Source: Nitrospira japonica (GTDB lineage: Bacteria; Nitrospirota; Thermodesulfovibrionia; UBA6902). Taken from it: 64,000 bases of DNA. The translations under genes and the position numbers were made by a program. The notes beneath the pieces are model-generated. The model ran no database searches. It was given only the letters and a program-made list of their open reading frames with translations, and was not told the origin of the DNA. Of this stretch, positions 1 to 64,000 are shown in pieces. Position 1 is the stretch's first letter. Each line of letters opens with the position of its first letter. The stretch covers positions 1 through 64,000 of the forward strand of contig DYJL01000010.1 in assembly GCA_020723105.1 (NCBI GenBank), written 5' to 3'.

Positions 1-25
1 GTTTAGAGCAGCTTTATCACTTATG

Positions 26-457
26 TCACTGTCCAGTTTTTCCAGGCCAGCTCTCTTTTTTCAGATAAGATTTTTTCAGTTCAATACCCTTGATGCGGAT
101 CTGGAACTTTGGAGGGTTCTGGGCTTTTCTAATTTCTTTAAACGGGATTTGCTCCTGGGACTTCTTGAGCCCCTGATAGCGTATGAGAAGGTCCTCATCG
201 ATTTCGTTTAAGGCATACCGGCAGAAAAAATCCTTTACGTGATTTATATAGTTTCGCCTTAATTCATAGGCGTTCCTTTTCGACTTTGTTTTTTCCATAT
301 GGTCCAGATACTCCTCGGCTACAACATGAAAATATAAACGGTCCCCGGTATCAGTCAGGTCTGAGACATTAAACATCTTCAGTCTCAGCTTCGTTCTTAA
401 CTCTTCCTCAATCCTTTTTGCCTCGGTTTTTTTGTCGGCAGGAGATAACAGGTTGAT
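26..457 (-). pseudogene. Truncated tyrosine recombinase (integrase) fragment
   Basis: This is a remnant of a phage- or island-type tyrosine recombinase. It reads from the 3' end of tRNA-Pro toward the left edge. What remains is the end of an N-terminal arm-binding region (motif KKTEAKRIEEELRTKL) and a SAM-like core-binding domain (EYLDHMEKTKSKRNAYELRR). The catalytic domain with its R-H-R-Y residues is absent. The reading frame can be opened up to a codon at 505, but those first residues only translate the tRNA 3' half, so that start is not real. The text after RYQGLKKSQ looks unlike the family and may be frameshifted. Position directly downstream of a tRNA is typical of site-specific integration. 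The integrase identity is likely; whether more of it lies left of the window is unknown. Confidence 0.6.
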
Positions 458-472
458 TTTACGGGAGGATAT

Positions 473-549
473 TGGTCGGGGCGAGAGGATTCGAACCTCC
501 GGCATCCTGCTCCCAAAGCAGGCGCGCTACCGGGCTGCGCTACGCCCCG
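473..549 (-). tRNA. tRNA-Pro (anticodon TGG)
   Basis: The complement folds as a cloverleaf. The acceptor stem is CGGGGCG paired with CGCCCCG, the discriminator is A, and CCA is encoded at 475-473. The anticodon stem CCTGC/GCAGG encloses loop TTTGGGA, giving anticodon TGG. The T-arm contains GGTTCGAATCC. The 3' half abuts the integrase fragment, so this tRNA was probably an attachment site. Confidence 0.95.
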
Positions 550-601
550 TGGTTTTTAGAGTATAAGAATTCATGCCAAAAATCAATCTAACTAAAAGCA
601 G

Positions 602-2824
602 TTATATTCCTGTTACGCCTTTAATGTAGTCGTCTATTGCACGTGCCGCACGCTTGCCGGCGCCCATTGCGCTTATAACAGTAGCAGCGCCTGTGGTGAT
701 ATCGCCTCCGGCAAAAATGCCTTTTATATTTGTTTTGCCGTCTCTATCTGCCGTAATATAGCCTTCGCCCCAGAGGTTCAATCCATTAATTGAACGTACA
801 AGTATCGGATTTGACGTCTGGCCAATTGCCATTATTACCTGATCAATATCAACTGTAAATTCTTCCCCGGAACATTTGGGCTTCCTCCGTCCCGATTCAT
901 CAGGATCGCATAATACCATCTTGTCACACCTGAGCGCTGTTGCATACGCTTTGTCGTCGCCGACTATCTCTTTTGGATTTGAAAGGAAGAGAAACTCAAT
1001 CCCTTCTTCTTTTGCATTTTCGACTTCTTCATGTCGTGAGGGCAATTCATGCTCGGTCCTTCTGTAGACAATATAGACTTTCTCAGCGCCGAGCCTCAAA
1101 GCTGTTCTTGCAGAATCCATAGCAACGTTTCCGCCGCCGATAACGGCAACCCTCCGGGCCTTTTTGACAGGTGTATCATAAACAGGAAATTTATACGCTT
1201 TCATTAAATTTACCCTTGTCAGGAATTCAGAAGCGAAATATACGTTATTTAAATTCTCACCTGGTATGCCAAGATATTTCGGAGATACTGCACCCACTCC
1301 GATGAAAACCGCTTCGTATCCTTCTGCAAAAAGTTCATTAACAGTCTGAGTTCTTCCAATAACGTTATTGAGGATGATTTTTACTCCAAGATTTTTTACA
1401 AACTCGATTTCCCTATGGATGATTTTTTTCGGCAGCCTGAATTCAGGAATGCCGTAGGTAAGCACTCCCCCGGCTTCATGGAGCGCCTCAAAAACTGTAA
1501 TATCATACCCAAGCTTTGCAAGGTCTGCTGCGACTGTCAGTCCGGCCGGGCCCGAACCAATAACAGCGACTCTGTGACCGTTTGGAGCGGGTATCTCAGG
1601 GAGTTCCGTTTGTCCGAATGACACCTCATGATCTGCAACAAAGCGTTCAAGAGCGCCTATTGATACAGGGCGTTTTTTTTTCCCAAGGATGCAATGGCCC
1701 TGGCACTGGGTTTCCTGCGGGCATACCCTTCCGCATATGGCGGGAAGCATGTTGAATTCCCGGATCTTCTTTAGTCCGCCGAGATAATCCTTTTCTTTTA
1801 TAAAAGAGATGAATTTGGGGATATTAATCTCAACAGGACACCCTGCAACGCAGTGCGGTTTTTTGCACTGAAGGCAGCGCGCAGCCTCTTTGACAGCCTG
1901 TCTTTCTGTCAGCCCAAGTGAAACTTCTTTGAAGTCGTTTTTTCTCTTTTCCGGATTTCTGAATCTCACTTGACCCCTTGACCCCTCAGCCTCTTTACGT
2001 TTCGTTTTTCTCAAAAATAAATGATACGCCTGTTCTTCTTCTTTTTTATAAAAATTTAGCCGGTTTTCGAGCTCCTGAAAATTTACTTCATGACCGTCAA
2101 ACTCAGGCCCGTCAATACAGGCAAATCGGGTTTTCCCTTCGATAGTTACCCTGCAGGCGCCGCACATGCCTGTGCCTTCGACCATGATGGGGTTGAGACT
2201 GACGATGGTTTTTACCCCGTAAGGTTTTGTCAGTTCTGAGACAGCTTTCATCATTCTGATCGGGCCGACGGCAATAACTATCTCAACAGGGTCCCTTTCG
2301 ATTGTTTCTTTAAGCGCTTCGGTAACCAGGCCTTTCCTGCCTGAACTTCCATCATCTGTTGTTATTACCAGTTCGTCGGAATGTTCCCTGAATTTATCTT
2401 CCCATACCAGTAATTCCCTGGTACGGGCTCCGAGAATTACTGTAATTCTATTGTCTGCATCCCTGAGAGCCTTCAAAATTGGATAGAGCGTGGCAGTTCC
2501 TATTCCTCCGCCTACAAGAACGCAGTGTCCATATTTCATTATCGGTGTCGGATGTCCGAGAGGGCCGACAATATCCTTTATGGAATCTCCCGGTTTCAGC
2601 AGCCCTAATTCATTTGTTGTCTTGCCGACTTTCTGATAAAGCAGGGTGATGGCGCCGTTATTGTTATCTGAATCTGCAATAGTAAGGGGAATCCTTTCTC
2701 CCTTTTCATGAAGCCTGAGGACGACAAAATTTCCGGCCTTTGCGTGTCTGGCGATAGATGGCGCATCAATCACCATCTCATCAACCATTGGTGCCAGCGA
2801 TTTTTTATGTAAGATTTTAAACAT
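602..2824 (-). CDS. Fused NfnA-NfnB (SudB-SudA) ferredoxin:NADP oxidoreductase
   Basis: One 740-residue protein joins what are normally two adjacent genes. Residues 1-250 are the NfnA/SudB half: a flavodoxin-reductase-like FAD domain, an NAD-binding domain (VLVGGGIGTATLYP near 103) and a C-terminal [2Fe-2S] motif (EGTGMCGACRV with C221 and C224, then FACIDGPEFDG). Residues 300-740 are the NfnB/SudA (GltD-like) half: two [4Fe-4S] Cys clusters (CLQCKKPHCVAGCP at 317-330 and CGRVCPQETQCQGHC), an FAD Rossmann motif GSGPAGL near 423, and a second dinucleotide site (VAVIGGGNVAMDSA). The family transfers electrons between NADH, NADPH and ferredoxin, in some members by flavin bifurcation, or acts as sulfide dehydrogenase. 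Residues about 266-296 form a charged linker encoded by a TTGACCCC tandem repeat (see findings). It is last in a leftward run with comF, apgM, argF and argD. Confidence 0.88.
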   Translation of the reverse strand: MFKILHKKSLAPMVDEMVIDAPSIARHAKAGNFVVLRLHEKGERIPLTIADSDNNNGAITLLYQKVGKTTNELGLLKPGDSIKDIVGPLGHPTPIMKYGHCVLVGGGIGTATLYPILKALRDADNRITVILGARTRELLVWEDKFREHSDELVITTDDGSSGRKGLVTEALKETIERDPVEIVIAVGPIRMMKAVSELTKPYGVKTIVSLNPIMVEGTGMCGACRVTIEGKTRFACIDGPEFDGHEVNFQELENRLNFYKKEEEQAYHLFLRKTKRKEAEGSRGQVRFRNPEKRKNDFKEVSLGLTERQAVKEAARCLQCKKPHCVAGCPVEINIPKFISFIKEKDYLGGLKKIREFNMLPAICGRVCPQETQCQGHCILGKKKRPVSIGALERFVADHEVSFGQTELPEIPAPNGHRVAVIGSGPAGLTVAADLAKLGYDITVFEALHEAGGVLTYGIPEFRLPKKIIHREIEFVKNLGVKIILNNVIGRTQTVNELFAEGYEAVFIGVGAVSPKYLGIPGENLNNVYFASEFLTRVNLMKAYKFPVYDTPVKKARRVAVIGGGNVAMDSARTALRLGAEKVYIVYRRTEHELPSRHEEVENAKEEGIEFLFLSNPKEIVGDDKAYATALRCDKMVLCDPDESGRRKPKCSGEEFTVDIDQVIMAIGQTSNPILVRSINGLNLWGEGYITADRDGKTNIKGIFAGGDITTGAATVISAMGAGKRAARAIDDYIKGVTGI
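1970..1993. repeat. Tandem 8-mer TTGACCCC inside the nfnA-nfnB junction
   Basis: Two head-to-tail copies of TTGACCCC run into TCAGCC. On the coding strand they read as part of the linker EGSRGQVRFRNP between the two Nfn halves. It resembles the GACCCCT array at 61560-61589. Confidence 0.7.
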
Positions 2825-2833
2825 GGTTATTTG

Positions 2834-3532
2834 TTATTCCATCATTCCATGCGCAAGCGTGATGACATAGATATTTTCAACGCCCGCCTTTTTTAAAACG
2901 CCGGAGCATTCCCGGACGGTCGCTCCTGTTGTTGCTACATCGTCTATAAGGATAATATTCTTTCTTTCTATCATTTCTGACCGTCTGATCTCAAAGGCCT
3001 TTTTAATGTTTTCCCTCCGGTTCCGGGAACTAAGCCCTACCTGCGGCGCTGTATCCCTGATTTTAACGAGACAGTTAAGCAACACTTCGATCCCCAGGCT
3101 TTTTGCCAGATATTTTGCAATAAGGGCGGACTGGTTAAACTCTCTCTGTCTCAGGCGCTTTTCATGAAGCGGGACCGGGATAACGGCATCAACCCGCGGT
3201 ATTTCAATGCGAAATATTATATCAGATAGCGGTTTTGAAAGTCTTTTGATTCCGTAAAATTTCAGCAGACTGATTGCCTTCTTCAAAACACCTTCATAAA
3301 GTCCGAAACTCCTTGCATATAAAAATGCTGGTTCATCCTCCAGGCATTCCCCGCATGTTGTTGAGACATCAGAGACAAGCGGCTTCCCGCATCTCTGACA
3401 CATGGGCCCTTTATAAGGAGAAAGTGTTTGCCAGCAGTCACTGCATATAGGCGCAGTTTTATGATCTTTCGCAGGCTTTTGACACACAGGGCAGGTTTCG
3501 GGAAAGAGGGTATTCAGTAAGTTGTTGAGCAA
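2834..3532 (-). CDS. comF: ComF family phosphoribosyltransferase-like protein
   Basis: This 232-residue protein has the ComF layout. An N-terminal double zinc ribbon (CPVCQKPA, CSDCW, CQRCGKPL, CGEC, within the first 65 residues) is followed by a type I phosphoribosyltransferase fold with the PRPP-binding motif IILIDDVATTGAT near residue 197. ComF proteins support DNA uptake in naturally competent bacteria, but homologues are widespread and the enzymatic substrate is not established. It lies 9 bp upstream of nfnAB and 6 bp downstream of apgM, so it is probably co-transcribed with them. The fold assignment is secure; the cellular role is uncertain. Confidence 0.85.
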   Translation of the reverse strand: MLNNLLNTLFPETCPVCQKPAKDHKTAPICSDCWQTLSPYKGPMCQRCGKPLVSDVSTTCGECLEDEPAFLYARSFGLYEGVLKKAISLLKFYGIKRLSKPLSDIIFRIEIPRVDAVIPVPLHEKRLRQREFNQSALIAKYLAKSLGIEVLLNCLVKIRDTAPQVGLSSRNRRENIKKAFEIRRSEMIERKNIILIDDVATTGATVRECSGVLKKAGVENIYVITLAHGMME

Positions 3533-3538
3533 CGCTTT

Positions 3539-4756
3539 CTACGCCCCGAATTTTTTGAGCCTTCCTGCATGGGCGAGCGCCAGCGGCATGATATTCAATG
3601 CAGGTAAGATGCTGAGTTCGCCTTTTATGCATTCCCTTTCTGAGAAAGCATTGCAGATGCCTCCAAGGACATAGGAAGAATTTATCAGCACCGGCACAGG
3701 ATGCCAGCTATGGCCTTTCATTAATGCAGGGGTTGAATGGTCACCGGTTATGACGAGGACATTTGGCTTTAACAGAAGTATCTGCGGCAGGAGTTTGTCA
3801 AACTCTTCTATCCTTGCAGCTTTACCATCAAAACTGCCGTCCTCTCCGTAGGAATCAACTTTTTTCACGTGTACGAAGAAAAAGTCATACTCGTCATATT
3901 TCTGTTTCAGGAAATTGATCTCGTCTTCGACACTTCCCTCAAGGGCGGGGGTGTCCATTCCGACAAGGCGCGCAAGCCCTCTGTACATGGGGTATGTGGC
4001 AATCGCAAGCGCCTTTAGCCCGAACGCTTCATCGAAATCTGGAATATGCGGCATGTTGGAAAATCCCCTTGTAAGTATGAAGTTGGCCTTCTCTTCATTC
4101 TTCAGTATATCGTGCACCAGGTTAATCAATTTGCCTGCAATATTTGCGACTCTCTCAGCGTTCTTTGAAAGCGGCACCGGCGTTAAAGGGGCTTTTCCTT
4201 CTTTTTGCGGATCTGTGTCATTTATCATTGCAGCATCATGTTTAAGCGCATCAGGGAATCTCATCAGGACGGCAAATCTGTGTTCCATGCCGGGTGCAAA
4301 TATAAGCTCTACATCGTCAATCTTTTTTATTTCATTTTGCAGTCTCTCGGTGAGTTTTTTACTTTGCCCGGTGGGTATCCTCTGGGCCCTTCGGTCCGTG
4401 ATAACTCCATCTTTGATTGTAGCGTAATTACATCTGACCGCAACGTCCGTTTCTCTTACTTCCATTCCAAGTCCGAGCGCTTCGAGAATTCCCCTGCCGA
4501 TCTGACAATCAATCGGGTTATATCCGAATATGCCAAGATGGCCAGGCCCGCTACCCGGTGTAATGCCATGGGCCACTGGAATATGCAGTCCGCAGGCGGA
4601 TTCCCTTGCCAACGCATCAAGGTTAGGGGTGTTTGCGCTTTCAAGTTCAGTCTTTCCTGAAGCATTTGGCAGTCCTCCAACTCCATCGAGGACAACCATC
4701 ACAATCTTCGTATCGTTTTTTTGAATAAGCGGTTTGATTAATTCTTGCATGTTCAT
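3539..4756 (-). CDS. apgM: 2,3-bisphosphoglycerate-independent phosphoglycerate mutase, archaeal type
   Basis: It interconverts 3- and 2-phosphoglycerate. The N-terminus carries the alkaline-phosphatase-superfamily metal motif (VVLDGVGGLPN), followed by ANTPNLDALA and GPGHLGIFGYNP; the C-terminal metal site is VITGDHSTP with downstream His residues (GHSWHPVPV). At about 405 residues it matches the ApgM family rather than the roughly 510-residue bacterial GpmI. I place the start at 4756: GGAG lies 6 bases before this ATG, whereas the in-frame ATG at 4768 would contain that ribosome site. It may complete lower glycolysis or gluconeogenesis with gap and pgk encoded at 38.5-40.7 kb. Confidence 0.9.
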   Translation of the reverse strand: MNMQELIKPLIQKNDTKIVMVVLDGVGGLPNASGKTELESANTPNLDALARESACGLHIPVAHGITPGSGPGHLGIFGYNPIDCQIGRGILEALGLGMEVRETDVAVRCNYATIKDGVITDRRAQRIPTGQSKKLTERLQNEIKKIDDVELIFAPGMEHRFAVLMRFPDALKHDAAMINDTDPQKEGKAPLTPVPLSKNAERVANIAGKLINLVHDILKNEEKANFILTRGFSNMPHIPDFDEAFGLKALAIATYPMYRGLARLVGMDTPALEGSVEDEINFLKQKYDEYDFFFVHVKKVDSYGEDGSFDGKAARIEEFDKLLPQILLLKPNVLVITGDHSTPALMKGHSWHPVPVLINSSYVLGGICNAFSERECIKGELSILPALNIMPLALAHAGRLKKFGA

Positions 4757-4770
4757 GATGAACTCCATTT

Positions 4771-4796
4771 AGTTGTTAGTCTAAAAACTAACAACT
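4771..4796. repeat. 10-bp inverted repeat between argF and apgM
   Basis: AGTTGTTAGT and ACTAACAACT are perfect complements around a 6-base loop, followed by GATAACTAAAAACTG, which repeats the same theme. It could stall transcription inside the leftward operon, or be another member of the short repeat population scattered through this window. Confidence 0.6.
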
Positions 4797-4814
4797 GATA
4801 ACTAAAAACTGTTT

Positions 4815-5717
4815 TTATTTCACCAGCGCCTCAAGCAGCGCCTTTTGTGTGTGCAGCCTGTTTTCAGCCTGATCAATTACTACACTCTGCGGAGAGTCTA
4901 TGACTTCGTCGGTTATTTCCTCTCCTCTGTGTGCAGGGAGGCAGTGCATTACAATTGCATCAGGCTTTGCAAGCGATAGTAATCTTTTGTTTATCTGATA
5001 CCCCTCAAATTTCTTTTTCTTTCTCTCGATCTCTTTCTCCTGTCCCATGCTGATCCATACATCTGTATAAAGTACATCCGCGTCTTTTACAGCTTCAGCA
5101 GGATTCGCCACAACTTTTATCCTGGCGCCTCTGGAGCGGGCATTTTCGTAGATCGTCTTGTCAGGCTCATATCCGTGAGGGCATGCAAGGACGAGGTCTA
5201 TTCCCGTTAACTGTGCAGCCTCTATCAGTGAGTTTGCAACGTTATTGCCGTCTCCTATATATACTATGCGTATATCTTTGAGCCGCCCCTTTTTTTCCTG
5301 AATCGTTAAAACATCTGCAAGCGCCTGACAGGGATGGTGCAGGTCTGTAAGGCCGTTGATTATGGGAATTGAAGAATTCTGTGCAAGGGTTATAATGGTG
5401 TCGTGCTCATAAGTCCTTATTACAATAGCGTGTAAAAATCTTGAAAGCACTCTCGCAGTATCTTCAATGGTCTCTCCTCTTCCGAGCTGCAGGTCATTTG
5501 TGTTTATGTATATGGCCTGCGCTCCGAGCTGATATATGCCTGTCTGAAAAGAGATTCTGGTCCTGGTTGATGTCTTGTTAAACAACAGTCCGATACTTTT
5601 TCCTATCAAGGGGCAGGCTGAAAGGTCTTTCCCGATTTTTAATTCGGAGGCGCGGTTAATAAGGGCCTGCAGTTCTTCTGCTGTTACATCTAATAATGTA
5701 AGAAAATCTTTTTTCAT
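4815..5717 (-). CDS. argF: Ornithine carbamoyltransferase
   Basis: It transfers carbamoyl from carbamoyl phosphate to ornithine, making citrulline in arginine synthesis. The 300-residue protein has the carbamoyl-phosphate motif STRTRISF near residue 50, HHPCQALADVLTI near 128, and the ornithine-binding loop HCLPAHRGEEI near 260. Length and motifs are standard. It follows argD by 26 bp in the same direction, so two arginine steps are clustered. No ArgR box was recognised upstream of argD. Confidence 0.95.
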   Translation of the reverse strand: MKKDFLTLLDVTAEELQALINRASELKIGKDLSACPLIGKSIGLLFNKTSTRTRISFQTGIYQLGAQAIYINTNDLQLGRGETIEDTARVLSRFLHAIVIRTYEHDTIITLAQNSSIPIINGLTDLHHPCQALADVLTIQEKKGRLKDIRIVYIGDGNNVANSLIEAAQLTGIDLVLACPHGYEPDKTIYENARSRGARIKVVANPAEAVKDADVLYTDVWISMGQEKEIERKKKKFEGYQINKRLLSLAKPDAIVMHCLPAHRGEEITDEVIDSPQSVVIDQAENRLHTQKALLEALVK

Positions 5718-5743
5718 ATTCTTGATCCCCCAGAAACTTACGA

Positions 5744-6934
5744 TTATCTCCCGAAAATATCTTCAAGCGTGTCAATCAGATGCTCGATCTCTTTTTCTGT
5801 AACGATAAGAGGAGGAGTGAAGCGGAGCACATTGCCACTTGTGCAATTAATAAGAATACCCCTCCCGGCACAGGATTCAACTATCGGCTCGCCGGCCTTT
5901 GTCAGTTCTATGCCGAGTAACAGTCCCAAACCTCTGACGTCGGCAATGTAAGAAGGGAAGTCTTTTTTTAATTTTTCAAGGCTGTCTTTAAAGTACTTTC
6001 CAATGCGGCGGCAATGATCCAGCAGAAAGCCGTCTTCAAGCAAAGTCTCAAGCGTCGCCAGTGAAGCTGCGCATCCAAGCGGGTTCCCACCGAATGTGGA
6101 TGCATGCGTGCCAGGCTGAAATACTGCTGCTACGGTGTCTTTTGCAAGGAGAGCGCCAATAGGGAAACCTCCGGCCAGACCCTTTGCAAGTGTCATTATG
6201 TCTGGTTCTATGTTGAAATGTTCGTAGGCAAATAATCTTCCTGTGCGTCCCATACCGGTCTGAATTTCATCAAGAATCAGCAGTGATTTATTATCATCAC
6301 ATAGCTTGCGCACCTGTATTAAATAGTCTGCTGAGGGGATTCTTATACCGCCTTCACCCTGTATTGGTTCCAGCAGAATGGCACATGTTCTGTCAGTTAT
6401 GGCATTTTTGAGCGCATCAATGTCATTGAACGGTACATATTTAAATCCCGGCACCAAAGGCTCAAAGCCTTTCTGGAATTTTTCCTGCCCCGTGGCAGTG
6501 AGCGCTGCAAGGGTTCTGCCGTGAAATGAACCGTAAGCAGTTATGATCTCGTATTTGCTGGATGTGAAGTGGTCCTTTGAATATTTCCTTGCAAGTTTAA
6601 TAGCCCCTTCAACGGCCTCTGCTCCTGAATTGCAGAAGAAGGCCTTGTCTGCAAAAGAATTCTCCACCAGCAGTTTTGCAAGTTTAATCTGCGGTTCAAT
6701 ATGGTACAGGTTTGAAACATGAATGAGCCTCTGCACCTGCTTTTGCAGCGCTATTACGACCTTGGGATGACAGTGTCCGAGACAATTGACAGCAATCCCG
6801 CCGACAAAATCGAGGTACTCTTTTCCGGTGGTATCCCACACCTTCATCCCCCTTCCTTTTCGCAGGACAATAGGGGCGCGGTTGTAGGTATTCATTAAAT
6901 ATTTTTTTGATTCATCAATCAGCTTTTTATCCAT
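5744..6934 (-). CDS. argD: Acetylornithine aminotransferase
   Basis: This PLP-dependent class III aminotransferase converts N-acetylglutamate semialdehyde to N-acetylornithine. Visible motifs are FVGGIAVNCLGHCHP near residue 43, FCNSGAEAVEGAIKLARK near 99, LLILDEIQTGMGRTG near 215, and the PLP lysine in LAKGLAGGFPIGA near 247. At 396 residues the length is normal. It is the first gene of the leftward argD-argF-apgM-comF-nfnAB run; the promoter must lie in the gap to its right. The family can also accept succinyl-diaminopimelate, so a dual role in lysine synthesis is possible. Confidence 0.93.
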   Translation of the reverse strand: MDKKLIDESKKYLMNTYNRAPIVLRKGRGMKVWDTTGKEYLDFVGGIAVNCLGHCHPKVVIALQKQVQRLIHVSNLYHIEPQIKLAKLLVENSFADKAFFCNSGAEAVEGAIKLARKYSKDHFTSSKYEIITAYGSFHGRTLAALTATGQEKFQKGFEPLVPGFKYVPFNDIDALKNAITDRTCAILLEPIQGEGGIRIPSADYLIQVRKLCDDNKSLLILDEIQTGMGRTGRLFAYEHFNIEPDIMTLAKGLAGGFPIGALLAKDTVAAVFQPGTHASTFGGNPLGCAASLATLETLLEDGFLLDHCRRIGKYFKDSLEKLKKDFPSYIADVRGLGLLLGIELTKAGEPIVESCAGRGILINCTSGNVLRFTPPLIVTEKEIEHLIDTLEDIFGR

Positions 6935-7000
6935 TGAAATATTTCAGCCTATATGGCAGCCTGTTTCAGAATTTCTATAAACGACATTTTTCTAAAGACC

Positions 7001-7080
7001 AGCTTAAGCCGTTTAAGCTGTTTAAACCGCTTAAACCGTTTTTTATCTACCCACTACACGCTACACCCTATTCCCTGTCT
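7001..7080. repeat. Inverted-repeat and purine/pyrimidine repeat tract in the argD/copZ gap
   Basis: The divergent gap 6935-7303 (369 bp) holds AGCTTAA with its complement TTAAGCT (7001-7019), and GTTTAAGC facing GCTTAAAC (7011-7036). A tract CCACTACACGCTACACCC follows at about 7051-7068. Its complement, GGGTGTAG..., matches the style of the tract at 45.7 kb. Outside this tract and the small ORF at 7181 I see no gene. Promoters for argD and copZ are expected here, but none stands out. Confidence 0.55.
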
Positions 7081-7180
7081 TTTTATCTGCAACTATAGGA
7101 ACAGGGTTCACCATGAATAATGTAAGTTACAAAATATAACATAAATCACAGGGGTTACAAAAGCAGCAATATTTTTTGTG

Positions 7181-7252
7181 ATGAAATATATGAATCTTAC
7201 GATTGTATTCCTGGTATTGTTTGTAATAGCATATTGGCAGTGGGGGATATGA
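7181..7252 (+). CDS. Possible 23-residue single-pass membrane peptide
   Basis: An ATG opens a 23-codon frame beginning MKYMNLTIVFLVLFVIAYW and ending WGI at a TGA stop. Nearly all of it is one hydrophobic span. It ends 51 bp before the copper chaperone start. No strong ribosome site precedes it, which weakens the call; a second ATG at codon 4 has the same problem. It could be a small membrane protein co-expressed with the chaperone, a leader peptide, or chance. Confidence 0.3.
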   Translation: MKYMNLTIVFLVLFVIAYWQWGI

Positions 7253-7303
7253 CAGTGACAAGGGGAAAGGGGGTAGGATTAATTTTATTGGAGGAGGTTT
7301 GTG

Positions 7304-7510
7304 ATGTCTGAGGTTACATTGGTTATAGAAGGGATGAGTTGCCAGCATTGTGTCAAGAGCGTGAAAAAGGCTGTTGACAGCATCAGGGGAGTCACGTCGT
7401 CTGATGTTGCATTGGGTTCTGCAAAGGTTGTGTTTGATGAATCAAAGACAAATAGAATTGAGATCTCAAAAGCTGTTCAGGATGCTGGATACAAAGTGAA
7501 GGCAGAATAG
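7304..7510 (+). CDS. Heavy-metal-associated (HMA) copper chaperone, CopZ-like
   Basis: This 68-residue protein is a complete HMA domain: VIEGMSCQHCVKSVKKA carries the CxxC metal site, followed by the usual beta-alpha-beta spacing (DVALGSAKVVF) and the C-terminal DAGYKVKAE. The family binds Cu(I), or other soft metals, and delivers it to P-type ATPases or regulators. A GTG at 7301 is in frame, but the ATG at 7304 sits 6 bases after GAGG of the strong GGAGGAGG ribosome site, so I choose the ATG. No copper ATPase is adjacent, so the partner is elsewhere. Confidence 0.9.
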   Translation: MSEVTLVIEGMSCQHCVKSVKKAVDSIRGVTSSDVALGSAKVVFDESKTNRIEISKAVQDAGYKVKAE

Positions 7511-7573
7511 GGCCTTCTGTTTAAGAAAACGTTATAATATCTTAATCGAAAAATCACAAAGGAGATTTGCCTC

Positions 7574-9232
7574 ATGAGCATTGAATATTCAGTAACCCCC
7601 GAAGGAGAACGCTTTCCACTGCCTGTACCGGAAGATTATAAAAAGGAATTCAACCGCCTGAAAAAAGAGATAGCAAGGCAGAAACAATTAAACCGTGAGA
7701 TAGTAGTAGTCATGGGTGTGGGCTTTGTCGGTGTTGCTATGGCGGCTGTTATTGCAGACACCGTAGATTCAAAGGGAAAGCCTTCCAAATTTGTCGTTGG
7801 CATGCAAAGACCAAGTATAAGGAGTTACTGGAAAATACCTGTGCTTAACAGAGGAATATCTCCTGTTATATCTGAAGATCAGGAACTGTCACCGATGATT
7901 AAAAGGTGTGTTCTGGACAAAAAAACACTCACCGCTACATTTGTATATGAAGTCCTCTCGCTGGCTGATGTGGTTGTTGTGGACATTCAGTGTGACTATC
8001 TCAAGGAATCTCTTGGTAATGTGCATAACGGACATGCTGATATGTCACCGCTCGAAGAATCCCTCTCAATAATGGCAGAACATATTACACCGGACACTCT
8101 CGTCCTCATTGAAACTACCGTCGCTCCCGGAACTACTGAACAGATAGCTTACCCTATAATAAAGAAGGTTTTTCAGAAACGAGGCATCAAGAAAGACCCT
8201 CTCCTGGCCCACAGTTTTGAAAGAGTAATGCCGGGTAAGAATTATGTTGCAAGCATACGTGATTTCTGGCGTGTATGCAGCGGCATTAACAAACAGGCGC
8301 GTAACCGGGTTGTAAGGTTTCTCAATGAAGTGATTAATACGAAAGATTATCCCCTGACAGTACTTGACAAGCCGATAGAGTCAGAAACAGCAAAGATAAT
8401 AGAAAACAGTTTCCGCGCCACTATCCTTGCATTTCTTGATGAATGGAGTCTGTTTGCAGAACGTAATGGCGTAGACCTGATAAAAGTCATCAATGCCATC
8501 AAGGCCCGTCCGACTCACAGCAACATTATTTTCCCGGGGCCTGGTATCGGCGGTTATTGTCTGCCGAAAGACGGAGGACTTGGGGTCTGGGCCTACAAGC
8601 ATATCCACGGTTTTGAAGATGATATTTTTAAAATAACGCCTCTTGCTATAAATATTAATGATACCCGCGCCCTTCATGTGGCACAGCTTACACGCGATGC
8701 CCTGAGAAATATGAGCAGGCCTATTGCAGCAGCAGATATACTTGTTCTTGGAGCTTCTTACAGGGAAGATGTCGGCGACACCAGATACAGCGGTTCTGAG
8801 TTAATAGTGAGGAAATTGACTGAAATGGGAGCTGAGTTAAAGGTGCACGATCCGTATCTGACTCATTGGTGGGAGTTTGAACGGCAGGATACCTACCCCA
8901 AAAAAGGATACAGCATGTCCAGGTTTTTCCACAATCAGGAGAAACTCTCGAATCTGACAATAGAACCAAACCTCACGAAGGCTTTAAAGGGAGCTGACGC
9001 AATTATTCTTGCAGTCAGGCATAAACAATATCTGGAACTTACTCCTGATGAAATAGTAAAAAAGGCAGGCAACACGGTAGCAGTTATAGATTGTTTCGGG
9101 ATACTGGATGACGACAAAATCCGCAGATACTTTGAACTTGGCTGCGAGGTAAAGGGGTTAGGCCGCGGCCACGTAAGAAGGATAAAGGATGAAGTGAGAA
9201 TGCAGCAGATGAAGGGAAGAAAAGGAAAATAA
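7574..9232 (+). CDS. Nucleotide-sugar (UDP-glucose/GDP-mannose family) dehydrogenase
   Basis: This oxidises a nucleotide sugar to the uronate with NAD, probably for cell-surface polysaccharide. The NAD-binding Rossmann motif VMGVGFVGVAMAAVIAD lies near residue 46, SETAKIIENSFRA near 270, and the catalytic cysteine in GPGIGGYCLPKDGG near 325. A C-terminal UDP-binding domain (ILVLGASYREDVGDTRYS) follows. At 552 residues it is well above the usual 420-450, owing to an N-terminal extension of about 40 residues and inserts such as FVVGMQRPSIRSYWK. The exact substrate (UDP-glucose, UDP-ManNAc or UDP-GlcNAc) cannot be told. No sugar-pathway neighbours are present. Confidence 0.85.
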   Translation: MSIEYSVTPEGERFPLPVPEDYKKEFNRLKKEIARQKQLNREIVVVMGVGFVGVAMAAVIADTVDSKGKPSKFVVGMQRPSIRSYWKIPVLNRGISPVISEDQELSPMIKRCVLDKKTLTATFVYEVLSLADVVVVDIQCDYLKESLGNVHNGHADMSPLEESLSIMAEHITPDTLVLIETTVAPGTTEQIAYPIIKKVFQKRGIKKDPLLAHSFERVMPGKNYVASIRDFWRVCSGINKQARNRVVRFLNEVINTKDYPLTVLDKPIESETAKIIENSFRATILAFLDEWSLFAERNGVDLIKVINAIKARPTHSNIIFPGPGIGGYCLPKDGGLGVWAYKHIHGFEDDIFKITPLAININDTRALHVAQLTRDALRNMSRPIAAADILVLGASYREDVGDTRYSGSELIVRKLTEMGAELKVHDPYLTHWWEFERQDTYPKKGYSMSRFFHNQEKLSNLTIEPNLTKALKGADAIILAVRHKQYLELTPDEIVKKAGNTVAVIDCFGILDDDKIRRYFELGCEVKGLGRGHVRRIKDEVRMQQMKGRKGK

Positions 9233-9234
9233 TC

Positions 9235-9740
9235 TTACTTGTACCTCTTCACCTCAAACCGGTAAAGCTCTATGGGTTCGCCAAGATAAATCCCTGCTTT
9301 CATGGATGCTATGCTGATCTGCTCGTCAACTGAATCAACTCCTTCAAGATCCGGCAGGAGGAGCCCCCGGCGTTCGCCGCTTTTAACAATAACACCATAT
9401 TTTTTAGGATCCAGAAGCTTCTTGCCAGAAATTTTCTCGGGCGCTGTCAGCACATCAACAGAATATTCAAGGTCACTTAGCTCGCCGGTACTTACCGGCG
9501 GGAATCTTGGGTCCTGCGTAGCAGCGCTTATGGCATTTTGTATGATTTCACAGGCCACATTTTCGGTCGTGTCTGAAAACGTGCCAATACAGCCTCTCAA
9601 CTGGTCTTTCTTTTTAAGGGAAACAAATACGCCGGCCTTTTGAGACATTTCAGGGGTAAGTTCTGCGGGAAGAGAGATAATCTTTTTTTCACGGACATAC
9701 TGTTCAACGGTTTGCTTTGCAAGTATTACAAGAGGATGCA
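9235..9740 (-). CDS. AMMECR1 domain protein (AmmeMemoRadiSam protein A-like)
   Basis: The protein is a single AMMECR1 domain of about 168 residues with the conserved LRGCIGTF motif near residue 50 and TQDPRFPPV near 92. The family is associated with Memo and a radical-SAM enzyme in an uncharacterised system; neither partner is next to it here. I use the ATG at 9740; an upstream in-frame TTG at 9747 falls in an inverted repeat and has no ribosome site. It converges, with a 2-bp gap, on the sugar dehydrogenase. Its biochemical function is not known. Confidence 0.85.
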
Positions 9741-9746
9741 TATACA

Positions 9747-9811
9747 AGTGTCAGTGAATAGTGCCCATGTCAGTAAAGAAAAAACAGACACTCTCAACTG
9801 ACACTGACACT
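9747..9811. repeat. Inverted repeat with tandem GACACT units
   Basis: AGTGTCAGTG (9747-9756) is complementary to CACTGACACT (9802-9811). The right arm also reads as a tandem ACTGACACTGACACTG. It fills the gap between the polyprenyl synthase and AMMECR1 genes and may terminate or attenuate leftward transcription. Confidence 0.6.
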
Positions 9812-9815
9812 GTTC

Positions 9816-10796
9816 TTATTTTCTCCTTTTCAATGCATAATCTGAAATGGTGAGCAGGGACGTTTTTTCCATGGAATCCCTAAATATATCAAGCTCAGAC
9901 CTGGCTTCAGTCATCAGGACATAGGCCCTATCATAGGACTTTTTGATGGATCCGTGCTTGTCAAGCAGTCTCTGTATATCGAGCAGATATTCCTCTGTCT
10001 TGTTTTCAGCCATGATTATCCTCTTTATCTTTTCTGCTTCATCGCCCTCAGCATCTTTCAACAGATATATGAGGGGAAGGGTCATCTTGCCTTCTTCAAG
10101 GTCTTTGCCAAGACGTTTTCCAAGGGATTTCTCTTCCGCCATGTAATCAAGGACATCGTCTACTATCTGAAAGGCATAACCAAATTTTAATCCGAAAGAG
10201 GCCAGGGCGTCTTCTTCTTCCTTTGTCGCATTACCCAGCACGGCCCCGCCTTTGCAAGCCGCTGACATGAGGATGGCTGTTTTGCCCTGAATAATTTTCA
10301 TATAGTCTTCCTCTGTCATGTCGGGATTGCCTTTTTTACTGAGCTGCACCAGTTCGCCCTCGCTCATTTTTGCTGTAGCGGTGCAGAGGGCATCCATGAT
10401 ATTCTGACGCTTGAGCAGGTTTGCAAGGCGTAACGCATTTGCATAAAGGAAGTCGCCCACAAGTATTACGACCTGATTGCCGAATAGGGAATGCGCTGCA
10501 GGTCGTCCTCTCCTTAAATTTGCACCGTCTACTACATCATCATGAATCAATGATGCGGCATGTATGAATTCCACGCTGCTGGCCAGGGTGCTGACCTGAT
10601 CTCCTCTCATTCCAAACAGTCTTGAGCACAGGATAGCGAGAACGGGCCGGATACGTTTTCCGCCGCTTGAAAACAGATGGTTCCCAACGGCTGATATGGC
10701 AGGTGCAACAGTCTTCAGCGTCTCGTTTATCTTTTCTTCTGCTAAAGCGAGATCTTCTTTGTAATATTCCCAGATGTTTTCGATGGTGGTTTGCAT
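9816..10796 (-). CDS. trans-polyprenyl diphosphate synthase
   Basis: This extends isoprenyl diphosphates to the side chain of a quinone, probably menaquinone given mqnA at 47.3 kb. The first aspartate-rich motif is LIHDDVVDGANLRRGRPA near residue 84, the second is FQIVDDVLDY near 210, and the GKDLEEGKMTLP motif follows. The 326-residue length fits octaprenyl/solanesyl-type synthases (IspB/HepT group); chain length cannot be read directly. The start is set at the ATG 10796 because the more upstream in-frame codon is a TTG with no ribosome site. It lies 19 bp after mtnA, likely the same transcript. Confidence 0.9.
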   Translation of the reverse strand: MQTTIENIWEYYKEDLALAEEKINETLKTVAPAISAVGNHLFSSGGKRIRPVLAILCSRLFGMRGDQVSTLASSVEFIHAASLIHDDVVDGANLRRGRPAAHSLFGNQVVILVGDFLYANALRLANLLKRQNIMDALCTATAKMSEGELVQLSKKGNPDMTEEDYMKIIQGKTAILMSAACKGGAVLGNATKEEEDALASFGLKFGYAFQIVDDVLDYMAEEKSLGKRLGKDLEEGKMTLPLIYLLKDAEGDEAEKIKRIIMAENKTEEYLLDIQRLLDKHGSIKKSYDRAYVLMTEARSELDIFRDSMEKTSLLTISDYALKRRK

Positions 10797-10815
10797 GTTT
10801 ATCAATTATTCATTG

Positions 10816-11880
10816 CTAAGTTGCTTTCAGCATGAAAGCAGATAAATCCACATCCTTCTCATTTAGTTTATGTAAATCCTCAGGCCTGAAGACTCCCTTT
10901 TCAGTAATTATACCAGTTATATATTTTGCAGGGGTAACATCAAACGCAAGGTTTCGCACTTTTACTCCCTCAGGAGCAATATGACATTCAAATATATGTG
11001 TCACTTCTTCTGAACCGCGCTCTTCGATAGGGATGAGTTCTCCATTTGGAATTGAGAAATCAATGCTGCTTAAAGGCGCGGCCACATAAAATGGAACACC
11101 ATTTTCTTTGCACAGCACGGCAAGAGAGTAGGTGCCTATCTTGTTTGCAACATCACCGTTTGCAACGGTCCTGTCAGTGCCGACGATGGCCAGATTTATC
11201 TCTCCTTTTCGCAGAAGGGCTCCTGCAGTATTATCAGTAATCAAAGTTACGGGGATATTATCTTCCATGAGTTCCCATGCTGTCAAACGGCAGCCCTGCA
11301 GTACAGGCCTGGTTTCATCGGCGATAACCTGTATTTTTTTCCCCTGCTCCACAGCTACCCGTATCGGAGCAGTAGCGGTCCCGTATCCGCCGGTTGCAAG
11401 AGAGCCGGCATTGCAATGAGTGATGACAGTGTCTCCATCCTTTATAAACTGTGCGCCCCACCTGCCGATAGCCTTATTTATTTCTATATCTTCCTGAAGA
11501 ATTTTGAGGGACTCTTCAATCAGTAAGGCTTTTAATTTATCAACCGTCTGATCCTTTCTTTCCGTCAGGAATAATTTAATCCTCTCAACAGCCCATTGAA
11601 TATTTACTGCTGTGGGCCTTGTCAAAAGTAAAGTTTGAAAGACATGGTTCAGCCCTTTCATCAGATCATTAAAGTTGTTCGCCTTGATCTCCTGCGCTCC
11701 AAGCGCTATGCCCATTGCAGCAGCTATCCCGATGGCCGGCGCCCCGCGTATCCAGAGTTTTTTTATCCCCTCGGCAACCATTTCGTAATCTGTGCAGTCT
11801 ATGTATTTAACTTCTCTCGGGAGGCGGCTCTGATCAATCATCCGCACCTTGCCATTAACCCATTCGATTGTTTTTACCAT
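10816..11880 (-). CDS. mtnA: S-methyl-5-thioribose-1-phosphate isomerase
   Basis: It isomerises methylthioribose-1-phosphate to the ribulose form in methionine salvage. The 354-residue protein has the eIF2B-like fold markers RGAPAIGIAAAMGIALG near residue 45, the catalytic cysteine in THCNAGSLATGGYGTA near 160, and the catalytic aspartate in IVGTDRTVANGDVANKIG near 240. GGAG sits 5 bases before the ATG. No other salvage genes (mtnB-D) are adjacent, although metK and ahcY, which handle the same methionine/SAM pool, lie at 18.3-20.9 kb. Some bacteria use MtnA in a shorter salvage route. Confidence 0.93.
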   Translation of the reverse strand: MVKTIEWVNGKVRMIDQSRLPREVKYIDCTDYEMVAEGIKKLWIRGAPAIGIAAAMGIALGAQEIKANNFNDLMKGLNHVFQTLLLTRPTAVNIQWAVERIKLFLTERKDQTVDKLKALLIEESLKILQEDIEINKAIGRWGAQFIKDGDTVITHCNAGSLATGGYGTATAPIRVAVEQGKKIQVIADETRPVLQGCRLTAWELMEDNIPVTLITDNTAGALLRKGEINLAIVGTDRTVANGDVANKIGTYSLAVLCKENGVPFYVAAPLSSIDFSIPNGELIPIEERGSEEVTHIFECHIAPEGVKVRNLAFDVTPAKYITGIITEKGVFRPEDLHKLNEKDVDLSAFMLKAT

Positions 11881-11890
11881 TTATTCTCCT

Positions 11891-13156
11891 TTAACTGATG
11901 AATTTATTCACACCCGGCAATACCATCATAACCAGTAAGGCTGTTGTGAGCACTATCAAAACAACCACTGTGGCCCATGAAATATAATTGTGTCCTTTCG
12001 GATTGATAAAGTCCCCCATGATTTTCCTGTTATTAATAAGCAGCAATGTGAACACAAGCACCGGCGGCAGGAGTATTCCGTTCAATACCGAAGAGAAAAT
12101 CATGATGAAAATCAGGGGCGCTTTTGGGATCAGCACGAGTATTGATGAAATAACAATCAGTGCTGTATATATCCACATGAACTGGGGCGCCTGCTTGAAT
12201 GTCTTATTTATCCCGGCTTCCCATCCCATGGCCTCGCAGATATAGTATGCCGTTGAAAGCGGTACGACAATCGCACCGAGGATAGAGGCATTTGCAAGGC
12301 TGATTGCAAAAAAGAGCGAAGCATATGTGCCGGCAAACGGCTTCAGGGCTATGGCCGCCTCACTGGCTTCCTGTATCCGTATCCCTTGCGGGAAAAGGGT
12401 TGTGGCGCAGGTTGCCATAATGAAGAAGGCGATTATGTTTGTCATCAGGCATCCCAGGATTACGTCAAGTTTTGAGAGTTTGTAATCTTCCATCTTGAGG
12501 CCCTTTTCAGCAATGGACGACTGCAGGTAAAATTGCATCCACGGTGTTATAGTAGTCCCGATAATTGCAATGCTCAGCATAATGAAGTCTGATTCCAGTT
12601 TTATGCTTGGGATGACAGTTTCCCGTAACACTATGCCCCATTCAGGCTTTGCCATGAATCCTGAGAATATATAACCGAGATAAAGCATGCAGGCTACAAG
12701 CAATATGCTTTCTACAATGCGGTAACTGCCTCTTGTAACAAGTATCCAGATAAGAAACGCCCCTGTCGGAACCATAACATATTTACTCAATCCCAGAATC
12801 TCCATGCTTGCGGCCCATCCCGCAAACTCTGCAACAGTGGTCCCGAAATTTGCGACAAGCAGGGTAATCAGCATGAAAAATGCTGCCTTAATCCCGTAAT
12901 GCTCCCTGATGAGATCAGCAAGCCCTTTGCCCGTTACCACGCCCATACGCGCAGCCATTTCCTGGACGATGATGAGGGCTATTGTTGTCGGGATCAGGGT
13001 CCACAGTAATTTATAGCCGTATCGTGCGCCTGCAACTGAGTAGGTGGTAATGCCTGATGCATCGTTATCAATAGTGGCTGTTATAATGCCGGGGCCGATA
13101 ATTGTCAGAAAGAATATGAGACTTTTCCAGCTTGGCAAATGTTTCAGACGTATCAT
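11891..13156 (-). CDS. Nramp-family divalent metal transporter with non-canonical metal site
   Basis: This 421-residue integral membrane protein has about eleven transmembrane spans and aligns to Nramp (GARYGYKLLW after TM1). The two metal-site motifs differ from the canonical ones. The TM1 DPGN position reads DNDA (D30 to A33, followed by SGITTY), so the Asn ligand is lost. The TM6 MPH position reads TPW (T204-W206), so the Met ligand that selects transition metals is lost. Divergent Nramp proteins of this kind include Mg-transporting members (NRMT group). The stop region overlaps nothing, but its 5' end overlaps the upstream MgtE-like sensor gene by 4 bp, suggesting a functional pair. A GAGGAGG site precedes the ATG. 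The transport substrate is inferred, not shown. Confidence 0.85.
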   Translation of the reverse strand: MIRLKHLPSWKSLIFFLTIIGPGIITATIDNDASGITTYSVAGARYGYKLLWTLIPTTIALIIVQEMAARMGVVTGKGLADLIREHYGIKAAFFMLITLLVANFGTTVAEFAGWAASMEILGLSKYVMVPTGAFLIWILVTRGSYRIVESILLVACMLYLGYIFSGFMAKPEWGIVLRETVIPSIKLESDFIMLSIAIIGTTITPWMQFYLQSSIAEKGLKMEDYKLSKLDVILGCLMTNIIAFFIMATCATTLFPQGIRIQEASEAAIALKPFAGTYASLFFAISLANASILGAIVVPLSTAYYICEAMGWEAGINKTFKQAPQFMWIYTALIVISSILVLIPKAPLIFIMIFSSVLNGILLPPVLVFTLLLINNRKIMGDFINPKGHNYISWATVVVLIVLTTALLVMMVLPGVNKFIS

Positions 13157-14412
13157 ACGCTCCTCCTCTTTTTCCTGGATGATGGAGGGAGGAAGATGTC
13201 AATAATATCATCAATTGTTACCATGCCGAGGAGCGCTCCGTCGGCATCAACAACAGGGAGGGCCAGGAGGTTGTATTTTGATATGAGTTCCGCAACAGCC
13301 TGCTGGTTAGTGTCAGGTGAGACTGACTTCAGTTTTGTTTCCATGATATCAGACAGGTGGACTGTTGGCAGCGGCATGAGTAAATCCCTCAGTGATATAA
13401 TGCCGATGAGCTTCTCATCTTTGACTATGAATATATAATAGACATTCTCTACGTTTGGAGCGTCAATCCTGAGTTTCTCGATTGCTTCCTGGACTGTTAA
13501 CTCAGGAGGATAGGCTATAAACTGGTTTGTCATAAGTCCGCCCGCAGTATCTTCTTCATGTGCCAGGAGTTCCTGAATATCCTGTGCTTCATCTTTTTCA
13601 ATGGATTCAAGCAGCTCCTTTGCTTTATCGGATTCCAGGTCTGACAGGAGGTCTGCTGCTTCGTCAGGCGGCATTCTCTCTACTACATCTGTTGCATGGT
13701 CTTTGTCCAGGCTTTCGATGATGGCCCTTTTAACATTTACTTCAAGTTCATGAAGCGCTTCAGCGGCGACATTGGGATCCAGCCCCTTAAACAAGGCCAG
13801 GCCCTGTTCATACGGCACCTTACTGATAATATCTGCAATGTCTGCAGGATGCAGGGCGGAAATCATCTGGCGCGGGACAATGAGCGATATAGTTGTAAGC
13901 CTGGGCTCAAGCGGCTGTATATAGTTCCAGCGAATCAGATTGTGAGGCAATGTCTTTCCAAACACCCTGTAAAATTTTTCACTCTCTCGCTCGATGTTAA
14001 GGCGCCTGAGTATGCCCCTTATGCCGACGTCAACGGCCACCAGGCAGGCATTGCCGTTGAGGCCCTCCAGTTTTACATCATTAACCCTTACAACTTTGGC
14101 TCCGTTTGCATCAACAATCTGTTTGTCAAAAATGTCCCGTGCAATCAGGAGATTGTCTTCAGAAGGTTCGTATTGTTCGACATTTGATGCATAGATATTG
14201 GAAGAAATGATGCGTTTGTTGAAGATGCCTACGTTCTTCCATTCCAGGAGATAACGCTTTTTCTTTTTCTCTATAATAAGCGCAGATAACCAGGGCAGAG
14301 GGTCCCCTTTTATTACAATGAAATCTCTGACAATACCGAGTTCTTCCCCTGTAGGGTCCAAAACAGGCATCTTTATTAATTCGCTGACAAAAACTTCGCC
14401 AAAAAGGGGCAT
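13153..14412 (-). CDS. PRC-barrel / MgtE N-domain / CBS-pair protein without membrane domain
   Basis: This 419-residue soluble protein has two PRC-barrel-like segments (residues about 5-75 and 90-160), then an MgtE N-terminal superhelical domain (ALHPADIADIISKVP near 184, RMPPDEAADLLSDLE near 244), then a CBS pair (from GGLMTNQFIAYPPELTVQEA near 290 to VTIDDIIDIFLPP). In the channel MgtE these two domains bind Mg and close the pore; the five-helix pore domain that should follow is absent, and the protein stops after a basic tail. It overlaps the Nramp-like gene by 4 bp (ATGA). It may act as a separate Mg- or nucleotide-responsive gate for that transporter. GGAG precedes the ATG by 5 bases. 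Confidence 0.85.
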   Translation of the reverse strand: MPLFGEVFVSELIKMPVLDPTGEELGIVRDFIVIKGDPLPWLSALIIEKKKKRYLLEWKNVGIFNKRIISSNIYASNVEQYEPSEDNLLIARDIFDKQIVDANGAKVVRVNDVKLEGLNGNACLVAVDVGIRGILRRLNIERESEKFYRVFGKTLPHNLIRWNYIQPLEPRLTTISLIVPRQMISALHPADIADIISKVPYEQGLALFKGLDPNVAAEALHELEVNVKRAIIESLDKDHATDVVERMPPDEAADLLSDLESDKAKELLESIEKDEAQDIQELLAHEEDTAGGLMTNQFIAYPPELTVQEAIEKLRIDAPNVENVYYIFIVKDEKLIGIISLRDLLMPLPTVHLSDIMETKLKSVSPDTNQQAVAELISKYNLLALPVVDADGALLGMVTIDDIIDIFLPPSSRKKRRSV

Positions 14413-14446
14413 GAGGTCTCCCGAATGCTATATAATAATTCAATCC

Positions 14447-14474
14447 GTAGGGGCGTATTGCAATACGCCCCTAC
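14447..14474. repeat. 28-bp perfect palindrome GTAGGG...CCCTAC (intergenic copy)
   Basis: The half-site GTAGGGGCGTATTG is followed at once by its exact complement. It lies in the 192-bp gap between apbE and the MgtE-like gene. A second copy with a paired base change is inside a coding region at 61301-61328. The rest of the gap (14529-14590) holds GTGTCCGG and a TACGGACACGGAATACGGTCACGGATAC-like tandem, another low-complexity repeat. Confidence 0.85.
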
Positions 14475-14604
14475 CGTGCCTTGAAGTATACCTAAGGGAG
14501 GGAAATTTCGGCAACCAGCGCAATAGTAAATCGTGTCCGGTTAACGTGATCGCAGGTACGGACACGGAATACGGTCACGGATACCGGATTTTAAGTTACG
14601 CTGC

Positions 14605-15669
14605 CTAATTTGCTAACTCATACCCTTTATTCAGGATCTCTATCCTGCCTTTTAAATTTTTTGTAATAAAAACCCTTTTCCGGGAATCCACCAAAATTCC
14701 GTCGAGACCCTTTGAATTGAGAAGCTTCATCCCCTTTTCAGGTCCGAGTATCAGTACAGCCGTATCAATACCGTCTGCCATATATCCTTCAGGGGCCATG
14801 ACGGAAACGCTTATCAAGTCAGATTCTGCGGGATAACCTGTCTTTGGATCAATGATATGGTGGTAGCGTTTGCCGTTTTTTATAAAAAATCTCTGGTAGT
14901 CTCCGGCAGTTGATATGGCGCTGTCTTTTAGATAGAGGCTTGCAAAGATATCTTCCCACGGTTTTTCTGAAGCAGGATTTTCGGGGCGTGGATTCTGAAT
15001 CCCGACCTTCCATGCCTTTCCACTTGTGCTTAAACCATAACCCCTGATATCCCCTGCAATGGCTACAAGCGCTGCTTTTATTCCTTTTGCCTTTATTGCC
15101 TCGACAGCTTTATCGGCTGCATAGCCTTTGGCTACTCCTCCGAGGTCCAGCGCCATGCCTTTTTCTTCCAGATATATTTCTGATGCGGCACTATCTATTT
15201 TTATTTTTTTGTAGTCTACGAGTTTTCGCAGGTTCTCAATTGCGGCTTTGGATGGTATGGAAGGATTGTCAGGCCGCTTTGAAAAGGCCCAGAGTTTTAT
15301 AACAGGCTCGATGGTCGGATCAAATGCGCCATCAGTTATTTTGGAAATACCGATTGTCTTGTCCATCAGGTCTGTTGTTTCCTTGCTGACATGAACAGGC
15401 TTTATTCCGGCAGATTGACTGACTGCGCTGACCTCGCTGTCCGGTGAGAAGTTGTTAAGATAATTATCAAGCTTCTTTATTTCGTCAAATCCGGCTTCGA
15501 TCGCATCTTCTGCTTTTTCTTCCGAGGGACTGACAACCGTTATCGTACAGAATGTGTCCATCAGAACACGGCTTTCCTTGAACATTTGGTCCTGCCGGGA
15601 ACAATTCAGAGCAAAGAGCAAAGAGCAAAGAACAAAGATAATAACCGCCCGACTACAATAATTTTTCAT
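14605..15669 (-). CDS. apbE: FAD:protein FMN transferase, lipoprotein
   Basis: ApbE attaches FMN covalently to Thr residues of exported flavoproteins such as RnfD/RnfG, NqrB/NqrC or FMN-binding reductases. The 354-residue protein begins with a lipoprotein signal (basic start, hydrophobic core, lipobox FALNC with Cys23). Family motifs are [10 protein letters not shown] near 36, [17 protein letters not shown] near 174, IAGDIRGYG near 203 and the metal-binding [11 protein letters not shown] near 294. The signal-peptide core is encoded by four near-identical 7-base units (15609-15636). The start overlaps the uvrA stop (ATGA). The target flavoprotein is not in the window. Confidence 0.92.
15609..15636. 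repeat. Tandem heptamer GAGCAAA encoding the ApbE signal-peptide core
   Basis: Three exact GAGCAAA units and one GAACAAA follow head to tail. On the coding strand they read as the hydrophobic stretch [11 protein letters not shown] of the ApbE signal peptide. Confidence 0.8.
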
Positions 15670-18179
15670 GCTGTCACCTTTTTAAATAATTTATTCTTTA
15701 AAAATGCTCCTGTATACGACTTTGGATTTTTTACAACTTCCTCCGGGGTCCCTTCAGCCACTATCCTGCCTCCCTCCTCCCCGCCTTCTGGTCCCATGTC
15801 AATAATATAGTCAGCGCTCTTGATAATGTCGAGGTTATGTTCGATAACAACAACACTGTTGCCTGCATCCACGAGTTGATTGAGGACCTCAAGAAGCTTC
15901 TGAATATCTATAAAATGAAGACCTGTGGTGGGTTCATCCAGAATATACAGGGTCTTGCCAGTGGACTTTTTACTCAGTTCCCTTGAAAGCTTCACCCTCT
16001 GCGCCTCGCCGCCGGAAAGGGTTGTTGCCGGCTGTCCGAGCTGTATGTATCCGAGGCCTACCTTCTCCAGTGTCGTCAATTTATTTCTGAGCAGGGGAAC
16101 CGCTTCAAAGAATTCAAGCGCCTGTGTGACCGTCATATTCAGTACATCAGAGATATTTTTTCCTTTGTATTTTATTTCAATAGTCTCTTTATTATATCTG
16201 GCGCCTTTGCATGTGTCACAGGGTACGTATAAGTCAGGTAGAAAATGCATTGATACCTTGACAAGCCCGTCGCCTTTGCAAGCCTCGCATCTTCCGCCTG
16301 TGACGTTGAAACTGAATCGGCCTGGTTTATAGCCCCTTACCCTTGAATCAGGGACCTGTGAAAACAAGTCCCTGACGAATGCCAAGACTCCGGTATATGT
16401 CGCAGGATTAGACCGTGGTGTTCTGCCAAGCGGCGCCTGATCAATGTCAATTACCTTGTCAATCTTTTCAATTCCCTCGATGCCTTCATGCCTTCCGGGA
16501 ACCTCAACAGAGGAATAAATTTTCTTTGCAAGCGCTTTATAGAGGATTTCAAGTATCAGGGTGCTTTTTCCCGATCCGGACACGCCGGTAATACATGTAA
16601 AGACTCCGAGAGGCAGCCTGACGTTTATATTTTTCAGATTAAATTCCTGAGCCCCCCTCAGTGTAATAAAATCTTTTGGTTTTCTTCTCTGAACCGGAAC
16701 AGGTATAGCGAGCTGTCCGCTTAGAAAAGACCCTGTGACAGATTTCCTGTTATTGATGATGTCCTGCAAATTGCCCTCAGCGACTATTGAACCGCCGTGT
16801 ACACCCGCTCCAGGGCCCATGTCAATTATATGATTTGCTATTCTCATTGTGTCCTCATCATGTTCAACAACAAGGACGGTATTTCCCATCTCTCTTAATC
16901 TGCAGAGGCTTTCAAGCAGCTTACTGTGGTCTCTTGGGTGCAAGCCAATACTCGGTTCATCAAATATGTATAACACACCTGTAAGAGAAGAACCGATTTG
17001 CGTTGCAAGCTTGATGCGCTGCGCTTCTCCGCTGGAAAGGGTCCTTGCGGGCCTGTTTAAGGCTAGATACCCAAGTCCCACTTTATCAAGGAAGTACAAT
17101 CGTTCCTTTGTCTCTTTTAAGATTTTTGATGCAATTATCTGCTCGGTCTTTGAAAGTTTCAGATTCTCTATAAATAAGATAACGTCTTTAATAGGCCTGG
17201 CAGATAACTCCCCAATGCTGAGATTGCTGATTTTGACAGACAGCGCCTCTTTTCTCAACCTGAACCCGTTACAGAAAGGACATATTTTAAGCATGCTGAT
17301 ATTTTCATCAGTGTCTTCACTTGCGTTTTTGAATCCAAGCCCCCGGCATTTTGGACAGGCGCCATAAGGGCTGTTAAATGAGAAAAATCTGGGGCTGATT
17401 TCAGGATAGTTTATGCCGCATTTTGAACAGGCGAGTTTTGTGCTGAAGAAGAGGTCTTTTCCCTCATCAATGATGTTGATCATTACTACATCAGTCAGGC
17501 TGGTAGCAACCGCAACAGCATTTGAGAGATGTTTATCAATTCCGGATTTGATAATCAGCCGATCGATAACAATATCAATATTATGTCTCTTATGTTTGTT
17601 TAATTTTATTTCTTTTGTGATATCAGTCAGTTCGCCGTCTATTCGGGCTCGTATAAACCCTCTTCTCCGGGCTTCCTGCAATTCTTTCCTGTATTCGCCC
17701 TTTCTGCCTATTATGATTGGCGAGAGCACCTGGATTCGCGTGCCTTCAGGCAAACCGTTTATCAGTTCAATAATCTGCTGTGTGCCTTGAGCCGCAATGG
17801 CGCTTCCGCACTGATAGCATTTCAATCTGCCAATCCTTGTGTATGCCACCCTGAGATAGTCGTATATCTCGGTAATTGTGCCGACGGTTGAACGCAGGTT
17901 TTTTGCAGTTACAGTTTGCTCTATTGCAATAGCAGGGGAGAGCCCTTCAATAGAATCTACATCCGGTTTTTGTAGCTGGTCCAGGAACTGCCTTGCATAT
18001 GCAGAGAGACTTTCAACATACCGCCTTTGTCCCTCTGCATAAATCGTATCGAATGCAAGGGAAGATTTGCCCGAGCCTGACGGCCCTGTAATAACTACAA
18101 TACTGTCACGCGGTATTGATACATCTATATTTTTAAGGTTGTGTACCCTTGCGCCTTTGATTATGATATGGTTAAGCAT
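15666..18179 (-). CDS. uvrA: Excinuclease ABC subunit A, short form lacking most of the insertion domain
   Basis: UvrA recognises DNA damage and loads UvrB in nucleotide excision repair. Two ABC ATPase modules are visible: Walker [20 protein letters not shown] near residue 32 and [16 protein letters not shown] in the second half. Zinc modules include [18 protein letters not shown] with CPKCRGLGF, and [10 protein letters not shown] with CDTCKG. The protein is 837 residues against the usual 930-950. The missing part lies between CPKCRGLGF and CPFCNGFRL, where only about 16 residues remain instead of roughly 100, i.e. the insertion domain. The first signature motif is LSSGEAQRI rather than LSGGEAQRI; the second is normal. 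The chosen start (18179) matches where family similarity begins; an in-frame ATG exists at 18221. Confidence 0.92.
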
Positions 18180-18267
18180 AGTTGTTTTGCAGATTGTAAG
18201 AATTTTTTTACTATAACCCATAAGAACGATGCGCTGTCAAACAGTCTTATAACAATATTAAACTTTC

Positions 18268-18296
18268 TTGACAATAAGATAGAAAAAATTATTTAA
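18268..18296 (+). promoter_or_regulatory. Probable sigma70-type promoter for metK-ahcY
   Basis: A perfect -35 TTGACA (18268-18273) is followed after 17 bases by ATTTAA (18291-18296). Transcription would begin close to the metK ribosome site. No SAM riboswitch fold was recognised in this 140-bp gap. Confidence 0.55.
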
Positions 18297-18327
18297 TAAA
18301 AGACATTTACTTTATGGAGGCATGAAA

Positions 18328-19476
18328 ATGAAAAGAAGGAATTATCTGTTTACTTCCGAGTCTGTTACCGAAGGGCACCCCGATAAAATTGCTGATCAGA
18401 TCTCCGATGCAATTCTTGATACGATTATAGCAGAGGATCCGAAGGCCCGGGTTGCCTGTGAAACAATGCTAACGACCGGTCTCGCATTTGTTGCAGGGGA
18501 AATTACAACCAACTGTTATGCCGATATCCCCTCAATCATAAGAGAGACTATAAGAGATATAGGATATACAAGGGCCAAATATGGATTTGATTATGAGACG
18601 TGCGCAGTAATTACTTCCATACACGAACAGTCTCCTGATATAGCGATGGGTGTTGATACCGGAGGCGCAGGTGATCAGGGACTGATGTTTGGATTTGCAT
18701 GCAACGAGACCCCTGAACTGATGCCGATGCCGATAATGCTGGCCCATAAGCTTGCAATGAAGTTAACCGAGGTGAGGAAAAAAGATATCCTGAACTATCT
18801 CAGGCCAGATGGAAAGACACAGGTAACCATTGAATATAAAGACGGCGTACCTTACCGGGTCAATACCATAGTTGTTTCTTCGCAGCACAGTCCTGAAATT
18901 ACCCTGAAAGAAATGAAAGAGGACATTATAGAGAAAGTCATAAAGCCTGTTATCCCCAAGAAACTCCTCGATGAAGAACATGTCATATACCACATTAATC
19001 CAACAGGAAGGTTTGTAGTAGGCGGCCCGATGGGAGATACGGGGCTGACAGGAAGGAAAATAATAGTTGACAGTTATGGCGGAGTTGGAAGTCACGGCGG
19101 AGGATGTTTCTCAGGAAAGGATCCGTCGAAGGTGGACAGGTCTGCTGCTTACATGGCGAGATATGTGGCAAAGAATATCGTTGCTGCCGGACTTGCTGAC
19201 AGGGCTGAACTGCAAATAGCATATGCAATTGGAGTTCCTGAGCCTGTTTCCATACTTGTTAATACCGCAAACACAGGAAAAATCCCTGACACTGAGATTG
19301 AAAAATTAGTGAGGAAGTATTTCAATTTAACACCTGCCGCAATCATAAAGAAACTTAATTTAAGAAGGCCGATCTTTAAAAAGACTGCCGCATACGGTCA
19401 TTTTGGAAGGAACCTGCCTGAATTCACATGGGAAAAAACAGATATGGCAGAGACTCTTAAAAAAGCTGCAAAGTAA
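18328..19476 (+). CDS. metK: S-adenosylmethionine synthetase
   Basis: It makes SAM from methionine and ATP. The 382-residue protein has [20 protein letters not shown] near residue 8, [12 protein letters not shown] near 117, and the P-loop-like [22 protein letters not shown] near 255. Two ATGs are in frame. GGAGG ends one base before the ATG at 18322 but 7 bases before the ATG at 18328, so the second is the likely start. It is followed 12 bp later by ahcY, so SAM production and removal of the methylation product are co-transcribed. Confidence 0.96.
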
Positions 19477-19488
19477 GGAGATAATTAT

Positions 19489-20919
19489 ATGACAATTGCA
19501 TCACTGCAAAATAGCGCAACTGACTATAAGGTTGCTGATATTAGTCTGGCAGAGTGGGGAAGGAAAGAGATTGAGATTGCTGAAAAAGAAATGCCAGGCC
19601 TCATGGCAATAAGAGAAAAATATAAGGATGCCAAGCCGCTTAAAGGAGTCAGAATCTCCGGTTCCTTGCACATGACTATCCAGACGGCAGTATTAATTGA
19701 GACACTTGTTGATTTGGGAGCCAGTGTGAGATGGGCCAGTTGCAACATCTTCTCTACGCAGGATCATGCAGCCGCGGCTATTGCAAAGGCCGGCATACCT
19801 GTTTTTGCTTGGAAGGGCGAGACCCTGGAAGATTACTGGTGGTGTACATTGAAAGCTTTGACCTTCCCTGATGGAAAAGGTCCCCAATTGGTTGTTGACG
19901 ACGGCGGCGATGCTACCTTGCTCATTCATCGCGGATACGAGGCAGAAAATAATTCTGCAATTCTCGATCAGCCGACAGACAATAAAGAACTTCAAATTAT
20001 TAACAACACGCTGAAAGCTCAGCTAAAGGAAGACAATCAGTGGTGGCACAAAACAGTAAAAGAATGGAAGGGCGTCAGTGAAGAAACCACTACAGGCGTG
20101 CACAGATTATATGAAATGATGAAGAACGGCACCCTGCTGGTTCCAGCAATCAACGTTAATGATTCTGTAACCAAATCAAAATTTGATAATCTCTACGGCT
20201 GCCGGGAATCTTTACCGGATGGAATCAAGAGGGCCACGGACGTTATGCTTGCAGGTAAGGTTGCAGTTGTCTGCGGTTACGGAGACGTGGGAAAAGGCTC
20301 TGCAAAGTCCCTGAGGGCCTTTGGCGCAAGGGTGATTGTCACAGAGATAGATCCCATTTGTGCTCTGCAGGCTGCAATGGAAGGTTATGAAGTCAACACA
20401 GTAGAAAATACCCTCGGCGAGGCGGATATTTATGTAACCGCAACGGGCAATATGGATATCATCACAATTAACCATATGGCAAAAATGAAGGATCAGGCAA
20501 TTGTCTGCAACATCGGACATTTTGATAATGAAATACAGATCGAAAAGTTGAACGCATATCCGGGTATTAAGAAGATCAATATCAAACCGCAGGTTGATAA
20601 GTATCTGTTCCCTGAGGGACATACTATTTTCATTCTTGCTGAAGGAAGACTTGTAAATCTCGGCTGCGCAACCGGACATCCTTCATTTGTCATGTCCAAC
20701 AGTTTCACAAATCAGACCCTGGCACAGATAGACCTCTGGAGGAACAGGGACCTTTATGAAAAGAAAGTATATACACTTCCCAAACATCTTGATGAGGAAG
20801 TTGCAAGGCTCCATCTGGAAAAAATAGGGGTCAAGCTTACAAAACTTTCTAAGGCCCAGGCAGATTATATCGGAGTCACGGTTGAAGGGCCTTACAAATC
20901 TGAACATTACAGGTATTAA
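19489..20919 (+). CDS. ahcY: Adenosylhomocysteinase
   Basis: It hydrolyses S-adenosylhomocysteine to adenosine and homocysteine, relieving inhibition of methyltransferases. The 476-residue protein shows [18 protein letters not shown] near residue 85, the substrate-binding [11 protein letters not shown] near 137, the NAD-binding site [21 protein letters not shown] near 259, and the C-terminal [20 protein letters not shown] with the NAD-contacting Lys/Tyr pair. Length and motifs are normal. It ends 49 bp before the converging mnmA, with a strong hairpin between. Confidence 0.96.
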
Positions 20920-20937
20920 GAACTACGGGAGAACTAT

Positions 20938-20964
20938 GGGACACATCCCACAGGGATGTGTCCC
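20938..20964. terminator. 12-bp stem hairpin between ahcY and mnmA
   Basis: GGGACACATCCC and GGGATGTGTCCC pair perfectly around ACA. It sits between converging genes and can end transcription from both sides, but no T-run follows on either strand. It may equally be a member of the GTAGGG-like palindrome population. Confidence 0.6.
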
Positions 20965-20967
20965 TAA

Positions 20968-22095
20968 TCATTCAATAACCCCGCCGCCGATAACAACATC
21001 GTTATCATAAAATACGGCGCTCTGCCCTGGGGCGGGCGCCCACTGCGGCTCGTCAAATTCCACAAGAACTTTCTCATGTTCTGAGGGACTAATGAGGGCC
21101 TGCGCCTCCTTCATCATGGAGCGGATTTTAGCTTTCACATTCATTGATGATGAAAGAGACTCAATTGCAATCCAGTTTAAATCTTTTACGTAAAAACTCT
21201 TCACCATTGCATCTTCTTTTGAGCCTGCAACAACCGTGTTTTTCTTACGGTCAATATGAATAACATAATGAGGCATTAACGAGGGAATGCCAAGCCTTTT
21301 CCTCTGTCCGATGGTATAAAATACGATCCCTTTATGCTCGCCGATAACTTTCCCTTCCGGGTTTACAATAGGCCCTGACTGTAATGATTCAGGAGAAAAA
21401 CCTTTTATAAAATCCACGTACTTCTCATCTCCTACAAAACATATCTCCTGACTTTCGGGTCTTAATGCTGTTGCAAGGTCCAGCTCTTTTGCAATCTCCC
21501 GCGTTTTTTCTTTTGTCATCTCACCGAGGGGAAACAGGGTTTTTGCAAGCTCTTCCTGAGTCATGACATAGAGAACATAAGATTGATCTTTCTTTAAGTC
21601 AAGAGCTTTGAGTAACAAGTTGCGGGTAGCGAATTTAGTTTCGAGTTTCGAGTTTCGAGTTTCGAGTTTCGAGTTTTTCTGATAGCTGACCGCTGACCGC
21701 TGATTTTTCTCTATCCTTGCATAATGCCCTGTTGCTACAAAATCAGCGTTAAGCTCATGAGCCTTTCTCAGGAGGAAATCGAATTTTATATACTTATTGC
21801 ACAGGATGCATGGATTGGGCGTTTCACCTTTTATATATGAAGAACAAAAATCTTCGATCACATGTTTATAAAAGGCATCTCTGACATCAACAGTGTAATG
21901 CTCTATTGCGAGTTTATGTGCAACGGATTTTGCAAGTTCAATGGTTTCAATCGAACAGCAGACGTTGGAGGTTTTTAAATCCCTTTTGTCCCACAGCTCA
22001 AAACTCAGCCCGGTTACTTCATAACCCTGTTGCTTCAGCAGATAAGCGGCAACAGACGAATCAACGCCCCCACTCATTGCAACTATTACTTTCAT
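20968..22095 (-). CDS. mnmA: tRNA-specific 2-thiouridylase, with repeat-encoded insertion
   Basis: MnmA thiolates U34 of tRNA-Lys, -Glu and -Gln. The PP-loop motif is AMSGGVDSSVAAYLL near residue 7; the catalytic cysteines are in NPCILCNKYIKF near 98 and in EICFVGDEKY. After TGHYARIEK (near 130), where homologues continue directly to YLLKALD, there are about 29 extra residues (starting NQRSAVSYQKNSKLETRNSK) encoded by tandem 7-base repeats. The frame stays open and all catalytic parts are intact, so the enzyme is probably functional. The insert lies in a surface loop between the PP-loop and central domains. Total length is 375 residues. Confidence 0.94.
   Translation of the reverse strand: MKVIVAMSGGVDSSVAAYLLKQQGYEVTGLSFELWDKRDLKTSNVCCSIETIELAKSVAHKLAIEHYTVDVRDAFYKHVIEDFCSSYIKGETPNPCILCNKYIKFDFLLRKAHELNADFVATGHYARIEKNQRSAVSYQKNSKLETRNSKLETKFATRNLLLKALDLKKDQSYVLYVMTQEELAKTLFPLGEMTKEKTREIAKELDLATALRPESQEICFVGDEKYVDFIKGFSPESLQSGPIVNPEGKVIGEHKGIVFYTIGQRKRLGIPSLMPHYVIHIDRKKNTVVAGSKEDAMVKSFYVKDLNWIAIESLSSSMNVKAKIRSMMKEAQALISPSEHEKVLVEFDEPQWAPAPGQSAVFYDNDVVIGGGVIE
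21638..21704. repeat. Two tandem heptamer arrays inside mnmA
   Basis: Five units of GTTTCGA (21638-21673) run into GTTTTTCTGATA and then two and a half units of GCTGACC (21685-21704). Both are read in frame in mnmA and give the NSKLET repeat and the QRSAVSY stretch. Unit length 7 means three units equal seven codons, so the amino-acid pattern also repeats. Confidence 0.85.
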
Positions 22096-22194
22096 GGTGG
22101 CTTTATTCTATCACAGGAGATGGGTTCCTTCTCTATTATTGCAATTTCAATCTCCCTGAGTTTAAAGTAACAAAAGATTAGTTATCGGGCAGAA

Positions 22195-22839
22195 ATGACA
22201 AAATCAAAAACAGTCAAAACATCCTCTTCCAAAGCCAGGCGTCTCTCTTTCCCCGATGAAGAAAAAAAGCATCCCTGGCTGAAAGTGCTGCTTGAAGCTT
22301 ATCACATTGTAGACAAAGGCATAGCAAAGGCGATTGAAGAGGAAATAAAAAAAGGTAAAAACCTTGCCTGCGCCAAAGGCTGCTCAAGCTGCTGTAAAAC
22401 CCATGAAGACATTCCGGTTTATCCGCTGGAATTGATAGGCATCACATGGTATGTGACAGAGGAGATGAAGGGCGCTGAACGTGAATTGTTGATGGAGCAG
22501 CTTGAAAGTTATAAGAAAGAGGACCCTTGCCCCTTTCTGATGGAAGGGGCGTGTTCAGTGCATCCCGTGAGACCTATGGCCTGCAGGCAATTCAATGTCT
22601 TTGGTAAACCTTGTGAAGAAGGTGAGGACCCTTTCTACACAAGGCGTCATGATGTCATGAATCCCGTAAAAAAATATGTGGATCAGGCGTTTTTCATTAT
22701 GCTTCCTTTTTACGGAGTTGAAAAAGAATCCGCACGCATCAAGATTGTGGAGGCCGGCGCTTTTCACAAAATGGCAAAGGAACTCCGTTCCTGTAACTGG
22801 AAGAGCCTGGCAGAGAAGATGAAAAAGTTCGATATATAA
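22195..22839 (+). CDS. YkgJ family cysteine-cluster protein
   Basis: This 214-residue protein has the YkgJ (putative zinc/iron-chelating) signature CAKGCSSCCKTHEDIPVYPLE near residue 60, and CPFLMEGACSVHPVRPMACR with conserved Cys and Pro near 105-125, then a further Cys in GKPCEEGEDP. The family is thought to bind a metal or Fe-S cluster; its reaction is unknown. It stands alone between mnmA (divergent, 99 bp) and the defence cassette, and its codon use looks like the housekeeping genes, so it marks the left edge of the accessory region. Confidence 0.8.
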   Translation: MTKSKTVKTSSSKARRLSFPDEEKKHPWLKVLLEAYHIVDKGIAKAIEEEIKKGKNLACAKGCSSCCKTHEDIPVYPLELIGITWYVTEEMKGAERELLMEQLESYKKEDPCPFLMEGACSVHPVRPMACRQFNVFGKPCEEGEDPFYTRRHDVMNPVKKYVDQAFFIMLPFYGVEKESARIKIVEAGAFHKMAKELRSCNWKSLAEKMKKFDI

Positions 22840-23001
22840 AACTGAGTTGTTCTGTATTCTTATTACTGAGGCTCTGTAGTTCCGAACTGCATTTTTTTTA
22901 CACTTTCCCCTTGCCGTTTAACTTGAAGTTCCTATAAAATTAAGCGGTGAATTTTGGAGGGACTTTCTAATTGACTGCTTAACCGTCAGACGCAATAAAT
23001 T

Positions 23002-26000
23002 ATGACCACCCATTTCATTACAAATCAGGAAAAACTCCTTTCAGATGTTGTTAAAAATATTCTGCCATCATCGGAGAAATTGTATTTCCTCATCGGGTAC
23101 TTTTATTTCTCCGGATTTCAGGAGTTCTACGAACAGCTTGCTGATAAAGAAATCAGGATGCTGGTTGGACTGGAAGTTGAACACGACTTGACCAATAAAA
23201 TACGTGAATATGAAATCATTCAGGAAATAAATAATGCGCGGGGAAAGTTAAGAGAAACCTATTACAGATCTCTTATCGACCTCTTTAATGACACTGATTT
23301 TTTTGATTCCGACGATAAACAGGCAGCCTTCAGAATCTTCCTCGGCAAGATGAAAGACGGCACGCTGGAGATCAAAAAAACTCTTCAGCCTAATCACGCC
23401 AAGCTATACATTTTTCAAAACAAGAAAGAATCTTCTCAGGGAGGTGAATTCCCGGGCACTGTAATTACCGGTTCCAGCAACTTTACACGCGCCGGGATGA
23501 AAGGGAGATTTGAAATAAACGTCCTTTCCCGCGATGCCGCGAATTATACCGAAGCTTATAAGATATTCGAAAGCCTCTGGAGTGAGGCGGTCGCGATCGT
23601 TGATAAAAACAACATTGATGAATTTCTCTATAACGTGGTTGATAAAATCTGGATTGATAAGATACCAAAACCATTTTTAATGTATGTCCGGGTTCTTGAA
23701 GAATACTTTTCCGAACGTATTAAAGAGCATATCAGACTGCCGGGCGATATAACCAGAGGCAGATACTTTGATCTTAAATATCAGGTTGACGCTATTAAGA
23801 AAGCATTAGATGTAATTCAGCGCCATAACGGGGTTATCATTGCCGATGTAGTCGGATTGGGCAAAAGCATAATAGCTTCTGCTGTAGCACATAATCTCAA
23901 TCTTAAAACAATAATAATTACTCCTCCTCATCTTGTTGGACAATGGGATGATTACCGTTATGAGTTTGATATTAACGCGAGGATATACAGCAGTGGGAAA
24001 ATAGAACAGGCTTTGTCAGAGAACAGTCAGGATGAGGTGAAATTGATTATTGTGGACGAAGCTCATAAGTACAGAAATGAATTGACCTCTGATTATTCAA
24101 ATCTTCACAAACTCTGTCAACGCAACAAAGTTATTTTATTGTCCGCAACCCCTTTCAATAACCGTCCACAGGATGTATTTTCAATGGTTAAATTTTTTCA
24201 AATACCAGCCAGATCGACCATCCAGACAGTTGATAATCTTTCCTTTCAGTTCCGAAAGCTGATTCTTGAATATAAGAAAATCAAAGAACTTCAGTCTGCA
24301 AAAAAAGAAAGCGCCGGAGCTATTAAGGCACGTATAAAACAGGTTGCCGATGGCATAAGAAATATACTTTCTCCCCTTGTCATAAGACGCTCCCGCCTTG
24401 ATCTGGAAGAGATAGAAGAGTATAAAGATGACCTCAAAAGGCAGAAGATTGAATTTCCAAAGGTCAATGACCCGGAAATCCTGGAATATGATTTAGGTGA
24501 ATTGAGCAACCTTTACGAAGAAACACTCGATAAAATCGCCCCGGAAGATGAAGATGCAGGGTTTATAGGAGCAAGGTATAAACCTACCTTTTATATCAAA
24601 GACTTTGAGAAGTATCGTAAGAAAATCTCAAAAGAAATGGGTGTCGATGAAAACCTGTTGAAACAGACTCAGATCAATCTTGCGATATTCATGAAGCGGC
24701 TGCTTGTTCGTCGTTTTGAAAGCTCTATATATGCATTTCGTGCAACCCTGGACTCCATAATCCGTCATTCCGGGCTTGTCTGCGACTGGTATGAAAAACT
24801 GGGCAAAGTGCCCATATATAAAAAAGGTAAGCTGCCTGATTTAGACTTGCTCATGGAGGCAACGGGCGAAGACCTTGGTGAACAACTTAAAGACTCCTTT
24901 CTGGAAGAAGAGTTAAAGGAATATATTGAAAAAGGATTATGGTTAATTGATAAGAAGGAGATAAGAGTAAAGTTTATAGAAGATGTAAGAAAAGATATTA
25001 AAATTCTTTCTGATGTCCGTGAGGCTTGGTTCGAAAAGGGCTTTCCTGATGATCCAAAGCTTCAGCACTTTGCAGAGGAAATTAAAGAGCAATTAAATAA
25101 AAACCCGGATAGAAAGATTGTAGTCTTTACGGAATTTGCCGATACTGCCGATTATCTTTTTGATAATCTTAAAGGCAATTTAAGAGTTTTTAAATATACT
25201 GGAGATGTTGCTACAAAAACCAACAAACAAATAATAAGAGAGAACTTTGATGCAGGATATAGAGAGCAGAAGAATGATTATGACGTGCTTATAGCCACAG
25301 ACGCCATTTCCGAGGGATTTAATCTTCATAGAGCAGGCATTGTTTTTAATTATGACATACCATACAACCCGACAAGGGTCATTCAGAGGGTTGGCCGTAT
25401 TAACCGGATCAACAAGAAAGTATTCGACGAGCTTTTTATTTATAATTTCTTCCCTACATCTACAGGTGAGAGAGAAACACGCGTCCGTCAGATTTCCACT
25501 TTAAAGATTGCAATGGTTCACGCCCTTTTTGGTGAAGATACAAAAGTGCTTACAAAAGATGAAGAGCTTCAATCGTATTTTGCCAAACAATTCCAGGAGA
25601 CATTCAGGAATCAGGAAGAACTTTCACCTGAAACCAGATACGAAAATTTTATTAAAAAACTGCGGACATCTTCACCTGAAATAATTAATGAAGCTATGAA
25701 TATTTCCCGGCGTTCGAGAATAAGAAGATCGGTTAAAAAAGACAGACACGGGGTAATCATATTCGGTAAAAAAGGGGATGAATATGTCTTTAAATACAGC
25801 AGTAAAAAAGGTGAAAGCATTACGCTTAGCGTGGCTGAGGCGTTAAACCTGTTTGAGGCAGATTTATCTGAAGAAGCCGAAAAGACCGGCAAGTCTTTTG
25901 ATCCGATTTATGAGAGTCTGAAAAAAGGTCTCTTTTCAAGAAAGACCGAGGTATCTATGGACAGAGGGAAGACAGAGGCGATTCAGAAGGTCGAAGCACT

Positions 26001-26244
26001 GAAAGGAAAACTTCCGGCCATGAGAGATTATCTTGAGGATCTGTTATACGTCATCAGAGACCTTGACGCACTGCCTGACAGGTATGCAAAAATTATCAGG
26101 GCAATTGATCTGAAGAAGCTTGAAGGGGACATGGATGATCTTATGCGAGAGGTCCCCCACAAATATCTGATTGACATTATAGAACGTGAGAAAAAAATTG
26201 ATGAAGGCAGGGAAGTCCTGATTTTGTCGGAGGAGTTGATTTAA
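23002..26244 (+). CDS. Defence helicase: PLD-like nuclease domain fused to SNF2-type helicase
   Basis: This 1080-residue protein starts with a phospholipase D-like domain (residues 1-190): the H-x-K part of a single HKD motif is NHAKLYIF (H132, K134), followed by GSSNFTRAG near 157. A superfamily 2 SNF2-like helicase follows: Walker A ADVVGLGKSII near 280, DEAH box IIVDEAHKYRNE near 350, motif III LLSATPFNNRP near 380, and the C-terminal lobe with VFTEFADTADYL near 705, DAISEGFNLH near 765 and the arginine finger region VIQRVGRINRINK. The last 200 residues are helical and unassigned. PLD-SNF2 proteins occur beside methyltransferases in defence islands, where they probably cleave and translocate on unmodified DNA. 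It is 62 bp upstream of the toxin-antitoxin pair. Confidence 0.85.
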   Translation: MTTHFITNQEKLLSDVVKNILPSSEKLYFLIGYFYFSGFQEFYEQLADKEIRMLVGLEVEHDLTNKIREYEIIQEINNARGKLRETYYRSLIDLFNDTDFFDSDDKQAAFRIFLGKMKDGTLEIKKTLQPNHAKLYIFQNKKESSQGGEFPGTVITGSSNFTRAGMKGRFEINVLSRDAANYTEAYKIFESLWSEAVAIVDKNNIDEFLYNVVDKIWIDKIPKPFLMYVRVLEEYFSERIKEHIRLPGDITRGRYFDLKYQVDAIKKALDVIQRHNGVIIADVVGLGKSIIASAVAHNLNLKTIIITPPHLVGQWDDYRYEFDINARIYSSGKIEQALSENSQDEVKLIIVDEAHKYRNELTSDYSNLHKLCQRNKVILLSATPFNNRPQDVFSMVKFFQIPARSTIQTVDNLSFQFRKLILEYKKIKELQSAKKESAGAIKARIKQVADGIRNILSPLVIRRSRLDLEEIEEYKDDLKRQKIEFPKVNDPEILEYDLGELSNLYEETLDKIAPEDEDAGFIGARYKPTFYIKDFEKYRKKISKEMGVDENLLKQTQINLAIFMKRLLVRRFESSIYAFRATLDSIIRHSGLVCDWYEKLGKVPIYKKGKLPDLDLLMEATGEDLGEQLKDSFLEEELKEYIEKGLWLIDKKEIRVKFIEDVRKDIKILSDVREAWFEKGFPDDPKLQHFAEEIKEQLNKNPDRKIVVFTEFADTADYLFDNLKGNLRVFKYTGDVATKTNKQIIRENFDAGYREQKNDYDVLIATDAISEGFNLHRAGIVFNYDIPYNPTRVIQRVGRINRINKKVFDELFIYNFFPTSTGERETRVRQISTLKIAMVHALFGEDTKVLTKDEELQSYFAKQFQETFRNQEELSPETRYENFIKKLRTSSPEIINEAMNISRRSRIRRSVKKDRHGVIIFGKKGDEYVFKYSSKKGESITLSVAEALNLFEADLSEEAEKTGKSFDPIYESLKKGLFSRKTEVSMDRGKTEAIQKVEALKGKLPAMRDYLEDLLYVIRDLDALPDRYAKIIRAIDLKKLEGDMDDLMREVPHKYLIDIIEREKKIDEGREVLILSEELI

Positions 26245-26306
26245 TTATATTTGCATTGCAATTTACCGGTAAATCCATTATCCTTGATGTAAGGAGGTAA
26301 GGAAAC

Positions 26307-26546
26307 ATGCTTGCAAAGAAGACATCGAAGAACCAGCTCACCCTGCCTAAGGAGGTCGCCAAGTCATTCCCGGACACTGAATATTTTGATGTTTCGGTGA
26401 AGGACAGAAAGATAATCCTTATGCCGGTTAAGATAACCCCCGCTGATAAAACACTTGACAGCGTGAGGGACAAACTCAAAAAACTCGGCGTTACGGAAAC
26501 CGATGTGACTGAGGCGGTGGCATGGGCAAGAAAGAAAAAGAGGTAA
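26307..26546 (+). CDS. AbrB/SpoVT-type antitoxin
   Basis: The first 45 residues (MLAKKTSKNQLTLPKEVAKS, then FDVSVKDRKIILMPV) form a swapped-hairpin AbrB DNA-binding domain. The remaining part is helical and ends in AWARKKKR, expected to wrap the partner toxin. An AGGAGG ribosome site lies 9 bases before the ATG. It overlaps the PIN gene by 25 bp, the usual antitoxin-first arrangement, and probably represses its own promoter. Confidence 0.8.
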   Translation: MLAKKTSKNQLTLPKEVAKSFPDTEYFDVSVKDRKIILMPVKITPADKTLDSVRDKLKKLGVTETDVTEAVAWARKKKR

Positions 26547-26944
26547 GGGTAATTCTTGACACCAATATTATGGTGTCGGCCCTGTTGTTTAAAGGCCGTC
26601 TTTCAAAGATAGTGGACCTCTGGAAAGAAGGCAAAATTATTCCTCTGCTCTCAAGGGATACCTTTAATGAGTTCAAGGCTGTTCTTGAATATCCCAAGTT
26701 CTCTCTGACTGTGCAGGAAATTAAGGCGATCGTCGAGGAAGAAGTCCTTCCCTTTTTTGAGATTATTGAGATCGCAGGGAAAATCACCAAAGCGTGCAGG
26801 GATTCAGATGATGATAAATTCATTGCCTGCGCCGATTCGGGGTCGGCAGATTTTATTGTCAGCGGAGATAAGGATTTGCTGGATATAGGCAAATACAAAT
26901 CCATTAAGATTATAGACGCTTCAGAATTGCTGAAGATGTTTTGA
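26522..26944 (+). CDS. PIN-domain toxin (ribonuclease)
   Basis: This 140-residue protein is a single PIN domain: acidic residues are in VILDTNIMVSALL near residue 10, SRDTFNEFKAVL near 45, CRDSDDDKFIACA near 92 and VSGDKDLLDIG near 112, giving the four-acid metal site. PIN toxins cleave RNA, often tRNA. Its stop codon TGA shares its last base with the ATG of the methyltransferase gene (TGATG), so toxin and modification enzyme are likely translationally coupled. A toxin inserted between helicase and methyltransferase may punish loss of the system. Confidence 0.85.
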   Translation: MGKKEKEVRVILDTNIMVSALLFKGRLSKIVDLWKEGKIIPLLSRDTFNEFKAVLEYPKFSLTVQEIKAIVEEEVLPFFEIIEIAGKITKACRDSDDDKFIACADSGSADFIVSGDKDLLDIGKYKSIKIIDASELLKMF

Positions 26945-29900
26945 TGATTAACATCATGGATTTCAGACAGCCATATAGCCGCAGTCAATATCTTAGCTTT
27001 TTTCGGAACCATCTCCTGCCCGAAGACTTTGAAGCCCATGATGAAGAAATTCATGTGAGCTTTAAGCCACTGCATATTCAAAAGATCAGCAAGATAGGAG
27101 AAGTCCGGTCGCTGTCTTTGAACGTGTATGAGATAGAGCATGAATCAGAGAATGACCCGCGCGTATCCATTTCAAGGGATTCTTTCCGCTTTATGGCGCA
27201 GTATGGCGTTCAGAAGGCATTGATACTCTTTATCTCAAAGAACTCCAGGAACTTCAGGTTATCTCTCGTCACTATCGATCTGAAATGGGAAGACGGGAAA
27301 AGGGTTGAGAGAGAATATTCCAATCCCCGCAGATATTCCTTTTTTCTCGGCTCGGATACAAAAACCCACACGCCCGAAGAGTATTTGATAAAGCAGGGCC
27401 GGGTAAAGGACTTTGAAGACCTCAAGAAAAGGTTTTCCATTGAGGTTGTCAATAAGGATTTTTATAGAGAGATCGCGATCCTTTTCACGAAGCTTACCGG
27501 AGGACAGAGGAATATAGGCCGGGAAAGGATTGATGCAAAAGAAGGAAGCCTTAAACTTCCGTCTACTACAAGCGACACCCTGAAAAAGGAATTTGCCGTG
27601 CGCCTCATAGGCCGCCTCGTGTTTTGCTGGTTTTTGAAGAAGAAGCGCTCTGACAAGGGCATATCACTATTGCCGGAAGAGCTTCTTTCAACAGAGTCTG
27701 TGATGAAAAAGTCAGGTTTTTATCACAACATTCTGGAGCCGTTGTTCTTTCAGGTACTCAACACGCCGGACGAGGACCGCGGCGAGAAGTATCAAAAACC
27801 CCTTTGGTCACAAGTGCCTTTCCTCAATGGTGGGTTATTCACTGACAGTCATCACGATTTTTATAAGATAGATAGCCTGGGTGTATCAATGCATTTAAAT
27901 ACTTTGATTGTGCCGGACAGTTGGCTGAAGGAGCTTTTTGAAGTTTTTGAAACCTACAACTTCACCATTGATGAAAATACGTCGGTTGATGTCGAGCTTT
28001 CTATCGAGCCGGAAATGCTCGGCAGAATATTTGAAAACCTTCTGGCTGAGATTAACCCTGAGACAGGAGAGACAGCACGAAAGGCAACCGGCAGTTACTA
28101 CACCCCGCGTCCAATTGTGGAGTACATGGTTGACGAAAGTCTGAAGCAGTATCTGAAAACACACCTCCAGGATGTCATTGACACGCAGGCGGGAATCCAG
28201 TCCTTTGACAACACCATCTCCAAACTCCTCTCCTATGATGATTGGGATATCGAGCTTACCGGCTCTCAAAAGGAAAACATCCTCAACGCCCTCGACAGGA
28301 TAAAGATCATTGACCCGGCTTGCGGCAGCGGCGCTTTTCCGATGGGAATCCTTCACAAGATGCTTCTCATCCTTCAGAAGATCGATCCTGAATCCAAAAA
28401 CTGGATGTCGAGACAGCTTGCAAAGATTGACAACAAGGTAGTCAGGAAGGAGCTTGAAAACAAACTCAAAAGAGAAAACTGGAACTATGTTCACAAGCTC
28501 GGCATTATTCAAAGCTCTATTTACGGCGTAGACATTCAGCCTATCGCTGTTGAAATATCAAAACTCAGATTCTTCCTTTCACTGATCGTTGATGAAAGTA
28601 TTGACGATAAAAAGCATAACAGGGGCATTATTCCCTTGCCTAACCTTGAGTTTAAATTCGTTGCCGCAAACAGCCTTATCGGCCTACCTGAGTTTAAGAA
28701 GGAAGAGGATATCGGATTGTTTGAGGCACTCGACGAAATAGCCACACTCAAAAAACTCCGTGACGAATACTTCACAAGCTACGGAGAAGAAAAACACAGG
28801 CTTGAAAAAGAATTTGCAGATACACAGAGCAGGATGTTTAAGCACGCCGTCAACTGGCAGGCGGCTGACAGCCAGACCATGAAACTCTCACAGTGGAATC
28901 CTTTCTCGGACGAAGCTTCTTCTTGGTTTGATTCGGAGTGGATGTTTGGGATAAAACAAGGTTTTGATGTGGTGATAGGAAATCCGCCATATTTCAATAT
29001 CAATACTATCAGCAAAGACATTTATCGCTACCTAAAGGAGCAATATAAAACTATTCACACTGGCTACAATGATATCGTTTACTATTTTATATATCAGGGA
29101 GTGGAGTTTCTTAATAGAAATGGTTGCTGTGCTTTTATAACTTCAAACTATTTTCTTGGTAACGAATATGCCAGGAGCTTACGAAAATATCTAAAAAGCC
29201 ATATTTCTAAAGTTGTAAATTTCAAAGATCATATGGTCTTTGACGAAGCCAGTATTCATACCTGCATTTCTTTTTCATATAAAGAGACAACCTCAACAGA
29301 TGTGATTTTTTTCGAGGCTGTATCTGATGAGAAAATTACTACTGCTGATTTCGAAAGGCAACTCCGATCTTTTTCCAGTAAGCGCACAAATCTAAATGAC
29401 GATTGGTTAATGGCAGATCAATCGGCCTCCTCGATTATTGGTAAGCTACATCAAAGCTCTTCCCTACTAGGTGAGATTTCTATAATAGAAAAGGGATCGA
29501 CTTCCGGCAAAAATGATATTTTCACGATCTCCGGCGAGCTTGCAAAAGAAAAGAAGTTTGAGAAGGAACCTTTAAGAAAAAATTTAAAAAATGGCGATAT
29601 TGATAAATATGTTATTCGTGAAAGAGGGAATTATCTTATTTATATTGATAATGATACTAATATAAAAAACTATCCGAAGATATATTCATATCTTGAGTCA
29701 TACAAAGATGTCCTCAAAAAAAGAAACGAAGTGGCAAACGGATTATATCCATGGTACAGGCTTGAGCGACCACGGAATAAAACGGTATTTGATGCTAAAG
29801 AAAAAATTGTTGTTCCCTATAGAGCTGAAAATAATCGCTTTGCCTATGACAACGCTCAATTTTTTAATGATGGCGGTGACATTCGGGCCATTATAATTAA

Positions 29901-30216
29901 TAACGGCAACGTTAATATCAAGTTTATATTATCCGTCTTGAACTCGAAACTTATCGACTGGTTTTATGGATTTATTGGTAAACCAAAAGGAAAGGTCAGG
30001 GAATATTTTAATAAGCCACTTTCTTTGATTCCTATAAAAAAGATTTCATTGAACGATCAGAAGCCCTTCATCACCCTTATCGACCAAATCCTCACCGCCA
30101 AACAAAAAGACCCGCAAGCAGACACGTCGGCGCTGGAAAAGAAGATCGACGAGATGGTTTACAAATTATACGGGTTAACGGACGATGAAATTGCGATTGT
30201 GGAGGGGAAGGGGTGA
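26944..30216 (+). CDS. Eco57I/type IIG-like adenine DNA methyltransferase (possible restriction-modification)
   Basis: This 1090-residue protein carries the N6-adenine methyltransferase motifs: SAM-binding IDPACGSGAFPMGIL near 456 and catalytic GNPPYFN near 678. The N-terminal 350 residues resemble type IIG enzymes (YEIEHESENDPRVSIS near 60) and could hold a degenerate nuclease. I do not see a clear PD-(D/E)xK. Residues about 700-1010 form the target-recognition region with a TaqI-like C-terminal specificity domain. That DNA (29000-30060) is visibly richer in A and T than the flanks. Candidate starts are TTG 26941, ATG 26944 and ATG 26956; I take 26944. It overlaps the following SIR2 gene by 4 bp. 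Methylation would protect host sites from the PLD-helicase or from its own nuclease. Confidence 0.85.
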   Translation: MINIMDFRQPYSRSQYLSFFRNHLLPEDFEAHDEEIHVSFKPLHIQKISKIGEVRSLSLNVYEIEHESENDPRVSISRDSFRFMAQYGVQKALILFISKNSRNFRLSLVTIDLKWEDGKRVEREYSNPRRYSFFLGSDTKTHTPEEYLIKQGRVKDFEDLKKRFSIEVVNKDFYREIAILFTKLTGGQRNIGRERIDAKEGSLKLPSTTSDTLKKEFAVRLIGRLVFCWFLKKKRSDKGISLLPEELLSTESVMKKSGFYHNILEPLFFQVLNTPDEDRGEKYQKPLWSQVPFLNGGLFTDSHHDFYKIDSLGVSMHLNTLIVPDSWLKELFEVFETYNFTIDENTSVDVELSIEPEMLGRIFENLLAEINPETGETARKATGSYYTPRPIVEYMVDESLKQYLKTHLQDVIDTQAGIQSFDNTISKLLSYDDWDIELTGSQKENILNALDRIKIIDPACGSGAFPMGILHKMLLILQKIDPESKNWMSRQLAKIDNKVVRKELENKLKRENWNYVHKLGIIQSSIYGVDIQPIAVEISKLRFFLSLIVDESIDDKKHNRGIIPLPNLEFKFVAANSLIGLPEFKKEEDIGLFEALDEIATLKKLRDEYFTSYGEEKHRLEKEFADTQSRMFKHAVNWQAADSQTMKLSQWNPFSDEASSWFDSEWMFGIKQGFDVVIGNPPYFNINTISKDIYRYLKEQYKTIHTGYNDIVYYFIYQGVEFLNRNGCCAFITSNYFLGNEYARSLRKYLKSHISKVVNFKDHMVFDEASIHTCISFSYKETTSTDVIFFEAVSDEKITTADFERQLRSFSSKRTNLNDDWLMADQSASSIIGKLHQSSSLLGEISIIEKGSTSGKNDIFTISGELAKEKKFEKEPLRKNLKNGDIDKYVIRERGNYLIYIDNDTNIKNYPKIYSYLESYKDVLKKRNEVANGLYPWYRLERPRNKTVFDAKEKIVVPYRAENNRFAYDNAQFFNDGGDIRAIIINNGNVNIKFILSVLNSKLIDWFYGFIGKPKGKVREYFNKPLSLIPIKKISLNDQKPFITLIDQILTAKQKDPQADTSALEKKIDEMVYKLYGLTDDEIAIVEGKG

Positions 30217-30788
30217 GTTCTCAATTCTATTCATCATCTGAGGTCATTTTTTTGCTTGGTGCCGGCGCTTCAGTTGACGCAGGAATGCCGACGATCAAGG
30301 ACTTGACCCAATGCATAAGAGAGCGGCTGCCTTATTGGAAAGACGTTAATGGCAAGAAGGGGTTCGAGAAGCTTTTCGACACTCTTGCGGGTATCGTCCC
30401 CGATGTTAAAAATAATTACGAGAAATTCTTCGAATATCTCCAGTTGATAACAAGAGCTACAGGAGACCGTGAGAAACACTTGTTTACGGTGAGTCTTTCG
30501 GATAAATTGCTTGATAGAGCTGGGCATCTTCCGTATGTAATAGGTGATTTGGTAAAAGATATTTTTTATGAACTTCAGGATTTACCCTCTCAAGATTACC
30601 TCTTTCACCTCGGTGATTTTATCCCTACTCAAGGGCGACTTAAAGTTTTTACCCTGAATTATGATTTGTGCGTTGAAAACGAGTGCAAAAATAAGGGGAT
30701 TTCGTTGACAACCGGGTTTGGGAATGAGTGGCGACCCGATTTATTCTCTATTAGAATATTTTTTTTAACAAACAGGGGACATAGCTGA
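30213..30788 (+). pseudogene. SIR2-like domain gene, 3' truncated
   Basis: The first 180 residues are a SIR2-family NAD-binding fold (VIFLLGAGASVDAGMPTIKD near residue 10 and the catalytic-site motif VFTLNYDLCVEN near 152). In defence systems such proteins deplete NAD in infected cells. Similarity stops at about NEWRPDLFS; the last residues IRIFFLTNRGHS look like read-through into unrelated AT-rich DNA near 30750. Typical proteins are 300 residues or more. The GTG start overlaps the methyltransferase stop (GTGA), and GGAGG lies just upstream. Whether the 191-residue product still works is uncertain; loss of the distal part makes inactivation likely. Confidence 0.7.
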
Positions 30789-30804
30789 AAAGGAGGGCTG
30801 CTAA

Positions 30805-31253
30805 ATGAAAAGCGAAATCATAATCCAGTTGCATAAGAATTTCGAGGATTACAGTCATGATATTGACGGCGAAGAATTCTGGTTTGCCCGTGACCTGATG
30901 GGTTTGCTGGGATATACCAAATGGGAAAACTTTGCCAAGGTGATAGACAAGGCAAAGATAGCGTGCCAAACTTCCGGTCATTATATCGCCGACCATTTTC
31001 CTGACGTCAGGAAAATGGTCGATATTGGGTCTGGAGCCGAGCGGGAGTCAGGCGTGACGATCTGCGTCACGAGGGAACGATTGCCCACGAACATATCAAA
31101 AACAATCTCGATGTTCGTAAGGTGCTGACTGATCGAGGTATCAAACCGGAAGAACTCCCGCCAGCCGAAGACATCAAAAAACTGGAGCGCCGCGTTAAGT
31201 CCGAAGAAAAGCAGATTGTGAAGAAGGCTGCCAAGCCCAAGAGGCTGAAATAA
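30805..31253 (+). pseudogene. dinD: dinD-like gene with internal deletion and frameshift
   Basis: The first part (FWFARDLMGLLGYTKWENFA, SGHYIADHFPDVRKMVDIGS) matches the N-terminal Bro-like domain of DNA-damage-inducible protein D. The family's C-terminal end (EHIKNNLDVRKVLTDRGIKP, then EELPPAEDIKKLERRV) appears in another frame from 31062 to the stop at 31253. About half of the usual 270-280 residues between them is gone, so this is an internally deleted gene. A good ribosome site (AAGGAGGG) remains before the ATG. As translated from 30805 the product would be a 107-residue chimera. Confidence 0.75.
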
Positions 31254-31254
31254 A

Positions 31255-31352
31255 ATGATTGCCCTTGAAAAGCCGATAGCGAAATGGTCTATGCCCTCTA
31301 CGACCTCACGCTGGAGGAGATTGCGATTGTGGAGGGGAAGAAAGCATTTTAG
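31255..31352 (+). pseudogene. 3' remnant of a second Eco57I-like methyltransferase gene
   Basis: Allowing one frameshift in the run GAAAAG, this reads ALEK...SEMVYALYDLTLEEIAIVEGKKAF. It matches the C-terminus of the intact methyltransferase (ALEKKIDEMVYKLYGLTDDE then IAIVEGKG). A 21-base block at 31320-31340 is identical to 30190-30210. Only the tail survives, so a second restriction-modification gene, or a duplicated copy, once lay here and was deleted. Confidence 0.75.
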
Positions 31353-31385
31353 TTTTGGTATACTGATTATCAGTGAGGATTAGTA

Positions 31386-31676
31386 TTGAAATTCGAATGG
31401 GATTCCGAAGAGGATGAGTCTAACAGACAAAAGCATAAAGAAAACTTTCTTGAAGCATGTTATGTTTTTTCTGATAAACACATGCTCACATTTTATGATG
31501 AAGAGCATTCGGGTGATGAAGACAGATGGATAAACATGGGGCAATCATTAAGCGGCAGAATTTTAGTTGTGATTCACACATTCAGAAAAAATAAAGGCAA
31601 GGAATCCGTCAGAATAATTTCTGCGAGAAAAGCAACAAGGCATGAAGAGAAACAGTATCTTGAAAGGAAAGGTTAA
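31386..31676 (+). CDS. brnT: BrnT family toxin
   Basis: This 96-residue protein has the BrnT layout: FEWDSEEDESNRQKHKENFLEA at the N-terminus with the conserved K-H pair, then DEDRWINMGQSLSGRILVV, and the C-terminal RIISARKATRHEEKQY with the catalytic Arg/His region. BrnT is a RelE-fold ribonuclease neutralised by BrnA. The start is TTG with GAGGA 7 bases upstream. Toxin-first order is normal for brnTA. It closes the accessory region together with brnA. Confidence 0.88.
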   Translation: MKFEWDSEEDESNRQKHKENFLEACYVFSDKHMLTFYDEEHSGDEDRWINMGQSLSGRILVVIHTFRKNKGKESVRIISARKATRHEEKQYLERKG

Positions 31677-31680
31677 TATT

Positions 31681-31884
31681 ATGAAAAAAGAGTATGACTT
31701 TTCAAAAGCTGAGAAAGGGAAATTTTACAGGCCAATTGAGAAATTGGAAATGCCTGTGTATCTTGAGAAAGAAGTTAAGGAATTTTTCAGCAAGACAGCT
31801 TCAAAGAAAAAAATCAGACTCGACAAAATCGTAAACACTATCTTGCGCAAAGAGATGGAAATGCTGAAGGCGATTGGGGTCTGA
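31681..31884 (+). CDS. brnA: BrnA family antitoxin
   Basis: The 67-residue protein begins MKKEYDFSKAEKGKFYRPIE, the characteristic BrnA opening, followed by MPVYLEKEVKEFF and a ribbon-helix-helix-like C-terminus (LDKIVNTILRKEMEML). The frame is open upstream to 31642 inside brnT, but family alignment and the position 4 bp after the brnT stop favour the ATG at 31681. BrnA binds DNA and represses the operon. Confidence 0.85.
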   Translation: MKKEYDFSKAEKGKFYRPIEKLEMPVYLEKEVKEFFSKTASKKKIRLDKIVNTILRKEMEMLKAIGV

Positions 31885-31923
31885 CCGCATGCAATTAAAC
31901 CCTAATTATGCTAAAAAAGACAC

Positions 31924-33366
31924 ATGATCATCCGTTATCAGCTTTCCCAGTTGCCATCTGTTGATGAATGTCTGAAAAGCTCCTGCGGCCAGAAATGGCT
32001 TGATTTGTTCCCCCGAAAAATAGTCCTGCGCGCTGTCAGAGAGGTTATTGATTCAAAGCGGAAAGAGATATTGAACGGTGCGGTTTCTGATGTTTCAATC
32101 GAGGCCCTCTCTCATGATATGGAACAAACCATCAAAAAATATTTTGCATACAAACTCAGGCCGCTAATAAATGCTACAGGCGTCGTCATCCATACTAACC
32201 TTGGCAGGTCCATTCTGTCGGACCGGGCTGTAGAACATGTGACAACAACGGCCCTCAGCTATTCCAATCTCGAATATGAAATTACCACAGGGAAAAGGGG
32301 CAAGAGATATTCGCATATACAGGAAATTATCAGGGAGCTGACCGGCGCAGAAGACGCTGTTGTTGTCAACAATAATGCTGCTGCGGTTTTAATCTGTCTT
32401 GATACATTTGCAAAGGGCCGCGAGGTAATTGTGTCAAGGGGAGAGCTTGTGGAGATTGGCGGCTCTTTCAGGATTCCTGAAGTCATGAAGGCGAGCGGGG
32501 CCGTATTGCGGGAAATAGGCACAACAAACAAGGCGCATCTTGCCGATTATGAAAATGCCCTGTGCGGCAACACCGCCCTTTTGCTCAAGGTGCACCAGAG
32601 CAATTACAGGATGATCGGCTTTACAGAAGAAGTTCCGATAGAGAAACTGGTAAAAATCGGGAAAGAATACAAAATACCTGTTGTGGCAGACCTTGGCAGC
32701 GGCTGCATGATTGATCTTAAGAAATACGGCGTACCCGGCGAGCCAACGGTACAGGAAGTTGTTAAAACCGGCGCAGACGTTGTGACTTTCAGCGGTGACA
32801 AGCTCCTTGGAGGTCCGCAGGCCGGGATAATCATCGGCAAAGAAAAATTCATTCAGAAAGTCCAGAAGAACCCGTTGCTCAGGGCCATGAGAATAGACAA
32901 GATGACCCTTGCATCGCTTGAAGCAACCTTTATGCAATATCTGGATGAGGAAAAGGCCCTTAAAGAAATCCCGACACTCAGGATGCTGACAGAGTCTGCA
33001 GATGTAATAAAAAAGCGGGCGAGAAAGATTATTCTATCTATGAAAAAGGATGTTTCCCGCCATGCAGAATTGGAGGTGAGAGCAGACGAGTCACAGGCCG
33101 GCGGAGGCTCCCTGCCTGAAATAAATTTTCCAACCTTTGTGGTGTCAGTCAAACCATTAAGTATTTCTGTAAATGAGCTGGAGAAGAGGCTCAGGCTCAG
33201 CGCTCCTCCGGTAATTGCGAGGATTAAAGACGACGCTCTGCTCCTTGATGCAAGGACTGTACAGGATGGGGAGATAAGAGATTTGGTGGGATGCATAATT
33301 AAGGCTTTTCAGATCAAAAAATTGTTATCTAACAAAATTTCCCCTCCTTTGACGGGAGGGGACTAA
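31924..33366 (+). CDS. selA: L-seryl-tRNA(Sec) selenium transferase
   Basis: SelA converts seryl-tRNA(Sec) to selenocysteinyl-tRNA(Sec) using selenophosphate. The 480-residue PLP enzyme shows INATGVVIHTNLGRSILS near residue 82, AVVVNNNAAAVLI near 144, and the PLP lysine in TFSGDKLLGGPQAG near 295. The last residues (about KISPPLTGGD plus stop) are encoded by the palindromic repeat that begins at 33340, so the repeat probably replaced the original 3' end. It is followed 87 bp later by selB; selD and tRNA-Sec are not in the window. Confidence 0.95.
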   Translation: MIIRYQLSQLPSVDECLKSSCGQKWLDLFPRKIVLRAVREVIDSKRKEILNGAVSDVSIEALSHDMEQTIKKYFAYKLRPLINATGVVIHTNLGRSILSDRAVEHVTTTALSYSNLEYEITTGKRGKRYSHIQEIIRELTGAEDAVVVNNNAAAVLICLDTFAKGREVIVSRGELVEIGGSFRIPEVMKASGAVLREIGTTNKAHLADYENALCGNTALLLKVHQSNYRMIGFTEEVPIEKLVKIGKEYKIPVVADLGSGCMIDLKKYGVPGEPTVQEVVKTGADVVTFSGDKLLGGPQAGIIIGKEKFIQKVQKNPLLRAMRIDKMTLASLEATFMQYLDEEKALKEIPTLRMLTESADVIKKRARKIILSMKKDVSRHAELEVRADESQAGGGSLPEINFPTFVVSVKPLSISVNELEKRLRLSAPPVIARIKDDALLLDARTVQDGEIRDLVGCIIKAFQIKKLLSNKISPPLTGGD

Positions 33367-33427
33367 GGAGAGGGTTTTAAAGAAACTATCCCCCTCACCC
33401 TGACCCTCTCCCGCCAGGGGAGAGGGA
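33340..33427. repeat. GC-rich palindromic repeat between selA and selB
   Basis: Nested inverted repeats: CCCTCC/GGGAGGG at the left, CCCTCTCC/GGAGAGGG at the right, with GGAGAGGG also at 33368. The left part lies inside selA and supplies its last ten codons and stop. The element leaves selB 26 bp downstream and may weaken read-through from selA. Confidence 0.75.
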
Positions 33428-33453
33428 AAATACTATCGAACTCAAGAAACATT

Positions 33454-35346
33454 ATGAACCGTTACGTAATTCTTGGCACAGCAGGGCACATTGACCACGG
33501 TAAAAGCTCCCTTGTTAAGGCCCTCACAGGCACAGACCCGGACCGGCTTAAGGAAGAGAAAGAGCGCGGCATCACCATTGACCTCGGCTTTGCCGATCTT
33601 GCCTATCCTGACGGGCTTAAAGTCGGTATTGTTGATGTCCCCGGACATGAGCGGCTGATAAAGAACATGCTTGCAGGCGCAGGCGGGATTGATATTGTAC
33701 TAATGGTAATTGCCGCTGATGAAGGGATTATGCCGCAGAGCCGGGAGCATCTTGATATCTGCAATCTCCTGAAAGTCAAAAGAGGATTGATTGTAATAAA
33801 CAAATCAGACCTTGTTGAAAAAGACTGGCTGACCCTGATTGAAGACGATGTCAGGAAATTTGTAAAGGATACTTTTCTTGAAAATGCGGAGATAATCGCA
33901 GTTTCTTCAAAAACAGGCCACAACATTGAGCTTCTCAAAGAAAAGATTCATGAGCTTGCATTAAGTGTTGAGCCGAAATCAGTCCACGGCATTTTCAGGC
34001 TTCCTGTAGACAGGATATTCACCCTGAAAGGTTTTGGCACTGTTATTACAGGCACGGCTGTTTCAGGCAGCATCTCACTGGATTCCCCCGTTGAAGTGCT
34101 TCCCGGAAAACTAATTACAAAAGTAAGGGGGTTGCAGAGCCATGGAGAGATGATTAAAACGGCATATGCCGGACAGAGGGTTGCCATAAACCTTCAGGGC
34201 ATTTCAACAGATGAGATTCAAAGGGGAGATGTAATAACAATACCGGATAAAATAAAAACCACTTTTGTTATTGACGCTGGGCTTGAAATATTGAAAGATT
34301 CCTCTGTTGATGTATTAAAAAGCAGGAGCCTCGTCCACTTTCACACCGGAACCCTGGAAGTTGTGGCACGGATTGTTATATACGATAAGGAGGAGTTGAA
34401 GGCAGGGGAGAAAGCATACTGCCAGTTCAGATTTAAAACTCCGGTTGCGGTAATGGCTGGAGACAGATATATCATCAGAAAGTTCTCTCCTCTTTTAACA
34501 ATCGGCGGCGGGGAGATTCTTGATCCCTCCCCGATACGCAGGAAGAGAAATGAGAAATTGCAGGACCTCAGGATTTTTGAACAGGGCAGCTTCAGGGAAA
34601 AATTGTCTCTGAAGATATTTCATGGCGGGCTGAAGGGATCGACACAGTCCGATATTGAAGGCTGGCTGAAGGCTGAGATACCGGAAATAAGGAAAGCAGC
34701 AGATTCCATGATTTCAGAAGGCAGGATTATTTTGTGCGAGGACAGATTGCTGCACAAGGAGATTTTTAACGATTTTTCCGGCAGTGTCGTTACAAACCTT
34801 TCCAATTTTCATAAAAATAATCCTCTCAAATCAGGGATGCTGAAAGAATCGCTCAGGGCGGTTTTCAAGGGGCTTGATGAGAAACTCTTTGAAGCGTTGC
34901 TGGGCCTTATCAGTCAGGTGGTTGTTGAGAAAGAAATGGTCCGGCTTAAAACATTTATTATTTCACTAAGCGATGATAAAAAGATTTTAAAGGACAGGAT
35001 ATTAAAAGTTCTGGAACAGGCCGCCTACCAGCCTCCGACCAAAGATGAGATTGCACAGAACCTTTCGCTAAAGAAAGAAGAAGTAAATGAACTACTAAAA
35101 ATCATGGCTTCTGAGAAGAGCCTTGTGCGGATAAATGACTCTATCTATATTCCAGTGACAAGTTATGCAACGATGATGGAGCGTTTGAGAAACTTTGCCA
35201 GCAGAAAAAGTGAGATGACTGTTGGCGAATTCCGCGATATTTTAGGAACCACGAGAAAATATGCCCTTCCTTTCCTCGAACATCTTGACAGCAGCAAAAT
35301 TACACTGCGTGTGGGAGAAGTCAGAAAATTTCTTTTGAAAAAATAA
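33454..35346 (+). CDS. selB: Selenocysteine-specific elongation factor
   Basis: SelB delivers Sec-tRNA to in-frame UGA codons at SECIS hairpins. The N-terminal GTPase has [18 protein letters not shown] near residue 9, switch [15 protein letters not shown] near 61 and NKSD near 116. Domains II-III follow ([20 protein letters not shown] near 180), then a long C-terminal set of winged helices (from about 370) that binds mRNA. At 630 residues it is full length. The organism must therefore contain selenoproteins; I recognised none in this window. Confidence 0.95.
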
Positions 35347-35538
35347 CGCAGGCCCCGGATTTTATCAAGAAAAATATTGAAATAACACTATGAGTTATGA
35401 TAGTCTTATTGTTACAAAAACACGGAAGATACTTTTATCTTCTGAAATACACACGTCCACCCCATCTTCTTCCTGTCAGTGTCCCGAGGAATCGGGATTC
35501 AGGGAGAAAGGACGGAGGAAACAAACTGAGGAGGTAGC
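35347..35538 (+). promoter_or_regulatory. rpsB-tsf leader region with two hairpins
   Basis: The 192-bp gap before rpsB holds GAAGATA-CTTT-TATCTTC (35425-35442) and CCCGA-GGAA-TCGGG (35483-35496), then GACGGAGG and a GAGGAGG ribosome site. A long structured leader is common for rpsB, where S2 protein represses its own mRNA. I cannot match it to a named leader family, and no promoter is clear. No tRNA-Sec fold was found here. Confidence 0.4.
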
Positions 35539-36312
35539 ATGGTAGTAACAATGAAAGATCTTCTGGAGGCTGGTGTGCATTTTGGACACCAGGTGAAGCG
35601 CTGGAATCCCAAGATGAAAAAATATATTTTTGGACAGCGCAATGGCATCTATATAATTGATCTCCAGAAAACAGTAAGGATGTTTGAGGATGCCTACAAC
35701 TTTATCAAGGATCTCTCCAGCAAGGGAGAGCCGGTCCTGTTTGTTGGAACCAAAAAACAGGCACAGGATGTAATAATCGAAGAAGCCCGCAGGTCCCAGT
35801 CATTTTTTGTGAACCAGCGCTGGCTTGGCGGCATGCTGACAAATTTTACGACGGTCAAGCAGGGAATTGAGAAGCTGAAGAAAATAGAAAAAATGAAAGA
35901 AGACGGGACGTATGACCTTTTGACCAAGAAAGAAGTCGCCAAGTATGAGATGGAAAGAATACGTCTTGAGAAGAATCTCAGCGGCGTGAAAGAGATGAGC
36001 AACCTGCCCGGAGCAATATTTATAGTGGACCCCAAAAAAGAATCTATTGGCGTTGCTGAAGCCAGAAAATTATCCATTCCGATAGTGGGCCTTGTTGATA
36101 CCAACTGCGACCCTGATGATATTGACTATGTAATACCGGGTAATGATGATGCGATACGATCTATCAGATTGATAACTTCAAAAATAGCTGAGGCCATCCT
36201 TGAGGGGAAAAATATATTGAACAAGACTATTCAGGATACTTCTGAAAAGGAGGCTGTTGCGGCAAAGATAGCAGAGGAAGCGAAACAGGAGAAGGAGGAA
36301 GTGGCAGGATGA
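35539..36312 (+). CDS. rpsB: 30S ribosomal protein S2
   Basis: This 257-residue protein is S2: it begins with [20 protein letters not shown], followed by [12 protein letters not shown] near residue 92 and [20 protein letters not shown] near 195. A GAGGAGG site precedes the ATG. Its stop overlaps the tsf ATG by 4 bp, the conserved rpsB-tsf pairing. The C-terminal acidic tail [12 protein letters not shown] is typical. Confidence 0.97.
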
Positions 36313-37169
36313 TTACAGCAGATGCGGTAAAAAAACTTAGAGAGCAGACAGGTGCGGGCATGATGGAGTGCAAAAAGGCCCTTACCGAGAGCAGCGGTGA
36401 TTTTGAAAAGGCCGTGGACCTGCTGCGTCAGAAGGGGCTTGCGGCTGCCGCCAAGAAGGCGGGACGTATTGCTGCAGAAGGTGTTATTGCTCTGCATGTT
36501 GACGGGAAGACAGGAGTGCTTGCAGAGGTCAACAGTGAGACGGACTTTGTTGCCAAAAATGAGGAGTTCCAGAAATTCGCAGGAGATGTGGCTAAACTTG
36601 TCTCAACCCAAAACCCTGCAGACCTTGAGGCCCTTTTAAAAATAACTCTTGGGAACGTTACTGTTGAGGCCAAGCGGCAGGAGCTTATACAGAAAATTGG
36701 TGAGAACCTGTCGGTCCGCAGGTTTGTCAGGTTTGACACTGACGGAAAGATCGCCTCGTATCTGCATGGCACGAGAATTGGAGTCATGGTGGATTATTCC
36801 GGAGGAGACGAGCAGCTTGGCAAAGACCTTGCGATGCAGGTAGCGGCCTCTAATCCTGTTTATTTGAGCCGTGAGACGATACCTGCCGAAGACCTCCATC
36901 GGGAGCGCGCTATTTTTGAAGCACAGGTAAAAGAGTCCGGCAAGCCTGCCAACGTTGTTGGCAAGATAGTGGAAGGCAAGCTGGAGAAATTTTTTGGAGA
37001 TACCTGCCTCGTAGACCAGGTCTTCATCAAGGATCCGGATGGCAAACAAAAGGTCAAGGATATTCTTAAGGGCGCTGTAGTGCGCAGGTTTGTCAGGTTC
37101 CAGGTTGGCGAGGGTATTGAAAAGAAGAAGGAAAATTTTGCTGAGGAGGTTGCCTCTCAGCTTAAGTAG
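36309..37169 (+). CDS. tsf: Translation elongation factor Ts
   Basis: EF-Ts recycles EF-Tu-GDP. The 286-residue protein has the N-terminal UBA-like domain ([20 protein letters not shown]) and the motif [13 protein letters not shown] near residue 75, then a full dimerisation core with [10 protein letters not shown] near 157. Length is normal for the long form. It is followed 13 bp later by pyrH. Confidence 0.97.
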
Positions 37170-37182
37170 AGCATAAATACCC

Positions 37183-37941
37183 ATGGCACGAGTAAAATAC
37201 AAACGCATATTGCTTAAATTAAGCGGTGAAGCCCTGATGGGCAGCAAGAACTTCGGGATTGACCAGAAGGTAGTGCAATATATTTCGAAGGAACTTAAAG
37301 GGATTTCCAATCTGGGAGTCCAGGTTGCTATTGTAATAGGCGGCGGCAATATTTTTCGTGGCCTGGAAGCCAGCGCAGAAGGTATGGAAAGAACTTCTGC
37401 AGATTACATGGGGATGCTGGCAACAGCATTAAATGCCCTGGCCGTGCAGAATGCCCTGGAAACGAATGGAATGCCTTCAAGGGTTTTGTCAGCCATAGAA
37501 ATGAGAGAACTTGCAGAGCCTTATATAAGAAGAAGGGCTGTAAGGCATCTTGAAAAAGGAAGGTTTGTTATTTTTGCATGTGGCACAGGCAATCCTTACT
37601 TTACTACTGATACGGCAGCAGCCTTAAGGGCCATGGAAATCGGGGCAGACATCATATTGAAAGCTACAAAAGTTGATGGCGTTTACACGAGCGACCCGAT
37701 GAAAGACCCTGATGCAAAAAAGTTTTCGGAAATTACATATATAGATGTTCTCAAAAAAGGGTTGAAGGTTATGGATTCTACGGCCATATCTCTCTGTATG
37801 GATAATAACCTCCCGATAACTGTTTTCAGTCTTATGAAAAGCGGCAATATCAGAAAAATTCTGGAAGGCAGGAAAATCGGGACATTTGTAACAGGAGGAA
37901 TTCCTTATGCAAAAAGAGGTAAAAGCAAAGCTCACAGATAA
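37183..37941 (+). CDS. pyrH: Uridylate kinase
   Basis: PyrH phosphorylates UMP to UDP. Motifs: [12 protein letters not shown] near residue 10, [10 protein letters not shown] near 51, [22 protein letters not shown] near 144 and the C-terminal [19 protein letters not shown]. The 252-residue length is about ten residues above average because of a basic tail ([11 protein letters not shown]). That tail is encoded in the 35-bp overlap with frr, so the pyrH stop lies inside the next gene. Confidence 0.96.
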
Positions 37942-38464
37942 AATGGAGAAAACTATTGAGGCCCTGAAAAAAGACCTTGGAGGCATAAGGACCGGACGGG
38001 CTTCATTGTCTGTTTTTGACGGAATCCTCGTTAATTACTTTGGGACGCCTACTCCTATCAACCATGTTGCAACATTAAGCGTTCCTGAAAGCAGATTGAT
38101 TACAATTCAGCCCTGGGATCCTAAAATAATATCAGAAATCGAGAAAGCCATTCAAAAGTCTGACCTCGGTTTAAACCCTGGCAATGACGGCAAAATTATA
38201 AGAATAGCTATTCCCCCTCTTACGGAGGAACGCCGGAAAGAGATTGTCAAAGGCGTGCATAAAAGAGGGGAAGAAGCAAAGGTTGCTGTAAGGAATATCC
38301 GGCGGGACAGCAATGAAGAAATGAAAAAACTTGAAAAGGAAAAGCATGTCAGCGAGGATGAGACAAAACGGGCCATAGAGGAGATTCAGAAAATCACAGA
38401 TTCTTATATAAAGAAAGTGGATGAAGTTATTTCGCATAAAGAAGCAGAGGTTATGGAGGTTTAA
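37907..38464 (+). CDS. frr: Ribosome recycling factor
   Basis: RRF splits post-termination ribosomes with EF-G. The 185-residue protein contains [20 protein letters not shown] and [11 protein letters not shown], then [16 protein letters not shown] near residue 68 and [13 protein letters not shown] near 97. The ATG at 37907 has AGGAGG 9 bases upstream inside pyrH and gives the right family length, so I accept the 35-bp overlap. The start is not likely to be later because the first helix would be lost. Confidence 0.96.
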
Positions 38465-38504
38465 TTCAATTAATAATTGGTAATTGAACTGAAAAGGAGG
38501 GCGT

Positions 38505-39509
38505 ATGGCTTTACGTGTCGGCATTAATGGATTTGGAAGAATTGGCAGGAATTTCCTGAGAACTTGTCTCGGGGAGGGAGCAATTGAGATTGTCGGGATA
38601 AACGATCTCACAGATGCAAAGACGCTTGCACATCTTCTACGCTATGATTCCATTCACGGAATCTGTAAGGCAGACATCGGGGTGAGAGAAGAAAATCTTG
38701 TGATAAACGGCAAGGAAATTAGGGTTACAAAGATAACAGACCCGGCACAGCTTCCCTGGAAAGACCTGAAGGTTGATATAGTCCTGGAATCAACAGGGCG
38801 TTTCGTTGACAAAGAAAGCACATCAAAACATCTAAGCGCGGGAGCAAAGTGGGTCATTATATCAGCTCCTGCAAAAGACCCTGACGCTACGATATGTATG
38901 GGGGTAAATGAAGAGACCCTTGATGTATCAAAACATAAAATCCTCTCCAATGCATCATGTACTACAAATTGCCTGGCACCCATTGCAAAGATTCTGGACC
39001 AGAAATTTACCATCAAACGCGGACTCATGACTACAATCCACTCATATACAAATGACCAGCGCATTCTGGACCTTCCGCACAAAGATTTAAGAAGGGCCCG
39101 CGCGGGAGCTGTTTCAATGATACCGACAACAACAGGAGCTGCCAAGGCTGTGGGCCTGGTGCTTCCGCATTTAAAAGGTAAACTTGACGGAATGGCCATC
39201 CGGGTGCCGACCCCTAATGTCTCGGTTGTTGATCTTGTAGTTGATGTTGAGAAGGAAGCCACTGCAGAATCTGTAAATGCCGCACTCAAAGAGGCTGCAG
39301 CCGGTCCGTTGAAAGGGATATTACAGTACTGTGATGAACCGTTGGTCTCGATAGATTTTAACGGCAATCCGCATTCCTCAATCCTGGATGCAGCACTTAC
39401 AAAAGTTCTTGAAGGGAATATGATAAAGGTCCTCTCATGGTACGATAATGAGTGGGGATACAGCACCCGTCTTAAAGATTTAATGGTATATATAGGGAAA
39501 AAGAGGTAA
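38505..39509 (+). CDS. gap: Glyceraldehyde-3-phosphate dehydrogenase, type I
   Basis: This 334-residue enzyme has the NAD motif VGINGFGRIGRNFLR, the catalytic cysteine in SNASCTTNCLAPIAKILD near residue 153, and WYDNEWGYSTRLKDL near 313. It catalyses oxidation and phosphorylation of GAP in glycolysis, or the reverse in gluconeogenesis. GGAGG lies 8 bases before the start. It is 9 bp upstream of pgk. The gap to frr contains AATTAATAATTGGTAATTG, a short member of the low-complexity repeats. Confidence 0.96.
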   Translation: MALRVGINGFGRIGRNFLRTCLGEGAIEIVGINDLTDAKTLAHLLRYDSIHGICKADIGVREENLVINGKEIRVTKITDPAQLPWKDLKVDIVLESTGRFVDKESTSKHLSAGAKWVIISAPAKDPDATICMGVNEETLDVSKHKILSNASCTTNCLAPIAKILDQKFTIKRGLMTTIHSYTNDQRILDLPHKDLRRARAGAVSMIPTTTGAAKAVGLVLPHLKGKLDGMAIRVPTPNVSVVDLVVDVEKEATAESVNAALKEAAAGPLKGILQYCDEPLVSIDFNGNPHSSILDAALTKVLEGNMIKVLSWYDNEWGYSTRLKDLMVYIGKKR

Positions 39510-39518
39510 AGTTACATT

Positions 39519-40739
39519 ATGGAAAACAGTCATTCTATTCCAATTAAAGGGGTATTAAATAAACTTTCTGTAAGGGATCTGGACATCAAAGGCAAAAGGG
39601 TCTTCATACGTGTAGATTTTAACGTGCCTCTTGATGAGAACCTCAATATTACTGACGACAGAAGGATACGCTCTGCGCTCCCAACCATTAACTATGCAAT
39701 TGATGAAGGCGCAAAAATAATCATAACCTCACACCTTGGCAGGCCCAAAGGAAAACCTGACAAGCGTTACAGCCTTTCTTCTGTATCGAGAAGGCTGCAG
39801 CGTCTTATCAAAAAAGAGGTAAAATTCCTGCCGGACTGTATCGGTCCTGAAACAGAGGTTGCTGTCAGTAAAATGAATGACGGCGATATTATACTTCTTG
39901 AGAATCTCCGGTTTCATGCTGAAGAAGAAAAGAACGATGAAGAGTTCAGCAAAAAGCTGTCGAAACTCGCTGATTACTATGTCAACGATGCCTTTGGAGC
40001 AGCACACAGGAGCCATGCCTCAATAGTCGGTATAACAAAATTTCTTCCGGCTGCCGCGGGCTTCCTTCTTCAGAAAGAAATAGAGTACCTGCAGGGTGTT
40101 ACCACTCATCCTGTGAGGCCTTTTGTGGCCATTCTTGGCGGCGCCAAGGTTTCAGGAAAGATAGATGTAATAAAAAACCTGGAAAAGAAAGTTGATAAAG
40201 TTATTGTCGGTGGAGGAATGGCCTTCACCTTTTTAAAGGCCATGGGATACAATGTTGGGGACTCTCTTGTGGAAAATGATATGCTCGACCTTGCTAATGA
40301 TATAAGGCACAGTGTCACATCTAAAGGCATAAAATTCTATCTCCCTGTAGATTGCGTTATTGCTCAAAGCATAGAACCCGGCGCAGAGACAAAGCTTGTT
40401 ACCGCGCAGGAAATCCCTAACGGCTGGAAGGCCGTAGATATAGGGCCTGCATCTGTCAAACTTTTTTCGGAAGCTCTCGAGAGCGCAAAGACCATCCTAT
40501 GGAACGGGCCCATGGGCGTTTTTGAGGTTGATGCCTTCTCACGCGGCACGTTCTCTATTGCCCATTCTGTTGCTGATGCCTATGCATTGACAATTGTTGG
40601 TGGGGGAGATACAGACCTTGCAGTAAGCAGGGCCGGCGTAGCAGAAAGCATTTCTTTTATCTCAACCGGCGGCGGTGCGGCGCTTGAGCTTCTTGAAGGA
40701 AAAAACCTTCCCGGTCTCGGGGCGTTGACGGACAAGTAG
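39519..40739 (+). CDS. pgk: Phosphoglycerate kinase
   Basis: It transfers phosphate from 1,3-bisphosphoglycerate to ADP. Motifs: RVDFNVPLDENLNITDDRRI near residue 30, TSHLGRPKG near 70, YVNDAFGAAHRSHAS near 156, LGGAKVSGKIDVI near 209 and the hinge/ATP site GGGDTDLAVSRAG near 367. At 406 residues it carries about 13 extra N-terminal residues. The MENSHSIPIKGVL stretch could be skipped if translation began later, but no better start with a ribosome site is visible. Confidence 0.96.
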   Translation: MENSHSIPIKGVLNKLSVRDLDIKGKRVFIRVDFNVPLDENLNITDDRRIRSALPTINYAIDEGAKIIITSHLGRPKGKPDKRYSLSSVSRRLQRLIKKEVKFLPDCIGPETEVAVSKMNDGDIILLENLRFHAEEEKNDEEFSKKLSKLADYYVNDAFGAAHRSHASIVGITKFLPAAAGFLLQKEIEYLQGVTTHPVRPFVAILGGAKVSGKIDVIKNLEKKVDKVIVGGGMAFTFLKAMGYNVGDSLVENDMLDLANDIRHSVTSKGIKFYLPVDCVIAQSIEPGAETKLVTAQEIPNGWKAVDIGPASVKLFSEALESAKTILWNGPMGVFEVDAFSRGTFSIAHSVADAYALTIVGGGDTDLAVSRAGVAESISFISTGGGAALELLEGKNLPGLGALTDK

Positions 40740-40748
40740 ACACTTTAA

Positions 40749-40791
40749 ATTTGAAATATCAAATTGGAAATTTCCAATTTAAAATTTTTTC
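40749..40791. terminator. AT-rich palindrome between pgk and smpB
   Basis: AAATTGGAAA directly abuts its complement TTTCCAATTT (40761-40780), and the rightward strand continues AAAATTTTTT. It separates the converging pgk and smpB genes and is the only terminator-like structure there. The lack of a loop and low GC make its strength uncertain. Confidence 0.45.
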
Positions 40792-41225
40792 ATGTGTCTT
40801 GCTATCTCCCTCTTCGCTTCTTTTTCTTTTATTGCTTCTCTTTTTTCGTACTGTCTCTTGCCTTTGGCAAGGCCGATCTCGACCTTTGCCTTCCCGTTTT
40901 TAAAATATATCTTCAGAGGGATGAGGGTAAAACCTTTCTGGCTGATGTTATTCCAAAGCCTGTCTATTTCTTTTTTGTGGAGCAGGAGTTTTCTTGTTCT
41001 TAGCGGGTCATGGTTTTGAATATTGCCGTGACTGTAGGGACTGATGTGGCAATTGAGGAGAAACACTTCATTATTTTTTATGATGGCATAGCTGTCTTTG
41101 AGATTGGCTTTGCCTTCACGCAGAGATTTTACTTCTGTTCCGAGGAGAGAAATGCCGGCTTCCCAGGTTTCCTGAATGAAATAATCGTGGTATGCCTTCC
41201 TGTTGGTTGTAACAATGTTTTCCAT
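40779..41225 (-). CDS. smpB: SsrA-binding protein
   Basis: SmpB escorts tmRNA to stalled ribosomes. The 148-residue protein shows [20 protein letters not shown] near residue 9, [18 protein letters not shown] near 29, HISPYSHGN near 60 and the basic C-terminal helix [11 protein letters not shown] that enters the decoding centre. Family length is normal. No tmRNA gene was recognised in the window. Confidence 0.96.
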
Positions 41226-41245
41226 GATAAAGAGGATAACTCACA

Positions 41246-41316
41246 CAATTAGTAATTAGCAATGAATAATGAATAATTCCTTAATTGTTAATTGCTCATT
41301 GTTCATTGTTAATTAA
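41246..41316. repeat. Imperfect inverted repeat with AATGAAT/AATTGTTA units
   Basis: AATTAGTAATTAGCAATGAA and a following ATAATGAATAATT face TTAATTGTTAATTGCTCATT and GTTCATTGTTAATT. The left arm holds tandem 7-base AATGAAT units. It fills the 70-bp gap between smpB and the phosphoesterase gene, and the style matches the arrays found inside genes elsewhere in the window. Confidence 0.6.
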
Positions 41317-42459
41317 TTCTATCACCGTTACTTCCGGTGGTGACAGGAAGCGTATGGGAGGCCCCCAGGTGCCTGCGCCTCTGCTTACGTACAGGAGGGA
41401 ATTATTAAAAAATTTTAAAAGGCCGGAGTCGGATGGATAGTACATCTTTGTAATGAGGCTGAATGGGAAAAGCTGTCCTTTGTGTGTATGTCCGGAAAGC
41501 TGTAAATCAAAAAAACCGATTGAGTCCTTATCTACAAGCGGCCTGTGCTTAAGCAGTATAGTAAATTTATTCTGATTTAACCCTGCTAATAATTTCTGCT
41601 CCGAAAGATTACCAGGGAGACCATAAATATTTCCGGCAGGATCATCAACACCTGCAATATTTATTATTCCATCAATGGTAATACCTTCACCTCTCAGAAC
41701 TTTGAAGCCGGCTTTCCGTGTAAAATCCAGCGCCTGATCAAGCCCTGCATAAAATTCATGATTGCCTGTTATGGCAAATTTGCCGTAACTGATATTAATG
41801 TCATTCAGGAGTTCAGCAAGTCCATCAAGCCTGTTAATCTGTCCGTCCACAAGGTCGCCTGTAGAGACAAGGATGTCAGGATTTGCTTCTTTCACTCTGG
41901 TTATAATTTTTTTCAGTCTCTCTTCCCGGACTATCAGCCCAAGATGAACATCGGAAATCTGGACTATTTTCAACCTGCTGATATGGTCCGGGAGCTTTGC
42001 TGTTTTGATAGTAACGTGTTCCGTATGAATATTTTTTGCCTCGAAATAGCCGTAACAGCTTATTGCCATTGAGAGTATAAGAGGAATGAAAAAAGAGAAT
42101 CCTGCAGATGGGATTATGTTTGAAAGGTCTTTTCGCAATATCAAAGCGCTCAAATATATAACAAGCCTGTAAATATCAAAAAGCAATGCAACGGAAACAA
42201 ACAGGAACAATCCGCCCATCCATAGATAGCCTGTGTATGACATAACTCTCGCAAAGAGCTCAAAACCGTGTCTTTCCGAAAGATTAATAATGAAGGGGGA
42301 AAGAATCATGATTGACATAAAGGCTATGAGAGGGATATAAGACTGGAAGCGTAATGATAAAGCAGTCCTGGCCTTTAAAAAGGCATATACGTGAAAAAGG
42401 CCATAAACCAGAAAGAAGGATACAAAAAAGAGTCTCAAGTCTGCCTCCGTTATTTTCAA
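41296..42459 (-). CDS. Membrane-anchored calcineurin-like metallophosphoesterase
   Basis: About 150 N-terminal residues form four or five hydrophobic spans (FFVSFFLVYGLFHVYAF, then YIPLIAFMSIMIL). The C-terminal part is a YkuE/YaeI-like metallophosphoesterase domain: QISDVHLGLIVRE near residue 168, STGDLVDGQI near 200, ITGNHEFYAG near 233 and LSGHTHKGQLFPF near 322, giving the binuclear metal site. Some relatives hydrolyse UDP-sugar lipids or phospholipids; the substrate here is unknown. The catalytic domain should lie at the membrane surface. Confidence 0.82.
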   Translation of the reverse strand: MKITEADLRLFFVSFFLVYGLFHVYAFLKARTALSLRFQSYIPLIAFMSIMILSPFIINLSERHGFELFARVMSYTGYLWMGGLFLFVSVALLFDIYRLVIYLSALILRKDLSNIIPSAGFSFFIPLILSMAISCYGYFEAKNIHTEHVTIKTAKLPDHISRLKIVQISDVHLGLIVREERLKKIITRVKEANPDILVSTGDLVDGQINRLDGLAELLNDINISYGKFAITGNHEFYAGLDQALDFTRKAGFKVLRGEGITIDGIINIAGVDDPAGNIYGLPGNLSEQKLLAGLNQNKFTILLKHRPLVDKDSIGFFDLQLSGHTHKGQLFPFSLITKMYYPSDSGLLKFFNNSLLYVSRGAGTWGPPIRFLSPPEVTVIELINNEQ

Positions 42460-42527
42460 TTATATCCAAAATCATTCGCTATAGTCTGCCTTTCTTTAAT
42501 CAAGGTAAGTTACAATATCGCATAACC

Positions 42528-43880
42528 ATGCAAAATAAACCAATAAAAATATTTTTCTCAGGCATTGGTGGAAGCGGCGTATCTGCGATAGCCGGTTTTA
42601 TGGCTGATAAAGGGCATATTATATTTGGCTCTGACAGGGCCTTTGATAGAGATCCCGGCCATCAGCTTAAAAAGATATTTCAATCTGCAGGAGTTACAAT
42701 TTTACCTCAGGATGGAAACAGTCTTGACGCTTCCTTTGATCTCGCGATATTTAGCACTGCTGTTGAATCCGATAATCCAGAAGCAATAAAAGTAAAATCG
42801 CTTGGGATTCCGGTAAAGACCCGGCCTGAATATCTTGCTGAAATCACTGTTTCCTTTAATACAACTGCCGTTGCAGGGACGAGCGGCAAATCAACTACAT
42901 CAGGCTTACTTGCTTTTCTGATGAAGAGGCTTGGACTCGAACCAAACTTCCTCGGAGGGGGGCGGGTAAAACAATTCAGGTCATGTTCAAATCCTGGCAA
43001 TTTTCTGACAGGCTCTTCTGATCATCTTGTTATTGAGGCCTGTGAATCAGACGGTACTATCGTGAACTACACTCCAGAACATTCAGTCATTTTAAATCTG
43101 GATCTCGATCACCACACAATTGATAAAACTGCACGGATGTTTAAGATCCTCATGGAAAACACCAGAGGGAAAATATTCATTAATGCCGATGACAGCAACC
43201 TTAAAGAAATAACAAAGGAAAATGCGATTACCTTTTCCATTCACACTCCATCTCATTACAAAGCAGAGGGAATAACATATCATCCGTTCAGCACGGACTT
43301 TTCAGTTAACGGAACACGATTTACTCTCTTGCTCCCGGGAGAATATAATCTTTACAATGCGCTTTCATGTATTGCACTTCTCTCAGAGATAGGGGTATCA
43401 AAAAGTGATATAGCAAATGTTCTTTCCTGCTTTGAGGGAATCGAAAGACGCTTTGACGTCCATTTAAATGAGGGGGAACGACTTGTTATAGATGACTATG
43501 CTCACAACCCTCATAAGATTTCAGCGCTTATGAACACCGTGAAACAACTAAGAGAAAAGATATGTTACATATTTCAGCCTCATGGATTCGGCCCTACAAG
43601 ACTGATGAAAAGAGAATACATCAAGGCCTTTGCAGAAAATCTGCGTAACACAGATCATCTGATCCTGTTGCCGATATATTATGCCGGCGGAACTGCGAGC
43701 AAGAATATATCAAGCCAGGACCTTGCTGACGGTGTCAGAGTCTATGGAAAATCTGCAGAAGTTGTTCAGAATAGAGCAGACATTTTGCAGAGGGTCCATT
43801 ATTACAAGACCTATATTGTCTTTGGCGCGCGTGATGAAACGCTCTCGGATTTTGCAAAGGAGATAGCAGGCATGCTCTGA
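42528..43880 (+). CDS. Mur ligase family protein (MurC/Mpl-like)
   Basis: From the ATG at 42528 this is a 450-residue Mur ligase: N-terminal Rossmann motif FSGIGGSGVSAIAGFMADKG near residue 9, ATP-binding VAGTSGKSTTSGLLAF near 117, NLDLDHHTI near 190 and the C-terminal DDYAHNPHKISALMNTV near 325. MurC normally has GTHGKTTT; here it is GTSGKSTT, and the UDP-MurNAc recognition text is diverged. It could be the peptidoglycan-recycling ligase Mpl, or a ligase for another UDP-sugar or amino acid. The frame is open upstream to 42354, but that part overlaps the divergent phosphoesterase gene and lacks similarity. It stands alone, not in a mur cluster. Confidence 0.75.
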   Translation: MQNKPIKIFFSGIGGSGVSAIAGFMADKGHIIFGSDRAFDRDPGHQLKKIFQSAGVTILPQDGNSLDASFDLAIFSTAVESDNPEAIKVKSLGIPVKTRPEYLAEITVSFNTTAVAGTSGKSTTSGLLAFLMKRLGLEPNFLGGGRVKQFRSCSNPGNFLTGSSDHLVIEACESDGTIVNYTPEHSVILNLDLDHHTIDKTARMFKILMENTRGKIFINADDSNLKEITKENAITFSIHTPSHYKAEGITYHPFSTDFSVNGTRFTLLLPGEYNLYNALSCIALLSEIGVSKSDIANVLSCFEGIERRFDVHLNEGERLVIDDYAHNPHKISALMNTVKQLREKICYIFQPHGFGPTRLMKREYIKAFAENLRNTDHLILLPIYYAGGTASKNISSQDLADGVRVYGKSAEVVQNRADILQRVHYYKTYIVFGARDETLSDFAKEIAGML

Positions 43881-44031
43881 AGTCTTTAAGGGGTACGGTC
43901 TTGCTGTTCCCGAAAAGACATGCTCGCCGAAACCCATCCTCTCTTTCCCGAATCTGCGACTGCTCGTCCCCTCATTTTCATGAAATTATTTTCTTTACAA
44001 CAGCTCTTGTCTATTATACAAAAGCGGCAAG

Positions 44032-45207
44032 CTACTTATACCTTCCATAAACATCCTCCCGGAATTGCAGGATGTTATCCCTATCAACCCATGCGGTGAG
44101 ATACAGGATGTGTACATATACCGGTGACGGGATCTGAACTTTCACTTCCTTTCCCATGTCTGTCATTGCGAGAATCTTTTCATGTGTCCATGCGGGATCA
44201 TCACGGAGCAGATATGTCGCAAGCTCAACAGGTTTTTCGATTCGGATACATCCGTGGCTGAAGGCGCGGCTGCTTCGTTCAAACAATACCTTCGCAGGCG
44301 TGTCATGAAGGTAGACATTATACTTATTAGGGAACACAAATTTGAGCTGCCCGAGCGGGTTGAGTATTCCGGGGACCTGAACGAATCTGTATTGAAAACT
44401 GTCCACCGTCACATCGGCCCAGTTAATGGCGGAAGCATCCAATTCTTTTCTGTAACCCTTCTCTTTCTCAAAGACCTTGATGCCTTCCTTGACAAGATAA
44501 TCGGATTCTTTTTTGACCTTCGGCAATATTTCCTTTGTTGCGATACTGTTAGGCACATACCATGACGGATTAAATACAAGATGGGTCATCTTTGCGCTAA
44601 AGAGCGGAGAGCGCTGGTAAGGTCTGCCGACAATAACTCTCATGCTCATTACAGAATTGTCATCTTCAACGACTTCAAGCTCAAAGGCTGCGATATTAAC
44701 AGCTATGTAGCGTTTACCCATATCCTGCGGCATCAGTTTCAACTTTTCCATATTGATCTCAATTTGATGTATTCTTTTTTCAACAGGTACGTTGAGAGCT
44801 TTAATGGTTTCAGGACCGACAACACCATCTTCTTTAAGTCCATGCCTCCTCTGAAACCTCACAATTGCATTATGAAGTTCTTCATCAAAAGTGTTTTCAT
44901 CTTTTGTTCCTTTATTAGTAAGATCATCAGTACCAATAAGTCGTCTTCTGAGCTCAACAACTCTTTCCCCGCTATCGCCCCTTTTTGATGATGTGCCTTT
45001 TGAAACAGAAGTCCATCCTCCACGGGCTGCTATTTCTTTATACACAAGGAGAGATTCCTGCAATTTTAAATAGGCATTGCACATATTTTCAGACGATAAA
45101 GAGGGCTGCACATTGGATGAAGTTATTGCGTTTTGAGTCAATGATAAGGAGAAAAAAAAGAACAGGACGACGCTATATGGAAAAACTTTATTCATCTTTA
45201 TTTTCAT
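44032..45207 (-). CDS. L,D-transpeptidase with peptidoglycan-binding domain
   Basis: The 391-residue protein starts with a signal peptide (FPYSVVLFFFFSLSLTQNAI), then a peptidoglycan-binding domain (ELRRRLIGTDD near residue 86 to GVVGPETIKALNV near 143), then an L,D-transpeptidase catalytic domain with HDTPAKVLFERSSRAFSHGC and IRIEKPVELA; the cysteine of SHGCIR is the nucleophile. The family forms 3-3 crosslinks or attaches proteins to meso-diaminopimelate. The layout is YcbB/LdtD-like but about 200 residues shorter, lacking the large N-terminal scaffold. It would act in the periplasm. Confidence 0.9.
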   Translation of the reverse strand: MKIKMNKVFPYSVVLFFFFSLSLTQNAITSSNVQPSLSSENMCNAYLKLQESLLVYKEIAARGGWTSVSKGTSSKRGDSGERVVELRRRLIGTDDLTNKGTKDENTFDEELHNAIVRFQRRHGLKEDGVVGPETIKALNVPVEKRIHQIEINMEKLKLMPQDMGKRYIAVNIAAFELEVVEDDNSVMSMRVIVGRPYQRSPLFSAKMTHLVFNPSWYVPNSIATKEILPKVKKESDYLVKEGIKVFEKEKGYRKELDASAINWADVTVDSFQYRFVQVPGILNPLGQLKFVFPNKYNVYLHDTPAKVLFERSSRAFSHGCIRIEKPVELATYLLRDDPAWTHEKILAMTDMGKEVKVQIPSPVYVHILYLTAWVDRDNILQFREDVYGRYK

Positions 45208-45283
45208 TACAATATTCCTTTTATAGTTAATTTGGATTAAACTTTTAATAGCAGTCTGCTGAAACTATTATATCGGAGCAGGC

Positions 45284-45697
45284 ATGAAAAAATACGAACA
45301 GCTTGATATCTCAGGAGATGCTGGCCTCAAAATATGGGGTGAAACTCTGGAGGGGCTTTTTGCGAATGCAGCAGAAGGGATGAGTGAATTAATTACAGAC
45401 GTTGCAGAGGTAGAGGGAACAGAGGAGAGGGAAGTGGTCCTGACCGCAGACAGCAATGAAGACCTACTGATTCAGTGGCTTAATGAGTTGATTTTCTTTT
45501 TCGATACATACGATTTTATTGGCAAACGGTTTGATATCAGTCTGAAAAATAATATGCTGAAAGCAAAAATCTCAGGCGGCAGGCATAATCCGGCAATTAA
45601 CGAAAGCCGCCTCCTCATCAAAGCTGCCACATATCACGGGCTGTCTCTTAAGAGAGATAATTTACAGTGGGAGGCTGTGGTGATATTTGATATATAA
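45284..45697 (+). CDS. Archease
   Basis: The 137-residue protein shows the archease pattern: LDISGDAGLKIWGETLEGLF near residue 6 with the Ca/metal-binding Asp, EDLLIQWLNELIFFFDTYDF near 59, and a C-terminal AATYHGLSLKRDN with Asp/Ile end. Archease speeds guanylylation and turnover of RtcB. The next gene is rtcB, so the pair forms a tRNA/RNA ligation module. The ATG has GGAGC nearby, a weak ribosome site. Confidence 0.9.
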   Translation: MKKYEQLDISGDAGLKIWGETLEGLFANAAEGMSELITDVAEVEGTEEREVVLTADSNEDLLIQWLNELIFFFDTYDFIGKRFDISLKNNMLKAKISGGRHNPAINESRLLIKAATYHGLSLKRDNLQWEAVVIFDI

Positions 45698-45698
45698 A

Positions 45699-45740
45699 AG
45701 ATAGGGTGTAGGGGATAGGGAGTAGGGGGCAAGTGAGAAG
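45699..45740. repeat. G-rich tandem tract between archease and rtcB
   Basis: The sequence runs GATAGGGTGTAGGGGATAGG, then GAGTAGGGGGCAAGTGAGAA. Its GGGAGTAGGG and GGGGCAAG parts occur again, on the opposite strand, inside the cobalamin fusion gene (62390-62416). So one repeat family occurs both outside and inside genes. Confidence 0.7.
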
Positions 45741-45825
45741 AAGCAAATACTTGAACCCTGTTAATCATACAAACAATCACCTATAATTAGGTTAACACCA
45801 TGAAGATTGAGACAGGAAATACGTA

Positions 45826-47271
45826 ATGACTATCGAAGGGTTGCATAGAATTGACAGTACAAGGCTTGAAGTCCCGAAGGGCTACAAGCCTGGCATGCGC
45901 ACCAACGGGATTATCTACGTTGACGAAGTTCTTGAGAAAGAGCTTGAGAAGGATTCCATAGAACAGGTCGCCAATGTTGCAACGTTGCAGGGGATTGTGG
46001 GTTCATCAATTGCAATGCCGGATATTCATACGGGTTATGGATTCAGCATAGGAGGTGTGGCGGCCTTTGATTTAAAAGAGGGGATTATTTCTCCAGGAGG
46101 CGTGGGCTATGATATCAACTGCGGGGTAAGGTTATTAAGGACTAACCTTGAAAAGGTAGATGTTATCCCAAAAATAAAAGAACTGATAGAAAATTTTTAC
46201 AGGGACATCCCAACAGGCGTGGGCTCAAAGGGCAAACTGCGGCTGAATGCAGATGAACACAGGAAAGTCCTGGTGCAGGGTGCCCGCTGGGCTGTGGAGC
46301 AGGGCTTTGGGGAAAAAGAAGACCTCCAGCATACTGAATCACATGGATGCATTGAGGGCGCAGACCCTGATCTGATAAGCGACAAGGCTTATGAACGGGG
46401 AAGGTCCCAGCTTGGCACTCTCGGCTCCGGAAACCATTTTACAGAAATACAGTATGTTGATGAAATATACGATGAAGCAGTTGCCAATGCTCTCGGCTTG
46501 TTTAACAGACAGATTACAGTGATGATTCATACAGGCTCGCGCGGTTTTGGACATCAGGTATGCACAGACTTTCTTGAGATAATGCAAAAAGCTGTGCATA
46601 AATACAACATCAATCTGCCGGACCGGGAACTTGCATGTGCGCCTTTTGAAAGTCCGGAGGCCCGGGATTATCTTGCTTCCATGAGGGCTGCTGCAAATTT
46701 CGCATGGGCCAACAGGCAATTCATTATGCACTGGGTAAAGGAATCTTTCATGAATATTTTCAGGACCGGGCCCGGTACCATTGGCATGGGCCTAATATAC
46801 GATGTAGCGCATAATATTGCCAAAATCGAAGAACATACTGTAAAGGGACAGAAAAGAAAGCTTGTTGTACATCGTAAGGGCGCAACAAGGTCCTTCCCTC
46901 CAGGACATCCTGAACTTCCTGAGGCATATAAACATATGGGCCAACCTGTTATAATACCAGGCGATATGGGCCGGGCCTCTTTTGTCCTAATTGGAACAGA
47001 AAGAGGGATGCAGGAATCATTTGGCTCCACATGCCACGGCGCTGGAAGATTGATGTCCAGACATCAGGCTATTAAGAGGGCCAAGGGCCGTGCGATCTGG
47101 AGAGAGATGGAAGATAAGGGCATCATTGTGAGATCTGCCGGCAGGGCGACGCTTGCTGAGGAAATGCCGGAGGCGTATAAAGATGTCGAAAATGTTGTGG
47201 ATGTGGTTCATCATGCAGGACTATCAAGAAAAGTAGCAAGACTAAGGCCTCTCGGAGTGATAAAAGGATAA
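45826..47271 (+). CDS. rtcB: RNA-splicing ligase RtcB
   Basis: RtcB joins 2',3'-cyclic phosphate and 5'-OH RNA ends using GTP and Mn. The 481-residue protein has GFSIGGVAAFDLKEGIISPG near residue 70, the catalytic metal cysteine in GYDINCGVRLL near 98, GSGNHFTEIQYVD near 201, IHTGSRGFGHQVC near 234 and the GMP-attachment His region in FGSTCHGAGR near 404. Length is standard. It is paired with archease upstream and runs into mqnA with a 4-bp gap. Confidence 0.95.
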   Translation: MTIEGLHRIDSTRLEVPKGYKPGMRTNGIIYVDEVLEKELEKDSIEQVANVATLQGIVGSSIAMPDIHTGYGFSIGGVAAFDLKEGIISPGGVGYDINCGVRLLRTNLEKVDVIPKIKELIENFYRDIPTGVGSKGKLRLNADEHRKVLVQGARWAVEQGFGEKEDLQHTESHGCIEGADPDLISDKAYERGRSQLGTLGSGNHFTEIQYVDEIYDEAVANALGLFNRQITVMIHTGSRGFGHQVCTDFLEIMQKAVHKYNINLPDRELACAPFESPEARDYLASMRAAANFAWANRQFIMHWVKESFMNIFRTGPGTIGMGLIYDVAHNIAKIEEHTVKGQKRKLVVHRKGATRSFPPGHPELPEAYKHMGQPVIIPGDMGRASFVLIGTERGMQESFGSTCHGAGRLMSRHQAIKRAKGRAIWREMEDKGIIVRSAGRATLAEEMPEAYKDVENVVDVVHHAGLSRKVARLRPLGVIKG

Positions 47272-47275
47272 TGCA

Positions 47276-48103
47276 TTGAAAAACGAAAAACTTAAAATAG
47301 GCAGGATTCCCTACGCAAATTTTTTCCCGATTTTTCATTATTTCGATACAGGGCGCAATAATTCTGCATATAAATTTGTCAAGGGCGTGCCCTCAAAACT
47401 TAACAAAATGCTTCGGGAAGGCCAACTCGATATCAGTCCGTCTTCTTCTATAGAATTTCTCAGGAACAAAGATAAATATCTTGTCCTTCCCTGGTTTTCA
47501 GTCAGCTCCTCAGGCTATATCAACAGTATCCTGCTATTTTCAAAATATCCCATACAACAACTGGAGGGGAAAACCATCGCAGTGTCTTCAGAGTCCGAGA
47601 CTTCCACAGCCCTTTTGAAAATTATCCTCAAAGAGTTCCTGTCACTGAAATGCAGGTTCAAACCAGTGCGCCAGCGAAGCGTTAAAAATATTCTTTCTTC
47701 CTTTTCCGCAGTGCTCCATATCGGCGATACGGCAATGAGAGAAGCAAAAAAAGTAGAGTCAAGACTTGACTCTAACCTCTTAACTACTGACTCTGTTTTC
47801 GTTTACGATCTTGGTGAATTATGGGATAAATACACGGGACTTCCATTCGTATTTGCCTTATGGATAGTAAGGAAACAGGCTGCTGAAGAGAAGAAAGAAC
47901 TTGTCAGAAAAATTTCCTCCGACTTACTCAGGGCCAAGAAATATGCAAGCAAAAGATTTCCGATGATAGCCAAAGATGCGCCGCAAAGAAAATGGCTCAG
48001 TGAAAAAGAACTCGTTGCTTACTGGAAGACAATTTCCTACGACTTTACCGAGAAACACCTTGAGGGCCTCAGGCTGTTTGAGAAGTACGCAAAGAAGTTG
48101 TAA
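47276..48103 (+). CDS. mqnA: Chorismate dehydratase (futalosine menaquinone pathway)
   Basis: MqnA removes water from chorismate to give 3-enolpyruvylbenzoate, the first step of futalosine-route menaquinone synthesis. The 275-residue protein has the periplasmic-binding-like fold: LKIGRIPYANFFPIFHYFD near residue 5, ISPSSSIEFLRN near 60, TIAVSSESETSTALLKIIL near 101. The start is TTG (47276); an ATG at 47271 reads only two codons before a stop. Its AAAGGA ribosome site lies in the end of rtcB. The rest of the pathway (mqnB-E) is not in the window, but the polyprenyl synthase at 9.8 kb would supply the side chain. Confidence 0.85.
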   Translation: MKNEKLKIGRIPYANFFPIFHYFDTGRNNSAYKFVKGVPSKLNKMLREGQLDISPSSSIEFLRNKDKYLVLPWFSVSSSGYINSILLFSKYPIQQLEGKTIAVSSESETSTALLKIILKEFLSLKCRFKPVRQRSVKNILSSFSAVLHIGDTAMREAKKVESRLDSNLLTTDSVFVYDLGELWDKYTGLPFVFALWIVRKQAAEEKKELVRKISSDLLRAKKYASKRFPMIAKDAPQRKWLSEKELVAYWKTISYDFTEKHLEGLRLFEKYAKKL

Positions 48104-48108
48104 TCTGT

Positions 48109-48939
48109 TTAAAACGCATACGTCAGGTTGGCAATGCCGACCATAATCTGGGTCTTGCTGTAAGGGAAGACAACTTCGGTAATTGTGCTGTTTGCATTCA
48201 TATTCCTTTTTACTTCGCTTTCATCGAGAAGGATAAGGGTATAGCTGCCGCCCAGATAAAAATTTATATTCTTTGAAATCTCCCGCATTATGCCAGCGCC
48301 GGCATCAAGGCAGGTGCCATTTGTATCAAACTGGATTCCCTCAAATTTGCTGTTTCTTACCTGCCCGGCAGGATAATAAGCATATGCAGCCCTGCCGTCA
48401 AGCGCCCAGGAGCCGAATTTATACCCGGCACCTGCTCCTCCTCCGATCCGCCATAAGCTGAAGTCTTCGGTTACCTTGCCATTGGCTGGAATTCCTCTTT
48501 CCATAAATCTGTTTCTGGCAAAATGAATTCCGTCCCACCCTCCTGATGCATAAAGCCTGTAATAAAAATTGTCTATATTGTTTTTATAACCGAATCTGAG
48601 GTCGTAGAATTGTCCGAATATCTTTAAATCATTTGTCTGAAACTCTGCACTGGTTTCAGTGTGTTTTTCGTCATTCGTTAAACTCAGGGTAAAGTCAGTG
48701 ACAAGGCCTATGAAGAAATTGGCTGGCTTGACGGGTGAATATTCTCCGGATACTCCGAAGATAAAAGCGCCAAGAGACGCATCTGACTTGCGGTCTGTTC
48801 CCAGGGCGTCAGAGTGTTCTTCATATTTTATAACGCCGTATCCGCCGTGCATACCCATGCCAAAATTGCCTGCGTGAACCATAGCGCCAGGCAATGCTGT
48901 CAATAATAATGCAAGTATCAAGATAATCTTTTTGAGCAA
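48109..48939 (-). CDS. Outer-membrane beta-barrel protein
   Basis: A signal peptide (KKIILILALLLTALPGAMVHA) is followed by an alternating polar/hydrophobic pattern with many Gly and aromatic residues and a terminal phenylalanine (GIANLTYAF), typical of a Bam-assembled barrel of about 250 mature residues. Repeated segments such as VSGEYSPVKPANFFIGLV and YLGGSYTLILLDE look like strands. There is no clear family name. It may be a small porin or an OmpW/OmpA-like barrel. Confidence 0.7.
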   Translation of the reverse strand: MLKKIILILALLLTALPGAMVHAGNFGMGMHGGYGVIKYEEHSDALGTDRKSDASLGAFIFGVSGEYSPVKPANFFIGLVTDFTLSLTNDEKHTETSAEFQTNDLKIFGQFYDLRFGYKNNIDNFYYRLYASGGWDGIHFARNRFMERGIPANGKVTEDFSLWRIGGGAGAGYKFGSWALDGRAAYAYYPAGQVRNSKFEGIQFDTNGTCLDAGAGIMREISKNINFYLGGSYTLILLDESEVKRNMNANSTITEVVFPYSKTQIMVGIANLTYAF

Positions 48940-48958
48940 CTCAGGTTCCCTTCATTCT

Positions 48959-50038
48959 TTATCTCTGCAGCGCTTCTGCAACTGCTTTATGAACGATTTC
49001 CCCTCTGCAGGTATTTAAGGCAGTTCTTAGAGAATGGCCTGCTTTTACAGAAAGATCCAGTCCGTTATCAGCAAGTATTTTTATATATTCGATAGTTGCT
49101 GCAGTGAGCGCCAAGGTTGAAGATCGGGGATATGCGCCAGGCATATTTGCAACTGTATAGTGAATAATCCCGTCTACTGTATATGTTGGATTATTGTGTG
49201 TTGCAGGCCTTGTGGTTTCGATACATCCCCCCTGATCTACCGAGACATCAACAATTACAGCGCCCTTCTTCATCTTTGATACGAGCTCTCTTGAAATCAG
49301 TTTTGGCGTTTTTGAACCTGTAACATATACAGCGCCAATCAATACATCGGCTCTGATAGTTTCTGTTTCTATATTTTCTGCCGTAGCAGGGAGGGTTTTT
49401 ACATGCCCCTTATACATTTCATCTATCTGCTTTAGTTTCTCCGCGCCTCTGTTTATAACTGTAACTTGCGCGCCCATTCCGCTGGCAATTTTCAGGGCGT
49501 TCATGCCAACAACACCAGCCCCCAATATAAGAACCTGTGCAGGAGAAACACCTTCAGCCCCTGTTAAGAGCAGGCCTTCGCCGCCATGAATTTTCTGCAG
49601 ATAAAATGCAGCAATAAAAGGCGCCATCCTGCCGGCAATTTCACTCATGGGCTTAAGGAGCGGCAAGGTGTTGTTTGCTTCAAGTGTCTCATAGGCAAAA
49701 CCGGTGATGTTTTTCTGTAATAAGATTTTTGCAAGTTCCGGGTTGGAGGCCAGGTGAAGGAATGTAAATAAGGCCTGCCCCTCATGAAAAAGATGAAATT
49801 CTTCAGGCAGCGGCTCTTTGACTTTTACGATAAGTTCTGAAGTATGAAACAGATTTTTCCTGTCGGATATTTCAGCGCCTGCCAATTGATAATCCTCATC
49901 AGCGAAACCACTTTCAGCGCCTGCTGATTGTTCAACGATTATACGGTGGCCGCCTTTAGCAAGTTCTTTAACTCCTGCCGGGGTTATGCCCACCCTGTAT
50001 TCATGTTCTTTTATTTCCTTTGGAACCCCTACGATCAT
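48959..50038 (-). CDS. ald: Alanine dehydrogenase
   Basis: It interconverts alanine and pyruvate plus ammonia with NAD. The 359-residue protein has GVPKEIKEHEYRVGITPAGV at the start, the catalytic lysine in ELIVKVKEPLPEE near residue 72, FTFLHLASN with catalytic His near 95, the NAD motif ILGAGVVGMNALKIASGMGA near 172 and VDQGGCIETTRPATH near 268. Length is a few residues short of average. It begins 2 bp after the 111-residue gene upstream, so the two are very likely co-translated. Confidence 0.94.
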   Translation of the reverse strand: MIVGVPKEIKEHEYRVGITPAGVKELAKGGHRIIVEQSAGAESGFADEDYQLAGAEISDRKNLFHTSELIVKVKEPLPEEFHLFHEGQALFTFLHLASNPELAKILLQKNITGFAYETLEANNTLPLLKPMSEIAGRMAPFIAAFYLQKIHGGEGLLLTGAEGVSPAQVLILGAGVVGMNALKIASGMGAQVTVINRGAEKLKQIDEMYKGHVKTLPATAENIETETIRADVLIGAVYVTGSKTPKLISRELVSKMKKGAVIVDVSVDQGGCIETTRPATHNNPTYTVDGIIHYTVANMPGAYPRSSTLALTAATIEYIKILADNGLDLSVKAGHSLRTALNTCRGEIVHKAVAEALQR

Positions 50039-50040
50039 GC

Positions 50041-50376
50041 CTAATCAAACTCCGGGAAAACCTTTATCTGAAGATGCTCCCCGTTATCAAGGGGATGCTC
50101 TGCTTTTAATATGCCCCCTTCTACATATGAAAGATTAAAATTTCCGAAGCCTTCCCGTACAAGACTTTTTGCATCGGAAGGGCACCCACCTTCACAGCCG
50201 GCAACTCCCCTGATCATGCGCGGAATAAGTTTTTCTATCCGGAGTCCCTTTATATCCGCTCCCATATTGTTGCCAAAACCAATGACATTTTCTATAAGCT
50301 TGGCCAGGTCAAAACGATGTGCATTCTCGAGGCTGATAGTCAGAGACTTATTCCCTATGATTACATCAATATCCAT
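50041..50376 (-). CDS. Conserved hypothetical protein beside alanine dehydrogenase
   Basis: I do not recognise this 111-residue protein. It has no signal peptide or membrane span. A Cys-rich turn, GCEGGCPSDAKSLV near residue 62, could bind a metal or cofactor. The N-terminus (DVIIGNKSLTISLENAHRFD) and C-terminus (GEHLQIKVFPEFD) look like beta strands. It lies 2 bp upstream of ald and probably shares its transcript; a role in alanine or nitrogen metabolism is only a guess from position. Confidence 0.6.
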   Translation of the reverse strand: MDIDVIIGNKSLTISLENAHRFDLAKLIENVIGFGNNMGADIKGLRIEKLIPRMIRGVAGCEGGCPSDAKSLVREGFGNFNLSYVEGGILKAEHPLDNGEHLQIKVFPEFD

Positions 50377-50456
50377 ATGATATCCTCCTACCCATGTTCA
50401 GAATTCAGCGATTATAATAACAAATTTTAGCCCATAGTATTCATGAATAATATAGA

Positions 50457-51074
50457 CTAATCCCTTTTCAAAAGTATCCCTGTTTCCTTCAGATATTTCT
50501 GGAGTTCCTTGAGCGCCTTCCCTCTGTGGCTTAAGGCATTTTTCTCATCATCACTCATTTCAGCAAAAGTCCTGTTATGTCCTTCCGGATAAAAGAGAGG
50601 GTCGTATCCAAACCCTTTTTTACCCTGCAAAGCTGTTCCTATTTTTCCCTCAGCATATCCCAGAAATGTCTTAATGCTATCTCCGGTTGCCACTGCAATA
50701 CAGCAGACAAAGCGAGCACCCCTCTTATTATCAGGAACTGCCTCCATTGCATGCAGCAGTTTTTTACAATTTGCCGTATCATCTGCATCAGGCCCGGCAT
50801 AACGCGCAGAAAAAATACCCGGCGCATTGTTTAATGCATCAACTTCAAGCCCTGAATCATCAGCAATTGCGGTTAATCCAGTACATGTTGAAATATAACG
50901 GGCCTTTTTAACGGCATTCTCTTCGAATGTATTTCCGTCTTCTTCAACTTCCATACACTGCTGGAAATCATCAGGCGTGAAGATATTGATATCTGTTTGT
51001 GAAATTATTTCACTCAGTATTTTCTTCATCTCTTCAATCTTTTTTTTATTTCTTGTTGCAAGAACGATGTTCAT
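50457..51074 (-). CDS. rdgB: XTP/dITP diphosphatase
   Basis: This Ham1/RdgB enzyme removes non-canonical purine nucleotides (dITP, XTP) from the pool. The 205-residue protein starts with IVLATRNKKKIEEMKKIL and has TAIADDSGLEVDALNNAPGI near residue 67, GIFSARYAG near 87, GFGYDPLFYPEG near 155 and LSHRGKALK near 186. Its ATG overlaps the pdxA stop by 4 bp. Confidence 0.94.
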   Translation of the reverse strand: MNIVLATRNKKKIEEMKKILSEIISQTDINIFTPDDFQQCMEVEEDGNTFEENAVKKARYISTCTGLTAIADDSGLEVDALNNAPGIFSARYAGPDADDTANCKKLLHAMEAVPDNKRGARFVCCIAVATGDSIKTFLGYAEGKIGTALQGKKGFGYDPLFYPEGHNRTFAEMSDDEKNALSHRGKALKELQKYLKETGILLKRD

Positions 51075-52045
51075 AATTTTAACCTTGCTGCCAGTTTTAT
51101 GGCCTCAAGCATGCTTGATGGGTTTGCCTTGTTTTTCCATGCAATATCAAAGCCTGTACCGTGATCAGGCGACGTCCTGATGATCGGCAGTCCTACAGTG
51201 ACATTCACCCCGGTGTCAAAAGCCAGCATCTTAAAAGGTGTTAAACCCTGATCGTGATACATGCAGACAATTATATCAAAGTCACCGTGATAAGCCTTAT
51301 GGAATACCACATCAGGGGGGTAAGGACCTGAAACCTGAAGCCCCTCCGCAAGGGCCTTCTTTATTGCAGGCACAATAAACAAAATTTCTTCTTTCCCGAT
51401 GACTCCTGCTTCTCCGGCGTGAGGATTGAGCCCGGCAACAGCAATATGCGGATTTTTAATTCCAAGCATTCTGGTGCCCTGTTCCGCAAGCCTGATAGTC
51501 CTTGAGACAAGTTTTTTATTTAACTGCTTAGGCACTTCCTTCAAGGCTATGTGTATAGTGCAGAGTATTATCTTTAATTTATTGCTCACAAACATCATTG
51601 CAAAAGCCTTTGTGTTTGTCAGCTCAGCTAAAAGTTCAGTATGCCCCGGCCATGAATAGCCAGCTATTTTGAGGGATTCTTTTGATATGGGAGCGGTTAC
51701 GATTGCCGATACCTCTTTATCTAATGCAAGCTCAACTGCTTTTCTGATATAGCTGACAACAGCCCTGCCGGCGTTTATTGAAGGAAGGCTTTTTTTGAAA
51801 GGTGAGTGTGATTTAATATCAATGATTTCAATTTCCCCGACAGCCGGCCTTGATTTTAAAGGACTTGAAATACGTCTGACTTTGAGCGGAAGTCCTGTCA
51901 GTTTTACCGCATCTTTTATAATTTCTGCGTTGCCAATAACAATAGGCGCACAGTGATTTCTTATATCTGAGCAATACAGCGCCTTCACAATGACTTCAGG
52001 CCCAAGGCCTCCGGGTTCACCCATCGTGATAGCGATTCTTTTCAT
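51071..52045 (-). CDS. pdxA: 4-hydroxythreonine-4-phosphate dehydrogenase
   Basis: PdxA works in DXP-dependent pyridoxal 5'-phosphate synthesis. The 324-residue protein shows ITMGEPGGLGPEVIVKAL at the N-terminus, ITAPISKESLKIAGYSWPGHTEL-like text near residue 121 (metal-binding His in PGHTE), AGLNPHAGEAGVIG near 206 and MYHDQGLTPFKMLAF near 261. Length is standard. Relatives of PdxA act on other 4-phospho acids, but the motifs here fit the classical enzyme. Confidence 0.93.
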   Translation of the reverse strand: MKRIAITMGEPGGLGPEVIVKALYCSDIRNHCAPIVIGNAEIIKDAVKLTGLPLKVRRISSPLKSRPAVGEIEIIDIKSHSPFKKSLPSINAGRAVVSYIRKAVELALDKEVSAIVTAPISKESLKIAGYSWPGHTELLAELTNTKAFAMMFVSNKLKIILCTIHIALKEVPKQLNKKLVSRTIRLAEQGTRMLGIKNPHIAVAGLNPHAGEAGVIGKEEILFIVPAIKKALAEGLQVSGPYPPDVVFHKAYHGDFDIIVCMYHDQGLTPFKMLAFDTGVNVTVGLPIIRTSPDHGTGFDIAWKNKANPSSMLEAIKLAARLKL

Positions 52046-52090
52046 TTGGAGTATTATAGCTTGAAAAAGAAATGGAGTGGTAGGGTTACT

Positions 52091-52483
52091 TCAATTTGAG
52101 GGTAGCGCAATAATTGCGTCTGCCTCTACCTGAACATCGAGGGGCAGTTTTGCAGCCTGAATGGTCGTTCTTGCAGGAGGGTTTTCCGAAAAGTACTTCT
52201 TGTAAACATCATTGAATCTTGCAAAGTCATCCATGTCGGCCAGATAGCAGGTTACCTTTATCACATCTTTTAACCCGGCTCCTGCTTCTTCGGCAATTAT
52301 CCTGACATTATCAAGTACCGACTCAGTTTCTTCTTCGATGGTACCGCGTACTAACTGGCCGGAAGCCGGATCAACAGGGATCTGTCCGGAGAGATACAGC
52401 AATCCATTATGAATAATTGCCTGAGAATAAGGACCTTTTGGGGCTGGCGCTTTATTTGTAAAGAATATTTTTTTTTCTGCCAC
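52091..52483 (-). CDS. ridA: RidA family enamine/imine deaminase
   Basis: RidA hydrolyses reactive 2-aminoacrylate released by PLP enzymes. The 130-residue protein has FTNKAPAPKGPYSQAIIHNG, then YLSGQIPVDPASGQLV near residue 30, VTCYLADMDDFARFNDVY near 84 and the catalytic arginine in NPPARTTIQAAKLPLDV near 106. It is located 45 bp upstream of pdxA, which makes the cofactor (PLP) whose enzymes produce the toxic intermediate. Confidence 0.93.
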   Translation of the reverse strand: MAEKKIFFTNKAPAPKGPYSQAIIHNGLLYLSGQIPVDPASGQLVRGTIEEETESVLDNVRIIAEEAGAGLKDVIKVTCYLADMDDFARFNDVYKKYFSENPPARTTIQAAKLPLDVQVEADAIIALPSN

Positions 52484-52529
52484 GAGTGTTTTTCTTTTAA
52501 GGTGTTACTTGTTCACATCCGCAAAGACT

Positions 52530-52559
52530 AAAAGGGCTGACATCATTGTCAGCCCTTTT
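52530..52559. terminator. Strong bidirectional intrinsic terminator
   Basis: AAAAGGGCTGACA pairs perfectly with TGTCAGCCCTTTT around the loop TCAT, with T-runs on both strands. It ends the small gene at 52569-52646 on the minus strand, 9 bp past its stop, and so separates it from ridA. Confidence 0.85.
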
Positions 52560-52568
52560 GCGTATCAG

Positions 52569-52646
52569 TTACTTTTTCTTTGAAGTCTTTTTTGTTTTTG
52601 CCGGGGCCTTTTTTGTTTTCTTGGTCCCGCATGTTCCGCAACCCAT
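52569..52646 (-). CDS. 25-residue CGT-motif, lysine-rich small protein
   Basis: A short frame begins MGCGTCGTKKTKKA and continues as a run of Lys, Thr, Ala and Pro. The ATG has a near-perfect AAAGGAGGC site 6 bases upstream, and a strong terminator follows the stop within 10 bp, so this is a complete miniature transcription unit. Cys3 and Cys6 in C-G-T-C form a CxxC metal or redox site; the basic tail could contact nucleic acid or membrane. It is divergent from the desulforedoxin-rubrerythrin genes. I do not know its function. Confidence 0.65.
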   Translation of the reverse strand: MGCGTCGTKKTKKAPAKTKKTSKKK

Positions 52647-52706
52647 GTATTAGCCTCCTTTCTCAAGATATATTAATACAAACGGTCACGTATATAATAT
52701 TAACAC

Positions 52707-52734
52707 TTGACTAAAAATTGTCAACTGATAAAAT
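52707..52734 (+). promoter_or_regulatory. Promoter with overlapping TTGAC-N9-GTCAA palindrome
   Basis: TTGACT (52707-52712), 16 bases, then TAAAAT (52729-52734). The -35 box is the left arm of an inverted repeat, TTGAC facing GTCAA (52720-52724), so a dimeric repressor or activator could bind over the promoter. It would drive desulforedoxin and rubrerythrin. Confidence 0.5.
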
Positions 52735-52794
52735 AGATTTTACAAAACAGGACGGTCTCTTAAAATCATAAAACATTTTCATTAAGGAGGCGCA

Positions 52795-52920
52795 ATGGGA
52801 GTCAAAAAAGCTGGTGAGAATTACAGATGCAATATATGCGGCAATGAAGTAATGGTAACCAAAGCCGGTGGTGGAGAACTCGTATGTTGCGGCGAGCCGA
52901 TGGAAAAAATATCCGAATAG
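52795..52920 (+). CDS. Desulforedoxin-like FeS4 protein
   Basis: This 41-residue protein ([20 protein letters not shown] and onward) has the desulforedoxin pattern CNICGNE ... ELVCCGEPM: two Cys pairs (CxxC and CC) that bind one Fe in an FeS4 centre. It corresponds to the N-terminal domain of desulfoferrodoxin but ends right after it. Such proteins pass electrons in superoxide or peroxide reduction. AAGGAGG is 6 bases before the ATG, and rubrerythrin follows after 11 bp. Confidence 0.9.
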
Positions 52921-52931
52921 GAGGTTGTAGC

Positions 52932-53510
52932 ATGGCAAAATCAATCAAGGGAACCATGACTGAACAGAACCTCTTGAAGGCCTTCGCAGGTGAGTCGCAG
53001 GCCCGCAACAGGTATACATATTTTGCAAGCGTTGCAAAAAAAGAGGGCTATGAACAGATTGCGGCTTTCTTTCTCGAGACTGCAGAAAATGAGAAAGAGC
53101 ATGCGAAGGTGTTTTTTAAATATCTTGAGGGAGGAGATCTGGAAATTACTGCAGCGTATCCAGCCGGTATAATCGGGAATACGGTTGAAAATCTTAATCA
53201 TGCTGCAGCCGGTGAAAATCTCGAGTGGACCACTATCTATGCGGATTTTGAGAAGACCGCAGCAAATGAAGGGTTTCCCGAGATTGCAGAATCTTTTAAA
53301 CAGATTTCAAAGGTTGAGAGATTCCACGAATCCAGATACAGAAAACTGGCAGCCAATATAAAAGGGGGATATGTTTTTAGGAAACCTGACTCCACAAAGT
53401 GGCATTGCAGAAATTGCGGTTATATTTTTGAAAGTGCTGAGGCGCCAGCAGAATGTCCTGCCTGTACACATCCGCAGGCTTACTATGAAGTGCTGGCTGA
53501 GAATTATTAA
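52932..53510 (+). CDS. Rubrerythrin
   Basis: Rubrerythrin reduces hydrogen peroxide in anaerobes. The 192-residue protein has a ferritin-like di-iron domain (NLLKAFAGESQARNRYTYFA, ETAENEKEHAKVFFKYL, FPEIAESFKQISKVERFHESR) and a C-terminal rubredoxin domain (WHCRNCGYIFESAEAPAECP, then ACTHP) with the four Fe-binding cysteines. Start 52932 follows GGAGG by 7 bases. With desulforedoxin it forms an oxygen-defence operon, supporting an anaerobic lifestyle. Confidence 0.95.
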   Translation: MAKSIKGTMTEQNLLKAFAGESQARNRYTYFASVAKKEGYEQIAAFFLETAENEKEHAKVFFKYLEGGDLEITAAYPAGIIGNTVENLNHAAAGENLEWTTIYADFEKTAANEGFPEIAESFKQISKVERFHESRYRKLAANIKGGYVFRKPDSTKWHCRNCGYIFESAEAPAECPACTHPQAYYEVLAENY

Positions 53511-53545
53511 GAGACGTTAAGCGGGAAAGCAGATATCCATAGATT

Positions 53546-53797
53546 TCAGGTTTGTGGATACTTGCCTTGTTTGAAGAGGTCGTTCAAAACGGTCTCAACC
53601 TGCAGGGCTGTCAACCAGCCTTTTTCCAGCAAAATTCTTCCTATGAGCCTGTGGGGCTTGTTGGAAAGGTTGTCATCCATTTGTTCCGCAAGCGCTTCTT
53701 TGGCCTGTTGGACGGTTATGAAACCTTTATCTACTGCAATCTTGGCAAAGCGTGGACAATACTTTTCTGAAAGTTCCTTGTCAATATCATTTCCCAT
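53546..53797 (-). CDS. Small hypothetical protein, MshEN/GspE-N-like repeat
   Basis: The 83-residue protein contains FAKIAVDKGFITVQQAKEAL and RLIGRILLEKGWLTALQVET, two copies of an (L/I)G-x-(I/L)L-x-x-K-G-x-(I/L)T pattern seen at the N-terminus of type II/IV secretion ATPases. There is no ATPase domain. It stands alone and converges on rubrerythrin. The function is unknown; c-di-GMP binding, as in MshEN, is conceivable but unproven. The 122-bp gap to its right shows nothing. Confidence 0.65.
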   Translation of the reverse strand: MGNDIDKELSEKYCPRFAKIAVDKGFITVQQAKEALAEQMDDNLSNKPHRLIGRILLEKGWLTALQVETVLNDLFKQGKYPQT

Positions 53798-53919
53798 TCT
53801 CTGTTCTCCTTCTGAAAAGATAAATTTAAAAAAATGATTTTACGCTTTATGCAAAGTCAATATACCATATAACAATGTAAACGTAAACCCAAAAATATAT
53901 TTTCTGAGTAACGGATAAA

Positions 53920-54972
53920 TCATATTTCAATCAGTTTATAATCTAAATTCCCAAGCCCGATTTTCTTTGCGTACTCAAACTGGTGCTGATGTATTTTTAT
54001 CTTGCCGTTTCTTGAGAATATGTCGGCCTTTTTTGTAAGCATATCAAAACTGGCCTTATCCACAGACAGGATGTCCGTAGAAGTAAAGATGCCGATGTCT
54101 TCTGTTATCTTTGGGTCATTGCCTGCAATGCAGTCACACTCTTCTGTCACATCATATGCAAAATTTATAAATACCTTTCTTCTGATATGGGATAGTATTC
54201 CGGATGCATATTCAGCCATCCTCTCAGCAAAAGTGTTCTCATCTTCATGCCAATGGATGCTGACAGCATTAAACTTGCAGCATGCAATACATTCTCCGCA
54301 ACCGCCGCATATATTAGGATTGATAAAAGCCTTTCCCCTCATCTCTGAAATCGCTGACATGGGACATGACTCTATGCAGCAGCCGCACAGTGTACAGCGG
54401 GCGGCATCTATCACGGGCTTCATTGAGGAGTGCTGAATCTGCTTTCCCGCACGTGATGCCATACCCATACCTACATTTTTTATTGATGCTGAATACCCTG
54501 ACATCAGGTGGCCTGTGATATGTGACAGGACTATTAAATCCTGCATGACCGTGACAAGTGAAGGGATTCGGATTTCTTTTATATTCTTAAAATCCACTTT
54601 CCTGATTTTAGAGTCTGTACCAAAGACGCTGTCGGCGATAATGAAGGGGCAGCCCAGTTTGTCGGGTGTAAAGCCTTTTTGATATGCAAGGTTCATATGA
54701 TCCACTGCATTCTGTCTCTGACCCGTATAAATTACATTAGTGTCAAATACAAAAGGCTTGGCTCCGCGTCGTTTAAGATTTTCAACAAGGATCTTAACAA
54801 TCTCCGGCTTGATATACCCGGTGTTTTTCCTGTCGCCAACTGTTAATTTGAGGCCCACAAAGGCCCCCTTTTTAAACCGGGAAAAATATGCTTCTGTATT
54901 ATTCAAGATAGTCCTGAAACATTCATTTCTGCTTTTTTCCTCTAACGTGCTGAAGTAGACTTCTGATTTCAT
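53920..54972 (-). CDS. DUF362 protein with two 4Fe-4S clusters
   Basis: This 350-residue protein has an N-terminal DUF362 domain (FVGLKLTVGDRKNTGYIKPE near residue 33, FDTNVIYTGQRQ near 72) and a bacterial ferredoxin segment with two clusters: CTLCGCCIESCPMSAI near 189 and CGGCGECIACCKFNAV near 221. DUF362 proteins are linked to anaerobic electron transfer; the reaction is unknown. The start at 54972 follows AAAGGGG by 5 bases, better than the in-frame ATG at 54990. It begins 26 bp after the DUF2156 gene. Confidence 0.82.
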   Translation of the reverse strand: MKSEVYFSTLEEKSRNECFRTILNNTEAYFSRFKKGAFVGLKLTVGDRKNTGYIKPEIVKILVENLKRRGAKPFVFDTNVIYTGQRQNAVDHMNLAYQKGFTPDKLGCPFIIADSVFGTDSKIRKVDFKNIKEIRIPSLVTVMQDLIVLSHITGHLMSGYSASIKNVGMGMASRAGKQIQHSSMKPVIDAARCTLCGCCIESCPMSAISEMRGKAFINPNICGGCGECIACCKFNAVSIHWHEDENTFAERMAEYASGILSHIRRKVFINFAYDVTEECDCIAGNDPKITEDIGIFTSTDILSVDKASFDMLTKKADIFSRNGKIKIHQHQFEYAKKIGLGNLDYKLIEI

Positions 54973-54998
54973 TAAAACCCCTTTGTTCATAGACGGAG

Positions 54999-55901
54999 CT
55001 ATGCCCCGCCTCCAAGTTTTATCCTGTATTTTTTGACAAAATGTGCCGGGTTATAGGACATCTTTGCATGTCTTAGTCCGTCAATTCCCAGGTCCTGTTC
55101 GCGGTTTACATATGTACAATCACTGGCTTCATGCCTCAGAAATTCCTGATTAATAACCTGGTAAAGCCCGGGCATGTCAGCATTTGCCTTTTCAATATGT
55201 ATCACCATTGTATCTTTTAAAAATTTTTCTCCCAATGTAAGTGCTACTATGCGTTTGTCCACTCTTATTATTCCGCCTTTGATGTTCAGAGAGCTGAAGT
55301 GGTTCAGCATTTGTAAGATTGCGCAGCGCTCTTTCTTGAGTCCGGGATATTTCCCACAGTCTCTGACTTCGCACCAGTCGTCTTCAAATGCAAGACATTC
55401 ATCAATAAGTGCGGGAACAAGCGGTTCGTATTTATACTGATAAATGCTCTTAAACTTGTTTATCTTGTTTTTCTTATCGTGAAATTTATTGCCCTTCAAC
55501 CGCACCAGTTCCTTTACGAGATAAACATAGTCGAAATGCTCGCGCTCTTCCTCAATAACAAAATTTTCCTGACTCCCCAGACAGGTATTAACGAAACTTT
55601 CAGGAACTCTTTCCAGGCAAGGGTCTTTTGTATGCTTTTTCAGATAGCCGTATATCTCTTTTAATACATCTGAAATCTGTGAATTGCCAACCGGGCAGAA
55701 AACAGATACAGGTTCTGTATCTTTAAGTATAATCAGGTTGCCATAAAGCAGAGACAGTTTAAAATTGTAAGCCTTTCTGAATGCAAATATGTTGGTGAAA
55801 TTATACTCAGAGGCTTCGAGAGGATATTTTGACAGGAAGTCTTTGAATATCTCCTGACGGGACAAGTTTACATCTATAAAATCCGGGAATTCTGGCAACA
55901 T
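54999..55901 (-). CDS. DUF2156 (MprF C-terminal-like) protein
   Basis: This 300-residue protein is a DUF2156 domain, a double GNAT-like fold related to the lysyl/alanyl-transferase half of MprF. Seen are EYNFTNIFAFRKAYNFKLSL near residue 31, FDYVYLVKELVRLKGNKFHD-like text near 120, and HIEKANADMPGLYQVINQEF near 242. It may move an aminoacyl group to a lipid or peptide. The upstream in-frame start at 55922 is TTG without a ribosome site, so I use the ATG at 55901. It is paired with the DUF362 gene. Confidence 0.8.
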   Translation of the reverse strand: MLPEFPDFIDVNLSRQEIFKDFLSKYPLEASEYNFTNIFAFRKAYNFKLSLLYGNLIILKDTEPVSVFCPVGNSQISDVLKEIYGYLKKHTKDPCLERVPESFVNTCLGSQENFVIEEEREHFDYVYLVKELVRLKGNKFHDKKNKINKFKSIYQYKYEPLVPALIDECLAFEDDWCEVRDCGKYPGLKKERCAILQMLNHFSSLNIKGGIIRVDKRIVALTLGEKFLKDTMVIHIEKANADMPGLYQVINQEFLRHEASDCTYVNREQDLGIDGLRHAKMSYNPAHFVKKYRIKLGGGA

Positions 55902-56026
55902 TGTAATCTCATTATATCTCAAACGAGGAAGCGCTTAAAAGAGCGCGAATTGTTTATACGGGATGTGCGGGGAATGTTGAAGCAGAGTTCCTTGCGAAAA
56001 GATTTCATTCAGATTTAATAAAAAAA

Positions 56027-56103
<77 letters not shown>

Positions 56104-56185
56104 AGCCAAGGGATAAGGATTAGGGATTAAGAGATAGTGGTCAGATGCTGCTTAATCCATATCCCTTAACCCTTAATCCACTGTT
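56104..56185. repeat. Inverted low-complexity repeat between two tRNAs
   Basis: GGATAAGGATTAGGGATTAA on the left faces CTTAATCCATATCCCTTAAC and CCTTAATCC on the right, a partly paired repeat made of TTAGGGA/TTAATCC-like units of about 7 bases. It lies inside the tRNA-Val/tRNA-Asp transcript and could form a processing hairpin. Confidence 0.6.
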
Positions 56186-56190
56186 ATAAA

Positions 56191-56266
56191 TGGTAGGCGG
56201 AACAGGGCTCGAACCTGTGACCCCAGCCTTGTAAGGGCTGTGCTCTCCCAACTGAGCTATCCGCCC
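56191..56266 (-). tRNA. tRNA-Val (anticodon TAC)
   Basis: Acceptor stem GGGCGGA pairs with TCCGCCT (one G-T pair), discriminator A, encoded CCA at 56193-56191. The anticodon stem CAGCC/GGCTG encloses CTTACAA, giving TAC. It is transcribed before tRNA-Asp. Confidence 0.95.
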
Positions 56267-56400
56267 GTCATGATTCTTCAGATTGAATAATATAACAGAT
56301 ACGCAGGGAAAAATTAAACCCTGTTTGATAAAAACACAGTTATTAAGATACAATTACTTAACTTTTACACTGTTTATGAAACCATAGAAGGATAAAGTAC

Positions 56401-57180
56401 ATGAAAAAAGTTTTACTGGTTTTTGCAAGCATTTTTTTTATAGTAGCATGCTCCTCCAATAAAACAGCGCTAAAGGAAAACCAGCCATTTAATGCCGAGG
56501 AGTCATTTAAAAAGGCAAATAACCTGATGGAACAACGTTCTTATGAAGAGGCCCGGGGGATTTTTGAAGATATTAAGGCCCGGGACGCCTCTCAACAATA
56601 TGCAGCCCTGGCAAAATTGCGCATTGCTGATACTTATTTTGAGGACGGCTCTTACGAAGAAGCTGTAACCGAATACGAAACCTTTCTTGAAGCAGATCCA
56701 TATAATAAATATGCTTCATATGCCCAATATAAGCTTGCCATGAGTTTCTTTAAACAGATAAAAGGGGTTGATATCAGTTATTCGACAGCACAAAGGGCCT
56801 TGAAAGAGTTTGAAAAACTCCAGAGAAATTACCCAAGAAATCCATATATGGATGTTACCGAGAGCAGGATAACTGCATGCCGGCGCATGCTTGCTGAATA
56901 TGAATTTTATGTGGGAAGTTTTTACTTTAACAAGGGCTCTTATGAAGCGGCAGCGCAGCGTTTCAATAATCTGCTTAGTAATTATCCTGACTCCTTAAAA
57001 GAACCGGAGGCGTTGTATTACCTTGGTCTCTCCTACGAAAACATGGGGCAGAGGGGCCTGGCTCTGAAAAGCTTACAAGCCCTCATCGAGAAATTTCCAT
57101 CATTAGCAGTTTCCAGGGATGCAAAAAAACATCTGGCTTCATTTAGTTATCTGATAATTAAAAGTAACAGCGAGAAGTGA
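56401..57180 (+). CDS. bamD: Outer-membrane assembly lipoprotein BamD
   Basis: BamD is the essential partner of BamA. The 259-residue protein begins with a lipoprotein signal (VLLVFASIFFIVACSS, Cys17) and contains five TPR-like helical pairs: AEESFKKANNLMEQRSYEEA near residue 32, YEEAVTEYETFLEADPYNKY, and FYFNKGSYEAAAQRFNNLL near 182. GAAGGA precedes the ATG. Its stop overlaps the GTG of the siroheme gene (GTGA). Confidence 0.9.
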   Translation: MKKVLLVFASIFFIVACSSNKTALKENQPFNAEESFKKANNLMEQRSYEEARGIFEDIKARDASQQYAALAKLRIADTYFEDGSYEEAVTEYETFLEADPYNKYASYAQYKLAMSFFKQIKGVDISYSTAQRALKEFEKLQRNYPRNPYMDVTESRITACRRMLAEYEFYVGSFYFNKGSYEAAAQRFNNLLSNYPDSLKEPEALYYLGLSYENMGQRGLALKSLQALIEKFPSLAVSRDAKKHLASFSYLIIKSNSEK

Positions 57181-57800
57181 AATATTATCCAGTCTTCCTG
57201 AATCTCAAAGGTAAAAATGTTGTTGTAATAGGCGGCGGCAGGGTTGCGGAAAGAAAGGCGCGTATGCTTATAAAAGCAGGCGCTTCGGTAAGGATAATAA
57301 GCCCTTCCCTTACACATAATCTGAAAAAACTGCACGAGGCCGGCAAACTCACATATATAAAACGAACTTATAAAAAAGGAGACCTCAGGAAAGCCTTTCT
57401 CGTAATTGCCGCTACTTCCTCGCAACAAATAAATACAAAGATAGCAAACGATGCAGAATTTCTGATTAATGTGATTGATATGCCGTCAGAGGGAAATTTT
57501 ATTGCTCCTTCCGTTGTCAACCGCGGACCGCTGACAATTGCCATCTCAACAGAAGGCGCAAGTCCTGCGATAGCAAAGGCTCTCAGAATGGAAATGGAAC
57601 AGCTTTATGGTGCAGAGTTTGCACGGTATCTGAAGTTTACTGAGGTAATACGACAGAGGGCCATAAAGAAAATTACAGACAATAAAAAGAGAGAACGCTT
57701 TCTTAAATCCCTTGCATCTGCAGAGAAATTGAGGTCTCTCAGAACCAAAGGATTCCGCGCTGTATCTACAGCAGTATTAACCGCCTTTGATAATCTCTAA
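57177..57800 (+). CDS. Precorrin-2 dehydrogenase / siroheme synthase N-domain
   Basis: This 207-residue protein oxidises precorrin-2 to sirohydrochlorin, and may also insert iron to give siroheme. The NAD motif is VVVIGGGRVAERKARMLI near residue 14; VIDMPSEGNFIAPSVVNRGP near 98 and ISTEGASPAIAKALR near 121 are family hallmarks (Met8/CysG N-terminal type). There is no C-terminal methyltransferase domain. It feeds siroheme, heme and, through sirohydrochlorin, the cobalamin route represented at 61 kb. Confidence 0.9.
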   Translation: MKYYPVFLNLKGKNVVVIGGGRVAERKARMLIKAGASVRIISPSLTHNLKKLHEAGKLTYIKRTYKKGDLRKAFLVIAATSSQQINTKIANDAEFLINVIDMPSEGNFIAPSVVNRGPLTIAISTEGASPAIAKALRMEMEQLYGAEFARYLKFTEVIRQRAIKKITDNKKRERFLKSLASAEKLRSLRTKGFRAVSTAVLTAFDNL

Positions 57801-58195
57801 ATTCCGGCTACTGATACTATTTCATTGTGGATTCTTTCAGCTTCTTCACGGTTGCCAAATGTTCCAACTCTAACGCCGATGGAAGAAACCTTCTGCCCCA
57901 TGTCTTTCAATGAAATAAGAACCCTGGTTCCATCTTTCCTGACGGCCTCGATATCACCCTTGGCGCCTTCGTTCAGACTTCCTGATATGCTGATCTGAAG
58001 GTTAGCAAGCGCAGCATGAGTAGCGTCCCAGGCCTTTTTATATTCAAGGGGGTATTGCCTTTCAAGTTTGCCTTCTATAAATTTATATGTACCTACACCT
58101 ACACCAGCGCCCAATCCCCCTATCAGCAATACTTCGCATCCCCATAAAACCGTGAGTGATAATAACAAGGCTACCAATCTTGCAACTTTTTTCAT
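57797..58195 (-). CDS. DUF3568 family lipoprotein
   Basis: A lipoprotein signal (VARLVALLLSLTVLWGCEVL, Cys20) and a glycine-rich segment (IGGLGAGVGVGTYKFIEG) precede a roughly 90-residue DUF3568 domain with YPLEYKKAWDATHAAL and SIGVRVGTFGNREEAERI. Members are small periplasmic lipoproteins without known function. It converges on the siroheme gene with a 4-bp overlap. Confidence 0.75.
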   Translation of the reverse strand: MKKVARLVALLLSLTVLWGCEVLLIGGLGAGVGVGTYKFIEGKLERQYPLEYKKAWDATHAALANLQISISGSLNEGAKGDIEAVRKDGTRVLISLKDMGQKVSSIGVRVGTFGNREEAERIHNEIVSVAGI

Positions 58196-58284
58196 AGACC
58201 CTCCTCTGTTTTTAAACTATTAAAGAGATAACAAAAATTAAGATAAATTACAAGTAAAAAATTAAACCTGTCATAAATGCCGTT

Positions 58285-58902
58285 ATGTTAAAATTGACCA
58301 TGCTGATTTTGTCTTTTACAAAAAAAAATTTCAACAGTATTTTTACAAAGGCATCGGAGATACTTAAAAACGGAGGTATTATAGCATATCCCACAGAAAG
58401 CTTTTACGCACTTGGAGTTCTGGCAACAGACGAGGATGCAATTAAAAAACTATATGACCTCAAAAACAGGCCGGCAGATAAACCCCTGCCGATAATTATT
58501 GGTGATATCAACCTGCTCGCCTCAGTTGTCAAAGAGATTCCAGATCAGGCGAAAGATCTGATAGTAAATTATTGGCCCGGGCCCTTAACTCTGATATTTG
58601 ATGCGCAGGATAACATTCCTGATTTATTAACCGGCGGCCAGAGAAAGCTGGCAGTAAGAATCCCTGGTGAAAGTGTGGCTTTCCATATGGCAAAAGCCTT
58701 GAAAGTCCCCATTACATCTACCAGCGCCAATCCATCAGGATTTCCACCGGCTGACGAACCCGATACAATTTTGAAATACTTTGACGATAAAATAGATATG
58801 ATTATTGACGGAGGAAAAACTCCGGGTGGAAAACCGTCTACAATCATTGACGTCACTGTTATGCCGCCGAAGATTTTAAGAGAGGGAGCGGTCAGCTTAT
58901 AA
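58285..58902 (+). CDS. Threonylcarbamoyl-AMP synthase (Sua5/YciO/YrdC family)
   Basis: This domain makes threonylcarbamoyl-AMP for the t6A37 modification of ANN-decoding tRNAs. Visible are IIAYPTESFYALGVLATDED near residue 32, KLYDLKNRPADKPLPIII near 54, and SVAFHMAKALKVPITSTSAN near 131, followed by PSGFPPADEPD. No ribosome site is clear at either the ATG at 58285 or the in-frame ATG at 58303. Length (205) fits TsaC rather than full Sua5. It converges on the phosphate transporter with an 11-bp overlap. Confidence 0.9.
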   Translation: MLKLTMLILSFTKKNFNSIFTKASEILKNGGIIAYPTESFYALGVLATDEDAIKKLYDLKNRPADKPLPIIIGDINLLASVVKEIPDQAKDLIVNYWPGPLTLIFDAQDNIPDLLTGGQRKLAVRIPGESVAFHMAKALKVPITSTSANPSGFPPADEPDTILKYFDDKIDMIIDGGKTPGGKPSTIIDVTVMPPKILREGAVSL

Positions 58903-59884
58903 GACTCAAGCCCCTGTAGATCAGCCAGGCCAGGATTGCGCACATGGGCAGAGTCAGTATCCATGCCACTACAATATTCCTTGCTATTCCCCAACGGACT
59001 GCCGAAGCCCTCTTGGTAGAACCCACCCCCATAATGGTTGATGAAATTATGTGTGTTGTTGAAAGCGGAAGTCCTATCCTTGAGGCAATCTCTATTACGG
59101 TTGCTGCTGCTGTCTCGGCCGCAAAACCATGGATAGGCTGCATATGGACCAGTCTTACTCCAAGTGTCTTTATAATCCTCCAGCCGCCTAAAGCCGTGCC
59201 GAGCGCCATGGCCACTGCACAGAGAATCATTACCCAATAGGGGACGTGGAAGTCCGGAAGCTTATAGTAGCTTATAAGCGCCATGGTTATAATACCCATT
59301 GTTTTCTGGGCGTCATTATTGCCGTGGCTGAAGGCCATATAAGCCGCTGATACTATCTGAAGCCTGTTGAAGAATGAATTTACAAATGCGATGGGCGACC
59401 GTCCAAAGAGCCACATGAGCAGCAGCATTAACAGAAAACCCAGGGCAAAACCGACGATGGGAGAAAAGATTAGCCCTATCAGAACCTTGTATACGCCTTT
59501 CTGAAGGATAACTTCTGTTCCTGCGGTTGCTGTTGCTGCACCGAGTATGCTTGCCAAAAGCGCATGGCTTGAAGATGTAGGCAGTCCGAAATACCAGGTG
59601 ATTAAATCCCATATGATTGCAGACAGAAGGGCTGAGACTACTGTGAGCTGCGTGACACTTGCTGTCTCCACGAGGCCTGCTCCGACTGTTTTAGCCACTG
59701 CTGTGCCAGTCAGGGCGCCAATTAAATTCAATATTGCAGCCATTGAAACAGCCACCCGGGGCGAAAGCACCCTTGTTGATACTGATGTGGCTATTGCATT
59801 TGCTGTATCGTGGAAACCATTTATGAAATCAAAAATGGTAGCAAGTACGATTACACATACAAGGAGAGAATATGTATCATGCAT
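58892..59884 (-). CDS. PiT family inorganic phosphate transporter
   Basis: This 330-residue membrane protein has about ten transmembrane spans and the duplicated PiT signature: DFINGFHDTANAIATSVSTR near residue 20 and AAYMAFSHGNNDAQKTMGII near 180, plus the C-terminal GLPLSTTHIISSTIMGVGST. It takes up phosphate, usually as a metal-phosphate complex driven by protons or sodium. It overlaps the upstream DUF47 gene by 8 bp; that pair is a common transporter/regulator unit. Confidence 0.93.
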   Translation of the reverse strand: MHDTYSLLVCVIVLATIFDFINGFHDTANAIATSVSTRVLSPRVAVSMAAILNLIGALTGTAVAKTVGAGLVETASVTQLTVVSALLSAIIWDLITWYFGLPTSSSHALLASILGAATATAGTEVILQKGVYKVLIGLIFSPIVGFALGFLLMLLLMWLFGRSPIAFVNSFFNRLQIVSAAYMAFSHGNNDAQKTMGIITMALISYYKLPDFHVPYWVMILCAVAMALGTALGGWRIIKTLGVRLVHMQPIHGFAAETAAATVIEIASRIGLPLSTTHIISSTIMGVGSTKRASAVRWGIARNIVVAWILTLPMCAILAWLIYRGLSLIS

Positions 59885-60500
59885 GTTTAAGGACTATGCC
59901 TTCGAGGATATTTGCAACGTCTTCACATGTGTCGCTGGCGTCTTCAAGGTGTTCAAAAACCTCTTTCCATTTAATCACGAGGATAGGGTCTTTTATGTTA
60001 TCGAACAATTTGACAAGCGCCTCCCGGAAGATTCTGTCACCCCTGTTTTCGAGCCTGTTTATTTCGATGCAATATTCCTGGATATATGAGTATTTTTTAT
60101 CCTTGAGACAGTTGATGGCCTTGCTGATTATCTCTGTTGTTTCGTGAAGCGTCTTTGAAAGGTCTACAGCCTCAGGCGGAGGATTGTTTAGCCTGAATAA
60201 AACGGCCCTGTCAGCCGACGCCCATATTAAATCAAGGACATCGTCCAGACGGCTTATAAGGGCGTGAATGTCCTCCCTGTCAAGAGGTGTAATGAAGGTC
60301 TTATTGAGCCGTCTCATTACCTCGTGGGTGATCATATCTCCTTCCTGCTCGGCTTCGTATATCTCTTTTGCTCTGGTTTCGGCAGCTTCAAAATTGCCCA
60401 TCATGTCAACAAGCGAGGCTGCGCCTCTGTTAACATTCTCAGAGGCTTTTTTAAACATTTCGAAGAAATCAATTTCCTTTGGAAAAATTTTCTTTATCAT
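59877..60500 (-). CDS. DUF47 (PhoU-like) accessory protein of the Pit transporter
   Basis: This 207-residue all-helical protein is a DUF47 member: FFEMFKKASENVNRGAASLV near residue 11, EIYEAEQEGDMITHEVMRRL near 46 and FITPLDREDIHALISRLDDV near 69 with the acidic metal motifs of PhoU-like bundles. Such proteins modulate Pit activity. Gene overlap with the transporter supports this. It is probably the first gene of the leftward pair; the promoter should lie at 60501-60560. Confidence 0.9.
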   Translation of the reverse strand: MIKKIFPKEIDFFEMFKKASENVNRGAASLVDMMGNFEAAETRAKEIYEAEQEGDMITHEVMRRLNKTFITPLDREDIHALISRLDDVLDLIWASADRAVLFRLNNPPPEAVDLSKTLHETTEIISKAINCLKDKKYSYIQEYCIEINRLENRGDRIFREALVKLFDNIKDPILVIKWKEVFEHLEDASDTCEDVANILEGIVLKHA

Positions 60501-60581
60501 AGGGTATTATTTTCTTTATATTGTTGGTTAAAAGAATACTAAAATATATAATTAAAGTCAATTTGAAGAACGGAGTTTATT

Positions 60582-61127
60582 GTGAATAGAATAACCCCCC
60601 AGCCCGTGAAATTGTTTGTCGGAATGCTTTCCCAGGATGAGTCTCTGCTGAATCAGATTGAGGAAACACTTCAGAGGATTTTTGGCCGTGTTGATATGGC
60701 AAGCCCCGTCTGGCAGTGGGAGCATACAAAGTATTATTCAAAAGAAATGGGGACCGGTTTAAAAAGGAAATTTATCTTTTTTCAGAAACTTATAAATCCA
60801 GAGACTGTTTCCGGGATAAAACTAAAAACCATAGAACTGGAAAAACAGTTTCTGAATGAGAATGGCGGAAGGAGGATAAACCTGGATCCCGGCTATATTG
60901 ATGCAGCAAAGGTCGTTCTGGTTTCGACCAAAGACTTTTCACACAGGATTTATCTTGGCAACGGCATATATGGAGAAGTGACACTCATTTATTCAGGCAA
61001 TAATTATCAGATACTGCCGTACACTTATCCTGATTTCAGGACCGAAGAGTATTTTGAAATTTTCAGGAAAGCGAGAGAGATTTATAAGAAAACAAAAGAT
61101 GATCAATCTCATCGATCAGCTCTTTAA
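60582..61127 (+). CDS. DUF4416 family protein
   Basis: This 181-residue protein matches DUF4416: PQPVKLFVGMLSQDESLL near residue 6, SPVWQWEHTKYYSKEMG near 41, GRRINLDPGYIDAAKVVLVS near 96 and YTYPDFRTEEYFEIFRKARE. The family is frequent in anaerobes and has no known function. The start is GTG with CGGAG 6 bases upstream. Its last 65 bp overlap the end of the cobalamin fusion gene on the other strand. Confidence 0.82.
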   Translation: MNRITPQPVKLFVGMLSQDESLLNQIEETLQRIFGRVDMASPVWQWEHTKYYSKEMGTGLKRKFIFFQKLINPETVSGIKLKTIELEKQFLNENGGRRINLDPGYIDAAKVVLVSTKDFSHRIYLGNGIYGEVTLIYSGNNYQILPYTYPDFRTEEYFEIFRKAREIYKKTKDDQSHRSAL

Positions 61128-64000
61128 ACATACCTCCGTGACTTTTTGATTCCGAAAACAGTTCAGCCCGTATCTTCTGAATTTCAGGGTCCTCGCATCT
61201 TTCATATGTAATAGGCCCTTTCTGCAAGGCATGGCGTTCCAGTATCAAAAGCCTTTTCGCTTTCTCTGTAAATTGAATGAGTAAATCCTTGATCTTTTCC
61301 GTAGGGGTGTATTGCAATACACCCCTACAATCCTGATCCTTTGCAATCTCCGCAATCTCCTTCATCATCACATACAGTGTGCAATACTCAAGCCCCCTTA
61401 CTCCCCGTCTCCATTGCAAGAGTATTGGATTTCTCCAGAACCAGAGAAAATTCCGCTCCCCGAAGGCAATCAGGTCGGTAACCGCCGCTTTAAGTTCAGA
61501 AATGATTTCACTGTTGACAAATGGGGATTGGATGTTAGGAATTGGGGATTGGATTTTACTGACCCCTGACCCCTGACCCCTGACCCCTGTCTTTAAATAT
61601 TCCCACAAATTCTTCAAAACCTGCTGTCCATTGATATCATCCGGCGTATCGAAATGGACCAGCGAAAGGAGGACCTTACCTTTTCCGCAACTTCCTTCGA
61701 CGACTGCTGGTTCATTAAGCAGTCTTTTGGGATCGAGGTTTATTCCGTAGACCTTCTCAAGTTCTGCCCAGTTGCCGCTGGCTTCAATATCGCCTGTATT
61801 TAAATCTGAACTGAATGAATCAGGCAATGCATTGCCATAGGTGGCAAGTATATTAATACTTTTATCTTCAATCACAAACTGCGAGGGCCACCAGGCGTGA
61901 AAAACATTGCTGTAGGGACAGGCCTGTGTGCCTGCCCTGGGCAACCACATAGGGTTGCCCCTACAAGAGGGGATTATCCCTTCCCAAACCGGATGTTTGT
62001 TCACATTAAGGTGTATCCTTCCGCTGAAGCTCGGCACCCTTTCTTTTGTCGGTTTTCGTTTGATATTCAGAAGGCTAATTCCATTGAGCGTGGCGAGTCC
62101 GGCGCCTCCGCAGAAGCCGAGATAGCTGCCGCCGTTTTTTACAAATTCTCGTATCGCCTCTGTCCCTTTGTCACCCAGCGCCTTCTTTTTGTTCGACGCC
62201 CAGCCGCCAGGGACAAAGAGCATGCTGTATTTCTCAAGACATCCGTTTTTAATATCATCTGATCTTATGAGATTAAAAGGCAGACTCAGGTTTTGCAAAG
62301 CCTTATACGCCATGATCCCCCAGAGGAAAGACTCATCCCACAGCATGGCGGTCCCCCTTTTCTCCCCTTGTGAATTTCTAATTTCTCCCTCCTTGCCCCT
62401 ACTCCCTACTCCCTGTTTTTTGTTCTCATATCCCCTTGGCGTTATCATCCGGTTATTCCAAACCATTGTCTGTGAGTTGCCTATTATCACTGTGGTCTGC
62501 ATATCTATATCGTGATTAAGCATGTCCCTGAGGTCTGTAATAATAAAATGTTCATTTTCCCTCATTGCTGCTTTCACAATTCCAATAGGGGTTTCAGGCT
62601 TTCTGTATTTGGAAATAATTTCCTGCGCCCTTTGAATGTGTTTCTGTCTCCCTTTGCTTTTTGGATTGTAGAGCGCAATAACAAAGTCTGCATTAGCAGC
62701 AGCTTTCAGCCTTTTCTCGATAACCTCCCATGGAGTAAGTCTGTCTGAAAGACTTATAGATGCAAAATCATGCATGAGCGGTGCGCCAAGACGCGCTGCA
62801 CAGGCATTCAGCGCTGAGATGCCGGGAATAACCTCGACAGACAGTGACTCCTGACTCTTAAGCAGTTCAAACACCAGTCCTGCCATTGCATAAATACCGG
62901 GATCGCCTCCGCTTATTACAGAGACAGCCTTGCCTTCCAATGCAAGCTCGATTGCCTTCCTACATCTGTCAATCTCCTGAGTCATTCCAGTTGAGACAAC
63001 CTCTTTGTCCTTGGTCAATTCTTTTATTAAATCAAGATATGTTCCGTATCCGACAATTACATCCGATTCCTTTATCGCCTCCTGCGCTCTCGGAGTGATG
63101 TGTTCAAGGCCCCCGGGACCAGTCCCGACGATATAGAGTTTAGAGTTATGAGTTATGAGTTTAGTAGGTAGTTTCGAATCTTGGATCTTGAATATTGAAT
63201 TTTCTTTTTTCTTAACTCTTGACTCTTGACTCTTAACTCTCTCTGCTACCGCTACCGTCGCATTCCCTGACTTCTGTTTCGGGACCAGCAACTTCATAGC
63301 TTCTGCTGCAAGCAATGCTGCGGGCTCTGCTACCGCATTTGCGCCAACTGCCTTTAAGACAGCTTTTGATTTTGTTATGCCCTTTACTCTATTAAGTTCA
63401 TCAGATGTAAATGTTCTGATCTCAAGATTATATTTTCCTGCAAAAGAAACCAGACCAGGTTCATTACCTTTCTTATCAATGGTTGCAATGGAATGAATGG
63501 AGGCAAAAGCAAGATTATTTTCCTTCAGGGTCTTTTTGACAACTTCCTCGATCTCATTAGCAGTTGTGCCGCTATTGCAGCCGATGCCGATAACAAGGTT
63601 TTTGGGCCGAAGGTAGAGTCTGGAATTTGGAGTTTGGAATTTGGAATTTTTTTTATTCTCAATTCTTAACTCTAACCTCTTAACTCTTAACTCTTTATTT
63701 GTTATCACCATATCTGCCAATTTCAACTCTTCAACCTTTTTAAATTCATCCGGCAATTGCATATCCACATCTGTATAAACTTGCAGCAAACCCTTATTCA
63801 AAAGTCGTGTAGATATCTTAGGCAGCAAATTCCAGTTTTCAATAACAAGATTATTTTCATGTGCCCACAAATCTATAGACGGCACGCTGTTTACATCTGA
63901 TGCCGTGGTGATAACAGCATTACCTCCAAGACGCATAGCGATTTCCTTTGCAAGATAATTGGCCCCGCCGAGATGGCCGCTCAGAAGACTGATGACATTT
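61063..64000 (-). CDS. CbiG-CobJ-amidotransferase-like fusion (cobalamin), 5' end outside window
   Basis: The frame is open to the right edge; codons before 63936 read NVISLLSGHLGGANYLAKE, the CbiG N-terminal motif, so the gene starts beyond 64000. Domains in order: CbiG (cobalt-precorrin-5A hydrolase) to about 63250, with VIGIGCNSGTTANEIEEVVK and AEPAALLAA; CobJ/CbiH (precorrin-3B C17-methyltransferase) about 63143-62430, with LYIVGTGPGGLEHITPRAQE and VISGGDPGIYAMAGL; a BPL-N/class I amidotransferase-like domain about 62350-61620, with MLFVPGGWASNKKKAL and YLGFCGGAGLATL; then a helical C-terminus. CbiG-CobJ fusions are known; adding the third domain is unusual. At least seven repeats are read in frame within it, and both junctions consist of repeats. 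At over 970 residues the product is very large. Confidence 0.85.
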   Translation of the reverse strand, partial: NVISLLSGHLGGANYLAKEIAMRLGGNAVITTASDVNSVPSIDLWAHENNLVIENWNLLPKISTRLLNKGLLQVYTDVDMQLPDEFKKVEELKLADMVITNKELRVKRLELRIENKKNSKFQTPNSRLYLRPKNLVIGIGCNSGTTANEIEEVVKKTLKENNLAFASIHSIATIDKKGNEPGLVSFAGKYNLEIRTFTSDELNRVKGITKSKAVLKAVGANAVAEPAALLAAEAMKLLVPKQKSGNATVAVAERVKSQESRVKKKENSIFKIQDSKLPTKLITHNSKLYIVGTGPGGLEHITPRAQEAIKESDVIVGYGTYLDLIKELTKDKEVVSTGMTQEIDRCRKAIELALEGKAVSVISGGDPGIYAMAGLVFELLKSQESLSVEVIPGISALNACAARLGAPLMHDFASISLSDRLTPWEVIEKRLKAAANADFVIALYNPKSKGRQKHIQRAQEIISKYRKPETPIGIVKAAMRENEHFIITDLRDMLNHDIDMQTTVIIGNSQTMVWNNRMITPRGYENKKQGVGSRGKEGEIRNSQGEKRGTAMLWDESFLWGIMAYKALQNLSLPFNLIRSDDIKNGCLEKYSMLFVPGGWASNKKKALGDKGTEAIREFVKNGGSYLGFCGGAGLATLNGISLLNIKRKPTKERVPSFSGRIHLNVNKHPVWEGIIPSCRGNPMWLPRAGTQACPYSNVFHAWWPSQFVIEDKSINILATYGNALPDSFSSDLNTGDIEASGNWAELEKVYGINLDPKRLLNEPAVVEGSCGKGKVLLSLVHFDTPDDINGQQVLKNLWEYLKTGVRGQGSGVSKIQSPIPNIQSPFVNSEIISELKAAVTDLIAFGERNFLWFWRNPILLQWRRGVRGLEYCTLYVMMKEIAEIAKDQDCRGVLQYTPTEKIKDLLIQFTEKAKRLLILERHALQKGPITYERCEDPEIQKIRAELFSESKSHGGMFKELIDEIDHLLFSYKSLSLS
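61301..61328. repeat. 28-bp perfect palindrome GTAGGG...CCCTAC (coding copy)
   Basis: The half-site GTAGGGGTGTATTG abuts its exact complement. It is read in frame as RGVLQYTPT within the C-terminal part of the fusion protein. It differs from the intergenic copy at 14447 only by a C-to-T change in one arm and the matching G-to-A in the other. Confidence 0.88.
61382..61427. repeat. Possible palindromic insert CAATACTC...GAGTATTG in the fusion gene
   Basis: CAATACTC and GAGTATTG are exact complements 30 bases apart, enclosing CCCCTTACTCCCCGTCTCCATTG-type sequence. The region reads as NPILLQWRRGVRGLEYC, a low-complexity stretch unlike its surroundings. The repeat status is less certain than for the others. 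Confidence 0.5.
61521..61592. repeat. Tandem GGGGATTGGA and GACCCCT arrays in the fusion gene
   Basis: Two GGGGATTGGA-like units (61523-61553) are followed by four head-to-tail GACCCCT heptamers (61561-61588). They encode GVRGQGSGVSKIQSPIPNIQ, joining the amidotransferase-like domain to the helical C-terminus. Confidence 0.88.
61912..61964. repeat. 53-bp compound palindrome GTAGGGACAGG...CCCCTAC in coding sequence
   Basis: It carries the same ends as the 28-bp palindrome (GTAGGG and CCCCTAC) but has two internal stems: ACAGGCCTGTG/CCTGCC and GGGCAACC/GGTTGCCC. It is read in frame as SCRGNPMWLPRAGTQACPYS inside the amidotransferase-like domain. Confidence 0.8.
62361..62421. repeat. Low-complexity tandem tract at the CobJ/amidotransferase junction
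   Basis: TCTCCCCTTGTGAATTTCTA, ATTTCTCCCTCCTTGCCCCT and ACTCCCTACTCCCTG follow one another, with CTACTCC doubled. It encodes QGVGSRGKEGEIRNSQGEKR between the natural CobJ end (MITPRGYENKK) and the next domain. The complement shares GGGAGTAGGG and GGGGCAAG with the intergenic tract at 45.7 kb. Confidence 0.8.
63136..63243. repeat. Tandem heptamer tract at the CbiG/CobJ junction
   Basis: GAGTTTAGAGTTATGAGTTA at one end and TTAACTCTTGACTCTTGACT then CTTAACTCT at the other: heptamers of the GAGTTAT and AACTCTT/GACTCTT types, roughly complementary to one another. The tract encodes about 36 residues (ERVKSQESRVKKKENSIFKI and on) linking CbiG to the CobJ start LYIVGTGPGG. Confidence 0.85.
63613..63697. 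repeat. Tandem heptamer tract inside CbiG
   Basis: TTTGGAA/TTTGGAG units (63620-63648) and AACTCTT/AACTCTA units (63667-63693). They are read in frame as NKELRVKRLELRIENKKNSK and FQTPNSRLY, separating the CbiG N-terminal and central domains. Confidence 0.85.

Follow-up and report, generated by a model that had tools for sequence, protein, structure and literature searches.

The window, a stretch of 64,000 nucleotides of Nitrospira japonica DNA (contig DYJL01000010.1 of assembly GCA_020723105.1), carries on its minus strand two intact open reading frames, of which the first encodes a stand-alone MgtE-type sensor protein (13153–14412, 419 aa) and the second an NRMT-type Nramp transporter (11891–13156, 421 aa). 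The two genes overlap by 4 bp (13153–13156, minus strand), as stated in the initial annotation, and this arrangement suggests translational coupling. The region on the 3′ side of the NRMT gene (9235–11880) contains mtnA, encoding methylthioribose-1-phosphate isomerase, a polyprenyl synthetase gene and an AMMECR1 gene; mtnA and the polyprenyl synthetase gene also flank the sensor-NRMT pair in approximately 20 of the retrieved relatives. The source genome encodes one CorA and one Nramp, with no second Nramp besides the NRMT of the window, and no match to the MgtE pore (PF01769) was found anywhere in it. A search of positions 9000–20000 of the window identified no M-box or other Rfam element.

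The product of 11891–13156 matches the Nramp family (PF01566, E = 1.5e-99), and its best relative in the PDB is EleNRMT of Eggerthella lenta (7qia), which scores 375 bits compared with approximately 103 bits for the next Nramp and approximately 100 bits for Mn/Fe Nramps. Alignment with EleNRMT and 14 relatives places the metal site of TM1 at D32-A-S-G35 (13052–13063, minus strand), in which D32 and G35 are invariant in all of these proteins, and that of TM6 at T201-T-I-T204 (12545–12556, minus strand), which is followed by P-W at the position where proton-coupled Nramps carry P-H. The proton-acceptor histidines of TM6b are replaced, the first by tryptophan and the second by a non-protonatable residue. 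The initial annotation was correct in comparing the protein with divergent, Mg-transporting Nramps and in reading M to T and H to W in TM6; the change from DPGN to DNDA that it proposed for TM1 was two residues out of register. The resulting motif, DxxG-TxxT, conforms to the DxxG-TxxA/T signature of the NRMTs (PMC8806188), and the product is, on the basis of its sequence, an NRMT, a member of the Mg-transporting branch of the Nramp (SLC11) family. It shares with EleNRMT the fold, the DxxG-TxxA/T site and the lack of the proton-acceptor histidines, and differs in having TxxT instead of TxxA; EleNRMT was studied without a partner protein. Because EleNRMT transports both Mg2+ and Mn2+ without H+ coupling (PMC8806188), Mg2+ is a likely substrate of the window NRMT, although other substrates are possible.

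The sensor protein consists of a PRC-barrel domain (residues 5–69; 14206–14400; PF05239, 3e-11), an MgtE_N domain (residues 187–288; 13549–13854; PF03448, 2e-25), to which the sites of MgtE could be mapped, and two CBS domains according to Pfam, the second of which comprises residues 354–406 (13195–13353; PF00571), all on the minus strand. The initial description of this partner as the N and CBS domains of MgtE without its pore is accurate: the structures of the MgtE cytosolic domain align to residues 181–407 only, and the protein stops approximately 12 residues past the second CBS domain, so that the plug helix and the five-helix pore (PF01769) are absent. The plug acids E258 and D259 of MgtE are likewise missing, and a basic C-terminal tail, LPPSSRKKRRSV (13156–13194, minus strand), occupies the position of the acidic plug helix. 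PRC barrels had been proposed in the plural; one is detected by Pfam, and a possible second is indicated only by the strands predicted for a relative.

In the alignment to the MgtE of T. thermophilus (2yvx/2zy9), the residues E218, D250 and D254 of the MgtE_N domain and D402 and D405 of the second CBS domain of the sensor correspond to E59, D91, D95, D247 and D250 of MgtE, respectively, which form Mg7 (E59), Mg4 (D91 and D247), Mg6 (D95) and half of Mg5 (D250) (PMC5882242). The sensor thus has in common with MgtE the N domain, the CBS pair and the acids of Mg4, Mg6 and Mg7, lacks the plug helix and pore, and has the PRC domain as its own addition. The equivalents of these acids are retained in most of 55 close sensors (E59 in 50/55, D91 in 55/55, D247 in 54/55, D95 in 55/55 and D250 in 51/55). 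Some are lost in deeper sensor lineages (the D91 and D250 equivalents), and D95 alone is universal (101/101). The ATP-site residues and D226 were rejected as a hallmark of the sensor, since the canonical MgtEs of the phylum likewise differ from T. thermophilus MgtE. In one genome (G109, locus L024, 259–1492), the PRC part of the sensor is encoded in another frame than the N-CBS part; this split may be real, as the C. acetobutylicum sensor is likewise split, or may reflect a frameshift.

The initial annotation had called for a survey of the conservation of the gene pair, and the outcome favors its reading: 148 genomes of the phylum were covered, in which NRMT matches were counted at an identity of at least 48% (n = 49). 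A sensor gene lies directly upstream of the NRMT gene on the same strand in 47 of the 49 (gap, −7 to 496 bp), and the two exceptions are a copy at a contig end (G007) and a fragment of 139 residues (G003). None of the 14 Nramps of 33% identity or less in the same genomes is linked to a sensor. In a second, deeper NRMT type (35–40% identity), a sensor of its own follows the NRMT at approximately 250–285 bp in 6/7 cases; pairs with this reversed gene order are seen at loci L037, L038, L039, L040 and L041. The linkage extends to many phyla, being present, in several gene orders and orientations, in 68 of the 75 evaluable loci in a cross-phylum set of 80; the loci of highest identity that were retrieved belong to the class Thermodesulfovibrionia of Nitrospirota. 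Of the 148 genomes of the phylum, 53 have MgtE-type matches, and in 2 of them these coincide with an NRMT, a near-exclusion that is phylogenetically structured and is therefore not an independent statistic.

The other seven evaluable loci of the cross-phylum set, all with distant NRMTs, have no adjoining sensor. They were considered as an argument against the pairing, which was dropped, because a stand-alone sensor is encoded elsewhere in all seven genomes; six of these unlinked sensors have no Nramp neighbor, and that of G150 adjoins a second, distant NRMT of type 2. At locus L072 (1793–3118), an unlinked NRMT gene adjoins a gene for a divergent CorC/CNNM-like membrane protein, as judged by eye from the translation. 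Among the open reading frames examined, none naturally joins sensor and NRMT in a single chain, and an open frame of 890 aa in G111 was ruled out as such a fusion because the frames of the two genes differ. In at least 12 pairs, the NRMT is in frame with the sensor and separated from it by one stop codon, often TAG, which may be due to chance; examples are loci L070, L074, L075, L085, L088, L105 and L119.

An M-box Mg riboswitch was identified upstream of the sensor-NRMT operon in relatives (loci L119, L121, L074 and L080). Two of the seven genomes with unlinked genes, those of Acididesulfobacillus acetoxydans and Peptococcaceae bacterium CEB3, in which NRMT and sensor genes are widely separated, carry one M-box upstream of the NRMT and another upstream of the sensor (L077 with L138 and L084 with L139). 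Because the M-box was found in a subset only, it is not strictly a defining feature of NrmT-associated MgtE-like proteins.

At two loci of the order, the transporter itself is exchanged. In genome G144, which has no NRMT, the sensor, including its PRC domain, runs on into an MgtE plug and pore to give a protein of 607 aa (PF03448, PF01769), and the fused gene lies between carB and mtnA, the exact spot that is occupied by sensor and NRMT in G155, a genome of the same genus. A match to the MgtE pore of G144 is present in 9 of 120 genomes of the order, and the best two, those of G144 itself and G230, are both fused to a sensor; the G230 fusion is 69% identical to that of G144. The genus-mates of G230, G104 and G126, carry sensor and NRMT, and the two flanks of the G230 locus are approximately 81–95% identical to those of the genus-mates. 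The sensor gene of G230 opens with a block of approximately 90 nt that is 98% identical to the genus-mates, and behind the fused gene stands a remnant of the 3′ end of an NRMT gene (approximately 160 nt, 98% identical to G126), with the stretch between the block and the remnant being foreign. We interpret these loci as cases in which recombination replaced the NRMT in place with an MgtE pore while the type of sensor in front of it stayed the same. An assembly artefact in G144 was considered and is less likely, since G230 provides a second fusion with flanks of its own genus and an NRMT remnant. This putative natural pore swap is the best hint yet that the sensor controls whichever pore accompanies it. 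At the same locus in G134 (L125, 3406–4664), the sensor gene is frameshifted, this NRMT is absent and none separates the sensor gene from mtnA, an apparent joint decay of the two genes. A DNA polymerase IV-like gene (L173, 5953–6981) adjoins the swapped locus of G230, and a similar gene is located beside a type-2 NRMT (L037).

An AF2 model was obtained for the sensor and NRMT of locus L011, joined by stop-codon read-through, from 133 sequences (pLDDT 88.5, pTM 0.71). Its NRMT half resembles EleNRMT (7qia) with a TM score of 0.90, and its N-CBS part superimposes on the Mg-bound cytosolic domain of MgtE with 1.5 Å over 234 columns. A control model of the NRMT with the neighboring enzyme MtnA gave a pTM of 0.60, a modest difference between models that differ in length, and the predicted contact of sensor and NRMT thereby gains weak support.

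The window pair belongs to a kind that has been published: most NrmT genes adjoin a homologue of the MgtE cytoplasmic domain, for which a feedback or chaperone role was proposed (Shin et al., 2014; PMC4072509), so that neither the pairing nor the feedback idea is new. The C. acetobutylicum Ca_c0685 operon and A. capsulatum ACP2976-2977 of that study likewise place an Nramp-related transporter beside a homologue of the N-terminal cytoplasmic part of MgtE, and some of those operons carry an M-box, whereas the window pair has none. The two NrmTs of C. acetobutylicum transport without a partner, and NRMTs function alone in B. subtilis; the A. capsulatum NrmT rescued Mn uptake and, only in part, growth on Mg, its MgtE-like partner gave no gain, and the role of the MgtE-like gene was unknown as of 2014 (PMC4072509). 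No later work on the partner was found in the literature covered, which was largely that of non-subscription journals. The points that go beyond Shin et al. (2014), in the sources consulted, are the member from Nitrospirota, the PRC domain, the missing plug, the retained Mg-site acids, the M-boxes on both unlinked halves and the sensor-MgtE fusions that replace the NRMT; as far as could be found, the pore swap and the split M-boxes are new evidence on the role of the partner.

The initial annotation had read the pair as a two-component transporter in which a mobile sensor gates a different pore. This reading is strengthened by the M-boxes, the linkage, the co-occurrence of the genes when unlinked and the pore exchange, and is upheld in part on genomic grounds; on the other side, the A. 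capsulatum pair behaved as a Mn transporter and gained nothing from the partner. That co-expression does not decide the matter, because a brake is not expected to improve rescue. We consider it fairly probable that the two genes constitute one Mg2+ uptake system, in which an uncoupled importer is feedback-inhibited by a detached MgtE-type sensor. The NRMT would import Mg2+, and probably also Mn2+, without proton coupling and driven by the membrane potential, and the PRC-MgtE_N-CBS protein would sense Mg2+ for it in the cytoplasm. When free Mg2+ is high, the N and CBS domains would adopt the compact, closed conformation of Mg-bound MgtE, and in this state the sensor would dock onto the NRMT from the cytoplasmic side and stop uptake, as the same module does on the MgtE pore. 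We infer three parts of this scheme: that Mg2+ is the main substrate in the source organism, that the sensor binds the NRMT directly and that its control is inhibitory. Mg/Mn carriage without H+ coupling, as in EleNRMT, would overload a cell that had no brake, and an uncoupled importer facing a negative membrane potential would thus presumably need one.

Other accounts of the pair were weighed against feedback inhibition by Mg2+. The pair could handle Mn2+, or both metals, with a sensor that reads Mn2+ and controls its entry, given the Mn uptake restored by A. capsulatum NrmT (PMC4072509), the Mn carried by EleNRMT (PMC8806188) and the lack of another Nramp in the source genome; we regard this as unlikely in view of the M-box Mg riboswitches that relatives carry on pair operons and, where the genes are unlinked, on each of the two, the replacement of the NRMT by a Mg pore, the Mg-site residues of MgtE retained in the sensor and the near-exclusion of NRMT and MgtE-type genes across the phylum. 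The pore replacement also bears on the proposal that the sensor serves to chaperone or buffer Mg, or has ribosomes, regulators or other molecules as its targets, and is merely co-regulated with a transporter that it does not contact. In two genomes, the sensor forms a single polypeptide with an MgtE pore, encoded at the NRMT locus, and its N-CBS part would there act as the known gate; in G134 the loss of the NRMT goes with a sensor frameshift; hence this proposal, a chaperone role having been raised by Shin et al. (PMC4072509), appears rather unlikely, even though the sensor is soluble and always ends past the second CBS domain without a plug, NRMTs work without it both in vitro and in B. subtilis, and unlinked copies exist.

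A still less probable account casts the sensor as a subunit required for activation or targeting, whose PRC domain docks the transporter and which exerts no Mg-dependent brake. The near-absolute co-occurrence of the two genes and a PRC domain that is not part of canonical MgtE matches would fit such a subunit, but EleNRMT and the two C. acetobutylicum NrmTs transport alone, and the conserved Mg-binding acids suggest sensing.

Feedback inhibition of the NRMT by a detached sensor leads to a broader and more tentative idea, to which we give somewhat less than even credence, namely that PRC-N-CBS is a portable Mg2+ sensor for two unrelated folds, which brakes the LeuT-fold NRMT when free-standing and the MgtE channel when fused, the pores having been exchanged in place by evolution. 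If this is true, feedback gating of Mg2+ entry would be a detachable module that serves two unrelated membrane folds. The pore swap, the Mg-site acids and the split M-boxes turn the question raised in 2014 about the MgtE-like partner into one that is directly testable.
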